Part shown: positions 1-64,000 of the stretch, one piece after another
Position numbering within the stretch: position 1 is the first letter of the stretch
Layout: each line of letters opens with the position of its first letter
Assembly: GCA_020725555.1 (NCBI GenBank)
Contig: DYEU01000001.1
Location: forward strand, 1-64,000
Source: Desulfatibacillum sp.
GTDB taxonomy: Bacteria; Desulfobacterota; Desulfobacteria; Desulfobacterales; SpSt-501
Direction: 5' to 3'
DNA: 64,000 nucleotides
Program-made: the position numbers and the translations under genes
Notes under the pieces: generated by a model
Seen by the model: the letters and a program-made list of their open reading frames with translations, nothing else
What the model was told of the DNA's origin: nothing
The model's database searches: none

Positions 1-138
1 GCGCAAAAGCCCCAAAGCATGGTAAAGATAGCTGGTCGTCGCCATGGCTGGTCGGTCTCCTTTCTGTTCTTCGCCGGTTCAAAAAGGAAACCCTACCGCT
101 ATGGCGACGATTTTTTCAAACGATTTTCAAAACAATAT

Positions 139-345
139 TCACCCCCCCCACTTGTCTTGAAACCCGGCATTTGCCGGATGAACCAAAAACTTGATCAATG
201 CCAGCAAGCCTCCAAAGGGGCTCAACTGCTCCCGGCAGGTGTCGAAGGCCGTGGAAGCGTTGATTTTGCTGGCTCTGGCGCTGGGCTTCGAAATCCCTTT
301 ACAGTCATGGGTTTTAGCGATAGACAAATCTTGTTGTTTAACCAT
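139..345 (-). pseudogene. Transposase N-terminal fragment (IS1380-like)
   Basis: The 68-codon minus-strand frame has a good ribosome-binding site (GGGAGGT) before its ATG. Its residues 40-54, with the run PFGGLLALIKFL, resemble the beginning of IS1380-type DDE transposases as I remember them. After about residue 54 the similarity stops: the frame enters a small palindrome (ccggcaaatgccgg, around 167-180) and ends at 139. The catalytic DDE core is absent, so this is a remnant, not a working element. The flanking 1-510 is AT-richer than the rest of the window and holds no other convincing gene. A terminal repeat may lie near 385-400, but I could not find its partner. Family assignment is from memory and uncertain. 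Confidence 0.42.
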
Positions 346-510
346 CTGGGTGACCTCCCGTGTATAAGGGTTACTTCGGCAAAGTCCCTATAACACAGGT
401 TCCCCAGATGGTTTTCTTTTTTTGGAAAAAGAGTAGCTGCAAGATTCAGGTATAAAATCCCCTTCGGCGAAGAGGAAAGAGGCAAATTCACTCTCCTTCC
501 ATGAATGGCC

Positions 511-1059
511 CTAAAAAAAATTGTTCTCGGCTTGACTCAGCGGCACCGATGAGGCGTCCTTGGAAGAAAGCAGCGGCTCGTCGATCGGCCAGGCGATGGC
601 CACCTCGGGGTCGTTCCAGCGGAAGCCGCGGTCATATTGGGGGGCGTAATAGCCGGAGGTTTTGTAGAGGACCTCGCAGCGGTCGGTCAGGGCCAGGTAG
701 CCGTGAGCGAACCCCTCCGGGATGTAGAGCATGCGGCCGTCGTTTTCGGAGAGCTCGACCCCGACCCATTTCCCGTAGCCCGGCGATGAGCGGCGGATGT
801 CGACGGCGACGTCGAAGATGCGGCCGCGCAGGCAGCGCACCAGCTTGGCAATCGCCGCGGGCCGGATCTGGTAATGCATCCCCCGCAGAACCCCCTTGAT
901 GGAGCCGGCATGGTTGTCCTGGACGAAGCGCGGTAGCCCCAGCGCGGCAAAGGCCTCTTCGCGGAATGTCTCGGCGAAAAAGCCGCGCTCGTCGCGGGCG
1001 AATTCATGGGTGATCAAAAGAACGCCGGGCAGGCTGGTCTCTTGAGCCGCAAATCTCAT
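511..1059 (-). CDS. rfbC: dTDP-4-dehydrorhamnose 3,5-epimerase
   Basis: RmlC/RfbC epimerises C3 and C5 of dTDP-4-keto-6-deoxyglucose, the third step of dTDP-L-rhamnose synthesis for cell-surface polysaccharide. The 182-residue length matches the family. Visible motifs are RDERGFF near the N-terminus, QDNHAGSIKGVLRGMHYQ with the active-site His, the cupin segment PEGFAHGYLAL, and YKTSGYYAP, which carries the catalytic Tyr region. The usual companions rfbA, rfbB and rfbD are not in the window. They may lie beyond the left edge, past the transposase remnant. The gene is divergent from the response-regulator gene, with 291 bases between them; I saw no clear promoter in that gap. Confidence 0.93.
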   Translation of the reverse strand: MRFAAQETSLPGVLLITHEFARDERGFFAETFREEAFAALGLPRFVQDNHAGSIKGVLRGMHYQIRPAAIAKLVRCLRGRIFDVAVDIRRSSPGYGKWVGVELSENDGRMLYIPEGFAHGYLALTDRCEVLYKTSGYYAPQYDRGFRWNDPEVAIAWPIDEPLLSSKDASSVPLSQAENNFF

Positions 1060-1350
1060 GGGTCCGCCTTCAACCGATAGCTCCGCTTCCTCGATTCCTC
1101 CGCGGAAGCGAAAATAACATACCGAAATAATTGATTAAATATTTCAACCGGCAGAATGCTCTACACTTATAGAGAAAGCCCGTCGCGGTGTAAAGAGCTT
1201 TGATTTCGTAAGCACTATCGATAAACTCGGATTCCCCGGTTCCGAGCCTTTGGACGCCGGATTTGCACCCACCACCGGGATGTGCGATAATGCTTTTGAA
1301 TCGAGCAGAACCTCTCCGGAGGTGAACCTCATTCAAGGGGGCATGGCCGC

Positions 1351-1737
1351 ATGCAGCGCATCTTGATTATCGACGACGAACCTCAGATCCGCTCCATGGT
1401 CCGCCTCATCCTCGAGCGGGAAGGTTATACGGTCCTCGAGGCCGTGGACGGGGCGGAGGGTCTGAAAATCTTCCGTGAGAAACCGGCCGATCTGATCCTG
1501 ACCGATCTGATCATGCCGAACAAGGACGGGATCGGCATGATCATCGAACTCAAGAAGGAGTTCCCCGACGTCAAAATCATCGCCATGTCCGGCGGCGGCC
1601 TCAACCGGCCGGAAGGCTACCTGCGCGGCGCGCAGAAACTCGGCGCGGCGGCCACGCTGGCGAAACCCATCAACCGCCAGGACCTGGTTCGGGTCGTGCG
1701 GGACACCCTGAAGGCCGATGCCCCTTCTGCGGCCTAA
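1351..1737 (+). CDS. Receiver-only response regulator (CheY-like)
   Basis: The 128-residue protein is a single receiver domain with no output domain. The acidic pair D8/D9, phospho-acceptor D52 (ILTDLIMP), switch Ser S80 (AMSGG) and conserved Lys K105 (TLAKP) are all present, so it should be phosphorylatable. The start has a good AAGGGGG site just upstream. An out-of-frame ATG at 1343 was discarded. No histidine kinase lies in the window. The stop overlaps the possible start of the next gene by 20 bases, so the two may be co-transcribed. It could act as a phosphorelay intermediate or bind a partner protein. The output is unknown. Confidence 0.9.
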   Translation: MQRILIIDDEPQIRSMVRLILEREGYTVLEAVDGAEGLKIFREKPADLILTDLIMPNKDGIGMIIELKKEFPDVKIIAMSGGGLNRPEGYLRGAQKLGAAATLAKPINRQDLVRVVRDTLKADAPSAA

Positions 1738-2614
1738 GACCCCTTCCCCCGCAACCTGCAAGTCTGCGGTGAAGCCGGCCACTCGATTGCACCCCCGCAG
1801 CCTCGTTTTTCGGGGGCTTCTTTTCGTTTTGGCCGCGGCCGCTTTTCTCGAGACGGCCATGCCTCGTCTGCTGCACGCAGGGGACGTTATCCTCTTCCAC
1901 GACGGGATGCGCACCCTGTGCACCGGCCGGGCCTGGGAGGAGAAAGACCAGGTGCATTGCGAATACCGCGGGGCCGTCCTCACCTACCCGCGACGGGATG
2001 TTCTCCGCATCGAGAAGGCGCCCGTCACCCCGGCCAAGGAGGAGGTCCCGAAGCCCCAATCCGCTGTGCCCCCCAGCCCTCCCGGAGCTCCCCCGGCCGG
2101 CCGGTCGATCGCCCCGGAAGCCGTCAAGCCTCCCCGGTCGACTTCATCGGCCAAGGGGCCGGGGCCCCTCTTCTACGACCCCCGGCGGCCCAAGCGCTAC
2201 TGGAGCGCCCCGGATCGGCACCACGACACCTACGAGCAGGCCGTTGCCGCGCTCTCCGCCGAGTTCGGCCAACCCCCCGCTTGGGTCGAGGAGCGTCTTG
2301 CGGACATCAACGACCTGAACGAGATCCGCGAACGGCTGCGGGGGGAGCTGAAGGCCACGGGAGAGACGGGCCGCGACGAAAACCGGCAACCCGCCTTTGC
2401 GGCTTCGGGAGTCGAGTTCTACAACCCGCGCCGCCCGAAGCGCTACTGGACCTCGCCCCAGGCGCAGCACGACACGCTGGCCGATGCCCTGCAGGCGCTC
2501 TCCCGCGAGTTCGGAAAGCCCCCCGAATGGGTCGAGCGCCACATGGGGGAGGCAAACGACACCGGGCTCATCCGCCGCTCCCTCCAGGAAGCCCTCGCCG
2601 CCGGAAAACCCTGA
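1718..2614 (+). CDS. Exported protein with two copies of a 55-residue repeat
   Basis: I do not recognise a named family. The protein has a hydrophobic signal segment (about residues 30-48), then a small basic-acidic domain beginning GDVILFHDGMRT (about 55-100). A Pro-rich linker follows, then two copies of a repeat at roughly 167-222 and 230-290. Both copies share PRRPKRYW, an HDT motif, an EFG segment, PPxWVE and a closing helix. The duplication suggests two identical binding modules facing the periplasm. The ATG at 1718 overlaps the response-regulator end. An in-frame GTG at 1769 would give a shorter, more typical signal peptide, so the start is uncertain. A sigma-70-like promoter lies just after the stop, so the next gene has its own transcription start. 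Confidence 0.72.
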   Translation: MPLLRPKTPSPATCKSAVKPATRLHPRSLVFRGLLFVLAAAAFLETAMPRLLHAGDVILFHDGMRTLCTGRAWEEKDQVHCEYRGAVLTYPRRDVLRIEKAPVTPAKEEVPKPQSAVPPSPPGAPPAGRSIAPEAVKPPRSTSSAKGPGPLFYDPRRPKRYWSAPDRHHDTYEQAVAALSAEFGQPPAWVEERLADINDLNEIRERLRGELKATGETGRDENRQPAFAASGVEFYNPRRPKRYWTSPQAQHDTLADALQALSREFGKPPEWVERHMGEANDTGLIRRSLQEALAAGKP

Positions 2615-2632
2615 CGGGCGGTCCCGTCGCGG

Positions 2633-2661
2633 TTGACAGCGCCTTTTCTTTCCGATACGAT
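2633..2661 (+). promoter_or_regulatory. Sigma-70 promoter for the coiled-coil membrane gene
   Basis: TTGACA (2633-2638) and TACGAT (2656-2661) are separated by 17 bases. This places transcription start near 2668. It rules out the TTG at 2633 as the start of the next gene, because that codon is the -35 box itself. Confidence 0.7.
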
Positions 2662-2692
2662 CAAAAAATATTCATTGTCAATTGAACATCTT

Positions 2693-3295
2693 ATGGGCGA
2701 ATGGATCGGAGCGGGCATGCGCCAGGCGAACGCGTTGATGATCGGCATCAGCCGCGATGTGCTGATCCTCGTCAGGATCATCGCCAGTTGTGTCACGGCG
2801 GGGCTGCTCATTTTCTTCATCTCGGCCCTCTCCGGCGAGGATCTGCTGAAGAACCACGGCTCGATCAAGGAGCTCGAAAAGCTCCTCGGTGAGATCTCAT
2901 CCGAGCTGAACGGCGGAATCGAGCGCCGCGTGCGCCAGCTCGGCGAAATACCGCAGCGCAACCCCTACCGCAAGTTCTACGCCGCCGAGCTCGCCAAGGA
3001 GATCCACGAGACCGCCTACCTCACCGAAAAGCAGAAGATCCTCTTCGACACCTTCAACGTCCGCGATTTCGAAGCCAAGTCCAAGCGGCTCGTCGCCTAC
3101 TCCGAAACCGCCGACATCGACGGCCTGATGAATGAGCTCGACATCGTCAAGCGCGAGCTCAAGAACTCCTCGAACCTCCTCGACAAGCGGAAAGAAAAGC
3201 TCGAACGCCAGCGAAGCGCCTACCTCTTTCTTTTTTTCATCCTGTGGGTCGCCATTTACTTCTACTACGGCCGCGGCTTCATCCGCGGCCGCTGA
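2693..3295 (+). CDS. Membrane-anchored coiled-coil protein, unknown function
   Basis: The protein has a transmembrane helix at about residues 20-45, a long charged helical region rich in Lys and Glu, and a second hydrophobic segment (LFLFFILWVAIYFYYG) near the C-terminus. This gives a hairpin with a soluble coiled-coil loop. I do not recognise the family. The start at 2693 was chosen because the upstream TTG overlaps a promoter. ATG 2717, with GGAG five bases before it, is an equally good alternative. It lies 18 bases before the ExeA-OmpA gene, so the two are probably co-transcribed and may act together at the inner membrane. Confidence 0.75.
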   Translation: MGEWIGAGMRQANALMIGISRDVLILVRIIASCVTAGLLIFFISALSGEDLLKNHGSIKELEKLLGEISSELNGGIERRVRQLGEIPQRNPYRKFYAAELAKEIHETAYLTEKQKILFDTFNVRDFEAKSKRLVAYSETADIDGLMNELDIVKRELKNSSNLLDKRKEKLERQRSAYLFLFFILWVAIYFYYGRGFIRGR

Positions 3296-3313
3296 GCCGC
3301 ACGGGCGGGCCCC

Positions 3314-4837
3314 ATGTACCTCCGGCACTACCAGCTCCAGCGCAAGCCGTTCCAGATCACGACCGACCCCGCCTTCATGTGGCTCGGGGAAAAGCACGCC
3401 GAGGCGCTGGCGACCCTGAAGTACGGCATCCAGGAAAACAAGGGCTTCCTCCTGCTCACGGGCGACGTGGGGACCGGCAAGACCGCCCTGATCAAGTTGC
3501 TCCTGCAGCAGATCGACGTCTCCGTCCTGGTCGCGACGGTCCCCGACCCGGGGATGGAGGCGATCGATTTTTTCAACTTTCTCGCCGACGAGTTCGGCAT
3601 GAAACGGCGTTTCGTCTCGAAGGGCGAGTTCCTGATCGAGTTCAAGCGGCTCCTGCTCGCGGCCCACGCGGCGAAGCGCCAGGTTCTCCTGATCGTCGAC
3701 GAGGCCCAGCGGCTGAGCCCCGACATGATCGAGCAGGTGCGGCTCCTCTCCAACATCGAGCTCGAGAACCGCAAGCTCATCAACATCTTCTTCGTGGGGC
3801 AGACGGAGTTCAACCGCACGCTGCTCGAGGAAAGCGTGCGGGCCGTGCGGCAGCGCATCACGGTGAGCTATCACATCGAGCCGCTCGCCGAGAAGGAGAC
3901 GGCCCAGTACATCGAGCACCGCCTGAAGGTGGCCGGGGCCCGGCAGGCGATCTTCACGCCGGCCGCCATTCGGCGCATCCACGCCTTCTCGGGGGGCAAC
4001 CCGCGCCTGATCAACATCCTCTGCGATCACGCCCTGCTGACGGGCTACTCCCGAGGGGTGCGGACGATCGACCCCGCGATCGTCCAGGAGTGCGAGCGGG
4101 AACTGCGTCTCCCCGAAATGCGGGCGGCCGAGTTCAAGGAGAAAACCGCAAGCGGGTTCGTCGCCCCAGGCGATGGGGCGCCCCTCTCCCCGCAGGGCCC
4201 CGCCGGGGATGGCCCCCCCGCCTGGAGGCTCCCGGCGCTTTTGGTCGCGCTGCTCTTGACGGCCTTCGCCGGGATCGTCCTCTACCAGTACCGCAGCGAT
4301 CCCCCCCGACGCTGGGCGACCGAGGAGATCGCCCCCCAGAGCTACCCCGCCATCACCGGGGCGAAGCGCGAAGCCGCCCGGGAGGCCGAGACGCAGCCGG
4401 CCGCGCCCGCCGCCCCGGCCGCCCCGCTGCTCGCGGCGGCGGGCGGGGACGCCCCGCCCCGGGAGGTCTCGCGCGAGACGCTGCGGACCAACCCCTTCGC
4501 CCAGGGGAAGATCATCCTCTTTTTCCCGCACAACTCCAACGAGCTGCGCAGGGACGTGCTGGAGGGGCTCGACGAAATCGCCAAGTACCTCAAGGCCGAG
4601 AAACACCTCAAGGTCCGGATCACCGGCTACACCGACAGCGTCGGCCCGCTCACCTACAACCTGAGCGTCTCGCAGTTCCGCGCGAACTCGGTCAGGAGCT
4701 ACCTCGCCGGCAAGGGGATCGAGCCCGAGCGCCTGGTCGCGGTCGGCCTGGGGCCCAAGGACCCCATCGCCTCAAACGACACCCCCGAAGGCCGCGAGCG
4801 GAACCGCCGCGTCGAGATCGAGCCGCTCCGCGACTGA
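3314..4837 (+). CDS. ExeA/GspA-like AAA ATPase fused to OmpA peptidoglycan-binding domain
   Basis: Residues 1-265 form an ExeA/GspA-type ATPase: Walker A GDVGTGKT (50-57), Walker B LLIVDEAQ (125-132), and the sensor region GGNPRLINILCDHAL. A single transmembrane helix lies at about 306-324, followed by a Pro/Ala linker. Residues 399-507 are an OmpA-like domain (GYTDSVG, the NLSVSQFRANSV helix, ERNRRVEI) that binds peptidoglycan. The topology is a cytoplasmic ATPase coupled to a periplasmic wall-binding domain. ExeA in Aeromonas helps insert the secretin through the peptidoglycan. Here no secretin gene lies nearby, so the partner is unknown. OmpA at this position replaces the peptidoglycan-binding domain more usual in ExeA. 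Confidence 0.88.
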   Translation: MYLRHYQLQRKPFQITTDPAFMWLGEKHAEALATLKYGIQENKGFLLLTGDVGTGKTALIKLLLQQIDVSVLVATVPDPGMEAIDFFNFLADEFGMKRRFVSKGEFLIEFKRLLLAAHAAKRQVLLIVDEAQRLSPDMIEQVRLLSNIELENRKLINIFFVGQTEFNRTLLEESVRAVRQRITVSYHIEPLAEKETAQYIEHRLKVAGARQAIFTPAAIRRIHAFSGGNPRLINILCDHALLTGYSRGVRTIDPAIVQECERELRLPEMRAAEFKEKTASGFVAPGDGAPLSPQGPAGDGPPAWRLPALLVALLLTAFAGIVLYQYRSDPPRRWATEEIAPQSYPAITGAKREAAREAETQPAAPAAPAAPLLAAAGGDAPPREVSRETLRTNPFAQGKIILFFPHNSNELRRDVLEGLDEIAKYLKAEKHLKVRITGYTDSVGPLTYNLSVSQFRANSVRSYLAGKGIEPERLVAVGLGPKDPIASNDTPEGRERNRRVEIEPLRD

Positions 4838-4855
4838 CGCCTCCCTGCCCGGTTT

Positions 4856-5314
4856 TCAGCCGGCGAACCCGAAGCGCTCGGCGAGCAGGCGCAGGGTTCT
4901 TTTGCTGACGGCGAGCCCCTTCATCTCCTCCGGGGTCACCCAGCGGGCGTCGGCCGCATCGCTCGCCGCCCGCGGCTCCCCCGCAACCCATTCGGCCGCG
5001 AGATCGACGATCACGTAGTGAAAGCGGACGCGGCCCGCCTCGTCTTTTTCGATCACGTCGAAGGCGGCCACCGGCTCGAGCGCCCGGATCTCCACCCCGG
5101 TCTCCTCGCGGATCTCGCGCTCGGCCGCCTCCCGGAGGGTTTCCCCGAGAAGCACCCCGCCCCCCGGTATGGCCCAGACCCCGGCGGAGGGCGGAAAGGC
5201 CCGCTTGACCAGCAGGACGGCCCCGTCGCGAAAGACCACCGCGCCCACGGCCGGCCGCGGCCGGTCGGGGTAGGCGTTTGCCTCCTCCTGCCCCGTCGTC
5301 CCCGTCATTGACAC
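4856..5314 (-). CDS. NUDIX hydrolase
   Basis: The protein is a 152-residue NUDIX-fold pyrophosphohydrolase with an intact Nudix box: G-GVLLG-E, then seven residues, then REIREETGV, all around residues 52-75. The N-terminal strand RPAVGAVVFRDGAVLLVKR and the preceding PGGG are typical of ADP-ribose pyrophosphatase or MutT-like enzymes. The substrate cannot be told from sequence. Two in-frame ATGs (5314, 5308) could serve as start. The 5' end overlaps a promoter reading the other way to the aminotransferase gene, so the two genes are divergent and tightly packed. Confidence 0.88.
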   Translation of the reverse strand: MSMTGTTGQEEANAYPDRPRPAVGAVVFRDGAVLLVKRAFPPSAGVWAIPGGGVLLGETLREAAEREIREETGVEIRALEPVAAFDVIEKDEAGRVRFHYVIVDLAAEWVAGEPRAASDAADARWVTPEEMKGLAVSKRTLRLLAERFGFAG

Positions 5315-5336
5315 CCTCCCGGTTTTCCCTTACGAA
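5308..5336 (+). promoter_or_regulatory. Sigma-70 promoter for the aminotransferase
   Basis: TTGACA (5308-5313) is followed after 17 bases by TACGAA (5331-5336), 48 bases before the aminotransferase ATG. The -35 box lies on top of the NUDIX start codon on the opposite strand. Confidence 0.55.
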
Positions 5337-5383
5337 GCCAAGGATTCGAAGAACCGCACGGACCCCAAGGAACGATCGTCCCC

Positions 5384-6526
5384 ATGCAGCTTCCCTCCAA
5401 ACTGCCCGAGGTCGGAGCGACCATCTTTTCGGAAATGACCCAACTCGCCCAGGAATGCGGGGCGATCAACCTCTCCCAGGGGTTTCCGGATTTCGACCCG
5501 GACCCCGAGCTGCAGGAGCTCGTGGCCCGGTTCATGCGCGCGGGTCACAACCAGTACGCCCCCATGCCCGGGGTGCCCGCCCTGCGCGAGCGCATCGCCG
5601 CGAAGACCCTCGCGCTCTACGGCGCCGCCTACGACCCGGAGACGGAAATCACGGTCACAACCGGCGCCACCGAGGCCCTCTACGCGTCGATCACCGCGGT
5701 CGTCCACCCCGGCGACGAGGTGATCCTCCTCGAGCCCGCCTACGACTGCTACGCGCCGATCGTGCGCTTAAGCGGCGGGGTCCCGGTGCCGCTCCCGCTC
5801 GAATACCCCTCCTGGCGCATCGACTGGCAGGGGCTGCAGGAACGCATCGGCCCGCGCACCCGGCTTCTGCTGCTCAATTTCCCCCACAACCCGACCGGCG
5901 CCGTTCTCTCCCCCGAGGACCTCGAGGCGCTCGCCGCCGTGCTGCGGCCGACCCCGGTCCTCGTCCTGAGCGACGAGGTCTACGAGCACGTCGTCTTCGA
6001 CGGCCTGAGGCACTGGGGGATGTCCGCCCACCCCGAGCTTCGCGGCCGCAGCTTCGTGGTGAGCTCCTTCGCCAAGACCTACCACACGACCGGGTGGAAG
6101 GTGGGCTACTGTCTCGCCCCGGCGGAGCTCACGCGCGAGCTGCGCAAGGTCCACCAGTACATCGTCTTTTCGGTGAACACGCCGATCCAGCACGCCTACG
6201 CGGCCTTTCTCGAGGACAGGCGCCGCTACCTGGAGCTGCCCGCCTTCTACCAAAAAAAACGCGACCTCTTTCTTTCCCTGCTCGAGGGATCCCGCTTCCG
6301 CCCCCTCCCCTGCCGCGGCACCTACTACCTGCTGCTCGATTACTCGCGCATCAGCGACGAGCCGGAAGGGGCGTTCGCCCGGCGCCTCACGCGCGAGCAC
6401 GGCGTCGCCGCCATTCCCCCCTCGGTCTTCTACCACGACCGCACCGATCGCCGGCTGCTGCGCTTCTGCTTTGCCAAGAGGGAAGAAACGCTCCGGGCCG
6501 CCGCCGCGCGGCTTCGCCGCATCTGA
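5384..6526 (+). CDS. Class I/II PLP aminotransferase (methionine/kynurenine aminotransferase type)
   Basis: The 380-residue fold-type I aminotransferase has the PLP-binding Lys at K231 in SSFAKTYHTTGWKVGY. It also shows NFPHNPTG (165-172), the SDEVYEH segment and the C-terminal RFCFA substrate-binding Arg region. The N-terminal INLSQGFPDFD and the overall pattern match YbdL (methionine aminotransferase) and kynurenine aminotransferase relatives. In such bacteria these transaminate 4-methylthio-2-oxobutanoate or aromatic amino acids. The exact substrate is inferred. An AAGGA site lies upstream of the ATG. A hairpin after the stop is shared with the converging thioredoxin-reductase gene. Confidence 0.88.
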   Translation: MQLPSKLPEVGATIFSEMTQLAQECGAINLSQGFPDFDPDPELQELVARFMRAGHNQYAPMPGVPALRERIAAKTLALYGAAYDPETEITVTTGATEALYASITAVVHPGDEVILLEPAYDCYAPIVRLSGGVPVPLPLEYPSWRIDWQGLQERIGPRTRLLLLNFPHNPTGAVLSPEDLEALAAVLRPTPVLVLSDEVYEHVVFDGLRHWGMSAHPELRGRSFVVSSFAKTYHTTGWKVGYCLAPAELTRELRKVHQYIVFSVNTPIQHAYAAFLEDRRRYLELPAFYQKKRDLFLSLLEGSRFRPLPCRGTYYLLLDYSRISDEPEGAFARRLTREHGVAAIPPSVFYHDRTDRRLLRFCFAKREETLRAAAARLRRI

Positions 6527-6529
6527 AGG

Positions 6530-6564
6530 AAAAAGCGCCGCCGCAGGCGAGCCTGCGGCGGCGC
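6530..6564 (-). terminator. Intrinsic terminator of the ispD-thioredoxin reductase transcript
   Basis: A perfect 13-bp GC stem (6535-6547 with 6552-6564) and CGAG tetraloop are followed, on the minus strand, by a T tract (A tract 6530-6534 on the plus strand). It lies between two converging genes and ends the minus-strand operon. It may also slow transcription from the plus side. Confidence 0.85.
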
Positions 6565-6591
6565 GATCCCGGGCGGTTCCCGCGCAGGCGG

Positions 6592-8241
6592 TCAGGCCGT
6601 GGCCTTCCGGGTCGTGGCTTCCTGCATCCAATAGGGGTGGATCATGTCCTCGAAGAGCGTCATCGCCGCCTCGGCGCCCTGGCCGGCCGCGGTGACGATC
6701 TGCTTGTAGCCGCCCTCGACGTCGCCCGCGGAGTAGACCCCCGGCAGGCTCGTGCGGTGGCGGCCGTCATGCTTGATGTAGCCGTCCTCGGTCAGCTCCA
6801 GGCCGAGCTGCCGGGCGAGTTCCACGGCGGGCTCGTAGCCGATGGCGATGAAGACCCCGTCGGCGGCGACGGCGCGGGTCTCGCCCGTGCGGTTGTTCTG
6901 CAGAAGGACCTCGCGCACGCGGTCTTCGCCGCGGATTTCGCGCACCTCCGTGTTCCAGAGCACCGGGATCCCGTTGTCGAAGAGCTGCCGGGAGAGAAAC
7001 TCCTGCGCGCGCAGCTTGTCCCGGCGGTGGACCAGCGTCACCTTCACCCCGATGTGATGCAGGTGGAGCGCCTCGGTCACCGCGCTGTTGCCGCCGCCTA
7101 CCATGAGGACGCTCTTTCCCCGGAAGAGTGGCCCGTCGCAGGTGCTGCAGTAGCTGACGCCGCGGCCCGAGAGGCGACTTTCGCCGGGGACGCCCAGGTG
7201 GCGGTGGCTGGCGCCGGTGGCGAGCAACAGGCTTTTCGTCTCGAAGCGCCGCCGGCTGGTCCGCACGCGGATCGGCCGCCCGTGCTGGATCTCGAGCACG
7301 CTTTCCCCGAGGAAGATCTGCACGTACTGCAAGGCGTGGCTCACCATGATGTCGACGAGGGTTTTGCCGCCGACCGAAGTGAAGCCCGGGTAGTTTTCCA
7401 CGACGGGGGTGAGGGCGACCTGGCCGCCCAGCGCCTGGCGCTCGATGATCGCCGTTTTCAACCCGCTCCGCACGGCATAGATCCCGGCCGTGAGCCCCGC
7501 GGGGCCGCCGCCCACGATCAGCAGGTCCGTCTGAACCTCCTCGGCGTCGCTTTCGGGGATGAAGATCGTCTGCGGCTCGAGCTTGAGCAGCGAGAGCGCG
7601 AAGACCTCCTCGGCCTGTGCGCCCAGCCCGATCAAGGTCTCCTCGGCGAAGACCTGCGGCACGCTCTGCGCCGCGTAGCGGTCGGCGAGTTCGGGCTCGG
7701 CCTGGATGTCGATGATCTCGACGGAGACGAGGTCGGGCTTTTCGATGGCCGCCTTGACCGCGTTCACCACCTGCTGCGGGCAGTACGGGCAGGTCGGGCT
7801 GACGAAGACCTTGACCCGCCGCGGGCCGTCGATGCGCCGCACGACCTTGCGCGCCTGCTCGGAGAGCTGGCTTTGGCCCATGCCGACGAGCAGCAGGATC
7901 TCGAGAAAGCTTCGCGCCTCCTCGCCCATGGGCGCCCCCCGCCAGCGGATCGCGTAGCGGTCGGGGGCGATGAGCAGCGTCGGCGCCCCCTCGATCCCCT
8001 GGCGCCGGGCTTCCTCGTGGCGGATGTCGTATTCCTTGAGGGTGATCCGCGGGTTCAGCTCGCGGAAGGCGCGGATCACCTGGCGCGCGGCCTGGGCGAA
8101 GACCGAGTCGGCCTGCCGGTCGGTGAAGAGCACGAGCGGGATGCCGTGCGGCAGTTTCTCGAACGCCTGGCGCAGCTGCCGCAGGGTGGCCTCGGCGGCG
8201 AGATCCGCTCCGGACCCGCCCGAGGGGGGGGATGGCTTCAT
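6592..8241 (-). CDS. AhpF-like thioredoxin reductase with N-terminal double thioredoxin fold
   Basis: The protein is a 549-residue fusion. Residues 1-225 form two thioredoxin-like folds; the second carries a CPYC redox pair (C151/C154), the first has no CxxC. Residues 235-549 are a thioredoxin-reductase flavoprotein: FAD motif GGGPAGLTAG (244-253), catalytic CSTC (C365/C368), NADPH motif GGGNSAVTEA (382-391), and a C-terminal SAGDVEGG FAD site. This is the AhpF/protein-disulfide-oxidoreductase architecture: electrons pass from NAD(P)H through FAD and CSTC to CPYC and on to a peroxiredoxin or disulfide substrate. No peroxiredoxin (ahpC) is adjacent. The start ATG overlaps the ispD stop (ATGA), implying translational coupling. 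A strong terminator follows. Confidence 0.9.
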   Translation of the reverse strand: MKPSPPSGGSGADLAAEATLRQLRQAFEKLPHGIPLVLFTDRQADSVFAQAARQVIRAFRELNPRITLKEYDIRHEEARRQGIEGAPTLLIAPDRYAIRWRGAPMGEEARSFLEILLLVGMGQSQLSEQARKVVRRIDGPRRVKVFVSPTCPYCPQQVVNAVKAAIEKPDLVSVEIIDIQAEPELADRYAAQSVPQVFAEETLIGLGAQAEEVFALSLLKLEPQTIFIPESDAEEVQTDLLIVGGGPAGLTAGIYAVRSGLKTAIIERQALGGQVALTPVVENYPGFTSVGGKTLVDIMVSHALQYVQIFLGESVLEIQHGRPIRVRTSRRRFETKSLLLATGASHRHLGVPGESRLSGRGVSYCSTCDGPLFRGKSVLMVGGGNSAVTEALHLHHIGVKVTLVHRRDKLRAQEFLSRQLFDNGIPVLWNTEVREIRGEDRVREVLLQNNRTGETRAVAADGVFIAIGYEPAVELARQLGLELTEDGYIKHDGRHRTSLPGVYSAGDVEGGYKQIVTAAGQGAEAAMTLFEDMIHPYWMQEATTRKATA

Positions 8242-8963
8242 GCGTATTCTCCTTTCCTGCCGCCGCCGGGCGGGGGAAGTCCGCGGCCGAGGACGGCGGC
8301 GGCCAGCTCCAGGTCGGCGACCGTCGTGATCTTGAAGTTGAAGGGGCTTCCTTCCACGATCCGGACCGTTGCACCCCGGCGCTCGACGAGGGCGGCGTCA
8401 TCGGTCGCCGTGAGCCCCAGCCGCCGGGCCTCCTCGTGCGCGGCGCGGATCAGCCCCAGCCGAAAGACCTGCGGGGTCTGCGCGAGCCAAAGCCCCTCCC
8501 GCGCGATCGTGGCCGCGATCGCGGCCGCACCCGGCCCCGTCTTTTTCAGCGTGTCCCGCAGCGGGACGGCCGCGATCGCCGCCCCGGTCTCCCGCGCGGC
8601 GGCGATGCACGCCTCGATGCAGCGCAGGGTGACGAGCGGCCGCACGGCATCGTGGATCGCGACCAGGCCGTCTTCCTCGCCGATGGCACACAGCCCGGCG
8701 AACACCGACTCCTGGCGGCTTACCCCTCCCGCGGCGATGCCGAGCGGCTTGTCCAGGCCCGCCCGGGCGATCAGGGACTGCCGCACCCAGGGCTCGTCCC
8801 CGGCGGGCACGACCAGGACGAGGCGGTCGACGGCCGGGCAGGCGTCGAAGGCCCTCAGCGTGCGCACCACCACGGGCACGCCCGCCAGGTCGGCATATTG
8901 CTTCGGGACCGGGCCGCCGAAGCGGCGGCCGCGTCCGCCCGCGGTCACCAGCGCGTAGACCAT
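8238..8963 (-). CDS. ispD: 2-C-methyl-D-erythritol 4-phosphate cytidylyltransferase
   Basis: IspD transfers CMP to methylerythritol phosphate in the non-mevalonate isoprenoid pathway. The nucleotide-binding signature TAGGRGRRFGGPVPKQY is at the N-terminus. HDAVRPLV, TPQVFR, TDDAALVE and GSPFNFKITT follow in the expected order over 241 residues. The usual partner ispF is not adjacent; a thioredoxin reductase follows instead. The gene lies 18 bases after the HPr-domain gene, in the same minus-strand operon. The C-terminal Gly/Pro-rich stretch is slightly longer than usual. Confidence 0.95.
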   Translation of the reverse strand: MVYALVTAGGRGRRFGGPVPKQYADLAGVPVVVRTLRAFDACPAVDRLVLVVPAGDEPWVRQSLIARAGLDKPLGIAAGGVSRQESVFAGLCAIGEEDGLVAIHDAVRPLVTLRCIEACIAAARETGAAIAAVPLRDTLKKTGPGAAAIAATIAREGLWLAQTPQVFRLGLIRAAHEEARRLGLTATDDAALVERRGATVRIVEGSPFNFKITTVADLELAAAVLGRGLPPPGGGRKGEYA

Positions 8964-8981
8964 CGGATGGGCTCTGCGGCG

Positions 8982-10310
8982 TCACCGCAGGTACTTGAGT
9001 TCGGGGGGCAGCGGCACCCCTTTCCCCATGAGGTCCTCGCCGTAGTTGACCGAGGCGAGGATCTCGATGTCCCGCAGGGCGCGGAGGTCCCCCTCGAGGA
9101 CGACCTCCTGCAGGTTTTCCTTCTGGATCTTGCCCCCCGCCCACTGGATGTCGAGGACGCTGCTGGCGTCGAAGCGGTCCTCGCCGACCACGAGGTCGAC
9201 CTGGCCGCCGTAGTGCTGCACGATCTTGGCGACCAGCAGGCTCGGCCGGGCGTGGAAGCCGAGTTTCTGGGGGATGGGCACCCGGATCGCGCCGCGCTCG
9301 ATGTTCTCGTTGAGGATCAGGCGGGCGTGCTCGCGGCCGAGGGTCAGGAAGTGACAGACATAGTAGAGGCCGTAGTTGATCGTCCACTCGAGGATCTGTT
9401 CCGGCGGGATGAGGGCGCAGAGCTGGTCGTGGACCTTCTTGTAGGTGTCCTTGTAGCCGGCGTCGAAGAGATGGCGCTCGTAGAAATGAAGAAGCCGGCC
9501 CACCATCTGGAGCAGGTGGAAGACGACCGAGAAAAACCCCCGGAGCTGTTTCAGGCGACGCTTGCCGATGAGGATGCCGCCGTGGATCACGTAGGTGTCG
9601 AAGGCGGACTGCAGGTTGTGAAAGAGCATTTCGTAGCGGCGGATCTCGACCTCGTTCACCCTCTCGGGGACCAGGGCCAGGATTTCCTTCAGGCTCAGCC
9701 GCTCGTAGAACTTGATCGCATCGAAGGTCTTGACGATGTTGAGGAACTCGCTGGCGATCTTGACCAGGTGGTGCTTCTGGCGGTCCTTGTCCTCGTCGTC
9801 GATGTCGTAGGCGAGCGCGTCGCTGCACTGGATGTGGGGGAAATCCTCCTCGCGCAGCCGGTCCGCGGGCAGGGGGATCGCCAGGCGCCGGGCCTCGGCG
9901 AGGATCACGGGGGCCGCCTTTTCGAGGCACCCCTTGAGGAACTGGAGCGCCTGGACCCCTTCGGCTTCGAATTCGCTGCTCTCCGGCAGATCGTAGTGCA
10001 GGATGCGGTTGGAGATGTGCTTCTGGAAGTTCGAGGCGAGCCCGATGTGCCGCATCGTGGCGACGAGCTCGCGGAAGAAATACCAGTTCTTGTTGTTTTT
10101 GGCCCCGTGGTAGTCGAGAAAATCCTCGAGCAGCGTGGAGGCGGAGGCGAGCGTCGAGTAGAATTTCTGGGTGTAGGCCTGGCCTTTGCCGCCGGTTTCG
10201 GCGATGAACAGGGTGCAGCGCAAAAAGTCGTGCGCAAAAACGCCGATGCGGTTTTGAAAGAGCTCCGCTCCGGGGAGGTCGCAGGGATCGCTCATGGCCG
10301 AGGGTTTCAT
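8982..10310 (-). CDS. Large protein with C-terminal HPr-like phosphocarrier domain
   Basis: About 350 residues of unrecognised, mostly helical sequence precede a C-terminal HPr-like domain. In that domain KLGFHARPS holds the His (H353 from the ATG used here) that in HPr accepts phosphate from PTS enzyme I. The SSVLDIQ segment sits where HPr carries its regulatory Ser. The rest of the fold (VDLVVGEDRFD, then VVLEGDLRALRDIE) is also there. No other PTS gene is in the window, so the phosphoryl donor is unknown. Three starts are possible: TTG 10331, ATG 10310 and ATG 10295, none with a strong ribosome-binding site. It is transcribed after rnpB and before ispD. A regulatory rather than transport role is my inference. 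Confidence 0.75.
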   Translation of the reverse strand: MKPSAMSDPCDLPGAELFQNRIGVFAHDFLRCTLFIAETGGKGQAYTQKFYSTLASASTLLEDFLDYHGAKNNKNWYFFRELVATMRHIGLASNFQKHISNRILHYDLPESSEFEAEGVQALQFLKGCLEKAAPVILAEARRLAIPLPADRLREEDFPHIQCSDALAYDIDDEDKDRQKHHLVKIASEFLNIVKTFDAIKFYERLSLKEILALVPERVNEVEIRRYEMLFHNLQSAFDTYVIHGGILIGKRRLKQLRGFFSVVFHLLQMVGRLLHFYERHLFDAGYKDTYKKVHDQLCALIPPEQILEWTINYGLYYVCHFLTLGREHARLILNENIERGAIRVPIPQKLGFHARPSLLVAKIVQHYGGQVDLVVGEDRFDASSVLDIQWAGGKIQKENLQEVVLEGDLRALRDIEILASVNYGEDLMGKGVPLPPELKYLR

Positions 10311-10380
10311 GTCCGGTTGCGCGGCGGTCAATGGGATCGGCGAGGGATCGGCGGCGGCGCGGGGGGAAAGAGGAGGCGAT

Positions 10381-10770
10381 GCCGGCCGGAGCAGTCCATA
10401 AGCCGAATTCTGTTCCCCCTTGCGGGGGCGGCGGTCATTCCTCTAGGATGCCGGTTGCCCGGCACCTCCAGCGACCTACCCGGGGGCTCGGACGGGCCGC
10501 CCTCAAACGCCCCCCTATTTGGTCTTGCACCGGGTGGGGTTTGCCGAGCCCCCCGGTCACCCGGGGGACTGGTGCGCTCTTACCGCACCTTTTCACCCTT
10601 ACCGCGGGGGCGAGGCGCCGTCGGCGCCGCCTCCGCGGCGGTATGCTTTCTGTTGCACTTTCCTTCGTGTCGCCACGACTCCACGTTATGGAGCACCCTG
10701 CCCTGCGGTGTTCGGACTTTCCTCCCGTCCTGAACGGACCGGCGACCGCCTGGACTACTCCGGCCGGTCA
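10381..10770 (-). ncRNA. rnpB: RNase P RNA
   Basis: Read on the minus strand, this is a bacterial type A RNase P RNA, the catalytic subunit that removes tRNA 5' leaders. The 5' core gaggaaagtccg motif (about 10717-10728), the internal conserved elements, and the 3' cagaattcggcttat element (around 10396-10410) are all clear. The 5' and 3' ends pair as helix P1 (GACCGGCC with the matching 3' strand). The length of about 390 nt is typical. The 5' end overlaps the last five codons and the stop of the zinc-ribbon gene. It may be processed from, or transcribed within, that operon. End points are accurate to a few bases. Confidence 0.95.
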
Positions 10771-11513
10771 TCGTCCTCTTTCCAGTAGACGATCCTCTCA
10801 CAATTCGGGCAGTTCTGCAAGCGGTCCCTGCGTTGCAGCTCGTTGTACATCTGGGGGGGGATGTTCACGTTGCAGCCGCGGCAGACCGCCCCGGTCACCG
10901 GCGCAACGGCCACCCCGTCCTTCTTGGCGCCCTGGACGCGGCGGAAGCGACCCAGGACCGCTTCCGGGATCTGGGCGGCGAGTTCCCGCGAGCGCCCCTC
11001 GAGCTCTTGCAGGCGGAGCCGGGAGCGTTCCGCCTCTTCCAGCACGACGGCCTTTTCGGCCTCGATTTCCGCGGTCCGGGATTTCAGGGTCGCTTCCCGT
11101 TCGCGCAGATCGCGCTGGGCGGCCTCGGCCTCCTCCATGAGGGCGAGCATCTCGTCCTCGACGCGCGCCGTCATCGCGGTCAGGTCCTCGATCTCCTTGA
11201 GCCCGGATTGGTACTCCTTGTTCGTCTTGACCCCTCGGAGCTTTTCGCGGCTGTGCTCGATCTTGGCCTGGAAGTCCTTGAGGTCGGACTCGAGGGAGCG
11301 GTTCCTGGCGCCGATCTGCTGCAGCCGCTCGCGCACCGCCTCGAGGGCGGCACGCTCCCCGTGGAGGCCCGCCTCCAGGGCGGCCACCCGTTGATCCACG
11401 CCGGCCAGCTCGTGGCGCAGCTTGCGGATTTCCAGCTCGGTTTCCTGCAGCCTGACCAGCAAGGCGATGGTCGGCCGGATGTCGCCCCCGCGGGGTTGGT
11501 CTTTCGCGTTCAA
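10755..11513 (-). CDS. Coiled-coil protein with C-terminal C4 zinc ribbon (DUF164/CT398 type)
   Basis: The 252-residue protein has a long heptad-rich coiled coil (about residues 15-185) and a C-terminal zinc ribbon made of CRGC and CPNC near residues 209-212 and 236-239. This is the DUF164/CT398 architecture, a widespread family often thought to bind nucleic acid or act as a chaperone; its function is not settled. It begins 6 bases after the NIF3-like gene, a pairing I recall from related bacteria. Its final codons and TAG stop form the start of the rnpB P1 helix. Confidence 0.88.
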   Translation of the reverse strand: MNAKDQPRGGDIRPTIALLVRLQETELEIRKLRHELAGVDQRVAALEAGLHGERAALEAVRERLQQIGARNRSLESDLKDFQAKIEHSREKLRGVKTNKEYQSGLKEIEDLTAMTARVEDEMLALMEEAEAAQRDLREREATLKSRTAEIEAEKAVVLEEAERSRLRLQELEGRSRELAAQIPEAVLGRFRRVQGAKKDGVAVAPVTGAVCRGCNVNIPPQMYNELQRRDRLQNCPNCERIVYWKEDDDRPE

Positions 11514-11519
11514 GCGGCC

Positions 11520-12323
11520 TCACAGAGTTTGAAAAGGTTCCTTTTCATCGCCGCGGGCGTCCACGGCGACCGGCAGGCGCCTCCGGCGCAGGAGCCGCCC
11601 GAGTCTCTCGGCCACCGCTTCGGCCATCCAGCGCTCGGAGGGGTGGTGGCCGATGTCGATCGCCGCTTTGCCGGCGGCCTCGATCTCCCGCGCGTCGTGA
11701 TAGCGCAGATCGCCGGTGATGAACACCTCGGCCGCGGAGGAGAGAAACTCCGCCACGAGCCCCGAGCCCGAGCCCGTGCAGACCGCGGCACGCCGGACGG
11801 CCCGGGAAGCGTCGCCGACGAGGCGCACGGCCGAGGCCCCGAAATCGTGTTTCAGGCGGGCCGCCAGCTCTCCCAGGCGGCGGGGCCGCGGAAACGAACC
11901 CAGCCGACCGAGGCCGGCCCCCGCCCCGCCGCGGGCGGAAAGCGGCCGGAGGCGCCCCCCGAGGCCGACGCGCCGGGCGAACAGATCGTTCAGCCCCCCG
12001 GGGGCCGCGTCGAGGTTGGTGTGCATGGCGTAGACGCACATGCCGTTTCCGAGGACGAGGGCCAGCATGCGCCCGAGGGGGGAGGCCGTGTCGATGCGCG
12101 GCACGGGCCGGAAGAGCAGCGGGTGGTGGATGACCAGCAGGTCGACCCCGTCCCGGCAGGCTGCGGCGAGGGCGGCCTCACCCGCTTCGAGCAGCACCCG
12201 GATCCGCCGGATAGGCCGTCCCGGGTCCCCGATCTCGAGACCGACGCGGTCCCAGCTCTCGGCAAGACCGCCTGGGGCGATCTCTTCAAGCAGGGGGAGG
12301 ATCTCCCCCAGCCGGACGGCCAT
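11520..12323 (-). CDS. NIF3-like dinuclear metal-centre protein
   Basis: A member of the NIF3/YbgI (YqfO) family of hexameric proteins with a two-metal site, annotated in databases as GTP cyclohydrolase 1 type 2 homologues. Metal ligands are visible in VIHHPLLF, HTNLD, GDLRYHDA and DIGHHPSE. The 267 residues match the short YbgI-type form without the inserted middle domain. The physiological reaction is unclear. It is followed closely by the zinc-ribbon gene. Its 5' end lies past the likely terminator of the upstream tRNA. I saw no clear separate promoter. Confidence 0.9.
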   Translation of the reverse strand: MAVRLGEILPLLEEIAPGGLAESWDRVGLEIGDPGRPIRRIRVLLEAGEAALAAACRDGVDLLVIHHPLLFRPVPRIDTASPLGRMLALVLGNGMCVYAMHTNLDAAPGGLNDLFARRVGLGGRLRPLSARGGAGAGLGRLGSFPRPRRLGELAARLKHDFGASAVRLVGDASRAVRRAAVCTGSGSGLVAEFLSSAAEVFITGDLRYHDAREIEAAGKAAIDIGHHPSERWMAEAVAERLGRLLRRRRLPVAVDARGDEKEPFQTL

Positions 12324-12377
12324 CTCCTGAACCCCCCGCGTTTCCGGCGCGCCTTAGGCCAGGCCGGGTGCGCCTTC

Positions 12378-12428
12378 AAAAACAAGGCGGCGGGCCGCAT
12401 CCCCGACTGCCGGGGACCGCCTCCCGCC
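12378..12428 (-). terminator. Probable terminator of the CAT-anticodon tRNA
   Basis: On the minus strand an outer GGCGGG/CCCGCC stem encloses a CCCCG/CGGGG hairpin, followed by a short T-rich tract (GTTTTT, opposite the A run at 12378-12382). It lies between the tRNA and the NIF3-like gene. The stem is interrupted, so confidence is moderate. Confidence 0.45.
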
Positions 12429-12453
12429 CGTCTCCCGTTCGCCTTGGGGTGGC

Positions 12454-12529
12454 TGGTGGGCCCACCTGGGATCGAACCAGGGACCGACCGGTTATGAGCC
12501 GGTGGCTCTGCCAGCTGAGCTATGGGCCC
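12454..12529 (-). tRNA. tRNA with CAT anticodon, probably tRNA-Ile2
   Basis: The 76-nt cloverleaf has a GGGCCCA acceptor stem, encoded CCA, a TTCGATC T-loop and an anticodon loop CTCATAA, so the anticodon is CAT. The GGGCC acceptor and CGGCTCATAACCG anticodon arm resemble the minor isoleucine tRNA whose C34 is changed to lysidine by TilS, rather than elongator tRNA-Met. That distinction is inferred. It is not the initiator; a separate tRNA at 50070 has initiator features. A clean promoter lies just upstream. Confidence 0.9.
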
Positions 12530-12540
12530 GCCCGCCGAGG

Positions 12541-12569
12541 ACCCTAATGGGCCGGTCTTCTTTTGTCAA
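12541..12569 (-). promoter_or_regulatory. Sigma-70 promoter of the CAT-anticodon tRNA
   Basis: On the minus strand TTGACA (12569-12564), a 17-base spacer and TAGGGT (12546-12541) end 11 bases before the tRNA 5' end. This is the expected arrangement for a stable-RNA promoter. Confidence 0.75.
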
Positions 12570-12630
12570 GAATCGCACCCCCCCGCCCGGGGCCCCTTCG
12601 GTTGCAGGGTCCCGGCGTCCCCCCGGCCGC

Positions 12631-14565
<1,935 letters not shown>

Positions 14566-14585
14566 GGATGAGGACCTCCGGTTAT

Positions 14586-16433
14586 TCACGCCTCGGTCGA
14601 TTTTCCGTGCAGCAACGCGCGACTCTCCTGCCTCCGGCGCCGGGCGAGGCGCTGCTTTTCGAGGAGCAAACGCTGGAGTTCGGCGTCGTTTCGCTCGCGC
14701 TCCGCTTTTTCGATCGCTTTCTGCAGTTCGTTCGCCTCGTCCTGGCGGCGGCGGATCTCGAGAAACCGCGCGACGAGGTTCAGGCATCCCTTGCGCGTCC
14801 AGGATTCCTCGGCAAGGGCGAGGGCGGCGAGGCGCCGGCGGACCGGCCCCTCCTCGAGGCGGCCGAGGAGCTCCGCAAGCCGATCCGGGCGCTCGAGACC
14901 GAAATCGAGGATCGCCCGTCCCGCCGCGACGAGCTCGGGGTCGCGGAACTCCGCGAGGACCGCCTCGGGGTCGATCTCGGAGAGGATTTCCGGGAACTGC
15001 ACCATCATGGCGACGATCCGTTCTTCCATCCGGTCGACCGCCGCAGGGGCGGCGGCCGGGGCCTCGACCGCGGGTCGGCTCGCCGCAGCTGCAGGCGCCT
15101 TCAGGCGCTCGAGAATCACCGTCTCCGCGAGGCCGATCCGCTCGGCGAGCTTCTGCACGTAGAGCGCCCGCGCGACGGGGTCGTCGATCTCCCGCAGGCT
15201 CGGGGTCAGATCATGGACGATGCGGATCTTCCCCTCCGTGTCAAGCCCGTGGGTGCGCACCGCGTGTTCGATCAGAAACGCCACCAGGCTCATCGCCCGG
15301 CTGCGGACGAGCTCGAGAAACGCCTCGGCGCCGTGGCGGCCGACGAAGGAATCCGGGTCGTGGCCCTCCGGCAGGACCAGGATCTGCGTGTCGGCCTCTT
15401 CCTCCCGGAAGACGTCGCCGCGCCGGAAGTCGGCATGCGCCTTCCAGAAGAGATCGATGCAGCGCCTGGCCGAACGGAGCCCCGCCTCGTCGGAGTCATA
15501 AACCAGCACCAGGCGCCCCGCGAACCGCGCGAGGCGGTGGATCTGCTCCAGACTGAGCGCGGTGCCCAACGTGGCGACCGCGTTTTCGATCCCCCGCTGG
15601 TGGAGGGCGATCAGGTCGAGGTACCCCTCCACGATGAAGGCCGCGCCGCGGGCGCGGCAGGCCTCCCGCGCCCGGTCGAACCCGTAGAGCACCTCGCGCT
15701 TGCGATAGACGGGTGTTTCGGGAGAGTTGAGGTACTTGGGGGTCGAGGCGTCGAGCACCCGGCCGCCGAAAGCGACCACCCGCGACTGCTCGTCGCGGAT
15801 GGGAAAGACGATCCGGTTGCGGAAGCGGTCGTAGAACCCGCTGCCGTCCTTGCGCGGCACGACCAGGCCGGCCTTCTCGAGGACGGCGGTCCCGATGCCG
15901 CGACGAGTCATGTGGGCGATGAGCGCATCCCAGGACGCCGGGGCATAGCCCAGCTGGAAGTCGGCGATCGCGGCCTCCGAGACCCCGCGCCGCGCGAGGT
16001 ATTCCCGGGCGGCCGCGGCGGACGGCTCCCGGCACAGGCGTTCATGGTAGAACTCGGCCGCCATGCGGTTTGCCCGGTGGAGGAGCTCGGCCTCGCCCTC
16101 GCGGCGGGCCGTTTTCGGGGGCAGCCCTTCCGGCAGATCGATGCCGGCGCGCCGCGCGAGCAGGCGCACCGCTTCGCGGAAGGAGAGACCGTCCCGCCGC
16201 ATGAGAAAGCTGAAGACGTTTCCCCCGGCGCCGCAGCCGAAGCAGTAGAAAATCTGCTTGTCGGGGCTTACGGTGAACGAGGGGGTTTTCTCGGCGTGGA
16301 ACGGGCAAAGCCCGAGGAGGTTTTTTCCCGCTTTCCTCAGGGTGACCGTCTCGGCGACGACCTCGGCGAGGTCGACGGCGCGGCGGATGGCGGCGATTTT
16401 GTCTTCGGGGATCAAGGTCGCCCGCTTCTCCAT
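14586..16433 (-). CDS. dnaG: DNA primase
   Basis: DnaG makes RNA primers at the replication fork. The 615-residue protein begins with the CHC2-type zinc finger ([11 protein letters not shown], then YCFGCGAGG), followed by the RNA polymerase core with the TOPRIM acidic motifs ([11 protein letters not shown] and VYDSDEAG). The C-terminal region should bind DnaB helicase. The start at 16433 precedes the conserved [10 protein letters not shown] helix. The open frame continues upstream without family similarity, so longer starts were rejected. No strong ribosome-binding site is seen at this ATG. It is followed closely by rpoD and preceded, after 164 bases, by hisA. Confidence 0.96.
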
Positions 16434-16597
16434 CGGCCCGCAGCCGCCCCGGACTCCCGGCTTCTCCCTGCCCGGGCCCGTCGCTTCCGCCCTCGGCGGG
16501 GCATCTTTGCCGGCCGGGGCGCCCGCCGGCCGCGCTGCAAGGGCAGTGGTTTCCAACGTATTGAAATTCTGAAAACTAAGGTTCACGGCCGCGGCTG

Positions 16598-17350
16598 TCA
16601 ATAAACGCCCGCCGCCCCCCGTTCCCGCCCCTCGAGGAGGGCGAGCGCCTCCTCGAAATCGATCGCCCCGCTGTAGAGGGCTTGGCCGCAGATGACCCCG
16701 GTCACCCCCACCTCCTCCAGCGGAAGGAGCGCCCTCAGGTGATCGAGGGTGCCGATCCCCCCGGAGGCGATGACGGTGATGCCCACCGCTTCGGCCAGGC
16801 GGCGGGTTTCGGGGAGGTTCGGCCCGGCCTGGGTCCCGTCGCGGCCGATGTCGGTGAAGACGATGCCGGCCGCACCGCATGCCTCGGCCCGGCGCGCCAG
16901 CTCGACGGCGGGCGTCTCCGTTTGGCGCTTCCACCCCTCCACGGCCACCCGTCCGCCGCGGGCGTCGATGCCGACCAGGATGCGTCCGGGGTGTTCGCGG
17001 CAGAGGTCGGCAAGCAGCCTCTCGTCGCCCGCCGCGGCCGTTCCCAGGATCACCCGCGCGGCCCCCTCCTCCAACATGCGGCGGACGCTGTCCCGGTCCC
17101 GCAGGCCGCCCCCGACCTGGACGGGGATCCCCGCCGCGGCGAGGATGCGGCGGACGGCCTCGCGGTTTCCGGTGCGTTCCCCGGCGGCGCCGTCGAGGTC
17201 CACGACATGAAGCAGCCGGGCGCCCGCCTCCGCCCAGCGGCGCGCGGTGCCTTCGGGGTCCCGCGAGTAGACGGTTTCCCGGTCGAAGCGGCCCTGAAAC
17301 AGGCGCACGCAACGTCCGTTGCGCAGGTCGATCGCGGGGATGAGCAACAT
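16598..17350 (-). CDS. hisA: Phosphoribosylformimino-5-aminoimidazole carboxamide ribotide isomerase
   Basis: HisA catalyses the Amadori rearrangement of ProFAR to PRFAR in histidine biosynthesis. The (beta-alpha)8 barrel is recognisable from IPAIDLRNGRCVRL with catalytic Asp D8, QVGGGLRD, the FTDIGRDGTQAGPN loop with the second catalytic Asp, and ASGGIGTLDHL. The 250-residue length is usual. It follows hisB with a 44-base gap. Neither hisF nor hisH is next to it, so the his genes are split in this genome. Confidence 0.96.
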   Translation of the reverse strand: MLLIPAIDLRNGRCVRLFQGRFDRETVYSRDPEGTARRWAEAGARLLHVVDLDGAAGERTGNREAVRRILAAAGIPVQVGGGLRDRDSVRRMLEEGAARVILGTAAAGDERLLADLCREHPGRILVGIDARGGRVAVEGWKRQTETPAVELARRAEACGAAGIVFTDIGRDGTQAGPNLPETRRLAEAVGITVIASGGIGTLDHLRALLPLEEVGVTGVICGQALYSGAIDFEEALALLEGRERGAAGVY

Positions 17351-17394
17351 GGGCGAAGCCTTCCTCCTTGCGGCGGGGCCCCGCGAGCGGGGTT

Positions 17395-17982
17395 TCAGAG
17401 GACGCCCTTGGAAGACCGCACACCCTGAACGCGGGGATCCGGCTCGACGGCCTGCCGCAAGGCGCGGCCGAAGGATTTGAAGACCGCCTCGAGAATGTGG
17501 TGCCCGTTGCGGCCGTAGGGGACGTCGATGTGCAGGTTCATCCCCGCACGGTGCACGAGCGCGCGGAAAAATTCCTCGACCGGGAGCGTGCGCGGGTCCT
17601 CCCAGGCGGGGGTCCCTGCGGGGAGCCGCAACACGAGGTAGGGCCGGCGGGAGAGATCGACCGCCGCCGAGGCGAGCGCTTCGTCCATGGGGGTGACGGC
17701 GTAGCCGTAGCGGCGGATGCCCTGGCGTTCCCCGAGGGCCCGGTCGATCGCTTCGCCGAGCACGATCCCCACGTCCTCCACCGTGTGATGCCGGTCCACG
17801 TCGAGATCCCCGCGCGCCCTGAGGGTCAGGTTGAAAAACCCGTGAACCGCGGCGAGGGTGAGCATGTGGTCGAAAAACGGGATGCCCGTGTCGATCTCGG
17901 CCCGGCCTTCCCCGTCGAGGGCAAGGGCGACGGAGACGGCGGTTTCGCGTGTCTTGCGCTCGGTTTCCGCTTTGCGTTCCAT
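17395..17982 (-). CDS. hisB: Imidazoleglycerol-phosphate dehydratase
   Basis: HisB dehydrates imidazoleglycerol phosphate to imidazoleacetol phosphate in histidine synthesis. The metal-binding motifs of the duplicated fold are present: FFDHML, DRHHTVEDVGI, PMDEALASAAVDLS, and GRNGHHILEAVFKSFGRAL. The 195-residue length matches the stand-alone enzyme without a HisB phosphatase domain. The start at 17982 has GGGGAGGGG upstream. The frame's extension to 18045 runs through a terminator hairpin and is not real. hisA lies downstream in the same operon. Confidence 0.96.
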   Translation of the reverse strand: MERKAETERKTRETAVSVALALDGEGRAEIDTGIPFFDHMLTLAAVHGFFNLTLRARGDLDVDRHHTVEDVGIVLGEAIDRALGERQGIRRYGYAVTPMDEALASAAVDLSRRPYLVLRLPAGTPAWEDPRTLPVEEFFRALVHRAGMNLHIDVPYGRNGHHILEAVFKSFGRALRQAVEPDPRVQGVRSSKGVL

Positions 17983-18012
17983 GGCGCCGCCCCTCCCCCG
18001 GCCCCCTCGCGG

Positions 18013-18048
18013 AAAAAACTCGGGTGGCCGCCTACGGGCGGCCACCCG
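18013..18048 (-). terminator. Intrinsic terminator after tRNA-Ala
   Basis: A perfect 12-bp stem (18021-18032 with 18037-18048) and TACG loop are followed on the minus strand by a T tract opposite A 18013-18018. It separates the tRNA-Ala transcript from hisB, so hisBA needs its own promoter, which I could not identify. Confidence 0.85.
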
Positions 18049-18181
18049 CGATTCGGGTCTTCGTTCCGGCTCGGTCGCGCGGCGTCGGCGGCCCGAAAAT
18101 CATCTTTCCCGCTGCAGACGATTGTGGTAGTGTCGCCGACTCTGGCGGATGCGACCGCGGATCGGGAAACCCCGAGAAGCG

Positions 18182-18257
18182 TGGTGGAGATGAGGGGGAT
18201 CGAACCCCTGACCTCGGCGTTGCGAACGCCGCGCTCTCCCAGCTGAGCTACATCCCC
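18182..18257 (-). tRNA. tRNA-Ala (CGC anticodon)
   Basis: The 76-nt cloverleaf has a GGGGATG acceptor stem, GTAGCTCAGCTGGGAGAGC D-arm, anticodon loop TTCGCAA (anticodon CGC), TTCGATC T-loop and encoded CCA. The G3:U70 wobble pair that marks alanine tRNAs is present. It has its own promoter and terminator, so it is an independent single-gene transcript. Confidence 0.95.
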
Positions 18258-18271
18258 ACATGAACCTTTTT

Positions 18272-18300
18272 TCCATATCAGGGTTTTGCCGAATGGTCAA
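18272..18300 (-). promoter_or_regulatory. Sigma-70 promoter of tRNA-Ala
   Basis: On the minus strand TTGACC (18300-18295), a 17-base spacer and TATGGA (18277-18272) lie 14 bases before the tRNA. Its presence argues against the far-upstream starts of the YcaO gene on the other strand. Confidence 0.68.
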
Positions 18301-18340
18301 CGAAAAATTTCTCCCGCAACGGAGTGAAGAAAGGGCCGCC

Positions 18341-20098
18341 ATGCACCCCCTCGTCCTCCACGACGCCTTCAAGACCCACCACGGGGACCAGGACAAGCTC
18401 ATCGCCCCGGCCGAGACGCTCGCGCGCTTCCGCGAACGGGTGCAACGCGCCGGGATCGAGCTGCTCGAGGAAACCCGGCGCATCGATCGCGGCCGGCTCG
18501 GCATCCCGGTGTTCGTCAGCCGCTGCGGGAGCGACGCCCGCGCGGTCATCGGCACGCTCAAGCAGATGGGGAAAGGGGCGACCCCGGAGCAGGCCGAGGC
18601 GAGCGCCGTGATGGAGCTCGCCGAGCGCTACAGTTTTTTCAGCTTCGCCGCCAACCCGCACGCCTTCCGGGTCGGCACCCGCGCCGAAATCGGCCCGGAG
18701 GCCATGGCGTTCTCCTACATCGCCCGCTCCGTGCACGACGACTCCGACGACCTCGATGCCGGGCGCCGGTTGTTCGAAGCCCTGCCCCTGCGCTGGGCGC
18801 CGGCGACGGACCTGGCCCGGGGGCGTCTCGTCTACATTCCCTTCGACTGGTTTTTCGCGATCAACGAATTCAACGGCCCCTCCGCCGGCAACTGCCTCGA
18901 AGAGGCTCTCCTGCAGGGGCTCTGCGAGGTCGTGGAACGCCACGTCTGCTCCCGGGTTTGCCACGAACGGCTTGCCGTGCCGGGCATCCGGCCGGAGTCG
19001 GTGCGGGATCCGGTCGTTCGCGGTCTGCTCGAGCGGTTCGCCGCCTGCGGCATCGAGCTCCGGCTTGCGGACTTCACGCTCGATACGGGGATCCCGACGG
19101 TTGGGGTGCTCGCCTGGGACCCCTCCACCTTCCCGCGGCGAAGCGAAATCGTCTGGACCGCCGGCACGACCCCCAGCCCCGCGAAGGCCCTCGCCCGGGC
19201 GCTGACCGAGACGGCCCAGCTCGCCGGCGACTTCGACACCGCCGGCCGCTACGTGGCGAGCGGCCTGCCGAAACCCTCGGCCCTGGACGAGGTCCGCTGG
19301 ATTCTGGAGCCCGCAGCCCGGGTCGATCTCGACGCCCTGCCGGACCTTTCCCACCCCAACCTGAAAACCGAGATCGAGCGTTGCCTGGAGGCGCTCGGCC
19401 GCGCGGGTCTCGAGGCCTTCGCGCTGGACACGACCCATCCGCGGCTTCGCATCCCGGCCTGCTACGTGATCGTGCCGGGGGCCCACTTCCGGGAGCGCTC
19501 GCGCTCGACGAGCGTCGCCCTCTTCGCCGCCCGGCACGCCGCCAACCACCTCGCACCGGAGGCCGCGCTGGCGCTCCTCGACGATCTCGAGCGCCGTCTG
19601 CCGGGCCGTTACTACGTCGCCTTTTACCGCGGGCTCGCCTTTCTGCGCGCTGGGCGGCCCGAGGAGGCCGCCGCCGGGTTCCGGGAGGCGCTGGAGCGCG
19701 ACCCGCACCCGACGGAAACGGCCGGGATCTACAGCCATCTCGGCTCCGCCCTCAAGGAATGCGGCCGCTACGCCGAAGCGATCTCCTGCCTCAGCAAGGG
19801 GCTGGCACTCGACGCCGAACGGCCCGACCTGCTGAACCTGCTCGGCTTCTGCCACTACAAGCGCGGGGAGTACGAGGAGGCCGCGGCGGCCTTCCGCCGG
19901 GCGATCGCACTCGACCCGGGATCGGCGATCGACCATGCCAACCTCGGCGTGAACCTCGCCGAACTGGGCCGAAGCCTCGAGGCGATCGCCGCGTTGCAGA
20001 CGGCGCTCGCCCTGGACCCGGAAATCGAGTTCGCAAGGAACCGGCTGGAAACGCTGCTTTCCTCCCGGGGCGCCCCGGGGGCCGCCCCCGGCGGCTGA
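18341..20098 (+). CDS. YcaO-domain protein with C-terminal TPR repeats
   Basis: Residues 1-395 form a YcaO domain, the ATP-dependent enzyme fold that activates backbone amides in azoline, thioamide and related peptide or protein modifications. The ATP/Mg-binding helices are intact: EASAVMELAERYSFF, and EEALLQGLCEVVERHV further on. Residues about 398-585 are tetratricopeptide repeats (AFYRGLAFLRAGRPEEA; LLNLLGFCHYKRGEYEEA; ANLGVNLAELGRSLEA). The E. coli YcaO C-terminal extension is missing and replaced by TPRs. No precursor peptide, TfuA or dehydrogenase gene is nearby. The start at 18341 was chosen because earlier ATGs lie in the tRNA-Ala promoter. The substrate is unknown; the TPRs may recruit a protein partner. 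Confidence 0.88.
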   Translation: MHPLVLHDAFKTHHGDQDKLIAPAETLARFRERVQRAGIELLEETRRIDRGRLGIPVFVSRCGSDARAVIGTLKQMGKGATPEQAEASAVMELAERYSFFSFAANPHAFRVGTRAEIGPEAMAFSYIARSVHDDSDDLDAGRRLFEALPLRWAPATDLARGRLVYIPFDWFFAINEFNGPSAGNCLEEALLQGLCEVVERHVCSRVCHERLAVPGIRPESVRDPVVRGLLERFAACGIELRLADFTLDTGIPTVGVLAWDPSTFPRRSEIVWTAGTTPSPAKALARALTETAQLAGDFDTAGRYVASGLPKPSALDEVRWILEPAARVDLDALPDLSHPNLKTEIERCLEALGRAGLEAFALDTTHPRLRIPACYVIVPGAHFRERSRSTSVALFAARHAANHLAPEAALALLDDLERRLPGRYYVAFYRGLAFLRAGRPEEAAAGFREALERDPHPTETAGIYSHLGSALKECGRYAEAISCLSKGLALDAERPDLLNLLGFCHYKRGEYEEAAAAFRRAIALDPGSAIDHANLGVNLAELGRSLEAIAALQTALALDPEIEFARNRLETLLSSRGAPGAAPGG

Positions 20099-20122
20099 GG
20101 GGCTTGTCGCCGGCTTCGCCTC

Positions 20123-22360
20123 TCAGGCGGGCCGGGCGGAGACGGCGAGGCGGAGCTCCTCCAGGGGGGGGATCAGCTCGCGGCAGCGGTCGTGCAGGCG
20201 GGTGAGCCGCTGCCGGGTTTCTTCCTTCCGGCCGCCGACGGCCGCGAGGCGCGCGACGATCCCGCCGAAATCCGCCGCATAAAACCCGAGCCGTTCCTCG
20301 AAGCATTGCGCGAGCAGGCGGGCCGCCTCGTCGGTCACCCGGAAGAGGTGGGCGAATTTGAGGTTTTCGCGGAAATCCGTGAACTGAAACCGCAGGGCCT
20401 CCCGCGTTTCGCGCCGGAGGCGGGCCATGGCCTCGCGGAAGGCCCGGAGATCGGCGGTGCCCTCCTGCTCCGGCTTCTTGAGGACCTTTTTCACCTTCCC
20501 CACCACGCGGTAGACCCCCAGCCGCAGGAGCGCCTCGGAGCGCATCTTCGCGGGGTAGCCGATCCCGGCCGACAGGGCCGGCATGCGGGCATGGGCCGCC
20601 TGCAGGAATCCGGCGATTGAGGGCAGCGGATCCGGCGGCGGGCAGTCGAAGGCGAGGCCGAGCCCCTCAAGCTCGCGCTGCATCGCCTCGCAGGCCTCCT
20701 CGATCCATCCCCGGTAGGGGGCGGCGACGGCGGCGAGGCGGGCCTCGATCTTGCGCTCTGCGGCGTTGACGAAGCGCACGATGTCCGGCGTCACCTGCTC
20801 GGCGATGAACCGGTCGAGGGCCTGCTTGAATTCCCGGTAGGCCAGGTAGAGGGCCTGCGAAAACCCCGGCTTGCCCGGGGAGGGGGAAAACGGCGCATCC
20901 GGGAAACGGTAGCCGTCGATGAAGGCCGAAAGCGCGGCCATCACCTCCCCCGACTGCGGGTCAAGGAAACGGTGCACATCCGTTTTCAGCTCCTCGCGCA
21001 GCTGGGGGATCGCGCCGGCGAGGGCGGCCTGGAGGAGCCCGCCGAGGTCCGCGAAGCGCTCCCGGCGTCGCCGGAGGCGTTCGTGGAGCCGGCGCACCTC
21101 CTCGGCGTCGCGCCCGAGAAGCTCGCCGCCCACGGCGGCCCAGCGCGACAGGCCCGCGGCGATCCCCCGCAGCTGCTCGACGGGGTTCTGCCAGAAAAGG
21201 CGCCCGGCCTGGCGCTCGAGCAGCCGATCGAACTCCTCCTGGAAGCGGCACATCTCCCGCTCGGACCAGGCGGCCATGTCGGCGTCGGCCTGCCATCCTT
21301 CGAAGAGCTTGCGCTCCTTCGGCGAAAGGCGCTCCCCGATCCGGGAAAACAGGTGGTAGAGCGCCGAAAAGGCGTAAAGGGCGGGCTCGGCGACCTGGAG
21401 CGAGAGCTCCTCGCGCACCCGTTCGAGCAGCCGCAGAAGCTCAGGCAGCGTGGGGTGCTCGTTGAAGTCGACGTTGACCACGAAGAGGACGTTTTCGAGA
21501 ATCCCCATGCGGCGCAGCATGGAAAGGAACTGCACGTCGGCGCGCCTGAGGCCGGTGCGGCTGCTGATAACATAGAGCAACAGGTGGGCGCGGTGGAGGT
21601 AGTCCTGGATCATCGCCAGGTGGAGCGGGTTGGGCGAATCGCTGCCCTGGCAGTCGGCGATCTCGAGGTTGGCCGACGGCACACCCGCCACCTTGAGCTG
21701 GATGTCCTTCAGGTAGACGGCGTGGGCCTCGTCTCCCGAGAAGGTCCAGTGCTCGAGAAAGCGCTCCCCCGCGAAACGCTGCTCGGCGGGTTGCTCGGAG
21801 AGAACGGAGCGGACCGTTTCGTAGCCCCGGAGATAGTCCGAGAGCAGCACGAGGTTCCGGTCGAGGGCGTCCTCGGAGAGGCGCTGCTCGACGGCGAGCG
21901 CCGAGAGCGCCCGGCCAAGGGCGAGGCGGTCGCGCTCGCGGCGCAGGTCGAAGCCGCCGTCGGCGGGCCGCTCCGCTTGCCCCGGCAAGAGGATCATCGC
22001 CTGCCGGATCTCCTCGTTCACCTCGGACCAGGTTTTGAAAAGAAGATGCGCCTCCCGCCGCTCGCCCCGCCGGATGCGGGTGATGATGGAGGTGACCACG
22101 CCGGCGCCGCGCTTGAGGATTTCCTCGCCCAACAGGCAGTTGAGGAAGGTGCTCTTGCCCGACTTGATCGGGCCGACCACCGCCGCCCGCAGGATCCCCT
22201 CCTCCAAGCGGCCGGGCAGCTCGCGCAAGAGGGCCTTCCAGTTCTCCAGGGACCGCTCCCCGGCGCCGCCGAGATCCTCGGCTTCGCGCACCAAGGCTTC
22301 GAGCCCGCGGCAGGCCTCGAGCACCCTGCGCCGGGTTTCCGTTTCCGTGGCGACGATCAT
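20123..22360 (-). CDS. Dynamin-like GTPase
   Basis: The 745-residue protein has an N-terminal dynamin-type GTPase domain: P-loop GPIKSGKS (63-70), a threonine-containing switch region (VVTSIITRI), a G3-like segment IADCQGSDSPN in place of the usual DTPG, and a G4-like VVNVDFNE. The remaining 450 residues are long amphipathic helices, as expected for the stalk of bacterial dynamins. A Lys-rich hydrophobic stretch (about 640-655) could be a membrane paddle. Such proteins remodel or repair membranes. It stands alone rather than in the tandem pair seen in some bacteria. The start codon is an ATG at 22360. A Trp and Arg-rich C-terminus shows no transmembrane helix. Confidence 0.85.
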   Translation of the reverse strand: MIVATETETRRRVLEACRGLEALVREAEDLGGAGERSLENWKALLRELPGRLEEGILRAAVVGPIKSGKSTFLNCLLGEEILKRGAGVVTSIITRIRRGERREAHLLFKTWSEVNEEIRQAMILLPGQAERPADGGFDLRRERDRLALGRALSALAVEQRLSEDALDRNLVLLSDYLRGYETVRSVLSEQPAEQRFAGERFLEHWTFSGDEAHAVYLKDIQLKVAGVPSANLEIADCQGSDSPNPLHLAMIQDYLHRAHLLLYVISSRTGLRRADVQFLSMLRRMGILENVLFVVNVDFNEHPTLPELLRLLERVREELSLQVAEPALYAFSALYHLFSRIGERLSPKERKLFEGWQADADMAAWSEREMCRFQEEFDRLLERQAGRLFWQNPVEQLRGIAAGLSRWAAVGGELLGRDAEEVRRLHERLRRRRERFADLGGLLQAALAGAIPQLREELKTDVHRFLDPQSGEVMAALSAFIDGYRFPDAPFSPSPGKPGFSQALYLAYREFKQALDRFIAEQVTPDIVRFVNAAERKIEARLAAVAAPYRGWIEEACEAMQRELEGLGLAFDCPPPDPLPSIAGFLQAAHARMPALSAGIGYPAKMRSEALLRLGVYRVVGKVKKVLKKPEQEGTADLRAFREAMARLRRETREALRFQFTDFRENLKFAHLFRVTDEAARLLAQCFEERLGFYAADFGGIVARLAAVGGRKEETRQRLTRLHDRCRELIPPLEELRLAVSARPA

Positions 22361-22404
22361 GGCCGTTTCGTTCCCCCTCGCGTGCGCCGGTCTCGGCGGA
22401 CGCC

Positions 22405-22433
22405 TTGCCGTCTGGTACGGGTCGTGCTATGAG
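22405..22433 (+). promoter_or_regulatory. Possible promoter for the small Cys-rich gene
   Basis: TTGCCG (22405-22410), a 17-base spacer and TATGAG (22428-22433) precede the small gene by 77 bases. The match is moderate. Confidence 0.45.
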
Positions 22434-22510
22434 CCGCACGGGCGGCCGGGCCCCGCTAACGCCGCGCCCGCCCCTTCCCGCGGAGTCCCCAGGATGAAGG
22501 AAGCCGGCCC

Positions 22511-22675
22511 ATGACCGTGAAACATCCCGATTGCCCGCTCCAAAACCCCCTCAACTGCAAGGAACACAACAACCCCCATCTGTGCGCCTTCGTGCGCGCG
22601 GACAAGACCTGCCGCAAGAAAAGAAAAGCCAGAAATCGGGAATCCGCCGCAGGGAGGAGTTCCGCTCAGGCATGA
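22511..22675 (+). CDS. Small Cys-rich basic protein (54 aa)
   Basis: This short frame encodes 54 residues with four cysteines (HPDCPLQNPLNC, then HLCAF and DKTCRKK) and a very basic C-terminus. A strong ribosome-binding site (AAGGAAG) precedes the ATG. The spacing of the cysteines, with His and Asn between them, looks like a metal-binding knuckle. I recall short proteins of this look in Desulfobacterota but know no function. The stop overlaps the convergent yqgE stop by 10 bases. Codon use is in keeping with neighbours. The four-Cys arrangement plus the ribosome-binding site is the main evidence that it is real. Confidence 0.6.
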   Translation: MTVKHPDCPLQNPLNCKEHNNPHLCAFVRADKTCRKKRKARNRESAAGRSSAQA

Positions 22676-23247
22676 CCGGCGGTCCCCGAGAGAACCGCCG
22701 GGTCCACCCCCATCTTGCGCAGCGCCGCGGACCAGCGCTCGTCGATGGGCAAATGGAACAGGTTTTCCTCATACGCCGGCTGCGTCAGCCAGGCGTTCTC
22801 CCGGAGCTCCGACTCGAGCTGCCCCGGCCCCCAGCCGGCGCATCCCAGGCTGATCAGAACCCGGGTGGGCCCCTCGCCGCGGGCGATCGCCTCGAGGATG
22901 TCCCGCGAGTTGCTCAAGGCGATGCCCTCCGTGACCTTCAGGGTGGACTGCCAGGAGAGCGGAGGCCCGTGCAGCACGAAAAGCTCCCCGCCGTGGACCG
23001 GGCCCCCCAGGTGTACGGGCCGGTCTGCTTCGGAGGGGACGTAGCGGATGTCGAGCTCCTCGTAGATGTCCTTCATCCGCAGCCCTTCGATCAGGCGGTT
23101 CACCACGATGCCCATGGCGCCCTCTTCCGTGTGCTCGCAAATGCAGGTCACGGTTTGCGAGAAATTCGGGTCCAGCAACCCGGGCATGGCCATGAGGAAA
23201 TGGCCTTTCAGGGACCCCGGATAGCTGGCGGGCGTCTCGGCGCTCAT
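22666..23247 (-). CDS. YqgE/AlgH family protein
   Basis: The 193-residue protein is a UPF0301 (YqgE/AlgH) member. Family hallmarks are LKGHFLMAMPGLLDPNFSQTV at the N-terminus, GAMGIVVNR, HLGGPV, the LGCAGWGPGQLESELRENAW block and the closing FHLPIDERW. AlgH was linked to alginate regulation in Pseudomonas, but the biochemical role of the family is not established. The start at 23247 has GGGGAAG upstream; the frame continues further but without family similarity. It sits 95 bases after the adenylate cyclase on the same strand. Confidence 0.93.
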   Translation of the reverse strand: MSAETPASYPGSLKGHFLMAMPGLLDPNFSQTVTCICEHTEEGAMGIVVNRLIEGLRMKDIYEELDIRYVPSEADRPVHLGGPVHGGELFVLHGPPLSWQSTLKVTEGIALSNSRDILEAIARGEGPTRVLISLGCAGWGPGQLESELRENAWLTQPAYEENLFHLPIDERWSAALRKMGVDPAVLSGTAGHA

Positions 23248-23342
23248 CGGTTCTTCCCCGGCCGTGGCCCGGGCGGCCCCGGTTTCGGCCCGTTTGAGGC
23301 GGCGGCGTCTCCGCCGGCTTCTAAAGGGATCCCCAGTCTTTG

Positions 23343-24020
23343 TCAAGCCAGGCAGAGGGAGGCGGACGCCTCGTCGCCCGGATCGAGGAGCTCGTAGACG
23401 ATGACGTGCCCCAGCAGCCGGCGCAGGCCGGCGGGCACCTCGAGCGGCCTCACCGCGAAAGGAAGCCTTGCGGCCTCGAGCGTCGCCGGCCCGAGCAGTA
23501 TGCCGTCGGGGATCGCCCGCAGGAGGCGCTGGAGGCGGAAAACGGCGTTGACCGGCTCGCCGATCACGGCCGTGTCCCGGCGGCCCCCCGCCCCGATCTC
23601 GCCGCTGGCGATCTCCCCGGTCTCGATGCCGCAGCCGGTGCGCAACCGGACGCCGTGTTCGGCCTGGAAAACCCGGTTCAGCTCCTCCAGGCGGCGGCGC
23701 ATGTCCAGCGCGGCGAGCGCGGCCCGGTCGGCGGGGGGGTACGCCCCGGGAACGTCCTCGAAGAGGGCGAGCATCCCGTCGCCCAGGATCTTGTCGACCC
23801 GCCCCCTGCGGCGCACCACCGCCTCGCCCATCTGGGCGAAAAAACGCTCGAGCAGGCCGAAGGCCTTGAGGGGCCCCTGCCGCCGCAGGATCGCCGAAAA
23901 GCCGCGGATGTCGAGCCCAAGGACCGTCGCCCGGTGCAGGCCGCGCGGGGCCGCACCCGGCTGGGGCCGGCCGCCCGCCGCTTGCGGCTTCGAGCGCTCG
24001 AGGATCGGTTCCGTTCTCAT
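23343..24020 (-). CDS. Class III adenylate/guanylate cyclase
   Basis: The 225-residue protein is essentially one class III nucleotide cyclase catalytic domain, with no sensor domain or membrane helix. VLGLDIRGFSAI carries the first metal-binding Asp, KILGDGMLALFE the second, and IETGEIASGEIG with VIGEPVNAVFRL the transition-state region. Such a short soluble cyclase may be regulated by partner proteins. The ATG at 24020 has GGAGG upstream; ATG 24053 is an alternative. It is divergent from dtd. The long extension to 24155 was rejected because it runs into the dtd start region. Whether it makes cAMP or cGMP cannot be decided here. Confidence 0.85.
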   Translation of the reverse strand: MRTEPILERSKPQAAGGRPQPGAAPRGLHRATVLGLDIRGFSAILRRQGPLKAFGLLERFFAQMGEAVVRRRGRVDKILGDGMLALFEDVPGAYPPADRAALAALDMRRRLEELNRVFQAEHGVRLRTGCGIETGEIASGEIGAGGRRDTAVIGEPVNAVFRLQRLLRAIPDGILLGPATLEAARLPFAVRPLEVPAGLRRLLGHVIVYELLDPGDEASASLCLA

Positions 24021-24153
24021 GCCGTAAAGGCCCTCCGGGGCGCGGGCTTGCATTGTCCCAGCACTGAGGATATCGGCCCGGCCCGGCCTTTTCTTTACGG
24101 GGGGCGGGAAGCGGCTGCGATCGTCGCAACCCGGGGAATCGCAAGGAGGCGCC

Positions 24154-24594
24154 ATGCGGGCCGTCGTGCAGCGGGTCAGCGAGGCCGGCGTTCAGGTGGG
24201 AGACGAGTGGGTCGCCCGGATCGGTGCCGGGCTCCTCGTCCTGCTCGGGGTCGAGCGCGGGGACACCGGCCGGCAGGCCGACCAGCTCGCGGAAAAGGTC
24301 GCCCACCTGAGGATCTTCGAGGACGAGGCGGGCCGGTTCAACCGCTCGCTGCTCGAGACCGGCGGGGAGGCGCTCGTGGTCTCCCAGTTCACCCTGGCGG
24401 CCGACTGCCGCGGCGGCCGCCGGCCCTCCTTCACCCGGGCGGCCCCGGCCGAGGAGGCCCGCAGGCTCTACGAGGAGTTTCTCGCCCGGCTGGTCGCGCG
24501 CGGCGTGAACGCCCATGCGGGGCGGTTTCAGGCCCGCATGAAGGTCCACCTCGTGAACGACGGGCCGGTGACCCTGGTCTTGGACCTGCCCTAG
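24154..24594 (+). CDS. dtd: D-aminoacyl-tRNA deacylase
   Basis: Dtd hydrolyses D-amino acids (and glycine mischarged on tRNA-Ala) from tRNA, guarding translation. The 146 residues match the family exactly. MRAVVQRVSEAGVQV starts the protein, VVSQFTLAADCRGG holds the conserved SQFTL motif and VNDGPVTLVLD the second active-site loop (usually NxGPVT). AAGGAGG lies 6 bases before the ATG. It converges on folE2 and is divergent from the cyclase gene. Confidence 0.95.
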   Translation: MRAVVQRVSEAGVQVGDEWVARIGAGLLVLLGVERGDTGRQADQLAEKVAHLRIFEDEAGRFNRSLLETGGEALVVSQFTLAADCRGGRRPSFTRAAPAEEARRLYEEFLARLVARGVNAHAGRFQARMKVHLVNDGPVTLVLDLP

Positions 24595-24630
24595 CCGGCC
24601 GCCGCCCGCCGCGGCTTGCCGCTTCGCCCC

Positions 24631-25407
24631 TCACCCCGAGGTGATGTGGGCGTAGGCGCTGTGGTTGTGGATGGACTCGAAGTTTTCGGCGCTCACCGAA
24701 AACCAGGTGATGTTGGGGTCGGACACCAGGCGGCGGGCGATGTCGCGCACGATGTCCTCGACGAACTTGGGGTTCTGGTAGCCGCGCTCCGTGATGCACT
24801 TTTCGTCGACCCGTTTGAGCACGGAGTAGACTTCGCTCGAGGCGCTCGCCTCCACCAGCTCGATCATGTCCTCGAGCCAGATGAAGCGCTTGAAGCGCAG
24901 GGCGAGCCGGACCTCCCCCCGCTGGTTGTGGGCGCCGAAACGGCTGATCTGCCGGGAACAGGGGCAGACCGAGGAGATGGGCACGACGACCTCGGAGAGC
25001 AGGTCCACCTTGCCCGAGGCGTCGCTCGACCCGGCGATGCGGCAGGAGTAATCCATGAGCCCCGCGGCCAGGCTGATCGGCGCTTTCTTCTCGATGAAGT
25101 AGGGGAAACACATCTCCAGGTGGGCCGAGGCCGCCTGCAGGTGCCGTTTCATCGTTTCGAGGATGACCGCGAATTTCTTGAGCGAGACCTCGGGTTTGAG
25201 CGCATGGAGCATTTCCACAAAACGGCTCATGTGGGTGCCCTTGGTCTCGTGCGGCAGGTCCACATACATGTTGATCGTGGCGACCGTGTGCTGGAACCCG
25301 TCGCGGCGGTCGCGCACCGTGATCGGGTAGCGCAGGTTCTTGATCCCGACCTGGTTGATCGGGAGATTGCGGAAATCGCGCTCGCTCTGGACATCGGGGA
25401 TGGTCAT
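24631..25407 (-). CDS. folE2: GTP cyclohydrolase FolE2 (type IB)
   Basis: FolE2 converts GTP to 7,8-dihydroneopterin triphosphate for folate and queuosine-type synthesis, using a metal other than zinc where needed. The 258-residue protein has HETKGTHMSRFVE and the catalytic-Cys segment SSVCPCSRQIS (C148/C150), with the C-terminal FESIHNHSAYAH His motif. The start at 25407 overlaps the preceding ttcA-like stop (ATGA), indicating coupling. It is the last gene of the lon-to-folE2 minus-strand run, and converges with dtd. Confidence 0.95.
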   Translation of the reverse strand: MTIPDVQSERDFRNLPINQVGIKNLRYPITVRDRRDGFQHTVATINMYVDLPHETKGTHMSRFVEMLHALKPEVSLKKFAVILETMKRHLQAASAHLEMCFPYFIEKKAPISLAAGLMDYSCRIAGSSDASGKVDLLSEVVVPISSVCPCSRQISRFGAHNQRGEVRLALRFKRFIWLEDMIELVEASASSEVYSVLKRVDEKCITERGYQNPKFVEDIVRDIARRLVSDPNITWFSVSAENFESIHNHSAYAHITSG

Positions 25408-26135
25408 GGCAGGAGATACTCGCGGCGGACGTTCCGCAGGGCGTGGAAGAGATTGCCCCGCACCTTGGGGTTGGTCCGGTAGAGCTCGTGCAACAGGCGC
25501 CGGATCGCGGAGCGGCGCGAACGCCCTGCAGACGGGCAGGGGTTTTCCGCGACCGGCAGCCCCTGCCTCCGGGCGAAGCGGCGGATGAGGGCGGCCGGCG
25601 CGTAGGCGAAGGGCCGGATGACGCGGAAGCGGCCCGCAAACAGCTCCTGGAGCGGCTTGAGCGTGCCGATCTCGCCCGCATAGCACATGTTCAGCAGCAG
25701 CGTCTCAATCACGTCGTCCTGGTTGTGCCCGAGGGCGAGTGTCCGGCACCCCCAGCCGTCGGCGATTTCGAAGAGCCGCTTGCGCCGGAGGCGGGAGCAG
25801 AGAAAACAGGGGTTTTCCCGGTTCGCGGCGCTGTGGCCCCGGATCCCGAAGTCGGTCCGCTCGAACACGAAGGGCACCTCCAGGCGCGCGCAGAACGCGG
25901 CGAGGTCCCCCTCCGTGCCCGCGCCGAAGCCCGGGTCGAGATGGACCGCCCGCAGCGTGTAGCGGACCGGCACCCGGCGCCTGCGCTCGGCCAGCATCCA
26001 CAACAGCGAAAGGCTGTCGGCCCCCCCCGAGAGGCCGACCAGGATGCGGTCGCCCTCCCGGATCATCGCGTAGTCGTGGAGCGCTTTCCCCAGGGCGCGG
26101 TTGAGGGACTTGTATTCCGGCCCCGCCGCCCTCAA
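25404..26135 (-). CDS. TtcA-like PP-loop tRNA thiolase
   Basis: An ATP-dependent PP-loop protein of the TtcA group, which 2-thiolates tRNA cytidine 32 using an Fe-S cluster. The P-loop is VGLSGGADSLSLLW. A cluster-binding CFLC pair precedes SRLRRKRLFEIA, and GHNQDDVIETLLLNM is the family core. A second Cys (NMCYAG) and ENPCPSAGRSRR complete the pattern. The best start is TTG at 26135, overlapping the rpoZ stop as TTGA. It keeps the conserved LGKALHDYAMIREGD helix, which a start at ATG 26066 would cut off. AGGAG lies very close to that TTG. Identity within the TtcA/TtuA group is not certain. Confidence 0.85.
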   Translation of the reverse strand: MRAAGPEYKSLNRALGKALHDYAMIREGDRILVGLSGGADSLSLLWMLAERRRRVPVRYTLRAVHLDPGFGAGTEGDLAAFCARLEVPFVFERTDFGIRGHSAANRENPCFLCSRLRRKRLFEIADGWGCRTLALGHNQDDVIETLLLNMCYAGEIGTLKPLQELFAGRFRVIRPFAYAPAALIRRFARRQGLPVAENPCPSAGRSRRSAIRRLLHELYRTNPKVRGNLFHALRNVRREYLLP

Positions 26136-26350
26136 GTCTCCTGCTCTTCCAGGGCCGGGGTCGGTTCCTTGAGCCGGATGCGTCCGGCCGCCACCTCGCG
26201 CAGCGAAATCACGATGTCCTCGTTTTTGGGGGCGGTGACGAGGTAGTCCGACCCTTCCCGGATCTGGCGCACGCGCTTGGCCACCAGGTTGACGAGCAGA
26301 AACCGGTTGTTCACTTTTCGCAAACAGTCTTCGACGGTGATTCTGGCCAT
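26132..26350 (-). CDS. rpoZ: RNA polymerase omega subunit
   Basis: The 72-residue omega subunit helps fold the beta-prime subunit and is the binding site for ppGpp in many proteobacteria. MARITVEDCLRKVNNRF, LAKR-type VAKRVRQI, and ENEDIVISL-like NEDIVISLREVAAG are characteristic. GGAGG lies 11 bases upstream of the ATG. It is placed between greA and the ttcA-like gene, a common order in related bacteria. Confidence 0.93.
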   Translation of the reverse strand: MARITVEDCLRKVNNRFLLVNLVAKRVRQIREGSDYLVTAPKNEDIVISLREVAAGRIRLKEPTPALEEQET

Positions 26351-26419
26351 GCCTCACGTCCTCCCGCAACGATGCCGCCTGCCGCGTCCCCGGGCACGAG
26401 AACCCCGGGACGCCGGGGC

Positions 26420-26887
26420 TCAGAGGATTTCGACCAACTCGTAGCGGCGCCGGCCGCCGGGGACATCGACGGTCACTTCGTCGCCGGGTTTTTTGCCGAG
26501 CAGCGCCCGGCCGATCGGCGAGGTCACCGAGAGGCGACCCCGTTCCACGTCGGACTCGTCGGGCCCGACCAGCCGGTATTCGACCTCTTGTCCGGTCTCG
26601 AGGTTCTCCAGGCGGACCCGGCAGCCGAAGGCCACGCGGTCCCGGGCCACGTCCTCGGGCCGAATCACCTCCAGGTGGGCCAGCTTGTGCTCGAGCTCGC
26701 TGATGCGTCCTTCGATGAACCCCTGGCGGTCCTTGGCCGCCGCGTATTCGGCGTTCTCGCTCAGGTCGCCGTGAGCCCGGGCGGCTTCGATGGCCCGGAT
26801 GTTTTCAGGCCGGACGACCCGTTTCAAGTTTTCCAATTCGCGCCGGATGGCTTCGTAGCCCTCCGGGGTGACCGGAATGCGTTCCAC
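26420..26887 (-). CDS. greA: Transcription elongation factor GreA
   Basis: GreA rescues backtracked RNA polymerase by stimulating transcript cleavage. The 155-residue protein has an N-terminal coiled coil whose tip carries the catalytic acidic pair in GDLSENAEYAAAKD. The C-terminal FKBP-like domain ends in SVTSPIGRALLGKKPGDEV and YELVEI. It lies 99 bases after asd and 69 bases before rpoZ. Confidence 0.96.
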   Translation of the reverse strand: MERIPVTPEGYEAIRRELENLKRVVRPENIRAIEAARAHGDLSENAEYAAAKDRQGFIEGRISELEHKLAHLEVIRPEDVARDRVAFGCRVRLENLETGQEVEYRLVGPDESDVERGRLSVTSPIGRALLGKKPGDEVTVDVPGGRRRYELVEIL

Positions 26888-26986
26888 GGCAATGCTCTCC
26901 TGTTTCCTGCTCCCTAGAGTGTTTCCGAAAAGAAACGCCCCTCCCCGACGGCCGCGGGAGGTCCCTATCCCGGAAGACGCCTGGCT

Positions 26987-28009
26987 TCAGAGATGGTCGC
27001 GGGCGAGGAGCTGGGCGATCTGCACGGCGTTCGTCGCCGCCCCCTTGCGGATGTTGTCGGCGACGATCCAGAGGTTGAGGCCGTTTTGCACCGACTCGTC
27101 CCGCCGGATCCGGCCGACCCAGGTCAAGTCCTGGCCGGCGGCGTCGATCGGCATCGGGTAGCGCCCTGCCGCGGGGTCATCGACCACGAGGACCCCCGGC
27201 GAACGCGCCAGAAGCTCGCGCACCTCCTCCGGCGGGCAGGGCTTGCGGGTCTCCACGTTCACCGCCTCCGAGTGGCCGTAGAACACGGGCACCCGCACGG
27301 TGGTCGCCGTGACGCCGATCGTCTCGTCCTCGAGGATCTTGTGGGTCTCGTTCACCATCTTCATTTCTTCCTTGGTGTACCCGTTGTCGAGGAAGCGGTC
27401 GATCTGCGGCAGGCAGTTGAAGGCGATCCGGTGGGGGTAGACCGCTCGGGGCACCGGCAGAAAATTGAGCAGCGCCCGGGTCTGGTCGTGGAGTTCCTCG
27501 ATCGCCTTCTTCCCCGTCCCGGAGACGGACTGGTAGGTCGAGACGACGACGCGGCGGATGCCGTAGCGGCGGTGAATGGGGTTCAGCACCACGACCATCT
27601 GGATGGTCGAGCAATTGGGGTTGGCGATGATCCCTTTGCGCCGGTAGCCGGCCACCGCGTGCGGGTTCACCTCGGGCACCACCAGGGGGACCTCGGGGTC
27701 CATCCGCCAGGCGCTGGAGTTGTCGACGACGACGCAGCCGGCGGCGGCGGCCAGCGGGGCGAATTTTTCGCTCACGCTGCCGCCCGCGGAAAAAAGCGCG
27801 ATGTCGATGCCGCGAAAGGAGTCCTCCCGCAGCTCCTCGACCGGGAGGGTCTCCCCCCGGAAGCGCAGGGTGCGCCCGGCGGAGCGGGCCGAGGCGAAAA
27901 GCCGCAGCGAGCGCACGGGAAATCCCGCTTCTTCCAGGCAGGCGATCATTTGGTTGCCGACGGCGCCGGTCGCCCCGGCGACGGCGACGTGAAAGCTCTT
28001 CTCAGCCAT
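26987..28009 (-). CDS. asd: Aspartate-semialdehyde dehydrogenase
   Basis: Asd reduces aspartyl phosphate to aspartate semialdehyde, the branch point to lysine, threonine and methionine. The NADP-binding GATGAVGNQM is at residues 12-21. Catalytic Cys lies in ANPNCSTIQM, and the active-site His in FYGHSEAVNVE. The 340 residues match the bacterial two-domain enzyme. Its start overlaps the psd stop by 8 bases. hom and thrH at 45878-47824 use its product, though they are not in the same operon. Confidence 0.96.
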   Translation of the reverse strand: MAEKSFHVAVAGATGAVGNQMIACLEEAGFPVRSLRLFASARSAGRTLRFRGETLPVEELREDSFRGIDIALFSAGGSVSEKFAPLAAAAGCVVVDNSSAWRMDPEVPLVVPEVNPHAVAGYRRKGIIANPNCSTIQMVVVLNPIHRRYGIRRVVVSTYQSVSGTGKKAIEELHDQTRALLNFLPVPRAVYPHRIAFNCLPQIDRFLDNGYTKEEMKMVNETHKILEDETIGVTATTVRVPVFYGHSEAVNVETRKPCPPEEVRELLARSPGVLVVDDPAAGRYPMPIDAAGQDLTWVGRIRRDESVQNGLNLWIVADNIRKGAATNAVQIAQLLARDHL

Positions 28010-28694
28010 GGGCGGCCTCCTGGGGAAAGGTGGCCAGCACCGAGGTGCCGGCCTGCACCCGGTCGCCGACCGCGACGGCGGGGCGGACCGAGCGCGGCAG
28101 GTAGACGTCGAGCCGGGATCCGAAGCAGATCATGCCGCAGCGCTGGCCGCGTTTCACCGCCTCGCCCTCCTGCAGGGTGCAGAGAATGCGCCGGGCGATC
28201 AACCCGGCCACCTGGACGAAGCAGATCCGCTCACCCGCGGGCGTTTCGATCCACACGGCGTTGTGCTCGTTTCTCCTCGAGGCCTCGCCGCGGTCCGCGG
28301 GGATGAAGCGGCCCGGCCGGTAGCGCGTTCCGGCCACGCGGCCCTCGTGGGGCACGCGGTTCACGTGGACGTCGAACACCGACATGAAGATGCTGATCTT
28401 GTACGCCGGTCCCTCGAGAAAGGGGCAGGAGGCGACGACATCGGCGACGATGACCCGGCCGTCGGCCGGCGAGACGATCTGCCCGGGCCGCTGGGGGACG
28501 ATGCGGTCGGGGTCGCGGAAAAACCCGGCGATCGCCAAGGAGGCGAGCAGGCCGAGCAGCGCCGGTAGGGTGAGCTGAAGCAGAGCGAACACCAGGGTGG
28601 CGAAGGCGGCGGCGGCGATCAGCGGGTAGCCCGCCTGTGCCACGGGAAAAGCCGTCCGCCGCGGGGGCTCCGCCCACGAGTAGTCTTCCTGCAT
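28002..28694 (-). CDS. psd: Phosphatidylserine decarboxylase, short type
   Basis: This enzyme makes phosphatidylethanolamine by decarboxylating phosphatidylserine. The 230-residue protein is the short (archaeal/Bacillus-like) type. Two hydrophobic helices (about 22-38 and 42-60) anchor it to the membrane, followed by SPADGRVI, ISIFMSVFDVHVNR and CGMICFGSRLDVYLP. The GS pair of FGSR is the self-cleavage site that generates the pyruvoyl group. No phosphatidylserine synthase (pssA) is adjacent. A promoter just upstream lies partly inside the tsaB stop region. Confidence 0.93.
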   Translation of the reverse strand: MQEDYSWAEPPRRTAFPVAQAGYPLIAAAAFATLVFALLQLTLPALLGLLASLAIAGFFRDPDRIVPQRPGQIVSPADGRVIVADVVASCPFLEGPAYKISIFMSVFDVHVNRVPHEGRVAGTRYRPGRFIPADRGEASRRNEHNAVWIETPAGERICFVQVAGLIARRILCTLQEGEAVKRGQRCGMICFGSRLDVYLPRSVRPAVAVGDRVQAGTSVLATFPQEAAHG

Positions 28695-28727
28695 GGCCTC
28701 GATTCCCTGACCCGATCAAATTTCGTC

Positions 28728-28756
28728 AAGCTATCTTAACGAGTTATCCTTGTCAA
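28728..28756 (-). promoter_or_regulatory. Sigma-70 promoter for psd-asd
   Basis: On the minus strand TTGACA (28756-28751), a 17-base spacer and TAGCTT (28733-28728) lie 34 bases before the psd start. The -35 box overlaps the tsaB stop codon, so psd-asd can be expressed apart from lon-tsaB. Confidence 0.65.
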
Positions 28757-29481
28757 TCGGCTTTCGGGACGCTTTCGCCGACCCTCTCCGCGCCGGAGGG
28801 CGCCGTCCGGGGCGCCCACGCGTCCGCGCCCCGGAGGTAGCGCGGCCGGAGGGTGAAGCCCCGGTCGCCCGCGGCCTGCGGCAGAAGCCCGCGGGCGAGC
28901 CGCCCGATCACGGCCGCCCGGGGGGCGTGCTGCCCCAAAGGCGCAAAGCGCGCCCCCTCCCCGAGGGCGGCGCGGATGTCCGCGGCATGAAGCAGGGCCC
29001 CGTCGCCGATGAAGAGGTGCGGGCCCTCGAGCCCGGCGAGGAGCCTCGCCATCGGGATCGCCCGCTCCGGGAGCACGGGGATGAGGTTCTCGCCCTGCGC
29101 CCGGTACACGGCCGCGTAGAGCTCGCCGCGCCGCGCGTCGATCAGGGCGCAGAGGGTTTCGTCCCGCGGCAGAAGCGAGGCGGCGAGGGCCTCGAGGCTC
29201 CCCACCCCGACGCAGGGGATCCCGGCCGCATAGGCGATCCCCTTGGCGGTCGCGATCCCGATCCGAAGCCCCGTGAACGACCCCGGCCCGACGCCGACGG
29301 CAAGGCCCTCGAGCCGGCCGGGATTCCAGCCCGCAAACCGCAGCGCCTGCTCCACCATCGCGAGGAGGTGCGCGGAGTGGGTTTTGGCGACGCAAACCGC
29401 AGTCTCCACGATCACCTCCTCCCCCTCGAGGAGTGCGACGGAGCAGCTGCGCGTCGAGGTATCCAGGGCGAGGATGCGCAT
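28753..29481 (-). CDS. tsaB: tRNA threonylcarbamoyladenosine protein TsaB
   Basis: TsaB is the scaffold partner of TsaD in t6A modification of ANN-decoding tRNAs. The ASKHA N-terminal half is clear from ILALDTSTRSCSVALL, VGVGPGSFTGLRIGI and ALIDARRGELYAAVY. The C-terminal half is degenerate, as usual for TsaB. The 242-residue length is normal. tsaD lies at 42473-43468; tsaC and tsaE are not in the window. The gene is 18 bases after lon. Confidence 0.94.
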   Translation of the reverse strand: MRILALDTSTRSCSVALLEGEEVIVETAVCVAKTHSAHLLAMVEQALRFAGWNPGRLEGLAVGVGPGSFTGLRIGIATAKGIAYAAGIPCVGVGSLEALAASLLPRDETLCALIDARRGELYAAVYRAQGENLIPVLPERAIPMARLLAGLEGPHLFIGDGALLHAADIRAALGEGARFAPLGQHAPRAAVIGRLARGLLPQAAGDRGFTLRPRYLRGADAWAPRTAPSGAERVGESVPKAD

Positions 29482-29499
29482 CGTCTCGGCCGTGCGCCG

Positions 29500-31911
<2,412 letters not shown>

Positions 31912-31945
31912 GCAGGGTCCTTGCCCGTTTCTTCCAGAACAAAAG

Positions 31946-31978
31946 CCGGTTGCGACCCCTCGCGGGAAGCGCAACCGG
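31946..31978. repeat. Nine-base inverted repeat in the lon leader
   Basis: CCGGTTGCG (31946-31954) and CGCAACCGG (31970-31978) are exact inverted repeats around a 15-base loop. In the lon mRNA this would be a hairpin about 35-67 bases ahead of the start codon. It could be a regulator site, an attenuator-like hairpin or a stabiliser. It lies between the divergent lon and pilD genes. Confidence 0.5.
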
Positions 31979-32013
31979 AGAAAACGGTAGGCAATCGGAT
32001 GAAAACCGTCTAT

Positions 32014-32041
32014 ATTGTAAAACAAACCGCCGGCGTTGCAA
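32014..32041 (-). promoter_or_regulatory. Promoter of lon
   Basis: On the minus strand TTGCAA (32041-32036), a 16-base spacer and TACAAT (32019-32014) predict transcription from about 32007, with a 96-base leader. I saw no separate heat-shock-type promoter. Confidence 0.55.
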
Positions 32042-32135
32042 CCGAAAATGCGCGGCCGCACCCCCGTGCGGCCGAAACGCCGCCACCCCGCCTGCGGCCG
32101 CGGCGGCGGAAGACTCTCCCGGGAACGGTCGGGCT

Positions 32136-32894
32136 ATGGAATGGATCGGGTTCGTCGTCGGGCTGATCGTGGGCAGTTTCCTCAATGTCTGCATCCACCG
32201 CCTCCCGCAGTCGATGTCCATTGTCCGGCCGCGTTCGCGCTGCCCGCAGTGCGGCCGTCCGATCAGGCCCCGCGACAACATCCCCCTCGTGAGCTACCTC
32301 CTGCTCCGGGGACGCTGCCGGGACTGCGGCGGCCGCATCCCCTGGCGCTATCCCCTGGTCGAGGCCCTGACCGGCGCCTTCGGCGCGCTCTCGGTCATGC
32401 GCTTCGGCTTCGGCGCGACGGCCCTCGTGGTCTTCGTGCTGGTCTGCGCCCTGCTCGTCGTCACCTTCATCGACCTCGACCACCGCATCATCCCCGATGC
32501 GATCTCGCTGCCCGGGATCCTGCTCGGCCTGGCCGTGAGCTTCGGCCCCGGCCTCATCTCCCCGCTTGAGTCCCTTGGGGGGGCGCTCCTCGGCGGCGGG
32601 GTCCTCTTTCTCGTCGCCTGGGGCTACCAGCGACTCGCCGGCCGCGAAGGCATGGGCGGCGGCGACATCAAGCTGCTCGCGATGATCGGGGCCTTTCTCG
32701 GCTGGAAAGGGGTCGCCGTCACCCTCTTCATCGCCTCGCTTTCCGGGACGATCGCGGGGCTTGTGGTCATGCTGCGGCGCACCGAGGGCATGAGGGCCGC
32801 CGTCCCCTTCGGGCCCTTCCTGGCGATCGGGGCGCTCGCCTACCTCTTCCGGGGTCCCGAGCTCGTGCGCTGGTACCTCGGGACGATGGGTTGA
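32136..32894 (+). CDS. pilD: Prepilin peptidase (type IV leader peptidase)
   Basis: PilD cleaves and N-methylates type IV pilin and pseudopilin leaders at the inner membrane. The 252-residue protein has GSFLNVCIHRLP, the zinc-binding CPQC and CRDC pairs, TFIDLDHRIIPD with the first catalytic Asp, and GMGGGDIKLLAMIGAFLGWKG with the second. Seven or eight hydrophobic helices are visible. The start at 32136 keeps the first helix at the N-terminus. No pilin genes are in the window. It is 20 bases before the phosphoesterase gene, so they probably form one operon with the kinase. Confidence 0.94.
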   Translation: MEWIGFVVGLIVGSFLNVCIHRLPQSMSIVRPRSRCPQCGRPIRPRDNIPLVSYLLLRGRCRDCGGRIPWRYPLVEALTGAFGALSVMRFGFGATALVVFVLVCALLVVTFIDLDHRIIPDAISLPGILLGLAVSFGPGLISPLESLGGALLGGGVLFLVAWGYQRLAGREGMGGGDIKLLAMIGAFLGWKGVAVTLFIASLSGTIAGLVVMLRRTEGMRAAVPFGPFLAIGALAYLFRGPELVRWYLGTMG

Positions 32895-32914
32895 ACGGAG
32901 CCCCGGCGGCGAGG

Positions 32915-33643
32915 ATGCGGATCGCGCTGCTCTCGGACATCCACGGCAACCTGGACGCCTTCGAGGCCGTGCTGCGCGATCTCGAGGGCCGGGGGGTCGA
33001 TGCGGCCTACAGCCTCGGGGACAACATCGGCTACGGCGCCCAGCCCGAGGAGGTCGTGCGGCTGCTGCGTGCCCGGGGGATCCCCTCCGTCCTCGGCAAC
33101 CACGAGCTTGCGGCGAAACAGCCCGAGACCCTCGCCTGGTTCAACCCCGCGGCCCGCCGCTCGCTGGCGCTTACCCTGGAGTGGCTGGCGCCGGAAGAGC
33201 GCGCCTTCCTCGCCGCGCTCCCCCTCTTTCTCTCCGTGCACGGCGTGCGCCTCGTCCACGGCGTTCCGCCCGACTCGCCGACCACCTACCTCTTCGAGAT
33301 TCCCCTCTACGAACTCGGGGACCGTTTTGGCTCCTTTCCGGAGCGGATCTGCTTCGTGGGGCACACCCATCTTCTCGGCCTGCATCGCCTGGAGGGCGGA
33401 AAAGTCCGGGAGGAGGAGCTCGGGCCGGGGGAACATCGCCTCGATCCGCCGGGGCGCTACCTCGTCAACGTGGGCAGCGTCGGCCAGCCTCGCGACGGTG
33501 ACCCCCGCGCCAAGTACGCCGTCTGGGACGCGGGGCGAGGGGTTCTGGAAATCCACCGCGTGCCCTACGACGCCGCCGCCGCGGCGGCGAAGATCCTCGC
33601 CCGCGGGCTGCCCGCCGAACACGCGCGGAGGCTTGTCCGATGA
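32915..33643 (+). CDS. Metallophosphoesterase (calcineurin-like)
   Basis: The 242-residue protein has the complete calcineurin-like metal site: SDIHGN (first Asp and His), GDNIGYG, GNHE, and GHTH in the C-terminal half. The order and spacing resemble YfcE/MJ0936-type phosphodiesterases and the PrpA-like phosphatases. The true substrate is unknown. The ATG at 32915 was preferred to a TTG at 32891 because it leaves the MRIALLSDIHGN start. Its stop overlaps the start of the Ser/Thr kinase (ATGA), which hints at a kinase-phosphatase pair. Confidence 0.88.
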   Translation: MRIALLSDIHGNLDAFEAVLRDLEGRGVDAAYSLGDNIGYGAQPEEVVRLLRARGIPSVLGNHELAAKQPETLAWFNPAARRSLALTLEWLAPEERAFLAALPLFLSVHGVRLVHGVPPDSPTTYLFEIPLYELGDRFGSFPERICFVGHTHLLGLHRLEGGKVREEELGPGEHRLDPPGRYLVNVGSVGQPRDGDPRAKYAVWDAGRGVLEIHRVPYDAAAAAAKILARGLPAEHARRLVR

Positions 33644-34983
33644 GGCGGATCGGCCGCTACCTCGTCCGGGGCCTGCTCGGCCGGGGCGGCATGAGCCGCG
33701 TCTACCTGGTGGAGCTGCCGCCGATCGGACGAATGGCCGCCCTCAAGCGCCTCGAGCCCGACCCCCTGCTCCTCCGGCTGCTCGGGGAGGACGTGCTGCG
33801 GGAGATGTTTCTGGCCGAGGCCGTGAAGATGGCGCGTCTCAGCCACCCCCATATCGCGGCGGTCCAGGACTACGACGAAGCCGACGGCCGCCCCTTCGCC
33901 GTGATGGATTACCATTTCCTGAACGTCGGTGTGCTGATCGGCGAGCGCCGCCGCGCCGAGCTTGCCTCGCGCATCCTGCGCCTCGACCGCGCGCTCGCCA
34001 TCGCCCGCGAGACCCTGGAAGGGCTCGCCTGCCTCCACCACCACGGCATCGTCCACCTCGACATCAAGCCCTTCAACCTGCTGCTCGACGAACGCGGCGC
34101 GGTCCGCATCGCCGACTTCGGCCTCTCGCGGCTGCGCGGCGAGAGGGTGAAGCGGCCCTCCCACCTGAACGTCGGCTCCCCCTGGTATGCGGCCCCCGAG
34201 CAGGAGCGGGACCCCGAGGGGGCCGACGAGCGGGCCGATCTCTACGCCCTCGGCGTGACCTGCTACCGCCTGCTGACGGGGAGGCTCCCCGGACCGGCTC
34301 CGGAGGCGCCCAGCCGGCTGAACCCCGACCTGGACGAGGGCTGGGACGAGTGGTTCCGCCGCCTGCTCGACCCGGATCCCGCGCGCCGTTTCGCCTCGGC
34401 GGCCGCGGCAAGCGCGGCGCTTGAGATCCTCGAGGCGGACTGGAGGCGGTGCCAGGAGCGGATCTGCGCCCTCGAGACCCCGCCCCCGCCGGGTCGGCCG
34501 GCCGCCGCCGCCCCGCCCCGCGCCGCAGCCCGGAAGGTCGCCCCCGCGGAGGCCGCCTCCCGCTTCGGCCTGGATGAGCTCCGGCGCCCGGCGGCCTATG
34601 CCCGCCATGCCTTCGCGCCGGAGGGCGCGGAGATCCTCCGCGACACCGCAAACGGCCTTCTCTGGCAACGCGGCGGATCCCCCTGCCCGCTCGGCTGGCG
34701 GGAGGCGCACGCCTACGTCGAGAGGCTCAACCGGATGGGGGCGGCGGGCATCCGCTCCTGGCGGCTGCCCACGGTCGAGGAGCTGCTCACGCTGCTTGCG
34801 CCGACGCCGCACGGCGCGGATTTCTGCACCGAAGCCCCCTTCGATCGCCTCCAGCGGAGGCTCTGGAGCTGCGACCGGCGCTCCTTCACGGCGGCGTGGT
34901 TCGTGGATCTCGAGGCGGGGTTTGTTTCGTGGCTCGACTTCCGGGCCCGGCTGTTCGCCCGCGCCGTGTCCGGGGGCGGATGA
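33640..34983 (+). CDS. Ser/Thr protein kinase with C-terminal DUF1566-like domain
   Basis: Residues 1-265 are a Hanks-type kinase: Gly loop LLGRGGMSRVYL (12-23), Lys K36, catalytic HLDIKPFN with D141, DFGLSRL with D159, and an APEQ motif. There is no transmembrane helix. A Pro/Ala linker (about 285-320) leads to a C-terminal DUF1566/Lcl-type domain (DTANGLLWQRGG, SWRLPTVEELLTLL). This module usually sits in exported or sensory proteins and appears here to stay in the cytoplasm. It is translationally coupled to the upstream phosphoesterase. The target is unknown. It converges on korC with only a three-base gap. Confidence 0.88.
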   Translation: MRRIGRYLVRGLLGRGGMSRVYLVELPPIGRMAALKRLEPDPLLLRLLGEDVLREMFLAEAVKMARLSHPHIAAVQDYDEADGRPFAVMDYHFLNVGVLIGERRRAELASRILRLDRALAIARETLEGLACLHHHGIVHLDIKPFNLLLDERGAVRIADFGLSRLRGERVKRPSHLNVGSPWYAAPEQERDPEGADERADLYALGVTCYRLLTGRLPGPAPEAPSRLNPDLDEGWDEWFRRLLDPDPARRFASAAAASAALEILEADWRRCQERICALETPPPPGRPAAAAPPRAAARKVAPAEAASRFGLDELRRPAAYARHAFAPEGAEILRDTANGLLWQRGGSPCPLGWREAHAYVERLNRMGAAGIRSWRLPTVEELLTLLAPTPHGADFCTEAPFDRLQRRLWSCDRRSFTAAWFVDLEAGFVSWLDFRARLFARAVSGGG

Positions 34984-34986
34984 CGG

Positions 34987-35532
34987 CTAGACCCGCGCGC
35001 TCTCGCCGAGCCGCATGCCCAGCTCGAGCGCCTTGCGGTTCATCTCGAGAAAATCGGCCGGGACCCGGCTTTCGAGCACCTTGAGGATCGACTCCGGCCG
35101 GACGAGATCGGTCAGGGACAGAAGCGCTCCGAGCATGCAGATGTTGAAGACGATCGGCTTTCCGATCGTCTCCAGGACCGAGCGATACATGGGCAGCTCG
35201 CGCTGCAGGGCGTCCACCTTGCGCTGGGTCTTGACGTAGCGGCTGTCGGTGAGAAGCAGGCCGCCGGGCCGGATGATCCCGGAAAACTTGTTGTAGGCCT
35301 CCTGGGTGAGGCAGACGAGCACGTTCGGCTGCAGCACCTTCGGGTAGTAGATGGGCGTGTCGGCGATGATCACATCCGAGCGGGTCGCCCCGCCCCGGGC
35401 CTCCGCGCCGTAGGACTGCGACTGCACGGCGTTCAGCCCCTCGTGCAGCACCGCCGCCTCGGCCAGGATGATGGCCGCCGTGATGACCCCCTGCCCCCCG
35501 GAGCCGGAAAAGACGAGCCTGCAGCGTTCCAT
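34987..35532 (-). CDS. korC: 2-oxoacid:ferredoxin oxidoreductase, gamma subunit
   Basis: The 181-residue gamma subunit starts SGSGGQGVITAAIILAEAA and carries the SYGAEARGGATRSDVI loop that contacts CoA and the alpha subunit. It completes the four-subunit korDABC enzyme, probably 2-oxoglutarate:ferredoxin oxidoreductase, which couples 2-oxoglutarate and succinyl-CoA to ferredoxin in an anaerobe. Its ATG shares one base with the korB stop (TGATG). The substrate is not proven; a related 2-oxoacid such as 2-oxoisovalerate is possible. Confidence 0.92.
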   Translation of the reverse strand: MERCRLVFSGSGGQGVITAAIILAEAAVLHEGLNAVQSQSYGAEARGGATRSDVIIADTPIYYPKVLQPNVLVCLTQEAYNKFSGIIRPGGLLLTDSRYVKTQRKVDALQRELPMYRSVLETIGKPIVFNICMLGALLSLTDLVRPESILKVLESRVPADFLEMNRKALELGMRLGESARV

Positions 35533-36338
35533 CACCGGCGTCCTCCCATCGCGCGCTCGACCAGCCGGCCGTATTCCTCGCAGTACTCCGGGGCCTCGAG
35601 GTCGACGAAGACGCCGCGCTCGATCAGCGCCGGGTTTTCCTGTTTCGCCTTGGACCCGACCGGGGTGGTGTGGTCCTTGAGCCACTTGACCATCTCGGGG
35701 GCGTCCCCGATGCGGTTCTTGCGGCCGAAGTAGGTCGGGCACTGGGTGAGGACCTCGACGACCGAGAACCCCTTGTGCCGGATCGCCTTCTCGATCACCT
35801 CGCTCAGGTGCTGGGCGTGGTAGGTGGTCGAGCGGGCGACGAACGTGGCGCCGGCCGCCCGCGAGAGCTCGACGATGTCAAAGCTCTTGTCGATCGTCCG
35901 GAAGGGGGCGGTGGTGGCGCTCACGTTGACTCCCGAGAGCGGCGAGAACTGCCCCCCCGTCATGCCGTAGATGCGGTTGTTCATCACGATCGCCGTGAGG
36001 TCGATGTTGCGCCGCGCGGCGTGAATAAAGTGGTTGCCGCCGATCGCGAGGGCGTCGCCGTCGCCCATGGGCACGATCAGGGTCAGCTCGGGCCGCGCGA
36101 GCTTCACCCCCGTCGCAAAGGCGAGCGCGCGGCCGTGGATGGTGTGCATGGTGTGAAAATCGACGTAGCCCACGATCCGCGAGGAGCAGCCGATGCCGGA
36201 AACCATGACGATGTCGTTTTTCCTCAAGCCCAGCCGCTCGATCGCCCGGATGAGCCCGCCTAGCACCTCGCCGTGCCCGCAGCCCGGGCACCACAGGTGG
36301 GGGAAGAAGCGCTCGCGCAAATAGTCCTTGACGGCCAT
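35532..36338 (-). CDS. korB: 2-oxoacid:ferredoxin oxidoreductase, beta subunit
   Basis: The beta subunit (268 residues) binds thiamine diphosphate and carries an Fe-S cluster. LWCPGCGHGEVLGG opens the protein with cluster-ligand cysteines, IGCSSRIVGYVDFHTMHTIHGR is conserved, and GDGDALAIGGNHFIHAARRN with IVMNNRIYGMTGGQ is the thiamine-binding GDG region. The start at 36338 is 2 bases after the korA stop. The long frame upstream is the shadow of korA. Confidence 0.94.
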   Translation of the reverse strand: MAVKDYLRERFFPHLWCPGCGHGEVLGGLIRAIERLGLRKNDIVMVSGIGCSSRIVGYVDFHTMHTIHGRALAFATGVKLARPELTLIVPMGDGDALAIGGNHFIHAARRNIDLTAIVMNNRIYGMTGGQFSPLSGVNVSATTAPFRTIDKSFDIVELSRAAGATFVARSTTYHAQHLSEVIEKAIRHKGFSVVEVLTQCPTYFGRKNRIGDAPEMVKWLKDHTTPVGSKAKQENPALIERGVFVDLEAPEYCEEYGRLVERAMGGRR

Positions 36339-36340
36339 CG

Positions 36341-37489
36341 TCAGACCCCTTTGCCCTGGATGATGCGCAGGATGTTGTGAATGTCGGCCGGCGTGATGAA
36401 AACGCCGTCGATGCGGTTGGCGAGAAAGACCCGGTCGGGGCGCTCCACGGCGAGCTTCACCGAGGGCAGCAGCTGCCCCATGTTCATCTCGACCACCACC
36501 ACGGCGCGCGCCCGGGAGCAACGCGTGCGCACGACGTCGGCCGGAAACGGCCAGAGCGTCTGCAGCTCGAGCAGCCCGAGCCGCTCCCCGCGCCTCCGCC
36601 GCTCCTCGACCAGGTGGAGGGCCGAGCGGGCCGAAGAGCCGTAGGCGATGAGCACGATGTCGGCATCGTCGAGATGAAACTCCTTGAAGCGGGCGAGCTC
36701 GTGGGCGCGGTTTTCGATCTTGTCCACGAGGTGGCGGAGCAGCCCGTGCACCACGCGGGGCTCGGTCGAGGGAAAGCCCCACATGTCGTGGACGAGGCCG
36801 GTCACGTTGTAGCGGTGGACCCCGCCGAAGTCGGACATGGGGAGCCGCCCGTCCTCGCGCGGGAGGTAGGGGTGGTAGTCGACCCCTTCCTTGACCGCGG
36901 TCTTGAGGCGCTCGACCGTGTGCAGCTCCCCGGGCTCGGGGAGGACCAGCTTCTCCCGCATGTGGGCCACGACTTCGTCGAAAAGCAGGATCACCGGCGT
37001 GCGGTAGGTTTCCGAGAGGTTGAAGGCCTCCACGGTGATGGCGAAGACGTCCTGGTGGTTGGAGGCGGTGAGCGTGATGATGGCGTGGTCGCCGTGGGTC
37101 CCCCAGCGGGCCTGGTTCACGTCGCCCTGGCTCACGTGGGTGGGGATGCCGGTCGAGGGGCCGCCGCGCTGCACGTCGACGATGACGCAGGGGATCTCGG
37201 CCATGACGGCGTAGCCCAGGGCCTCCTGCATCAGCGAAAACCCCGGCCCGCTGGTCGCCGTCATCACCTTGCAGCCGGTGAGCGAGGCGCCGATGATCGC
37301 GCACAGCGAGGCGATCTCGTCCTCCATCTGGATGAACTTGCCCCCCCGCTGGGGAAGCTTGAGGGACAGCAGCTCGGCGATCTCCGTGGAGGGCGTGATC
37401 GGGTAGCCGGCATAGAAGTTGAGCCCGGCGTAGAGGGCCCCCTCGACGCAGGCTTCGTTGCCCTGAACGAACCTCACGGTCTTGCCCAT
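36341..37489 (-). CDS. korA: 2-oxoacid:ferredoxin oxidoreductase, alpha subunit
   Basis: The alpha subunit (382 residues) holds the pyrimidine-binding and transketolase C-terminal-like domains. GNEACVEGALYAGLNFYAGYPITPSTE, TSGPGFSLMQEALGYA and QRGGPSTGIPTHVSQGD are the family landmarks. The AYGSSARSALH stretch marks the C-terminal domain. Start at 37489 leaves 7 bases after the ferredoxin stop. The absence of a fused gamma domain fits the four-subunit (KorDABC) form. Confidence 0.94.
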   Translation of the reverse strand: MGKTVRFVQGNEACVEGALYAGLNFYAGYPITPSTEIAELLSLKLPQRGGKFIQMEDEIASLCAIIGASLTGCKVMTATSGPGFSLMQEALGYAVMAEIPCVIVDVQRGGPSTGIPTHVSQGDVNQARWGTHGDHAIITLTASNHQDVFAITVEAFNLSETYRTPVILLFDEVVAHMREKLVLPEPGELHTVERLKTAVKEGVDYHPYLPREDGRLPMSDFGGVHRYNVTGLVHDMWGFPSTEPRVVHGLLRHLVDKIENRAHELARFKEFHLDDADIVLIAYGSSARSALHLVEERRRRGERLGLLELQTLWPFPADVVRTRCSRARAVVVVEMNMGQLLPSVKLAVERPDRVFLANRIDGVFITPADIHNILRIIQGKGV

Positions 37490-37496
37490 GGCCGAC

Positions 37497-37703
37497 TCAT
37501 TCCTCCGTTTCCACCTCGATCGCGAAATCCGGGCAGCGCAGCTCGCACAGCCGGCAGCAGATGCAATCCTGCGGCCGCACGACCGTGACCTTGTCCTGCT
37601 CGTCGAGCTCGAGCACGTGCTTGGGGCAAAGCTCGACACAGATCCCGCAACCCTTGCACCAGTCGCGGTTGATGAGATGCCGTTTCAGTTTCGGCTTGGC
37701 CAT
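37497..37703 (-). CDS. korD: 2-oxoacid:ferredoxin oxidoreductase, delta (ferredoxin) subunit
   Basis: The 68-residue protein carries two [4Fe-4S] clusters. The motifs are CKGCGICVELCP (16-27) and CICCRLCELRCP (47-58), typical of 2[4Fe-4S] ferredoxin subunits. It is the first gene of the korDABC operon and passes electrons from the beta subunit to free ferredoxin. A strong promoter lies upstream. Confidence 0.94.
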   Translation of the reverse strand: MAKPKLKRHLINRDWCKGCGICVELCPKHVLELDEQDKVTVVRPQDCICCRLCELRCPDFAIEVETEE

Positions 37704-37770
37704 CGCCGGGTCCTTCGAAGAGGGGTCCCCCCCGCGCCGGGAAGGGGTGAGGCGAAAGTAAAGAATGGTA

Positions 37771-37800
37771 ATATTAGTTCGCGGGTTTTCTTCCTGTCAA
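37771..37800 (-). promoter_or_regulatory. Sigma-70 promoter of korDABC
   Basis: On the minus strand TTGACA (37800-37795), an 18-base spacer and TAATAT (37776-37771) predict a start near 37764 and a 60-base leader. The hexamers are nearly perfect, so high expression is expected. Confidence 0.75.
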
Positions 37801-37820
37801 CAGGTGTTTTCAACCCGGCT

Positions 37821-37850
37821 TTGACAGCCGGGCGCGAATCCGTTTAGGCT
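37821..37850 (+). promoter_or_regulatory. Promoter of mltG
   Basis: TTGACA (37821-37826), an 18-base spacer and TAGGCT (37845-37850) place transcription start near 37857. The ATG at 37853 would precede the transcript, so the GTG at 37913 is favoured as the gene start. Confidence 0.55.
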
Positions 37851-37912
37851 GAATGCCCTCGCGGACGCGGTTTCCGCGGGAGTGCCAAGCGGAGCGTTTT
37901 GAGCCTTCACCC

Positions 37913-38953
37913 GTGAATCGCAAACGCCTCCTTGCGGCCGTGCTTGCGGCCCTCCCCCTCCTTGCGCTGGGCTTCCTCGCGCTCGCCTGGGTCGACCTGC
38001 AACGCCATGCCCGGACCCCGGCCGGGGAGGCGGCGGTGGAGGAGCCCTTTGTCGTGGGGCCGGGGGAGCCGCTTTCCACCCTCGCGCGGCGCCTTGAGGA
38101 ACGAGGCCTGATCCGCAGCGCCCTGCGCTTCCGGTTGCTCGCCCGTCTCGAAGGGGTCGATCGACGCCTCCAGGCCGGCGAGTACGCCCTGTCGGCCGCC
38201 CTCTCCCCGCGCGAGATCCTCTCGCGCTTCGAGCGCGGGCTCGTCCGCCTGCATCGCCTCACGGTCCCGGAGGGCTTCACGCTCGCCCAGGTGGCCGCCC
38301 TCGTCGAAAAGGCGGGGTTCGTCCCCGCCGCCGAGTTCGAGGCCCGGGCGCGTGAACCGGGTTTCGTCCGCGCCCTCGGCGTCCCCGCCGACACCCTCGA
38401 GGGGTACCTCTTCCCGGAGACCTATTTTTTCCCCCGCAGCGCTGGCGCCGAGGCGATCCTGCACGCGATGGTCGATCGCTTCCGCGCGGCCTTCCCCCCG
38501 GAATGGGACGAGCGCGCCGCGACGCTGGGGATGAGCCGGCACGAGGTGGTGACGCTCGCCTCGATCATCGAAAAAGAAACGGGCGACCCCGCCGAGCGGC
38601 CCCTCATTTCTTCCGTCTTCCACAACCGCCTGAAACGGGGCATGCGCCTGGAGACCGACCCTACGGTCATCTACGGCATCCGCGATTTCGACGGGAATCT
38701 CACGCGCCGCCACCTCGAAACCCCCACCCCCTACAACACCTACCTCATCCGGGGCTTGCCGCCGGGGCCGATCGCCAACCCCGGCAAGGCCTCGCTCCAA
38801 GCGGCGCTCTTCCCCGCCGAGAGCCCCTACCTCTACTTCGTCTCCCGTAAGGACGGCACCCACCACTTTTCGCGCACCTACGACGAACACCTGCGTGCGG
38901 TGCGCTTCTACCAGTTGGGCGAGGGGAAGGCTCCGGAGGCGTCAAAATTTTGA
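37913..38953 (+). CDS. mltG: Endolytic murein transglycosylase MltG
   Basis: MltG (YceG) cuts nascent glycan strands and sets their length. The protein begins with a transmembrane helix (VNRKRLLAAVLAALPLL), then a LysM-like subdomain (FVVGPGEPLSTLARRL). Next come VPEGFTLAQVA and EGYLFPETYFF, then the catalytic ASIIEKETG with the essential Glu, and SVFHNRLKRGMRLETDPTVIYG. The 346-residue form from GTG 37913 agrees with the promoter. It ends just before the sigma-54 region. Confidence 0.92.
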   Translation: MNRKRLLAAVLAALPLLALGFLALAWVDLQRHARTPAGEAAVEEPFVVGPGEPLSTLARRLEERGLIRSALRFRLLARLEGVDRRLQAGEYALSAALSPREILSRFERGLVRLHRLTVPEGFTLAQVAALVEKAGFVPAAEFEARAREPGFVRALGVPADTLEGYLFPETYFFPRSAGAEAILHAMVDRFRAAFPPEWDERAATLGMSRHEVVTLASIIEKETGDPAERPLISSVFHNRLKRGMRLETDPTVIYGIRDFDGNLTRRHLETPTPYNTYLIRGLPPGPIANPGKASLQAALFPAESPYLYFVSRKDGTHHFSRTYDEHLRAVRFYQLGEGKAPEASKF

Positions 38954-39041
38954 CCCGCCTCCCGCCCGATGCCGGACGGCGAAAAGACGCCTTTTTCCAC
39001 AACCACCTGGAATTCCTACACATCTTTTTTTTCTTCAATTC

Positions 39042-39057
39042 TGGCACGCGGATTGCT
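39042..39057 (+). promoter_or_regulatory. Sigma-54 (-24/-12) promoter
   Basis: TGGCACG (39042-39048), four bases and TTGCT (39053-39057) match the RpoN consensus, with GG and GC 10 bases apart. Transcription should begin near 39068 and needs an enhancer-binding activator, none of which is in the window. It lies after mltG and reads toward the structured RNA and the GGDEF/EAL gene. Confidence 0.78.
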
Positions 39058-39067
39058 TTCTCTCCAG

Positions 39068-39208
39068 GACAAATGGCTTCTCGGGTGTGCGTGCATCTTT
39101 TCTGGAGGGCTTCCACCCACAGGGTACGCGAAGACACCCCACGAGAATAACGGCATCCGGGGAAGCCGGGAGAAAAAGACAGGGCATTGCGGCTCTGTCT
39201 TTTTTTTT
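39068..39208 (+). ncRNA. Candidate sigma-54-dependent structured RNA (about 140 nt)
   Basis: A sigma-54 promoter at one end and an intrinsic terminator at the other define the unit. Inside, TTCTCGGGTGTGCGT (39078-39092) can pair with ACGC (39126-39129) and ACACC...CGAGAA (39134-39147) to close a long bulged stem over an apical region, and the terminator stem follows. Several GGA triplets lie outside or in loops (around 39066, 39103, 39161). It could be a trans-acting small RNA, or a leader that terminates early before the GGDEF/EAL gene. A 25-codon frame from ATG 39073 is a weaker alternative. No known family was recognised. Confidence 0.5.
39173..39208 (+). terminator. Intrinsic terminator between mltG and the GGDEF/EAL gene
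   Basis: A perfect 10-bp stem (39173-39182 with 39195-39204) and 12-base loop run into a T tract (to 39208). The A run on the 5' side also makes it a possible terminator in the other direction. Confidence 0.82.
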
Positions 39209-39334
39209 GGCGAAACGGCCATGCCGGGGGGATCCGGTTTCCGGAAACACCTTGAAAAAACGGCTCAAGCCGCACCCCGCGGCGGCCGATATCCGAAAAA
39301 CAGAAAGCACTTGTCCCCGGATTCTCGGAGGTCC

Positions 39335-41333
39335 ATGGAATCGGACGCTCCCAAACCCTTGCGCCTGCTCGATCGCATCGGGCTGTTGATCATCGGCTCG
39401 GGAGCGGCGCTTTTTTATTTTTACGTCGACTATTCGCTGCGGGGGGCCCAACCCTCCTCGCTTCTCACCGTGGCCGTGATCCTCTTCATCAGCGGCTGCA
39501 CGCAGATCCTCGTTCACAGCGTCAACACCTCCAACCGCAAGCTCCAAGAGGCGAACCAGACGCTCGAGCAGAAGGTCCGCGAGCGCACCGCGGAACTGCG
39601 CAGCTCCGAGATGAAGTACCGCACGATCTTCGAGAACACGGGCGCGGCGACGATCATCGTCGAGGAGGATCACCGCATCTCGCTTGCCAACTCGCGATTC
39701 CTCGCCATGTCGGGCTGCCGGCCGCGCGAAATTCTGGAGCGGAAAACCTGGCTCGATTTCATCGACGAGGCCAGCCGCCGCCGAATCGAGGAATCCGGCC
39801 TGGAGGGCAAGGCGACGCCGGATGAGCTCTTCGGCCGGCAGTTCGGCTGCCAGTTCCTGGGACGGGACCGCAGCGCGCGACGTGCTCGTGACGCTCGCCC
39901 CGATCCCCGAAAGCCGCGCCAGCGTCGCCACCTTCGCCGACGTGACCGAGCTCAAGGAGGCCGAGCGCCGTATCCGGTTCCATGCGTTCCACGACAGCCT
40001 GACCCGCCTGCCGAACCGCGCCCTCTTCCTCGAGCATCTCGCGATGGCGATCAAGCGCGCCAAGCGCAAGCCCGGCTGCCGTTTCGCCGTGCTCTACCTC
40101 GACATCGACCGCTTCAAGCTGATCAACGACAGCCTGGGTCACAGCGCGGGCGACGAGCTCCTCGTCGCCTTCGCCGAACGGATCCGCGGCGGCCTGCGGG
40201 AAACCGACGTGCTGGCCCGCCTGGGCGGGGACGAGTTCGTGGTGCTGCTCGACGACCTCGACCGGCCCGAGGTCGCCGTGGAGATCGCCGAACGGCTGCA
40301 GGCGCTCCTGCGCGAGCCCTTCCCGCTGCGCGGCCGCGAGGTCTTCGCCCCGGCGAGCTTCGGCATGCTCCTGGATACGGCTTCTTATGAGCAGCCCGAC
40401 GCCGTCATCCGCGACGCCGACGCCGCCATGTACCACGCCAAGGAACGGGGCCGCGGCCGCATCCAGCTCTTCGACCGTAGCATCCACGAGAAGGCGCGGC
40501 GCCAGCTCCAGCAGGAGACCGACCTGCGCAAGGCGATCGACCGCAGCCAGTTCTGCAACCACTACCAGCCGATCGTCCGCCTGCAGACGGGTGCCATCGG
40601 CGGCTTCGAGGCCCTCGTGCGCTGGTCCCACCCGGAGCGGGGGCTCATCCCCCCCGGCCAGTTCATCGCCGTCGCCGAGGAGACCGGCCTGATCCTCCCG
40701 CTCACGAAGCAGATCGTGGAGGAGGCCTGCCGCGACGCCTGCGCGTGGCGCAGCCTGTTGGAGGCCGGGGGGCTTAGCGTGAGCGTCAACATCTCGAGTC
40801 GCCACTTCCTGCAGCCCGGCCTGCTCGACGAGCTCGAGGAGACGCTCGCCGCCACGGGGCTTCCCGCACGGCTGTTGCGCCTGGAGATCACCGAGTCGGC
40901 CCTCATGGAGGACTCCGAGGAGGCCGTGCGCCTCGCCCAGCGCCTGCGGGATCACGGCATCCGGCTGGCGATCGACGATTTCGGGACCGGCTATTCGTCG
41001 CTCAGCTACCTGCAGCGCCTGCCGCTCGACATCCTCAAGATCGACCGGAGCTTCATTGCGCGCATCCATCTCGAGCCGGCCGACAACCGCAACATCGTGG
41101 AGGCGATCGTCTCGCTCGCCCACAAGCTCAACCTCACGGTGGTCGCCGAGGGGATCGAAACCCCCGAGCAGCACCGCATCCTGCAGGAAATCGGCTGCGA
41201 CTTCGGCCAGGGCTACTACTACTCCCCGCCGGTCCCGGCCCGGGAGGCCCTCACGCTCCTTCGCGCGGGGCGCTTCCCCGAGGAGCCCCGCTTCCGGTCG
41301 CTCCTCCCCGCTGCGGCCGAGGCCGTCGCCTGA
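39335..41333 (+). pseudogene. Frameshifted PAS-GGDEF-EAL cyclic-di-GMP protein
   Basis: The 5' frame (ATG 39335, GGAGG upstream) encodes two transmembrane helices, a coiled coil and the first half of a PAS domain, to about 39868. The rest of the PAS domain (DVLVTLAPIP), a GGDEF domain with intact ARLGGDEF and inhibitory RETD, and an EAL domain with FEALVRW and DDFGTGYSS continue one frame over, to 41333. Both active sites look intact, so the joined protein would make and break cyclic-di-GMP and be about 665 residues. The break lies where GGGAC may once have been repeated: loss of one 5-base copy restores the usual RDG motif. It may be a real mutation or an assembly error. Confidence 0.85.
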
Positions 41334-41392
41334 CCCACGCCGGCTGGCGCACATTTGCCGCCCGGCCTGCGCCGTGCTATGGCATTGCCGCC

Positions 41393-42394
41393 ATGGACCC
41401 GGAAGGCTGGGACACCGCAAGGCTCGCCGGCCAGCGCTTGATCGTCGGCTTCGAGGGCCTGCTCTTCGACGACGCCCTGGCGGGCCTGCTCGCACGCTGC
41501 ACGCCTGCGGGGGTCATCCTGTTTCGCCGCAACGTTTCCTCCCCGGAGCAGCTCCGCGCGCTCACCGCCGCCCTGCAGGGCTTCGCCGCCTCGATCGGCC
41601 TCCCCCCGCTGATCGTCGCCGTCGATCAGGAGGGCGGGCGGGTCGCCCGCCTCGGCCCGCCGTTCACCCAGTTTCCGAAGACCCCGCCGGTCGCCACCCT
41701 CGCGGAAGCCGAACGCTTCGCCGCGGTCACCGCCGCCGAGCTCGCCGCGGCAGGCATCAACACCAACCTCGCGCCGGTGCTCGACATCGCCCCCCCCGGC
41801 TTCGGCAGCGTGATGGAGGGGCGCGCCCTGGGAGGCGACCCGCAGACCGTGACCCGGCTGGGGGTCGCCATCGTTTCCGGGCTCCAGTCGCGGGGCATCC
41901 TCAGCGTGGCAAAGCACTTCCCCGGGTTGGGCCGCACCCGCCTCGACTCCCACGAGGACCTGCCCGTTCTGGATGAGGACCCCGCCGCGCTCGAGGCCTT
42001 CGATCTCCTCCCCTTCCGCGCGGCCGTATCCGCCGGGGTCGACGGCATCCTGCTCGCCCACCTCCTCTGCCCCCGGATCGACCCGGAGCGGCCGGCGAGC
42101 CTCTCCCGCGCCGTGGCGGTCGACCTGTTGCGGGGCCGCCTGGGCTACGCGGGGCTTTCCCTCACCGATGACCTGAACATGGGGGCCGTCGCCAAGACCC
42201 TCCCCTTCGAAGAGGCGGTGCGCAGCGCCTTCCGCGCCGGGGTCGATCTGCTCCTCGTCTGCCGCGACCCCGAGCGCGCCGCCCGCGCGCATGACGTGCT
42301 CGTCGAGGAGCTGCAGACGGCCGGGGCCGCGCAACGCAGGGAGGCCCTGCGCTCCCTGGCGCGCATCCTTCAGGCCAAACGTCGTTTTGCTTGA
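41393..42394 (+). CDS. nagZ: Beta-N-acetylhexosaminidase NagZ (GH3)
   Basis: NagZ removes GlcNAc from muropeptides during peptidoglycan recycling in the cytoplasm. The glycoside hydrolase family 3 fold shows DQEGGRVARL, AKHFPGLGRTRLDSHEDLP (the substrate-binding loop with the catalytic His/Asp pair) and SLTDDLNMGAV with the nucleophile Asp. 333 residues are typical. It follows the GGDEF/EAL gene by 59 bases and converges on tsaD. Confidence 0.92.
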   Translation: MDPEGWDTARLAGQRLIVGFEGLLFDDALAGLLARCTPAGVILFRRNVSSPEQLRALTAALQGFAASIGLPPLIVAVDQEGGRVARLGPPFTQFPKTPPVATLAEAERFAAVTAAELAAAGINTNLAPVLDIAPPGFGSVMEGRALGGDPQTVTRLGVAIVSGLQSRGILSVAKHFPGLGRTRLDSHEDLPVLDEDPAALEAFDLLPFRAAVSAGVDGILLAHLLCPRIDPERPASLSRAVAVDLLRGRLGYAGLSLTDDLNMGAVAKTLPFEEAVRSAFRAGVDLLLVCRDPERAARAHDVLVEELQTAGAAQRREALRSLARILQAKRRFA

Positions 42395-42472
42395 GGATTC
42401 AGCCCCTGCGGCGAGTTCGGGGCGTTTGGGGCCGGGGGAAACCGGGCGGGGGAGCCCTTTTTCCGCCGCCGA

Positions 42473-43468
42473 TCAGCCGTTGCGGGTGAAGACGTCGGCC
42501 TCCGGTCCGCAGAACCGGCCCGCCCGGGCAAGATACAGGCCGGCCGCCGCGACCATTGCCGCGTTGTCCCCGCACCAGCGCGGGGGCGGCAGGAAGGCCT
42601 CGACCCCGCGGGCCTCGGCCTCGGCCGCGAGCCGCTCCCGGAGCCGGCCGTTCGCCGCGACCCCCCCCACCACCGCCACCCGCGGGCAGTGCGTCGCCTC
42701 GGCCGCACGGAGCAGCTTTTCCACGAGCACCTCGACCACGGCTTCCTGGAACGAAGCCGCGAGGTCCGCCACGGCCTCTTCCGCCGCGGGGAGCTCCCGG
42801 GCGATCCGCCGGACGACCGCGGTCTTGATGCCGCTGAAGCTGAAATCGAAACCGGCCCCTTCCAGGGCGGGCCGCGGAAAGGGGTGGCGGCGAGGGTCGC
42901 CGCTGCGGGCGAGCCGTTCGATCACCGGCCCGCCGGGGTAGCCGAGGCCGAGCATCTTCGCCACCTTGTCGAAGGCTTCGCCGGCGGCGTCGTCCCGGGT
43001 CTGGCCGAGCAGCTCCATGCCGTACGGCGAGGTGACGAGGTAGAGCGCCGTGTGGCCGCCGGAGGCGAGCAGCACAACGAAGGGGTAGGCGGGCGGCGCG
43101 CCCTCCAGGAAGAGGGCGTGCACGTGGGCCTCGAGGTGATTGACGCCGACGAGCGGCAGGCCGCGGGCGAGGGCGAAGCCCTTGGCGAAGGAGAAGCCGA
43201 CGAGGAGGGAGCCCACGAGACCGGGGCCGCGGGTGGCCGCGACCGCCGCGATCTCCGCGAGACGCAGGCCGGCCCTCTCCAGGGCCTCGTGCACGACGAA
43301 GGAGACGGCCTCGATGTGCCGCCGGGAGGCCAGCTCGGGGACGACCCCGCCGTAGGCGCGGTGGGTGTCGACCTGCGAGGCGACGACGGAGGAGAGGACC
43401 CGGGGCCCCTCGCCGACGACGGCCGCCGCCGTGTCATCGCAGGAGGATTCGATGCCGAGGACGAACAT
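42473..43468 (-). CDS. tsaD: tRNA N6-adenosine threonylcarbamoyltransferase TsaD
   Basis: TsaD transfers threonylcarbamoyl to A37 of ANN-decoding tRNAs, with TsaB and TsaE. The 331-residue protein has GIESSCDDTAAAVV, the metal ligands in VNHLEAHVHA, ASGGHTALYLV, DFSFSGIKTAV and GGVAANGRLRERL. It starts 15 bases after the purM stop. tsaB is at 28753-29481, far away in the window, so the two are regulated separately. Confidence 0.96.
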   Translation of the reverse strand: MFVLGIESSCDDTAAAVVGEGPRVLSSVVASQVDTHRAYGGVVPELASRRHIEAVSFVVHEALERAGLRLAEIAAVAATRGPGLVGSLLVGFSFAKGFALARGLPLVGVNHLEAHVHALFLEGAPPAYPFVVLLASGGHTALYLVTSPYGMELLGQTRDDAAGEAFDKVAKMLGLGYPGGPVIERLARSGDPRRHPFPRPALEGAGFDFSFSGIKTAVVRRIARELPAAEEAVADLAASFQEAVVEVLVEKLLRAAEATHCPRVAVVGGVAANGRLRERLAAEAEARGVEAFLPPPRWCGDNAAMVAAAGLYLARAGRFCGPEADVFTRNG

Positions 43469-43483
43469 GGCCGCGGCCGGCCC

Positions 43484-44533
43484 TCAGCCCCAAAGCAGAC
43501 GCGCGGCACCCTCGCGGCGCTCGACGATTTCGCCGATCGCCCAGGCCTTCTCGTTCATCGCGTGCAAGCGGTCGATCGTCTCCCCCTCCGCCTCCGGCGG
43601 GACCACGGCCACGAGGCCGATCCCGTTGTTGAAGGTCCTGAGCATCTCGAGCTCGGGCACCTTGCCCGCCTCCTGCAGAAAAGAAAAGACCGGCGGGATG
43701 GGCCAGCTCCCCTTGCGGATCAGAACGCTGAAGGCCTGGGGCACGATGCGCACGACGTTGTCCACGAGGCCGCCGCCGGTGATGTGGGCGAGGCCGTGCA
43801 GGGGCAGATCCTTCTGCAACGCGGAGACGATGTCCACGTAGATGCGCGTGGGCCGCAGCAGCTCCTCGCCGAGCGGGGACTGGAGCTCGGGGATGTAGGC
43901 GTCGGGGGAGAGCTTCAAGCGCTCGAAGCAGATCTTGCGCACCAGCGAGTAGCCGTTGCTGTGCAGCCCGCTTGAGGCGATCCCGATCAAGCGGTGGCCG
44001 GCGCGGATGGCGGTCCCGTCGATGATCTCGCTGTTGTCGACGATCCCCACGACGAACCCCGCGAGATCGTACTCGCCGGTGGCGTACATCCCCGGCATCT
44101 CCGCCGTCTCCCCGCCGATCAGGGCGCAACGCGCCTGCCGGCAGCCCTCGGCGATGCCGCGGATCACGGCCTCGATGCGTGCCGGGTCGATCCGTCCCGT
44201 GGCGAGGTAGTCGAGCAGGAACAGGGGCTTAGCCCCTTGAACGAGAATGTCGTTCACGCACATGGCGACGAGATCGATGCCGATCGTGTCGTGCCGGTCC
44301 AGGAGGAAAGCGATCTTGAGCTTGGTGCCCACCCCGTCGGTCGAGCTCACGAGCACGGGGTGTTTCATGCGCGAGACCAGGTGCTCGATCGAGAAGAGGC
44401 CGGCGAAGCCGCCGATGTCGCTCATCACCCCCGGCCGCCGGGTCTGCTGGATGATCCGGGCGATGGAGGAAACCAGGGCGTTCGCTTTCTCGATGTCGAC
44501 CCCCGCCTCGGCGTACGTCAGCGGTTTGTCCAT
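43484..44533 (-). CDS. purM: Phosphoribosylformylglycinamidine cyclo-ligase
   Basis: PurM closes the imidazole ring of AIR in purine synthesis. The ATP-grasp-like PurM fold shows [38 protein letters not shown] and [14 protein letters not shown] in the right order. The start at 44533 has AAGGAG upstream and the frame beyond it was rejected. A strong promoter lies just upstream. Other pur genes are not adjacent. Confidence 0.96.
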
Positions 44534-44564
44534 GCGTTCTCCTTGTCGTCCCGAAACCTCTTGA

Positions 44565-44593
44565 AAATTACCGGACCGCGGCATAAAAGTCAA
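44565..44593 (-). promoter_or_regulatory. Sigma-70 promoter of purM
   Basis: On the minus strand TTGACT (44593-44588), a 17-base spacer and TAATTT (44570-44565) predict a start near 44558. A weaker plus-strand set (TTGAAA 44561-44566, then TAAAAG 44584-44589) may drive alaC; the two promoters overlap. Confidence 0.7.
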
Positions 44594-44632
44594 AATTTAT
44601 TTGCCTCAGCAGAGGCCCCGGGAGCCCACAGC

Positions 44633-45802
44633 ATGCGCAACCGCTTCGCGAGACTCGACCGGCTGCCGCCCTACGTGTTCGCCACCGTCAACCAGATCAA
44701 GATGGAGGCGCGCCGGGCCGGAAAGGACATCGTCGATCTCGGCATGGGGAACCCCGATCTGCCCACCCCGCCGCACATCGTGAACAAGCTGGTCGAAGCC
44801 GCGCGCAAGCCCCAGAACCACCGTTATTCCGCCTCCATGGGGATCACCAAGCTGCGCCATGCGATCTCGGCCTGGTACAAGCGCCGCTTCGACGTGGACA
44901 TCGACCCCGAAACCGAGGCCATCGTCACGATCGGGGTGAAGGAGGGGCTCTCCCACCTCGTGCTCGTCGCCGTGGGGCCGGGGGACGTCGTCTTCACCCC
45001 CAACCCGACCTACCCCATCCACCCCTATTCCGCCATCATCGCCGGGGGCGAGGTGCGCGGGATCCCGCTGGGGCCGGGGGAGGACTTTTTCGCAAACCTC
45101 CTCCAGGCCACCAAGCAGACCTGGCCGCGGCCGAAGCTGCTCATCCTCAGCTACCCGCACAACCCCACCACCGAGGTCGTCACGCTCGACTTTTTCGAGA
45201 AGGTGGTCGCCTTCGCGCGCGAGCACGGCATCCTCGTGATCCACGATTTCGCCTACGCGGACCTCGTTTTCGACGGCTACACGGCGCCCAGCTTTCTGCA
45301 GGCGCGGGGGGCGAAGGAGGTGGGGGTCGAGTTTTTCTCGCTCTCCAAGAGCTACAGCATGGCCGGCTGGCGCCTGGGCTTCTGCTGCGGCAACCCCGAA
45401 ACCGTGGCCGCCCTGAAGCGCATCAAGAGCTACCTCGACTACGGGGTGTTCCAGCCGATCCAGATCGCGGCGATCATCGCCCTGAACGGCCCGGAGGACT
45501 GCGTGCAGGAGATCCGCGAGACCTACCGCGAGCGCCGCGACGCCCTGATCCGGGGCCTCAACCGCGCGGGTTGGAAGATCCCCAAGCCGCGCGGCACGAT
45601 GTTCGTCTGGGGCCGCATCCCGGAGAAGTACCGGGCCATGGGGTCGGTGGAATTCTCAAAGTTTTTGATCCGCGAGGCCGGGGTGGCCGTCTCGCCGGGC
45701 CTGGGCTTCGGGGAATACGGCGATGAGTTCGTGCGCTTTGCGCTGATCGAAAACCCCATGCGCATCAACCAGGCGGTCCGCGGCATCCGGCGGATCCTCT
45801 AA
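44633..45802 (+). CDS. alaC: Alanine/aspartate-type aminotransferase (AlaC-like)
   Basis: The 389-residue PLP enzyme is very close to E. coli AlaC, the main alanine transaminase. [66 protein letters not shown], and the PLP Lys in [15 protein letters not shown] are all present. In Desulfobacterota some relatives act as aspartate aminotransferase. GGGAG lies before the ATG. It is followed by hom, suggesting a role around aspartate or alanine supply for threonine synthesis. Confidence 0.92.
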
Positions 45803-45877
45803 GATAAGGAATCGCGGGCGGTGAAAGAACGCGCCTTTCGCCGCCGGGCGGCCGCCCGAGGAAAAACGAGAGGGAGC

Positions 45878-47194
45878 ATGCGTCGCATCCAGGTCGGTCT
45901 TCTCGGCTGCGGCACCGTGGGTACCGGTGTCGCGAAACTCCTGCTCGAGCGCCCTGAGGTGATCTCGGCCCGGCTTGGGGCCGAGCTCGTCCTGCGGCGG
46001 GTCGCCGACATCGACACCGCGCGCGACCGCGGTCTGCGCTTCCCCGAGGGGGTTTTGGTCGCCGAGGCCCGCCAGGTCCTCGACGACCCGGAAATCGCAA
46101 TCGTGGTCGAGATGATCGGGGGGACCGGGATCGCCCGGGAGTTCATCCTCGAGGCGATCGCGCGCGGCAAGCACGTCGTCACGGCGAACAAGGCGCTCAT
46201 CGCGTCCTGCGGCAACGAGCTCTTCGAGGCCGCCGCGCGCCGGGGGGTCGATCTCTACTACGAGGCGAGTGTCGGCGGCTGCATGCCGATCATCAAGACC
46301 CTGCGCGAGGCGCTGGTCGGAAACCGCATCGCCTCGATCGTCGGCATCCTCAACGGCACCTGCAACTACATCCTCTCGCGCATCACCGACGAGGGCATCG
46401 ACTTCGCGGCCGCCCTCGCCGCGGCCCAGCGCGAGGGCTACGCCGAGGCCGACCCCACGCTCGACATCGAGGGGCACGACACGGCGCACAAGATCGCGAT
46501 CCTGAGCGCTCTCGCCTACGGCATGCGCATCAACCTCGAGGACGTCTTCATCGAGGGCATCGCCCACATCACGCCGCTTGACATCGATTTCGCCGGCCAA
46601 TTCGGCTACCGCATCAAGCTGCTTGCCATCAGCAAGCGGCGGGGGGATGCGGTGGAAATCCGCGTGCACCCGACGATGATCCCCTTCGCAAACCTCCTCT
46701 CCAACGTGAACGGCACCCTGAACGCGGTCACGGTCGCGGGGGACGCAACCGGCGACATTCTCCTCTACGGCCGGGGGGCGGGCATGATGCCGACGGCGAG
46801 CGCGGTGGTCTCCGACCTCGTCGACCTCGCCCGCAACCTCCTGCACGGCTCGCCCGGCCGGGTGCCGGCGCTCGCCTTCGCCCCCGGGTGCATCCGGGAG
46901 ATCCCGGTCGTCCCGATCGCGGAGATCAGCTCCCATTACTACTTCCGCTTTTCGGCGATCGACCGTCCCGGCGTCCTTTCCACGATCTCGGGGATTCTCG
47001 GGCGGCACGGCATCAGCATCCAGTCCGTGCAGCAGAAGGGCCGCCGCAGCGGCGGGGCCGTCCCGGTCGTCATGCTGTCCCACCGGGCGCGCGAGGCCGA
47101 CGTGCGCTGCGCGCTCGCGGAGATCGCGCGCCTGGAGGTCTCGGCCGCCCCCCCCGTGCTCATCCGCATCGAAGACGACACGCTCGAATCCTGA
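45878..47194 (+). CDS. hom: Homoserine dehydrogenase
   Basis: Hom reduces aspartate semialdehyde to homoserine. The 438-residue protein has the NAD(P) site LLGCGTVGTGVAKLL, TANKALIASCG, GILNGTCNYILSRI, EGYAEADPTLDIEGHDTAHK, and a C-terminal ACT domain (FRFSAIDRPGVLSTISGIL) that likely binds threonine for feedback inhibition. The start at 45878 has GAGGGAGC upstream. It is 15 bases before thrH, so the two are co-expressed. Confidence 0.96.
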   Translation: MRRIQVGLLGCGTVGTGVAKLLLERPEVISARLGAELVLRRVADIDTARDRGLRFPEGVLVAEARQVLDDPEIAIVVEMIGGTGIAREFILEAIARGKHVVTANKALIASCGNELFEAAARRGVDLYYEASVGGCMPIIKTLREALVGNRIASIVGILNGTCNYILSRITDEGIDFAAALAAAQREGYAEADPTLDIEGHDTAHKIAILSALAYGMRINLEDVFIEGIAHITPLDIDFAGQFGYRIKLLAISKRRGDAVEIRVHPTMIPFANLLSNVNGTLNAVTVAGDATGDILLYGRGAGMMPTASAVVSDLVDLARNLLHGSPGRVPALAFAPGCIREIPVVPIAEISSHYYFRFSAIDRPGVLSTISGILGRHGISIQSVQQKGRRSGGAVPVVMLSHRAREADVRCALAEIARLEVSAAPPVLIRIEDDTLES

Positions 47195-47209
47195 AGGAGA
47201 CGCCGCGGC

Positions 47210-47824
47210 ATGCACCTCGCCTGCTTCGACCTCGAGGGGGTCTTCGTCCCCGAGATCTGGATCCGGTTCGCGGAGGAGACCGGCATCCCCGAGCTCCGCC
47301 TGACGACGCGCGACGTCCCCGACTACGACGCCCTGATGCGCCGCCGGATCGAGATCCTTAATCGCAAGGGGCTGCGGCTCCCCGACATCCAGGCCGTGAT
47401 CGCCCGCATGGAGCCGCTTCCCGGGGCGCGCGAGTTTCTCGACGGGCTGCGCCGCCGCATTCCCGTGCTCATCGTCTCGGACACCTTTTCCCAGTTCGCC
47501 GGCCCCCTGATCGCCAAGCTGAATCACCCCACCCTCCTGTGCAACCGCCTCGAGATCGACCCGGACGGGAAGGTCCGCGGCTACCGCCTGCGGCAGCCGG
47601 ACGGCAAGCGCCGCGTGGCCCTCGCCATGCAGGGGCTCAACTACCGCGTGATCGCGGTCGGCGATTCCTACAACGACCTCGGCATGCTGACGGCGGCCGA
47701 CCACGGCATTCTCTTCCGGCCGCCCGACCCCGTGTGCCGCGAACACCCCGCGCTGCCCGTGGCCGAAGACTACGCCCAGCTCGAGGGGCTCATCGCCGGC
47801 CTGCTCGCCCCGGAGGAACGATGA
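47210..47824 (+). CDS. thrH: ThrH phosphoserine phosphatase / homoserine phosphotransferase
   Basis: ThrH is a HAD-family enzyme of Pseudomonas type that dephosphorylates phosphoserine and can transfer the phosphate to homoserine. It thereby replaces homoserine kinase (ThrB). The 204 residues begin ACFDLEGVFVPEIWIRFAEE with the D-x-E variant of the nucleophile motif. VSDTFSQFAGPL is motif II, and AVGDSYNDLGMLTAAD holds the last acidic pair. Placement directly after hom strongly suggests homoserine phosphorylation for threonine synthesis. Its TGA overlaps the next gene's ATG. Confidence 0.93.
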   Translation: MHLACFDLEGVFVPEIWIRFAEETGIPELRLTTRDVPDYDALMRRRIEILNRKGLRLPDIQAVIARMEPLPGAREFLDGLRRRIPVLIVSDTFSQFAGPLIAKLNHPTLLCNRLEIDPDGKVRGYRLRQPDGKRRVALAMQGLNYRVIAVGDSYNDLGMLTAADHGILFRPPDPVCREHPALPVAEDYAQLEGLIAGLLAPEER

Positions 47825-48249
47825 CCCACCGCACCGAAACCCGGGTGATCTACGGCGACACCGACCGCATGGGCCAGGCTTACTACGGCAACTACTTCCG
47901 CTGGTTCGAGATCGGCCGCTCCGAGTTCTTCCGCGCCCTGGGCCTGACCTGCCGCGAAATCGAGGAGCGGGGCTTCTTTCTCCCGGTCGCCGAGTGCGGG
48001 GCGCGCTACCACGCCCCCGCGCGCTACGACGAGGTGCTGATCATCGAGACCGACCTCGACGAGACGGTCCGCGGCGGAATCCGTTTCCGCTACCGCATCC
48101 TGCGCAAGGAAAGCCTCGAGCTGCTGGCCGAGGGCTTCACCCACCACGCCTTCGTCGACGCCTCCGGCCGCGTGGTCCGGCCGCCGGCCTTCATCCGCGG
48201 GCTCCTTGCCGGGATCCCCGCCCCCTCCCCGACCGAGCCGCGGCCATGA
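47821..48249 (+). CDS. YbgC/FadM-type acyl-CoA thioesterase
   Basis: The 142-residue hot-dog fold protein carries YGDTDRMGQAYYGNYFRWFEIGRSEFFR, which includes the catalytic Asp of 4-hydroxybenzoyl-CoA-thioesterase relatives. YbgC-type enzymes hydrolyse short acyl-CoA and often go with the Tol-Pal system; none is seen here. Its start overlaps the thrH stop and its stop overlaps the hldE start (ATGA on each side), so the cluster is tightly coupled. The substrate is unknown. Confidence 0.9.
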   Translation: MTHRTETRVIYGDTDRMGQAYYGNYFRWFEIGRSEFFRALGLTCREIEERGFFLPVAECGARYHAPARYDEVLIIETDLDETVRGGIRFRYRILRKESLELLAEGFTHHAFVDASGRVVRPPAFIRGLLAGIPAPSPTEPRP

Positions 48250-49691
48250 ACCTCGACCTCTCCGCCTTCGCGCACCGCCGCATCCTCGTCGTGGGCGACC
48301 TCATGCTCGACGAGTACCTCCGGGGCCGCGTCGAGCGGATCTCCCCCGAGGCGCCGGTTCCCGTGGTCCGCCTGGAAGAGACCGAGGTCCGCCCCGGCGG
48401 GGCCGCGAACGCCGCCCGCAACCTCGCCGCCCTGGGGGCGGAGGTCGCGGTCGCCGGGGTCGTCGGCGCGGACGAGGAGGGGCGAAGGCTCCTCTCCGCG
48501 CTCGACGCCCTGGCAATCGAGCGCAGCGCCGTGCTTGTCGACCCCGGCCGCCCCACCGTGCGCAAGACCCGGGTCCTCGCCGGGGCGCAGCAGCTGTTGC
48601 GCATCGACCGCGAGGAGCCCCAGGGGCTCCCCCCCCTCTTGGCGCGATCTCTCCTGGAGGGCGCCAAGGCCCGGATCGACCGCGCCGACGCCGTTCTCCT
48701 TTCGGATTACGGCAAGGGGGTCGCCGCAGCCTCCCTCTGCGCCGAGCTCGCCCGGCTCGCCCGGGAACGAGGCAGACCCTGTGTCGCGGACCCCAAGGGC
48801 CGGGAGTTTACCAAGTACGCGGGGTTCACGGTCATCACCCCCAACCGCGCCGAGGCCTCGCTCGCCTCGGGGATCGAGGCCCAGGACGAGCAGGGCCTCC
48901 TCGCGGCAGGCGCCCGGCTGCTCGACGCCGCGGGCGTGGACCACGTGCTCGTCACCTGCGGCGCAGACGGGATGGTGCTCTTCTCGCACGGCTTCGCGCC
49001 CCGGCGGTTTCCCACCCGCGGCCGGCCGGTCTTCGACGTCACGGGCGCGGGGGACACGGCCGCCGCCGCCCTGACGCTCGCGCTCGCCGCAGGCTTTCCT
49101 CTTCCTGTAGCCGTGGAGATCGCCAACGCCGCGGCCGGGATCGTGGTCGGCAAGGTCGGCGCGGCAGCCGTCACCCGCGAGGAGCTCGCCCTCGAGCTCG
49201 GTGAAAAAGCCGAACCGGGGGCCCGCAAGAGAAAGAGCCTCCAGGCGCTGGCGGCGATCTGCGGCGAGCTGCGGCGGCAGGGAAAGCGCGTGGTCTTCAC
49301 GAACGGCTGCTTCGACCTCCTGCATGCCGGGCACGTGCGCCTGCTTTCCGCCTCGCGCGCCCTGGGCGACGTGCTCGTCGTCGCCGTGGACGACGACGCC
49401 TCCGTGCGCGCCCTCAAGGGCCCCGGCCGGCCGGTGATCGGCGCGGAGCAACGGGTGCGCATGATCGCCGCCCTGGACAGCGTCGATTATGTGCTCGTCT
49501 TCGCCACCGGCGAGCTCGAAGCGGTCATCTCGGCCCTCCGGCCCGAGGTCCTGACCAAGGGCGGCGACTACGCGGAAAAGCCGGTGGTCGGCCGCTCCCT
49601 CGTCGAGTCCTGGGGCGGCCGCGTCGTCCTTGTCCCCCTCGAGGGCGAGCTCTCCTCGACGCGCCTCATCGAGAAAATCAGAAACCCCTGA
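48246..49691 (+). CDS. hldE: Bifunctional heptose 7-phosphate kinase / heptose 1-phosphate adenylyltransferase
   Basis: HldE (RfaE) performs two steps in ADP-heptose synthesis for the LPS inner core. Residues 1-320 are a ribokinase-fold kinase: VVGDLMLDEYLRG, GGAANAARNLAALG, SDYGKGV, and the GAGDT catalytic motif. Residues about 345-481 are a nucleotidyltransferase with TNGCFDLLHAGHVRLL and a RPxxLxKGGDY segment. The 481-residue bifunctional form is typical of proteobacteria. Its presence supports a Gram-negative cell with heptose-containing LPS. Confidence 0.95.
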   Translation: MNLDLSAFAHRRILVVGDLMLDEYLRGRVERISPEAPVPVVRLEETEVRPGGAANAARNLAALGAEVAVAGVVGADEEGRRLLSALDALAIERSAVLVDPGRPTVRKTRVLAGAQQLLRIDREEPQGLPPLLARSLLEGAKARIDRADAVLLSDYGKGVAAASLCAELARLARERGRPCVADPKGREFTKYAGFTVITPNRAEASLASGIEAQDEQGLLAAGARLLDAAGVDHVLVTCGADGMVLFSHGFAPRRFPTRGRPVFDVTGAGDTAAAALTLALAAGFPLPVAVEIANAAAGIVVGKVGAAAVTREELALELGEKAEPGARKRKSLQALAAICGELRRQGKRVVFTNGCFDLLHAGHVRLLSASRALGDVLVVAVDDDASVRALKGPGRPVIGAEQRVRMIAALDSVDYVLVFATGELEAVISALRPEVLTKGGDYAEKPVVGRSLVESWGGRVVLVPLEGELSSTRLIEKIRNP

Positions 49692-49709
49692 CCGCTTCCG
49701 GCCGACCCG

Positions 49710-50015
49710 ATGCCCTTCTACCGCATCGCACCCGAAGCCGTGACCGTAACCCTCCACGTGCAGCCCGGCGCCTCCCGCAATCTCGCCGCCGGCCTGCACG
49801 CTGAGGCGCTCAAGGTCCGTGTGACCGCCCGCGCCGCCGCGGGCCAAGCGAACCAAGCCGTGATCCGCCTCCTGGCAAGCGAGCTCGGGGTGCCGCCGTC
49901 CGCCGTGACGATCCTCGCCGGGGCCTCCTCGCGCACCAAAAGAATCCGCATCCAATGCCCGCCGCAGAAGGCCCAGGAGCTCGCGGCGCGCCTGGAACGG
50001 CTTGCGCGCTCTTGA
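49710..50015 (+). CDS. DUF167 (YggU) family protein
   Basis: The 101-residue protein has the YggU pattern: VTLHVQPGASRN at the N-terminus, ALKVRVTARAAAGQANQAVIRLLA in the middle, and VTILAGASSRTKRI near the end. The family is widespread and its role unknown. It follows hldE by 18 bases and ends 54 bases before the initiator tRNA. Confidence 0.88.
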   Translation: MPFYRIAPEAVTVTLHVQPGASRNLAAGLHAEALKVRVTARAAAGQANQAVIRLLASELGVPPSAVTILAGASSRTKRIRIQCPPQKAQELAARLERLARS

Positions 50016-50028
50016 AGAAAAAAGGATC

Positions 50029-50057
50029 TTGACGAGGGCTTCCGCCGCCGGTATATT
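50029..50057 (+). promoter_or_regulatory. Sigma-70 promoter of the initiator tRNA
   Basis: TTGACG (50029-50034), a 17-base spacer and TATATT (50052-50057) lie 12 bases before the tRNA. Confidence 0.8.
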
Positions 50058-50069
50058 GTGCGGGTTTGA

Positions 50070-50146
<77 letters not shown>

Positions 50147-50157
50147 ACCGCGAATCA

Positions 50158-50186
50158 AAGCCTTGGAAGCGATTCCAAGGCTTTTT
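50158..50186 (+). terminator. Terminator of the initiator tRNA
   Basis: AAGCCTTGGAA (50158-50168) and TTCCAAGGCTT (50173-50183) form a perfect 11-bp stem with a GCGA loop and T tail. Confidence 0.9.
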
Positions 50187-50497
50187 CTTTGGGAAGGCCT
50201 TATAGATCGCAATCCGAAAAGGAAGTGCCCACCGCCCCCTTTTTTCTTCCTCCTCGAAAACTCCTGCCCTGAGGGCCCGCTCCACCGCCGGTCGGACCCT
50301 TTTCAGCGCCTCATGGCAGCCGTCGCTTGACGGCCCTGGGGCGGATCGCCATCTCGCGCCCCCACGCGCAACACCGCGGCATGACCCCGGCTCTTTTCCC
50401 GGGCAACCAGGCGGCACATCGATTGCATCCCTGACGCGCATTCACCGCGCTATCCGGCGGAGAAAACCAAATTTCAAAATGATATCAGGAGGTAAGC
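50187..50497 (+). other. Intergenic region ahead of the lipoprotein gene
   Basis: About 310 bases hold no gene I can support. A good AGGAGGT ribosome-binding site ends the region before ATG 50498. No clear promoter pair or conserved RNA was seen. Confidence 0.6.
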
Positions 50498-50647
50498 ATG
50501 CGCAAACGTGTCATCAAGATGGTAGGGGTAGCCGTTCTGCTGTTGGCTCTCATGACGCTCGGTTGCGGCGGCGGGGGAGGCTCATCGACGACCTCGTCCA
50601 CCCCGCCACCGAGCGGAACCGGCACCGTCTCTGCAAGCGTGAACTAA
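50498..50647 (+). CDS. Small lipoprotein (49 aa)
   Basis: This 49-residue frame begins with a basic, hydrophobic signal peptide (MRKRVIKMVGVAVLLLALM) and ends it at a lipobox TLGC, so Cys25 should be lipidated. The mature part is only about 25 residues of Gly, Ser, Thr and Pro, with no folded domain. AGGAGGT lies 6 bases upstream. It is 36 bases before the large exported protein and is probably co-transcribed with it. It could be a truncated remnant of a longer lipoprotein or a genuine small surface peptide. Confidence 0.62.
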   Translation: MRKRVIKMVGVAVLLLALMTLGCGGGGGSSTTSSTPPPSGTGTVSASVN

Positions 50648-50683
50648 ACGAGCTCTTCTCTTTCGCACATGGAGGCCCAAGCG

Positions 50684-52513
50684 ATGAAACGAGCGATCAA
50701 GCTCCTGATTCTGGGAATGGTTGTTGCCGGTTTTTGGGCCGCGGCGGCCGCGGCCGCCGCGCTCGACCCGGGGGCGACCTATACGGTCGAGGTCTATCCC
50801 ATCACCTCGAGCGGTAGCGTCGGATCCCGCTCGTCCTCCGACCAGGCGGTCGCCGACGCCGCCGGGAAATTGACGTTCCAGTTTACCAACCTGCCAAATT
50901 TCCCAACATACAATTTTCTTTTGATCCGCATCAAAGACGGCTCCGGCACCATCGTGCGCCAGGGGATCGCCCCGGCCCCAAAGGCGGGCGAGGAGACCCT
51001 CCTCGGGATCTCACCTGCATCGGTCAGCCAGACGGCGGCCATGCTCAAGGCGATGGCGGATGCCGGAAGCGATGACCCGGTGATGGTGCTCTTCGGGTTC
51101 ACCCTGATCCGCACCGGCGCCCTGAGCGATCAGGATGTAGAGACGATGGGCGATCTCGCCCGCGCAGCCGTCCTGAACGGCTTCAACGCCTACCTGGAAG
51201 GCAAGATCGGCGCCACGAAGATGCAGGCCTTCCGCAACGCCGTCCAGAACCGGCTCGGGGCCTACACGGCGAAAATCAAGGAGCTGATCGACAGCGCCGA
51301 TGCCGGCCAGAAGCAGAACTTCCGCGGCGAGGCCGGGGCCATGCTCTCGGCCTTTCTCGTGGAAGCTGCAGCCGCAGCCGGGTTCGACCCGGCCCTGATC
51401 CCGCCGGCGATGAAGGCCATGTCCGATCAGGCGGAGACCCATGTCGCCTTCCTGTCCGAGGAGATGACGGCCTGCATGGACGTGGTCATGGCCTCGACCT
51501 ATCTCAAGATCATGGCCGAGGTGGTGAAGCAAAAATATTCCTCCGGTCTTGACGTGCTCGGGGCCTCCGCGGATCAGATCAGCCGCATGAATCAGGCGAT
51601 CAACGGCTTCAGCGACGCCCTGGTCGGCATCTTCGCCGACTTCGAAAGCCTCTTCGAAGACGAGGAAGAGATGCCCACGGTCGAGGCTCTGGAAGAAAAG
51701 CTGGCCGACATGCAAACCGCATTCATGGGGGCGTTCAACACCTTCATGACGGAGAGCGCCTCGACGGTCGAGGAACTCGACGCAATGGTCGCCTCCCTCA
51801 AGAACGGTGTCTGCCCCGCCACCGGAAATCAGGCGGTGTGCGAAGCCTCGATCGATGAACTCAAAGGACCCAATCCGGATTACCTGGGCCTGGGGGGGGT
51901 CTTCCAGGTTCGAAATCTCTATGGGCAGCCGCTGCGCTGGCCGATCCCCATGGTCGTCGCCGTGAAGTGGGTCGTGGACCATTACCCGACCCAATTTCAT
52001 TACACCCGCGACGATCTGGCGCCCGCCCCCCAGCACTGGCTGAATGAGCGTCACATCTTCTCGGGGCTTTTCATGCCCTCCGCCCTCTCGCACATCCTCG
52101 AGCTCCGCGAGGACATCGAGATCGTCTACGGCCGGCGCATGGCGGGCGAGATCGCGGCAAGCTGCGACATCACGCAGGCGGACTGGGACGCCCTGCCCCC
52201 CGAGGATCAAACCGACCCCGAAGTTTTGGCCATGCTGGGTGGCTTCCACCCCCAGGGGAAGGTGTTGCGGATCGTCGACGCGGAAAACACGGCGAACCAG
52301 GACGATCAGGACGGCCTGAACCCGGCCCTCGTCCCCGGCTTCAACCACTGCGACGACATGGCGCCCTTCCTCAACGGCTATGAACTTCAGGGTCTGGAGG
52401 ACCTCCTTCTTGAGCGCCTGGAGACGCTCAAGGAGAATATCGGCCCCGAGGCCGTCACCGAGGCCCAGCGCCAGGCCCTGATCGACGTGCTGAGCGCCCC
52501 GCGCTTCCGCTAA
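50684..52513 (+). CDS. Large exported protein of unknown function
   Basis: The 609-residue protein starts with a signal peptide (MKRAIKLLILGMVVAG, then an Ala run). After it comes a short beta-rich domain (YTVEVYPITSSGSVG, about 35-100) and a long helical region of about 270 residues with many Ala and Met. The C-terminal half has segments such as NLYGQPLRWPIPMVVAVKW and HYTRDDLAPAPQHWLNERHIFSG. I recognise no family. GGAGG eight bases before 50684 selects that ATG over 50669. A strong terminator follows, so it ends its transcript. Base use is less GC-rich in the first part, which may mark recent acquisition. Confidence 0.75.
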   Translation: MKRAIKLLILGMVVAGFWAAAAAAAALDPGATYTVEVYPITSSGSVGSRSSSDQAVADAAGKLTFQFTNLPNFPTYNFLLIRIKDGSGTIVRQGIAPAPKAGEETLLGISPASVSQTAAMLKAMADAGSDDPVMVLFGFTLIRTGALSDQDVETMGDLARAAVLNGFNAYLEGKIGATKMQAFRNAVQNRLGAYTAKIKELIDSADAGQKQNFRGEAGAMLSAFLVEAAAAAGFDPALIPPAMKAMSDQAETHVAFLSEEMTACMDVVMASTYLKIMAEVVKQKYSSGLDVLGASADQISRMNQAINGFSDALVGIFADFESLFEDEEEMPTVEALEEKLADMQTAFMGAFNTFMTESASTVEELDAMVASLKNGVCPATGNQAVCEASIDELKGPNPDYLGLGGVFQVRNLYGQPLRWPIPMVVAVKWVVDHYPTQFHYTRDDLAPAPQHWLNERHIFSGLFMPSALSHILELREDIEIVYGRRMAGEIAASCDITQADWDALPPEDQTDPEVLAMLGGFHPQGKVLRIVDAENTANQDDQDGLNPALVPGFNHCDDMAPFLNGYELQGLEDLLLERLETLKENIGPEAVTEAQRQALIDVLSAPRFR

Positions 52514-52542
52514 GCGCTTCGCAAAAGCCCCACTCTCTCGCC

Positions 52543-52593
52543 GGGTGATTCGGGCGGAAACGATAAGGACCCGGCCCGAATCACCCTTTTTTT
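52543..52593 (+). terminator. Terminator of the exported-protein operon
   Basis: GGGTGATTCGGGC (52543-52555) pairs perfectly with GCCCGAATCACCC (52574-52586) around an 18-base loop and runs into seven T residues. Confidence 0.9.
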
Positions 52594-52746
52594 ATTCGCC
52601 CCTTTTCCATTCCCGCAATTGGCAAGCGCCGGGCTGCGTGGTAGAAGGTCCCCCTTCCGGCGGCCGACCCCCTGGCGGCTTGCTCGGCGCCGGGCTCCGC
52701 CGGAACCGCAGCGAACGGATCTTCAGCGCGCCCGGAGGGTTCTGCG

Positions 52747-53862
52747 ATGGACGATGCGTTTTCCTTTCCCCGCAACCCCTATCTTTTGCTCACCCCGGGG
52801 CCCCTCACCACCACGGCCACGGTCAAGGCGGCGATGCTCCGCGACTTATGCACCTGGGACGAGGACTACAACCGGCTGGTCGAGGAGATCCGCCGCGAGG
52901 TCACGGCCCTGGCCACGGCGGATCCCGGCTACACGAGCGTCCTCCTCCAGGGGAGCGGGACCTTCGGCGTCGAGGCCGTCGTCACGACCGCCGTTTCCGA
53001 GGATGGCGAGCTCCTCGTGGTCGCAAACGGGGCCTACGGCCGCCGCATTCACGAGATCGCCCGCCGCGGCCGCATCCCCTGCAGCCTGATCGATTGCGGG
53101 GAGCTTGCCGCGCCCGATCCGGGGCGGGTCGCCGCCGAGCTCGAAAGCCGGCCCGGGGTCACCCATGTCGCCCTCGTCCACTGCGAGACGACCACCGGGA
53201 TGCTCAACCCCGCCGCCGCGATCGGCCGTGTCGTCAAGGAGGCCGGCCGCGTCTTCATCCTCGATGCCATGAGCAGCCTGGGGGGCATTCCCTTCGATGC
53301 GGCGGCGCTCGGCGCCGATTTCCTCGTGAGCAGCGCCAACAAGTGCATCCAGGGGGTGCCCGGCTTTTCCCTCGTCGTCGCCCGGCGCTCGGAGCTCGAA
53401 AAGACCCGCGGCCGCGCCCGCTCCCTCAGCCTCGATCTCTACGACCAGTGGGAGACGATGGAGCGGCAGGGCGGCAAGTGGCGCTTCACCTCGCCCACCC
53501 ACGTCGTGCGCGCCTTCCGCCAGGCGCTCGTGGAACTGAAGGCGGAAGGCGGTGTGGCGGCGCGATATGCGCGCTACCGCGAAAACCACCGCCTCCTCGT
53601 CGAAGGCATGGAAGCGCTGGGGTTCCGGCCGCTGCTCCCCCATGCCCTTCGCTCCCCGATCATCACCGCCTTTCACCGCCCGGAGCAGGAGCGCTACGAG
53701 TTTTCCCGCTTTTACCGCCTGCTCAAGGAGAAGGGCTTCGTCATCTACCCCGGGAAAGTGACCGAGCTCGAGACCTTCCGCATCGGGCACATCGGCGACG
53801 TGCACCCGGCGGACATGAGAAGATTGCTCACCGCGGTCGAGGAGTCGATGTTCTGGGTGTGA
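52747..53862 (+). CDS. phnW: 2-aminoethylphosphonate-pyruvate transaminase
   Basis: PhnW transfers the amino group between 2-aminoethylphosphonate and pyruvate, giving phosphonoacetaldehyde and alanine. The 371-residue protein has LLTPGPLTTTATVKAAM, GSGTFGVEAVVTT, VHCETTTGMLNP, DAMSSLGGIPFDAA and the PLP Lys K199 in SSANKCIQGVPGF. These match the family almost throughout. CGGAGGG precedes the ATG. phnX (phosphonatase), ppd and pepM are not in the window, so it may serve phosphonate breakdown or reverse synthesis with genes elsewhere. It converges on the molybdoenzyme gene. Confidence 0.93.
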   Translation: MDDAFSFPRNPYLLLTPGPLTTTATVKAAMLRDLCTWDEDYNRLVEEIRREVTALATADPGYTSVLLQGSGTFGVEAVVTTAVSEDGELLVVANGAYGRRIHEIARRGRIPCSLIDCGELAAPDPGRVAAELESRPGVTHVALVHCETTTGMLNPAAAIGRVVKEAGRVFILDAMSSLGGIPFDAAALGADFLVSSANKCIQGVPGFSLVVARRSELEKTRGRARSLSLDLYDQWETMERQGGKWRFTSPTHVVRAFRQALVELKAEGGVAARYARYRENHRLLVEGMEALGFRPLLPHALRSPIITAFHRPEQERYEFSRFYRLLKEKGFVIYPGKVTELETFRIGHIGDVHPADMRRLLTAVEESMFWV

Positions 53863-53899
53863 GCGGGCTGGGGAGCCCGCAACATCCCCGCCTGCGGCC

Positions 53900-55807
53900 T
53901 CAGTTTTCGAGGCGGACGGGCTGGCTGTAGAAGGCGGCGTTCGGCCCGAGGTCGGTTGCGGCGTCCTCGATCAGGCGGTTCACCCCGCAGCCGAGCTTCA
54001 TCCACCCGCCCCGTCGAACCACCACCGCCTCCGGGTGAAGCCCTTGCAGCGGCGCAACCGCCACGGCGAGCCTTCCCTGGGGCGAGGCGAGAAAGACGGG
54101 TTTCCGGGGGTCGAAGTCGGCCCACGCCGGACTCTCCGGCGCAAGAAAGGCCCGGCAGGGGCCGCGCTGCTCCTCGGGCAGGATCTGGGAGTGGGTCGCC
54201 TCCTTGCGCACGAGGCTGAGCAGGGTGAGCGGGTATCCGGGGGGAGGCGGCGGGTCGGCCTGAGGCCCCTCGGCCGGGAACCGGTATTTCCCGTCGGGGT
54301 GGGCGAAGCGAAACCCCTCCCAGGCCACCTGCGGCCGCCGCACCTCGATGAACCCCCTTTCGCGGAGCTCCGCCAGGCGTTCCGGGCCGCCGGGGAGGCT
54401 CAGGCGGATCGCCTCCTCGATCGAGGGCACCTCGACCGGCGGGGATAGGCGCCTTCCCACCTCGGCCGCGATCCAGGCGTCGGTGCGCACCCCCTCGGGG
54501 GCGGGGAAGGCCGGCCGGGCGTAATTCAGGACATCGTGGAAAAAGGAGGGCACGAGGGTTTCCTGCTCGAGGTTCAGCGCGCAGGGGAGCACGAGGTCGG
54601 CCAGCTCGGCCGTGTCCGTGAGGAAGGCGTCGACGACGACCTTGAAGGGGACCTGCCGGAGGGCCCGCGCCACCCGTTCCGCATCCGGAGACTGGTTGAC
54701 GGGGTTGCTCCCGTTCACCCACACCAGACCGACCGGCGGGTCGGCGGCCAGGAGGTCGCGTCCGATCGTCGGCTTGAAAAAACGGCCCGGCAGGCCGGCG
54801 GCGAGCGGGGCTTTCCAGCTTAGATCGAGAAAGCGCGTCGTGGAAACGATATAGTACACCCCGGCGCCGGGCCGGCCGACCTGCCCCGCGGCGACGGCGA
54901 GCGCATCGATGAAGCGCACGTTCTCGCCGCCATGCCGGTAGCGCTGCAGCCCCCAGCCGACCAAGGTCGACACCGGTTGCGCGGCATCGCCGTAGATCGC
55001 CGCCAGGCGGCGGACGTCCTGCGGGGCAAAGCCGCCTTGCCGCTCCCAAAAGGCGGGGTCCCCCCCGCGGAGCAGCGCGCCGAGCCGCTCCCAGCCCACC
55101 GCGCGATCGAGGAGGGCGGGCGAAACCCTGCCCGCGGCGTCTATCGCGTGCAGGACGGCGGCGGCGAGAAAGCGGTCCTGGCCGGGGCGGATGCGGATGG
55201 TCTCGTCGCTCCAGGCCTCGCTCCCTTCGCCCCCGGGCGAGACGGTCAGGACCCGGGCGCCCCGTTTCCTCGCCTGCTGCACCAGGGCGAGCTGGTGGAT
55301 CGAGGTGCGGGCGAGGTCCCGGCCCCAGTCGACGATCCACTTCGCGTTCAGGAGGTCCTCGGGCCGGTTATGGTCGAGGGCCCCGAAATCGGCGATCGCG
55401 GCCGCCTTGCCCGCTTCGGCGCAGAGGCTTCCGCCGGCGCGGCAGGCGCCGACGCGGTTGAAGAAATGCTGGACGACGTGAAGCGCAATCCCACAGTTGC
55501 CCGAGCTGTCGAGATGGAGGATCGCACCCGGCCGGTCACGCAGGTCCTGGATCTTCTCCGCGGCGACGGCGAGCGCTTCCTCCCAGCCGATGGGGCGGAA
55601 GCCGCCGCGGGTTCGCCGCAACGGGCTCGTGATGCGCGACGGGCTACGCAGGCGCCGTTCCCAGCCCTTGAGCTTTGCGCAGCAGAAGCCCCTCGTGAAG
55701 GGGTGGTCGGGGTTGCCGCGGATCCGCGCCCGCCCTTCGCCGGTTTTTTCCACGACCAGCGAGCAGGCATCCGGGCAGTCCTGCGAGCAGGCGGTGACGA
55801 TGCGCAT
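53900..55807 (-). CDS. Molybdopterin-dependent oxidoreductase with N-terminal [4Fe-4S]
   Basis: This is a DMSO-reductase-family catalytic subunit of 635 residues, without a twin-arginine signal, so likely cytoplasmic. Cluster ligands are C7, C11, C15 and C42 or C43. GSLCAEAG with C129 lies where a Mo-ligand Cys could sit. VDWGRDLARTS and VWVNGSNPVNQSPD are MGD-binding segments, and the C-terminal molybdopterin-dinucleotide domain ends near residue 620. No electron-transfer or membrane subunit is adjacent. The substrate is unknown. It follows the saccharopine-reductase-like gene by 3 bases. Confidence 0.82.
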   Translation of the reverse strand: MRIVTACSQDCPDACSLVVEKTGEGRARIRGNPDHPFTRGFCCAKLKGWERRLRSPSRITSPLRRTRGGFRPIGWEEALAVAAEKIQDLRDRPGAILHLDSSGNCGIALHVVQHFFNRVGACRAGGSLCAEAGKAAAIADFGALDHNRPEDLLNAKWIVDWGRDLARTSIHQLALVQQARKRGARVLTVSPGGEGSEAWSDETIRIRPGQDRFLAAAVLHAIDAAGRVSPALLDRAVGWERLGALLRGGDPAFWERQGGFAPQDVRRLAAIYGDAAQPVSTLVGWGLQRYRHGGENVRFIDALAVAAGQVGRPGAGVYYIVSTTRFLDLSWKAPLAAGLPGRFFKPTIGRDLLAADPPVGLVWVNGSNPVNQSPDAERVARALRQVPFKVVVDAFLTDTAELADLVLPCALNLEQETLVPSFFHDVLNYARPAFPAPEGVRTDAWIAAEVGRRLSPPVEVPSIEEAIRLSLPGGPERLAELRERGFIEVRRPQVAWEGFRFAHPDGKYRFPAEGPQADPPPPPGYPLTLLSLVRKEATHSQILPEEQRGPCRAFLAPESPAWADFDPRKPVFLASPQGRLAVAVAPLQGLHPEAVVVRRGGWMKLGCGVNRLIEDAATDLGPNAAFYSQPVRLEN

Positions 55808-55810
55808 GGT

Positions 55811-56911
55811 TCACCGGGCGGGGGGAAGGGCGGATTTCTCCTCGCCCGCGTAGATCCTTCCCCCCCAGAGGGTCGAGAGAAAATCGGAGAAGGCGACCGA
55901 TTCCTGCTTCACGAAGCCGCCGGCGAGCCGGCCGCGGGCGTAGAGCTCGAGCACGGCGACAAGGCCGGCCGCCGTCGAGAGCTGGATCGCGGAGTAGCGC
56001 CGGCCGTCGATCGCGTCGCCGTAGATTTTCTTGGCGAAGCTTCGCTGCCGTACGCCTTCCGCGTCCTGGCCGACGACGTTCACGTAAAGGATCACGACGT
56101 CGGTCTCGGTGACGGGCACCTCCTGGTCGAAGATCTCGGTCAGGAGCTTGCGGTTTTCGATGAGGTTGAGGTCGTAGAGCAGGAACTTCATCAGGTCGCG
56201 GTGACCGGGGTAGCGGATGGTCTTGTAGTTCAGCTCGCGCACCCGGCCCGCGTAGGTCTCGCAAAGGGTTCCCACCCCGCCCGAGGTGTAGAAGGCTTCG
56301 TACTCGGTGCCGTCCAGGGTCAGCCGCTCGTAGCCGTCGAGCGCCTCGACCAGGAGATGCCGGCCGCCGCAGATCACCTCGCAGAGGTTGCAGTATTCGT
56401 TGATCAGCCCGGCCGTGTTCCAGCTCAGGTAGTATTTCATCGCGTTGCTGGCGTACAGGGGAAGCGCCCCGACACGCAGCTCGAGGCTGCGAAGCGCGGG
56501 CAGCTCGCGGGCGAGGCTCGCCCCGATGATGTTGATCGCACCGGGGGCGAGCCCGCATTGCGGCATGAAGGGGACCCGCGCCCCCTCGGCGAGCCGCCGC
56601 ACCACGGCCGTGGTCTCGACGTCCTCGGTCAGGTCAAAGTAGGCGACCCCCGCCTGAGCGCAGGCCCCGGCGATCTCGCGGTTGAGGTAGAAGGGGGCGG
56701 CGCTCACGACCGCGTCCTTGCCGGCGATGAAGGCCTTGAGGCGCTTTATGTCCGCGACATCGAAGGATTCGAACTGCGCCTTGGACAGCGGCAACGGCGC
56801 CGCCGGCGGGCGGCTGTCGGCGAGGTAGACCGCCTCGCAGAAAGCGCAGGACTCGAGCATGGCGCCGATCGTCGTTCCGACCTTTCCCGCCCCAAGGACG
56901 CAGACCTTCAT
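55811..56911 (-). CDS. Saccharopine dehydrogenase-like NAD(P)-binding protein
   Basis: The 366-residue protein opens with a Rossmann site (MKVCVLGAGKVGTTIG) and continues with LADSRPP, VVSAAPFYLNREIAGAC, GVAYFDLTED and PQCGLAPGAINIIGA. These match the saccharopine reductase family, whose members act on lysine-derived and carboxynorspermidine-type substrates. The exact reaction is unknown; in bacteria many of these are orphan. It is the first gene of a two-gene operon with the molybdoenzyme. Confidence 0.82.
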   Translation of the reverse strand: MKVCVLGAGKVGTTIGAMLESCAFCEAVYLADSRPPAAPLPLSKAQFESFDVADIKRLKAFIAGKDAVVSAAPFYLNREIAGACAQAGVAYFDLTEDVETTAVVRRLAEGARVPFMPQCGLAPGAINIIGASLARELPALRSLELRVGALPLYASNAMKYYLSWNTAGLINEYCNLCEVICGGRHLLVEALDGYERLTLDGTEYEAFYTSGGVGTLCETYAGRVRELNYKTIRYPGHRDLMKFLLYDLNLIENRKLLTEIFDQEVPVTETDVVILYVNVVGQDAEGVRQRSFAKKIYGDAIDGRRYSAIQLSTAAGLVAVLELYARGRLAGGFVKQESVAFSDFLSTLWGGRIYAGEEKSALPPAR

Positions 56912-57007
56912 CGTCTTTTCCTCCCTGTTCGCAGAAGCTCGCCCGAGGGCTTCTACCCCACCTGCCCCCCGGGTTCCAGGGGAAAATGACGCCCTCCGTC
57001 CCGAGCT

Positions 57008-57751
57008 TCAGGCGTTCCAGCCGCCGTCCACGTTGAGGGTCGCCCCGGTGATGTAGGTCGCATCCGGCCCGGCGAGAAAGGCGACGGCCCCGGCGACCTC
57101 CTCGGTGCGGCCGTAGCGGCCGAGCGCGGTCATGGAACGCATGAAATCGGCGTGGGCTCCGGTTTCGGGGTTCATTTCGGTATGGATCGGCCCCGGCTGC
57201 ACGGCGTTGACGAGGATGCCGCGCCCGCCCAGGTCCTTCGCCCAGCTCCGCGTGAAGCCGGCCACGGCGAACTTCGAGGCGTTGTAGACGCTCATGTCCG
57301 GACCCGTCGCCCGCTCGCCCAAGACGCTGCCGATGTTGATGATGCGGCCTCCCGGCCCCATCACCCGGACGGCCGCGTTGGTCAGGTGAAAGACCGCATC
57401 GACGTTGATGCGCATCACCTGCTCGTAGTCGGCGGCTTTGATCTCCCCGATCTTGCCGCCGAGGAAAACCCCGGCGTTGTTGACGAGAATGTCGAGGCCT
57501 CCGAAATCCTTGAGGACCCGTTTGACGACGCGGGGCAGGAGCTTGGGTTGGGCGGCATCGGCCGCATAGGCGCGGGCGCGCCCGCCGTGGCGGCGGATCT
57601 CCCGCACGAGGGCGTCGGCCTGTTTGCGGGAGCGGCCGTAGGTGAAGGCCACCTGCGCGCCCTCCGCGGCGAGCCGGCGGACGATCGCGGCCCCGATGCC
57701 GCGCGATCCCCCGGTGACCAGGGCGACTTTCTGCGCCAAGGGTTTGCTCAT
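57008..57751 (-). CDS. Short-chain dehydrogenase/reductase (FabG-like)
   Basis: The 247-residue SDR has the cofactor motif VTGGSRGIGAAI, NNAGVF, catalytic Ser in NIGSV, Tyr and Lys in SVYNASKFAVAG, and a C-terminal ATYITGATLNVDGGW. The pattern resembles FabG, but many SDRs with this look act on other alcohols or ketones. AAAGGAGA eight bases upstream selects ATG 57751; the longer frame to 57943 was discarded. A promoter lies about 65 bases upstream. Confidence 0.88.
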   Translation of the reverse strand: MSKPLAQKVALVTGGSRGIGAAIVRRLAAEGAQVAFTYGRSRKQADALVREIRRHGGRARAYAADAAQPKLLPRVVKRVLKDFGGLDILVNNAGVFLGGKIGEIKAADYEQVMRINVDAVFHLTNAAVRVMGPGGRIINIGSVLGERATGPDMSVYNASKFAVAGFTRSWAKDLGGRGILVNAVQPGPIHTEMNPETGAHADFMRSMTALGRYGRTEEVAGAVAFLAGPDATYITGATLNVDGGWNA

Positions 57752-57815
57752 CGTCAGGTCTCCTTTCTTGGGCGTCATGGCGATTCCCCGGGGGGGATGC
57801 CCCGGGACGAAAAGA

Positions 57816-57843
57816 ACCCTAACGCTCTTTCGCGCCGGGTCAA
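57816..57843 (-). promoter_or_regulatory. Possible promoter of the SDR gene
   Basis: On the minus strand TTGACC (57843-57838), a 16-base spacer and TAGGGT (57821-57816) precede the SDR. The rest of 57752-58065, which separates the SDR from the divergent flavoenzyme gene, shows no other clear element. Confidence 0.5.
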
Positions 57844-58065
57844 GGCGCCGGGATTCTTCTTGATTCCGGCGCGACTGCATGGTAAGGGGAAAAACCTCGT
57901 TTTTTTCTCTTGATGACGGCGCAGAAGCCATGTGCTGCATCATCCGGATGTATCGGCTCCCCTTTCCCGGCGACGCATCCCTGCGGGGCGTTTCTTGCCG
58001 CGCCCGTTCATCGAGCTACAGGCTCTGGCCCGCCCAACGCTCCGCCCGCGCATGAGGACGAAGTC

Positions 58066-59982
58066 ATGCAACACCTGTTCTCCCCGTTTCGGTTGAAGCA
58101 CCTCGAAATCCCCAACCGCATCGTCATGCCCGCGCTCGCCTCCTTTCTGATCGAGCCCGACGGCACGATCACGGAGAGGGCCGTCGAGCATTACCGCCGC
58201 CGGGCGTCTGGCGGCCCCGGCATGGTCATCGTGGAGGCCTGCGCGGTCTCCCCGGAGGGTGTGGTCTCGGCCCACCAGGCGAGGATCGACGACGACCGCT
58301 TCCTGGAGGGGCTCTCCCGCATCGCCCGGGCGATCCGCAGCGAGGGCGTCGTGCCGGCCGTCCAGATCCACCACGGCGGCCGGCAGACCTCGGCCAAGGT
58401 CATCGGCAGAAAACCGCTCGCCCCCTCGCCGATCCCCTGCCCGAGCATCCGCGGCGAGGTCGAGCCGCTGACCCGGGAGGGCATCCGCGACCTGATCGAC
58501 AAGTTCGCCACGGCCACGGTGCGCGCGCGCGCGGCCGGGTTCGACCTCGTCGAGATCCACGGCGCCCATGGCTATCTCGTCAACCAATTTCTCTCCCCTT
58601 ACTCCAACCGGCGCGAGGACGAATACGGCGGGGATCTCCGGGGCCGGGCGCGCTTCGCCTGCGAGATCGTGCGCGAGATCCGCAAGCGGCTCGGCGCGGA
58701 CTACCCGGTTTCCTTTAAGATCAGCGCCGAGGAGTTCGTTCCCGGCGGCCTCACGGTGGAGGAGAGCATCGCCATCCTCGAGCTGCTGCAGGAGGCCGGC
58801 GTCGACATCGTCCAGGTTTCCGCCGGAAACGACGCGACCCCGGAGTGGATCTGCCAGCCGATGTTCATGGAGAAGGGCTGCCTCGTCCCCTTCGCGGCGA
58901 GGATCCGCGGGGTGCTGCGCATCCCGGTGATGGCCGTCGGCCGCATCAACGACCCCCTCCTCGCCGAGCGGATCATCCGGGAGCAACAGGCCGATCTCGT
59001 CTGCATGGGCCGGGGCCTCCTCGCCGATCCCGACATGCCCAAAAAAGCCCGCTCCGGCGATCTCGACGCGATCCGCTTCTGCATCGCCTGCAACACCTGC
59101 ATGGAGTCGATCTTCCGCCGCGGCCGCGTGGAATGCCTGGTCAACCCCTTCCTCGGCCGCGAGCAGGAGCTTGTCCTTCGGCCCGCGGCGAAAAGCCGCC
59201 GCCTTCTCGTGATCGGGGCCGGACCGGCCGGCCTGAGCGCCGCCTGGTTCGCCGCGCAGCGCGGCCACGAGGTGACCCTCTGCGACCGCCAGCCGGTCCT
59301 CGGCGGCCAACTCGTCGCCGGCAGCGAGCCGCGCTTCAAGCGGGAACTCAAGTCCCTCATCCGCTTCCTCGCGCGCCAGGTCGAGCGAAACGGGGTAAAG
59401 CGCCTGCTCGGCATCCCGGTGGACGCCGCGTTCGTGGCCGCCGCCAAGCCCGATGCCGTCGTGATCGCCACCGGATCGAGCCCCGTGATCCCCGCCGTTC
59501 CGGGAATCGAACGCCCCTTTGTCTTCTCGTACAACCAGGTGTTGAACGGTCTGGGGGCCAAGGCCTGCCGCACCGTGGTGATCGGCGGCGGGGCGACCGG
59601 CTGCGAGATCGCCCTGCACCTCGCCGAGGCGGGCTCGGCCGTCAGCATCGTCGAGATGGCGTCCCGCATCGGCCAGGGAATCGAGTCGATCAGCCGCAAG
59701 GTCCTGCTCGAACGCCTGGCGCGCCACGGAGTCGAGGTTTTCACCCAGAGCCGCCTCGTCCGCGTCGAGGAGGAAGGCGCCGTGATCGGGCACCCCGAAC
59801 AGGGCGATCGCCTGCTTGCCGCCGAGCGCGTGGTGCTCGCCGTGGGCTGCCGGCCCGAGAACCGCCTGGCGGAGGAGATCCGCGGGCTGGGGCTCGAAAT
59901 GCACCTCTTGGGGGACTGCGTCGAGCCCCGAAACGCCAAGGCGGCGATTTACGAGGGGACGGTCCTCGGGCTCTCGATCTGA
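58066..59982 (+). CDS. NADH:flavin oxidoreductase / 2,4-dienoyl-CoA reductase type
   Basis: The 638-residue enzyme has an N-terminal OYE-like FMN barrel (RIVMPALASF, IHGAHGYLVNQFLSPYSNRREDEYGG). A [4Fe-4S] ligand set follows in FCIACNTCMES and VECLVNP. The C-terminal half holds an FAD/NAD(P) domain (VIGAGPAGLSAAW, VIGGGATGCEIALHLAE). This is the layout of E. coli FadH and the bile-acid-inducible BaiCD and enoate reductases. The substrate cannot be named. A GAGGA site selects ATG 58066. It stands alone, divergent from the SDR. Confidence 0.9.
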   Translation: MQHLFSPFRLKHLEIPNRIVMPALASFLIEPDGTITERAVEHYRRRASGGPGMVIVEACAVSPEGVVSAHQARIDDDRFLEGLSRIARAIRSEGVVPAVQIHHGGRQTSAKVIGRKPLAPSPIPCPSIRGEVEPLTREGIRDLIDKFATATVRARAAGFDLVEIHGAHGYLVNQFLSPYSNRREDEYGGDLRGRARFACEIVREIRKRLGADYPVSFKISAEEFVPGGLTVEESIAILELLQEAGVDIVQVSAGNDATPEWICQPMFMEKGCLVPFAARIRGVLRIPVMAVGRINDPLLAERIIREQQADLVCMGRGLLADPDMPKKARSGDLDAIRFCIACNTCMESIFRRGRVECLVNPFLGREQELVLRPAAKSRRLLVIGAGPAGLSAAWFAAQRGHEVTLCDRQPVLGGQLVAGSEPRFKRELKSLIRFLARQVERNGVKRLLGIPVDAAFVAAAKPDAVVIATGSSPVIPAVPGIERPFVFSYNQVLNGLGAKACRTVVIGGGATGCEIALHLAEAGSAVSIVEMASRIGQGIESISRKVLLERLARHGVEVFTQSRLVRVEEEGAVIGHPEQGDRLLAAERVVLAVGCRPENRLAEEIRGLGLEMHLLGDCVEPRNAKAAIYEGTVLGLSI

Positions 59983-60053
59983 TCCGCCCGCAGCCGGCCC
60001 CTCCACCCGCCACCGCGCTGACGTTTCCAGCGCCAAGGAGAAAGGAGGCTGGC

Positions 60054-61241
60054 ATGACAAGGGCAACACGCACCCGAAGCCTGGGGACCCTGGCCGTCCT
60101 GCTGGGGCTCGGCCTTCTCTGCGGGGCGACCTTCAAGGAATGCACCCCCGTCACCCCGGCCTACCAGAACCCCTACCTGGGACACGCCTACTGGTACCGG
60201 GGGAACACCCACACCCACACGCGCCTGAGCGACGGCAGCCTCAACACCCGTGAGGTCGCAACCCTCTACCGGAACGCGGGCTACCATTTCATCGCCCTGA
60301 CCGACCACAACCGCGTGAACCAGGAAAACGCCGAGGGCATCGTGCTCGTCCGCGGCTGCGAAAGCGGGGACTGGTGGGAAAACCACCTGAACGCGCTCGG
60401 GGTCGTAAGCTGCCCGGAGGAGTGTGCGAGCTGCTGGTGGGGTGCGGGCCTTCCCCTCTGCAACCATCGAGAAAACCAGAAGCGGATCGACCAGGCCCTC
60501 GCGCAGGGCGGGTTCGTGACCCTCAACCACCCCAACGAGACCGGGCCCGATTGCTGGATCGACGAGCCGATCGAACGAGGCTGGCCCGAGCACAAGCTTC
60601 TGGGCGTGCGGGGCTACCAGGCGATCGAGATCATGGGGGCCGTGGACAAGTGGAAGTTCCTGCTCGACCGGGGCCGAATCGTCTGGGCGGTCATGGCCGA
60701 CGATTTCCACAGCGGCGCGCCGGGAACCAAGGGCTGGGTCGTCGTCAACTCCTCGCGCTCCCCCGCCGATCCCGCAGACATCCTCGAAAACCTCCGGCGC
60801 GGCAACTTCTATGCCGTCCAAAACGGCGGCCGCGACGCAACCCGCACCCCCGCCTTCCGCTCCATCCAGACCCTCGGGAACATTGTTGCCGTCGCTTTCA
60901 CGAACGCCGACACCATCCGGTTCATCGACTGCCGCGGGGTCCTCAAGGAGGAGTACTTCCCGGGCGACGAGAGCCGGGAAAAATCGGCAAGCTACGTCCC
61001 CTCTTCCGGCGGCCCCCCCGTCCCCCGAGGCTACATCCGCATGGAGATCGAGGACACAAACGGCAACATCGCCTACTCCCAGCCCCTCGCCGTGATCGGG
61101 GACACCCCCTGCGTGAGCCCCTCGGATCCCGGCTCGCAGCCGCAGGCCTGCAGCAAGACCTCCTGCTCGGACATCCCCTGCTGCCCCGGCTACCATTGCT
61201 GCGGGGAGCGCTGCCTGCCCGATTCCATGCAATGTCCCTGA
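60054..61241 (+). CDS. Exported PHP-domain protein with Cys-rich C-terminus
   Basis: The 395-residue protein begins with a signal peptide (SLGTLAVLLGLGLLCG). PHP-domain metal ligands follow in RGNTHTHTRLSDGSL and ALTDHNR, with further His in TLNHPNETG and the VMADDFHSG segment, so it is probably a metal-dependent phosphoesterase outside the cytoplasm. The last 32 residues hold eight cysteines in a knot-like pattern (CSKTSCSDIPCCPGYHCCGERC). AAAGGAGG lies upstream. I know no characterised member with this tail. It follows the flavoenzyme by 71 bases. Confidence 0.8.
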   Translation: MTRATRTRSLGTLAVLLGLGLLCGATFKECTPVTPAYQNPYLGHAYWYRGNTHTHTRLSDGSLNTREVATLYRNAGYHFIALTDHNRVNQENAEGIVLVRGCESGDWWENHLNALGVVSCPEECASCWWGAGLPLCNHRENQKRIDQALAQGGFVTLNHPNETGPDCWIDEPIERGWPEHKLLGVRGYQAIEIMGAVDKWKFLLDRGRIVWAVMADDFHSGAPGTKGWVVVNSSRSPADPADILENLRRGNFYAVQNGGRDATRTPAFRSIQTLGNIVAVAFTNADTIRFIDCRGVLKEEYFPGDESREKSASYVPSSGGPPVPRGYIRMEIEDTNGNIAYSQPLAVIGDTPCVSPSDPGSQPQACSKTSCSDIPCCPGYHCCGERCLPDSMQCP

Positions 61242-61407
61242 GCCGCGCCCCGGGACCGCACCCCAGCCGGCCGCCGCTTTTCCCGCGGCGGCCCGCCTGT
61301 TCGTTTTCGCCATCGCCGCGCTGCGGGGGGGCCTTGATTCTTGATCTCCGGGCGCAGCCGGGGTATCAGCCGAGGGGAATCGTTTTCCGGAGACGCCATC
61401 GCTTTCC

Positions 61408-62007
61408 ATGGAACTTTTCGCCTGCCTTCATTGCGATCTGCTGCAAGAAGTCCCCCCCCTGGCCGAGGGGGAGTCGGCCTTTTGCCTGCGCTGCGGGGCC
61501 AAGCTCCTGAACAACAGGCCGCGGAGCTTCGAGCGTCCCCTGGCGCTGCTTTGCGCCGCGGCGATCCTCTTTGTGATCTTCAATGCCTTCCCGCTGCTCA
61601 CCTTCAAGAAGGGCGGGCTGGAGCAGACGGCCCATGTGGCAACCGGCATCCGCGAGCTCGCCCGCCAGGGAATGTTCCCGCTCGCCGCGCTCGTCTCCTT
61701 CACCCTCGTGTTCGTCCCCGCCCTCTACCTTCTCTCCTTGCTCTACGTCTTGGTGCCGGCGAGCCAGAACCGCACGGCACCGGGGATGTTTTTCGTTTTC
61801 CGGTGGGTGCGTCTCCTTGCGCCCTGGCAGATGGCGGAGATTTTTCTGCTCGGCGTGCTGGTGAGCCTGAACAAGCTCTCGGCGATGGCCCGGATCGAGC
61901 CGGGGGTGGCCCTCTATGCCCTTGCCGCCTTTCTCTTGGTCACGGCCGCCGCGGCGTCCTTGCTCGACCCCCAGGAGGTGTGGCGCTTATGGAAGAAACC
62001 GGCCTGA
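61408..62007 (+). CDS. PqiA-like membrane protein, first half
   Basis: This 199-residue protein is the N-terminal PqiA domain: a zinc-ribbon (CLHCDLLQEV, FCLRCGAKL) followed by four transmembrane helices. In E. coli one PqiA polypeptide contains two such halves; here they are two genes. PqiA works with PqiB and PqiC in lipid transport between inner and outer membranes. Its stop overlaps the next start by 19 bases, and pqiB follows, so the three form one operon. Confidence 0.9.
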   Translation: MELFACLHCDLLQEVPPLAEGESAFCLRCGAKLLNNRPRSFERPLALLCAAAILFVIFNAFPLLTFKKGGLEQTAHVATGIRELARQGMFPLAALVSFTLVFVPALYLLSLLYVLVPASQNRTAPGMFFVFRWVRLLAPWQMAEIFLLGVLVSLNKLSAMARIEPGVALYALAAFLLVTAAAASLLDPQEVWRLWKKPA

Positions 62008-62633
62008 GGGCACCGCTCCCCAGGACGGCGGCCGAGGCGGGCCTTGTGGCCTGCGAGGTCTGCCTGCTCCTTAGCCCCCGGGGTCGGGCGCGCTGCCCGC
62101 GCTGCGGCAGTCGCCTTCACCCCCGCAAGCCCGACAGCATCCCGCGCACCTGGGCGCTGCTGATCGCCGCCCTCATCCTCTACCTCCCGGCCAATCTCCT
62201 GCCCATGACCACGGTCGTCACCCTCGGCCGGGCGCAGTCGGACACCATCCTGAGCGGCGTCATCTATTTCATCCAGACCGGCTCCTGGCCGATCGCCGTC
62301 GTCATCTTCATCGCCAGCATCCTGGTCCCGCTGCTCAAGATCGCCGTGCTGGCCTGCCTCCTCGTCTCCGTGCAGCGGGGGTCATCCTTCCGGCCGGTGG
62401 ACCGAACGCGGCTTTACCGCGTGACGGAGCTGGTCGGCCGCTGGTCGATGCTCGACATCTTCGTCGTCACCGTGCTGGTCGCCGTGGTCAACCTCGGGGC
62501 GATCGCCTCCATCCAGGCCGGACCGGCCGCCCCCTTTTTCGCCGCCGTGGTCGTGATCACGATGTTTGCCGCCATGAGCTTCGACCCGCGCCTGATCTGG
62601 GATCGATGCTCCGGAGAGAAGCACGATGAGTGA
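61989..62633 (+). CDS. PqiA-like membrane protein, second half
   Basis: The 214-residue protein repeats the PqiA layout: zinc ribbon (CEVCLLLS, CPRCGSRL) and four transmembrane helices including PANLLPMTTVV and a YFIQTGSWPIAVVIFIASILVP segment. AGGAGGTG lies upstream of ATG 61989. Its stop overlaps the pqiB start by 8 bases. With the upstream half it should make the equivalent of PqiA. Confidence 0.9.
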   Translation: MEETGLRAPLPRTAAEAGLVACEVCLLLSPRGRARCPRCGSRLHPRKPDSIPRTWALLIAALILYLPANLLPMTTVVTLGRAQSDTILSGVIYFIQTGSWPIAVVIFIASILVPLLKIAVLACLLVSVQRGSSFRPVDRTRLYRVTELVGRWSMLDIFVVTVLVAVVNLGAIASIQAGPAAPFFAAVVVITMFAAMSFDPRLIWDRCSGEKHDE

Positions 62634-64000
62634 AGCGGATCCTCAAGCAAACGGCCTTGCCACGGCGCCCCGCGCCCACGTGCGCCGCAGGCGAAGCCTT
62701 TCGTTCGTCTGGGTCGTCCCCCTCGCCGCGGCCCTGATCGGCGTCTGGCTGGTTTACAAGGCCGTGAGCGAAAAAGGGCCGGAAATCACGATCACCTTCA
62801 AGTCCGCCGAGGGGCTCGAGGCCGGCAAGACCAAGGTTCGCTACAAGGACGTCGACATCGGCCAGGTCACGGCGATCGAGCTGAGCCAGGACCTGAAGGG
62901 GGTTCTGGTGCGCGCGGCCCTCGCCCGCGACGCCGAGCGGCTGATCTCCGAGAACACCCGCTTCTGGGTGGTCCGCGCCCGGGTCTCGGCGAGCGCGATC
63001 TACGGCCTGGGGACGGTGTTTTCCGGGGCCTACATCGACCTCGACCCCGGGCCGCCCGGGAGGCCCGCACGGCACTTCACCGGGCTCGAGCAGCCCCCCG
63101 TCGTCACGACCGGCATGCCCGGGAGGCATTTCATCCTCGAGTCGGAGCGGCGCGAATCGATCGAGATCGGCTGCCCGGTCTACTTCCGGCAGATCCGCGT
63201 GGGCGAGGTCGTCTCCTACCAGCTGAGCGAGGACGGGGCAAAGATCGTCTCCAAGATCTTCGTCCACGATCCCTACCACCGGTTCGTTCGCACGAACTCG
63301 CGTTTCTGGTCTGCCGGCGGACTCGATGTCCGCATCGACTCCGCGGGCATCCGCGTGCGCACCGAATCCCTCGTCTCTCTGCTTGCCGGCGGGATCGCCT
63401 TCGATGCCTTTGCCGAACACGGCGAGGACGCGGGCGAGGCCCGCGAGGAAGCCGTCTTCCGCCTCTACGCGAACGCCGATGCCGCACGCGAACGCGAGTA
63501 CGACGAGAGAAACTTCTTCGTCCTGCTCTTCGACGAGTCCGTGCGGGGCCTCTCGCGCGGCGCCCCGCTCGAGTTTCGCGGGCTTCAGGTCGGCAAGGTG
63601 ATCGACATCAAGACCGAGCTCGATCTCGCCTCAAACCGCGTGCGCATCCCGGTCGTCGTCGCCCTGGAGCCGGAGCGGATCACGCTCCGGGAACGGCCGC
63701 AAGGGAAGACGACGCGCGAGGAGGTGCTCGCCTCCCTGGTCGAGCGGGGCCTGCGCGCCCAGCTGCGCACGGCGAGCCTGCTCACGGGCCAGCTTTACGT
63801 GGCGCTTGACTTTTTCCCCAAGGCCCCCCCGGCCCGCATCAGCCCGAAGGGCCCCTACGGCCACCCCGAGTTCCCGACGACCCCCACCCCCTTCGAGGAG
63901 ATCGGCGCGAAGCTCAACCGCCTGATCGACCATCTCGACCGGCTGCCCTTCGAGGAAATCGGCCGCGACCTGCGCGCGACGGTCCAGGGGGCGCGGCGCG
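62626..64000 (+). CDS. pqiB: PqiB-like MCE protein, incomplete at the right edge
   Basis: The frame runs off the window end, giving at least 458 residues. After a transmembrane helix (SFVWVVPLAAALIGVWLVY) come successive MCE domains (ITITFKSAEGLEAGKTKVRYKDVDIGQV; SIEIGCPVYFRQIRVGEV; LEFRGLQVGKVIDI). MCE rings bridge the periplasm to carry lipids, with PqiA in the inner membrane. The gene overlaps pqiA's second half by 8 bases. A missing stop only reflects the window boundary. Confidence 0.92.
   Translation, partial: MSEADPQANGLATAPRAHVRRRRSLSFVWVVPLAAALIGVWLVYKAVSEKGPEITITFKSAEGLEAGKTKVRYKDVDIGQVTAIELSQDLKGVLVRAALARDAERLISENTRFWVVRARVSASAIYGLGTVFSGAYIDLDPGPPGRPARHFTGLEQPPVVTTGMPGRHFILESERRESIEIGCPVYFRQIRVGEVVSYQLSEDGAKIVSKIFVHDPYHRFVRTNSRFWSAGGLDVRIDSAGIRVRTESLVSLLAGGIAFDAFAEHGEDAGEAREEAVFRLYANADAAREREYDERNFFVLLFDESVRGLSRGAPLEFRGLQVGKVIDIKTELDLASNRVRIPVVVALEPERITLRERPQGKTTREEVLASLVERGLRAQLRTASLLTGQLYVALDFFPKAPPARISPKGPYGHPEFPTTPTPFEEIGAKLNRLIDHLDRLPFEEIGRDLRATVQGARR

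Follow-up and report, generated by a model that had tools for sequence, protein, structure and literature searches.

Bacterial small RNAs acting via proteins include GlmY/GlmZ, CrcZ and RsmY-type RNAs, some of which are sigma-54-dependent. The Qrr1–5 RNAs of Vibrio, which are under the control of sigma-54 and LuxO, are encoded by multi-copy, stand-alone intergenic genes with a sigma-54 promoter, a strong terminator and a near-invariant core, and they use Hfq and base pairing. In sulfate reducers, a precedent is provided by four sigma-54-dependent ncRNAs of Desulfovibrio vulgaris (PMC4641369), located downstream of DVU0653 and DVU0679 and upstream of DVU2357 and DVU3282 and controlled by sigma-54 and enhancer-binding proteins (EBPs; PMC4641369, PMC3333781). 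Pxr of Myxococcus, a stem-loop sRNA with paralogues that controls fruiting-body development, is discussed alongside sigma-54 in PMC5568312. Desulfobacterales are important sediment sulfate reducers in which post-transcriptional regulation is largely unknown. Here we describe an RNA locus in a 64,000-nucleotide stretch of Desulfatibacillum sp. DNA (the window; contig DYEU01000001.1, positions 1 to 64,000) that resembles the Qrr genes in its sigma-54 promoter, intergenic stand-alone position, strong terminator, multiple copies and near-invariant core, shares the promoter consensus and sulfate-reducer background of the D. vulgaris ncRNAs, and is likened to Pxr as a stem-loop RNA with paralogues.

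Promoter, terminator and gene boundaries

The sequence TGGCACGCGGATTGCT forms a perfect -24/-12 element, identical to the sulfate-reducer (Desulfovibrio) sigma-54 consensus tGGcacg / tTGCt (PMC4641369). This element, already noted in the preliminary description, is the sole perfect match to TGGCAYRN4TTGCW on either strand of the 64 kb, and 100 dinucleotide shuffles yielded a mean of 0. Its TGGCA and ATTG portions show no variation in an alignment of seven congeneric genomes, and no activator site upstream of the promoter was conserved in the same alignment. The genome itself encodes one RpoN, and the sigma-54 activator domain is matched 39 times in it.

The terminator (AAAAAGACAG..CTGTCTTTTT and a T-run) starts 116 bases past the -12 element. 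A generic terminator scan made no forward-strand call at this site; the 10-bp stem with its T run, as originally described, is nevertheless obvious from both sequence and fold, and all seven congeneric species have it, with compensating changes in the stem among them. In the genus alignment only promoter, RNA and terminator are conserved, while the flanks are not. The window RNA presents the arrangement of the sigma-54-dependent sRNA class, i.e. a -24/-12 element 5' of a terminator-bounded non-coding gene. A small protein starting at ATG 39073 was considered and rejected, as the frame meets a stop after 18 codons in one relative (L002) and lacks the ATG in five others (L003–L007); hence the 25-codon open reading frame is not conserved, in line with the earlier statement that no convincing gene lies inside.

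Table 1. Features of the window RNA locus (positions in the window)
Feature	Positions	Strand	Evidence or remark
Sigma-54 promoter	39042..39057	+	-24/-12 element TGGCACG-N4-TTGCT; +1 predicted at 39068
Predicted primary transcript, ~140 nt	39068..39208	+	Deduced from promoter geometry and terminator position; conservation among congeners confined to this stretch
Conserved family core	39075..39167	+	Covariance-model match 39073-39168, 92.8 bits (window sequence among those used to build the model)
Helix P1, 5' arm GGCUUCUC	39075..39082	+	Pairs with 39160-39167; probability 0.64-1.0; pair type changes with pairing kept across loci
Helix P2, 5' arm GGUGU-(bulged G)-CGU	39084..39092	+	Pairs with 39150-39157; 97.7% of cells paired; RRUGY/GCAYN two-sided changes
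Internal-loop GCAUC, unpaired, invariant	39093..39097	+	Opposite UA 39148-39149; invariance refers to the first, 19-sequence alignment (later DNA-pattern matches demanded GCAUC by design)
Distal hairpin P3, UUUUC/GAGAA base with variable stem and loop	39098..39147	+	Partner-swap energies
Helix P2, 3' arm ACG-GCAUC	39150..39157	+	Alignment fold and covariation
Helix P1, 3' arm GGGAAGCC	39160..39167	+	Partner of 39075-39082
Intrinsic terminator, 10-bp stem with further pairs, T-run	39173..39208	+	Sequence; compensating changes within genus

A conserved fold under selection

Residues 39066-39210 (145 nt) fold with a minimum free energy of -62.4 kcal/mol, compared to -44.5 (sd 4.1) for shuffled sequences (z = -4.4); with the terminator removed, the z-score is -2.5. 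In addition to the two outer helices (Table 1), the fold pairs 39098-39102 with 39143-39147 and contains an inner hairpin. RNAalifold, applied to a 19-member alignment, returned P1 (GGCUUCUC/GGGAAGCC), P2 (GGUGU-bulge-CGU/ACG-GCAUC) and P3a (UUUUC/GAGAA); the invariant core of that alignment is made up of a 5' part, CGUGCAUCUU, and a 3' part, A-AACG-C. A different bulged stem, between 39078-39092 and 39126-39147, had been suggested before. Such a stem is possible on paper, yet enforcing it costs 6.4 kcal/mol, its pair probability is about 0.001 and it is not kept in relatives. The window RNA has the P1-P2-P3 fold and invariant core of the family and matches its covariance model (R1) with 92.8 bits (E 8e-25), the window sequence being among those from which R1 was built.

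In an alignment of 103 members, 94.0% of the cells are paired and 56 cells are changed on both sides, as opposed to 14.2 in shuffles. The covariation score is 0.205 compared to 0.148 in shuffles and exceeds all 500 of them, with slid controls all far lower. As this alignment was fitted to the model, an independent test was run on P3, whose variable stem is outside the model: its mean folding energy is -10.31 kcal/mol, and exchanging the 3' halves among loci raises this to -7.81 kcal/mol (sd 0.22, best -8.37). P1 likewise scored better than all 200 partner shuffles. Because the loci are related, none of these figures can be read as a strict probability. A crude longest-helix test on P3 gave no clear signal, whereas the energy swap test was clear.

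Distribution and recurrent promoters

BLASTN with 39030-39215 found a homologue in all six congeneric genomes (80-87% identity) and matches in many further families of the same order, often with more than one copy per genome. With R1, at least one copy was detected in 100 of the 291 sampled genomes of the order Desulfobacterales, with a maximum of 13 copies per genome. A phylum sample yielded matches in 12 of 345 genomes in all, including three families outside the order (f78, f106, f121). When 84,980 species genomes were searched with an exact DNA pattern, 98 stretches matched; among the matches listed, all titles were of Desulfobacterales/Deltaproteobacteria type, and nearly all were metagenome-assembled genomes (MAGs). 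In these genome sequences the family was found only in Desulfobacterota, for the most part in Desulfobacterales, a distribution that would place the window's own organism in Desulfobacterales as well. Since the RNA is missing from two thirds of the sampled genomes of the order, many of which are incomplete MAGs, it is a common feature of the order rather than an essential one. A second copy in the window's own genome (G000:C12:174277-174376(-)) carries a 10/12 sigma-54 site, CGGCATCTCTTTTGCT, immediately upstream. Elsewhere, two copies lie 190 bp apart in L054:1504-1800, and L075 holds two copies ~3.1 kb apart with near-identical flanks.

Upstream regions of 330 nt were scanned in the 96 non-identical members whose flanks were long enough: 44 contain a sigma-54 site scoring 11/12 or better, as opposed to 0/96 in both the downstream and the reverse-strand control. 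About half of the members show no clear site in this range, indicating that sigma-54 control is common, not universal. A terminator follows within 260 nt downstream in 39 of 99 members, compared to 0 and 6 in controls. Four paralogues on one 7-Mb chromosome (L063, L114, L115 and L127; CP070746) share ~40-60 bp upstream (TTGAACTCCA..ATAAGGTTATA) that contain no sigma-54 site, which suggests a subfamily under other control.

The family is absent from Rfam 15, and no sequence relationship to any named family was found. None of its 4227 families matched the window RNA at the gathering threshold, and relaxed E-values were tried too; the best sub-threshold score at the window region, 21.6 for Xoo2 with 45 needed, is at chance level, and no Qrr-type match was obtained there. 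The preliminary description, which had recognized no known family, agrees with this outcome. In the literature we found no description of the family, the 50-genome ncRNA survey that includes Desulfobacteraceae and reports the gcsH motif there being covered without its supplement, which may hold an unnamed equivalent (PMC11109978).

An additional 5' domain in some members

In ~30 loci, including the window-genus paralogues L190, L192 and L201 as well as L110:1919-2012, L125:3349-3443(-) and L117:2294-2387(-), the core is immediately preceded on its 5' side by a second conserved domain. It reads GCCACCC-CUUCAACAC-AAACC-GGC/GCC-CUCC-GGUU-GGGAG-GGUGGC, and had no credible match in Rfam. Both sides of its outer helix vary and covary; the structure is based on 14 sequences, in which the two inner helices consist mostly of invariant pairs. 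AACC/GGUU crossing CUCC/GGAG may possibly form a pseudoknot. In loci with this domain, the sigma-54 -12 element is located beyond it, 115 nt or more upstream of P1. A possible third domain is a 3' segment resembling TTGAACTGTTAACTATCAGCCTAACCTT, which is common to members of several families and follows many of the cores (L066, L135 and L121, for instance) ahead of the terminator.

Gene context and alternative readings

In the window's genus, the gene order is mltG - RNA - PAS-GGDEF-EAL - nagZ. The PAS-GGDEF-EAL gene (39335-41333) is frameshifted near 39860-39880, with PAS read from ATG 39335 and GGDEF-EAL in another frame, reflecting either an assembly error or a broken gene. Across the family, 54 of 94 upstream and 53 of 90 downstream neighbours are on the same strand, and the most frequent Pfam family accounts for at most 4 of 72 downstream and 3 of 69 upstream neighbours, with neighbours called by a simple longest-ORF rule, which in GC-rich loci also let in a few antisense ORFs that are spurious. 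This variation in identity and strand argues for a free-standing gene rather than a leader. A flagellar/FliW link, prompted by FliW, rod-protein and PilZ neighbours, was dismissed, as the window's genus has the RNA but no FliW.

An attenuating leader had been put forward as an alternative; acting in cis, such an RNA would sense a signal and thereby allow terminator read-through into the PAS-GGDEF-EAL gene. Indeed, the RNA lies on the same strand ~125 nt upstream of the start codon, and several congeneric genomes retain the arrangement. However, the RNA ends in its own terminator, the putative target is frame-disrupted in this assembly, and in most relatives the neighbours differ or face the opposite way; in the family f8 loci L069, L092 and L137, the RNA is kept between mltG and nagZ, and nagZ, not a GGDEF/EAL gene, is the next gene picked up. 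We therefore consider a leader function very unlikely. Neither GEMM nor any other c-di-GMP riboswitch gave a covariance-model match, in keeping with the earlier remark that no GEMM core was seen, and the gene context is not leader-like. That the locus is no RNA gene but a REP-like or mobile repeat is more improbable still: multiple copies, near-identical and neighbouring in L075 and close together in L054, speak for it, but sigma-54 sites and terminators are strand-specific, base pairs covary, the position is conserved within the genus and f8, and no plasmid copies or family members in viral contigs were found. A phage or plasmid origin was likewise rejected, as there were no plasmid matches, two phage matches covered the terminator only and 19 viral pattern matches were not family members.

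Discussion

Sequence comparison shows that the RNA is conserved and structured and stands alone, and that putative sigma-54 promoters recur in its family. We regard it as probable that the locus is a free-standing, sigma-54/EBP-controlled small RNA gene of a lineage-restricted family, most likely acting in trans. Conservation, covariation, the recurrence of sigma-54 sites and the lack of an Rfam match lend good support to the main proposal of the preliminary description, namely a new structured RNA with a regulatory role and sigma-54 dependence. Transcription would depend on an EBP that activates sigma-54 RNA polymerase, giving an RNA of ~140 nt that extends from about 39068 to the terminator near 39208. 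The RNA folds into a single long hairpin with interruptions. Its core, in which GUGYNCGUGCAUCUUUU faces AANAACGGCA, is nearly fixed across a bacterial order. This core may bind a protein and/or target mRNAs in trans, the gene context alone pointing to trans action, and a sigma-54 signal could thereby be converted into post-transcriptional control in bacteria lacking a recognizable Hfq. Hfq was not recognized in the window's own genome, and nothing in the 291 genomes sampled from the order scored above the Pfam cut-off, a notable absence given the multi-copy sRNA family.

How the core might act can be divided into two sub-mechanisms, which are subdivisions of the small RNA gene reading, not competitors of it. 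A protein-bound or protein-sequestering RNA, in which the core is a protein site and the copies titrate a regulator as in CsrB/RsmZ or CrcZ, is a tentative option. CGU/ACG and UU/AA are fixed even though paired, beyond what pairing needs, which speaks for a core that is tightly folded or bound by protein rather than for a plain seed; the multiple copies, the lack of Hfq in the order and the non-conserved apical loop are also compatible with this option, whereas repeated GGA or A-rich motifs were not seen, no candidate protein is at hand and neighbours are not consistent. A seed-type antisense RNA, in which the unpaired GUGCAUC(UUUU) pairs with mRNAs, is a tentative option as well, slightly less likely than the first. 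Its GCAUC does not vary and is left unpaired by the fold, but no Hfq was recognized, and an 11-mer complementary to the core was not clearly enriched in congeneric genomes compared to a reversed control, with RNA genes set aside.

It is conceivable, albeit unlikely, that these RNAs represent a new class, sigma-54-switched, multi-copy and trans-acting in Hfq-lacking bacteria, with a subclass bearing an extra 5' pseudoknotted, riboswitch-like domain. RNAs of this subclass would then integrate an EBP signal with direct ligand or protein sensing. With one consensus core, several copies and a defined promoter class, the recurrent family offers a concrete entry point into post-transcriptional regulation in Desulfobacterales.

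Compared to known systems, the window RNA differs from Qrr1–5 in its fold, in the lack of sequence or Rfam matches and of a quorum context, and in belonging to an order without recognizable Hfq, which makes a Qrr-like, Hfq-type mechanism unlikely. GlmY/GlmZ, CrcZ and RsmY-type RNAs differ in sequence, motifs and hosts and gave no Rfam match. Pxr serves a different process and was compared in sequence through Rfam only. The D. vulgaris ncRNAs, two of which adjoin the gene of their regulator, are apparently of another class. In its logic, the RNA seems to most resemble the multi-copy, sigma-54-controlled Qrr RNAs and the sigma-54-dependent ncRNAs of D. vulgaris.
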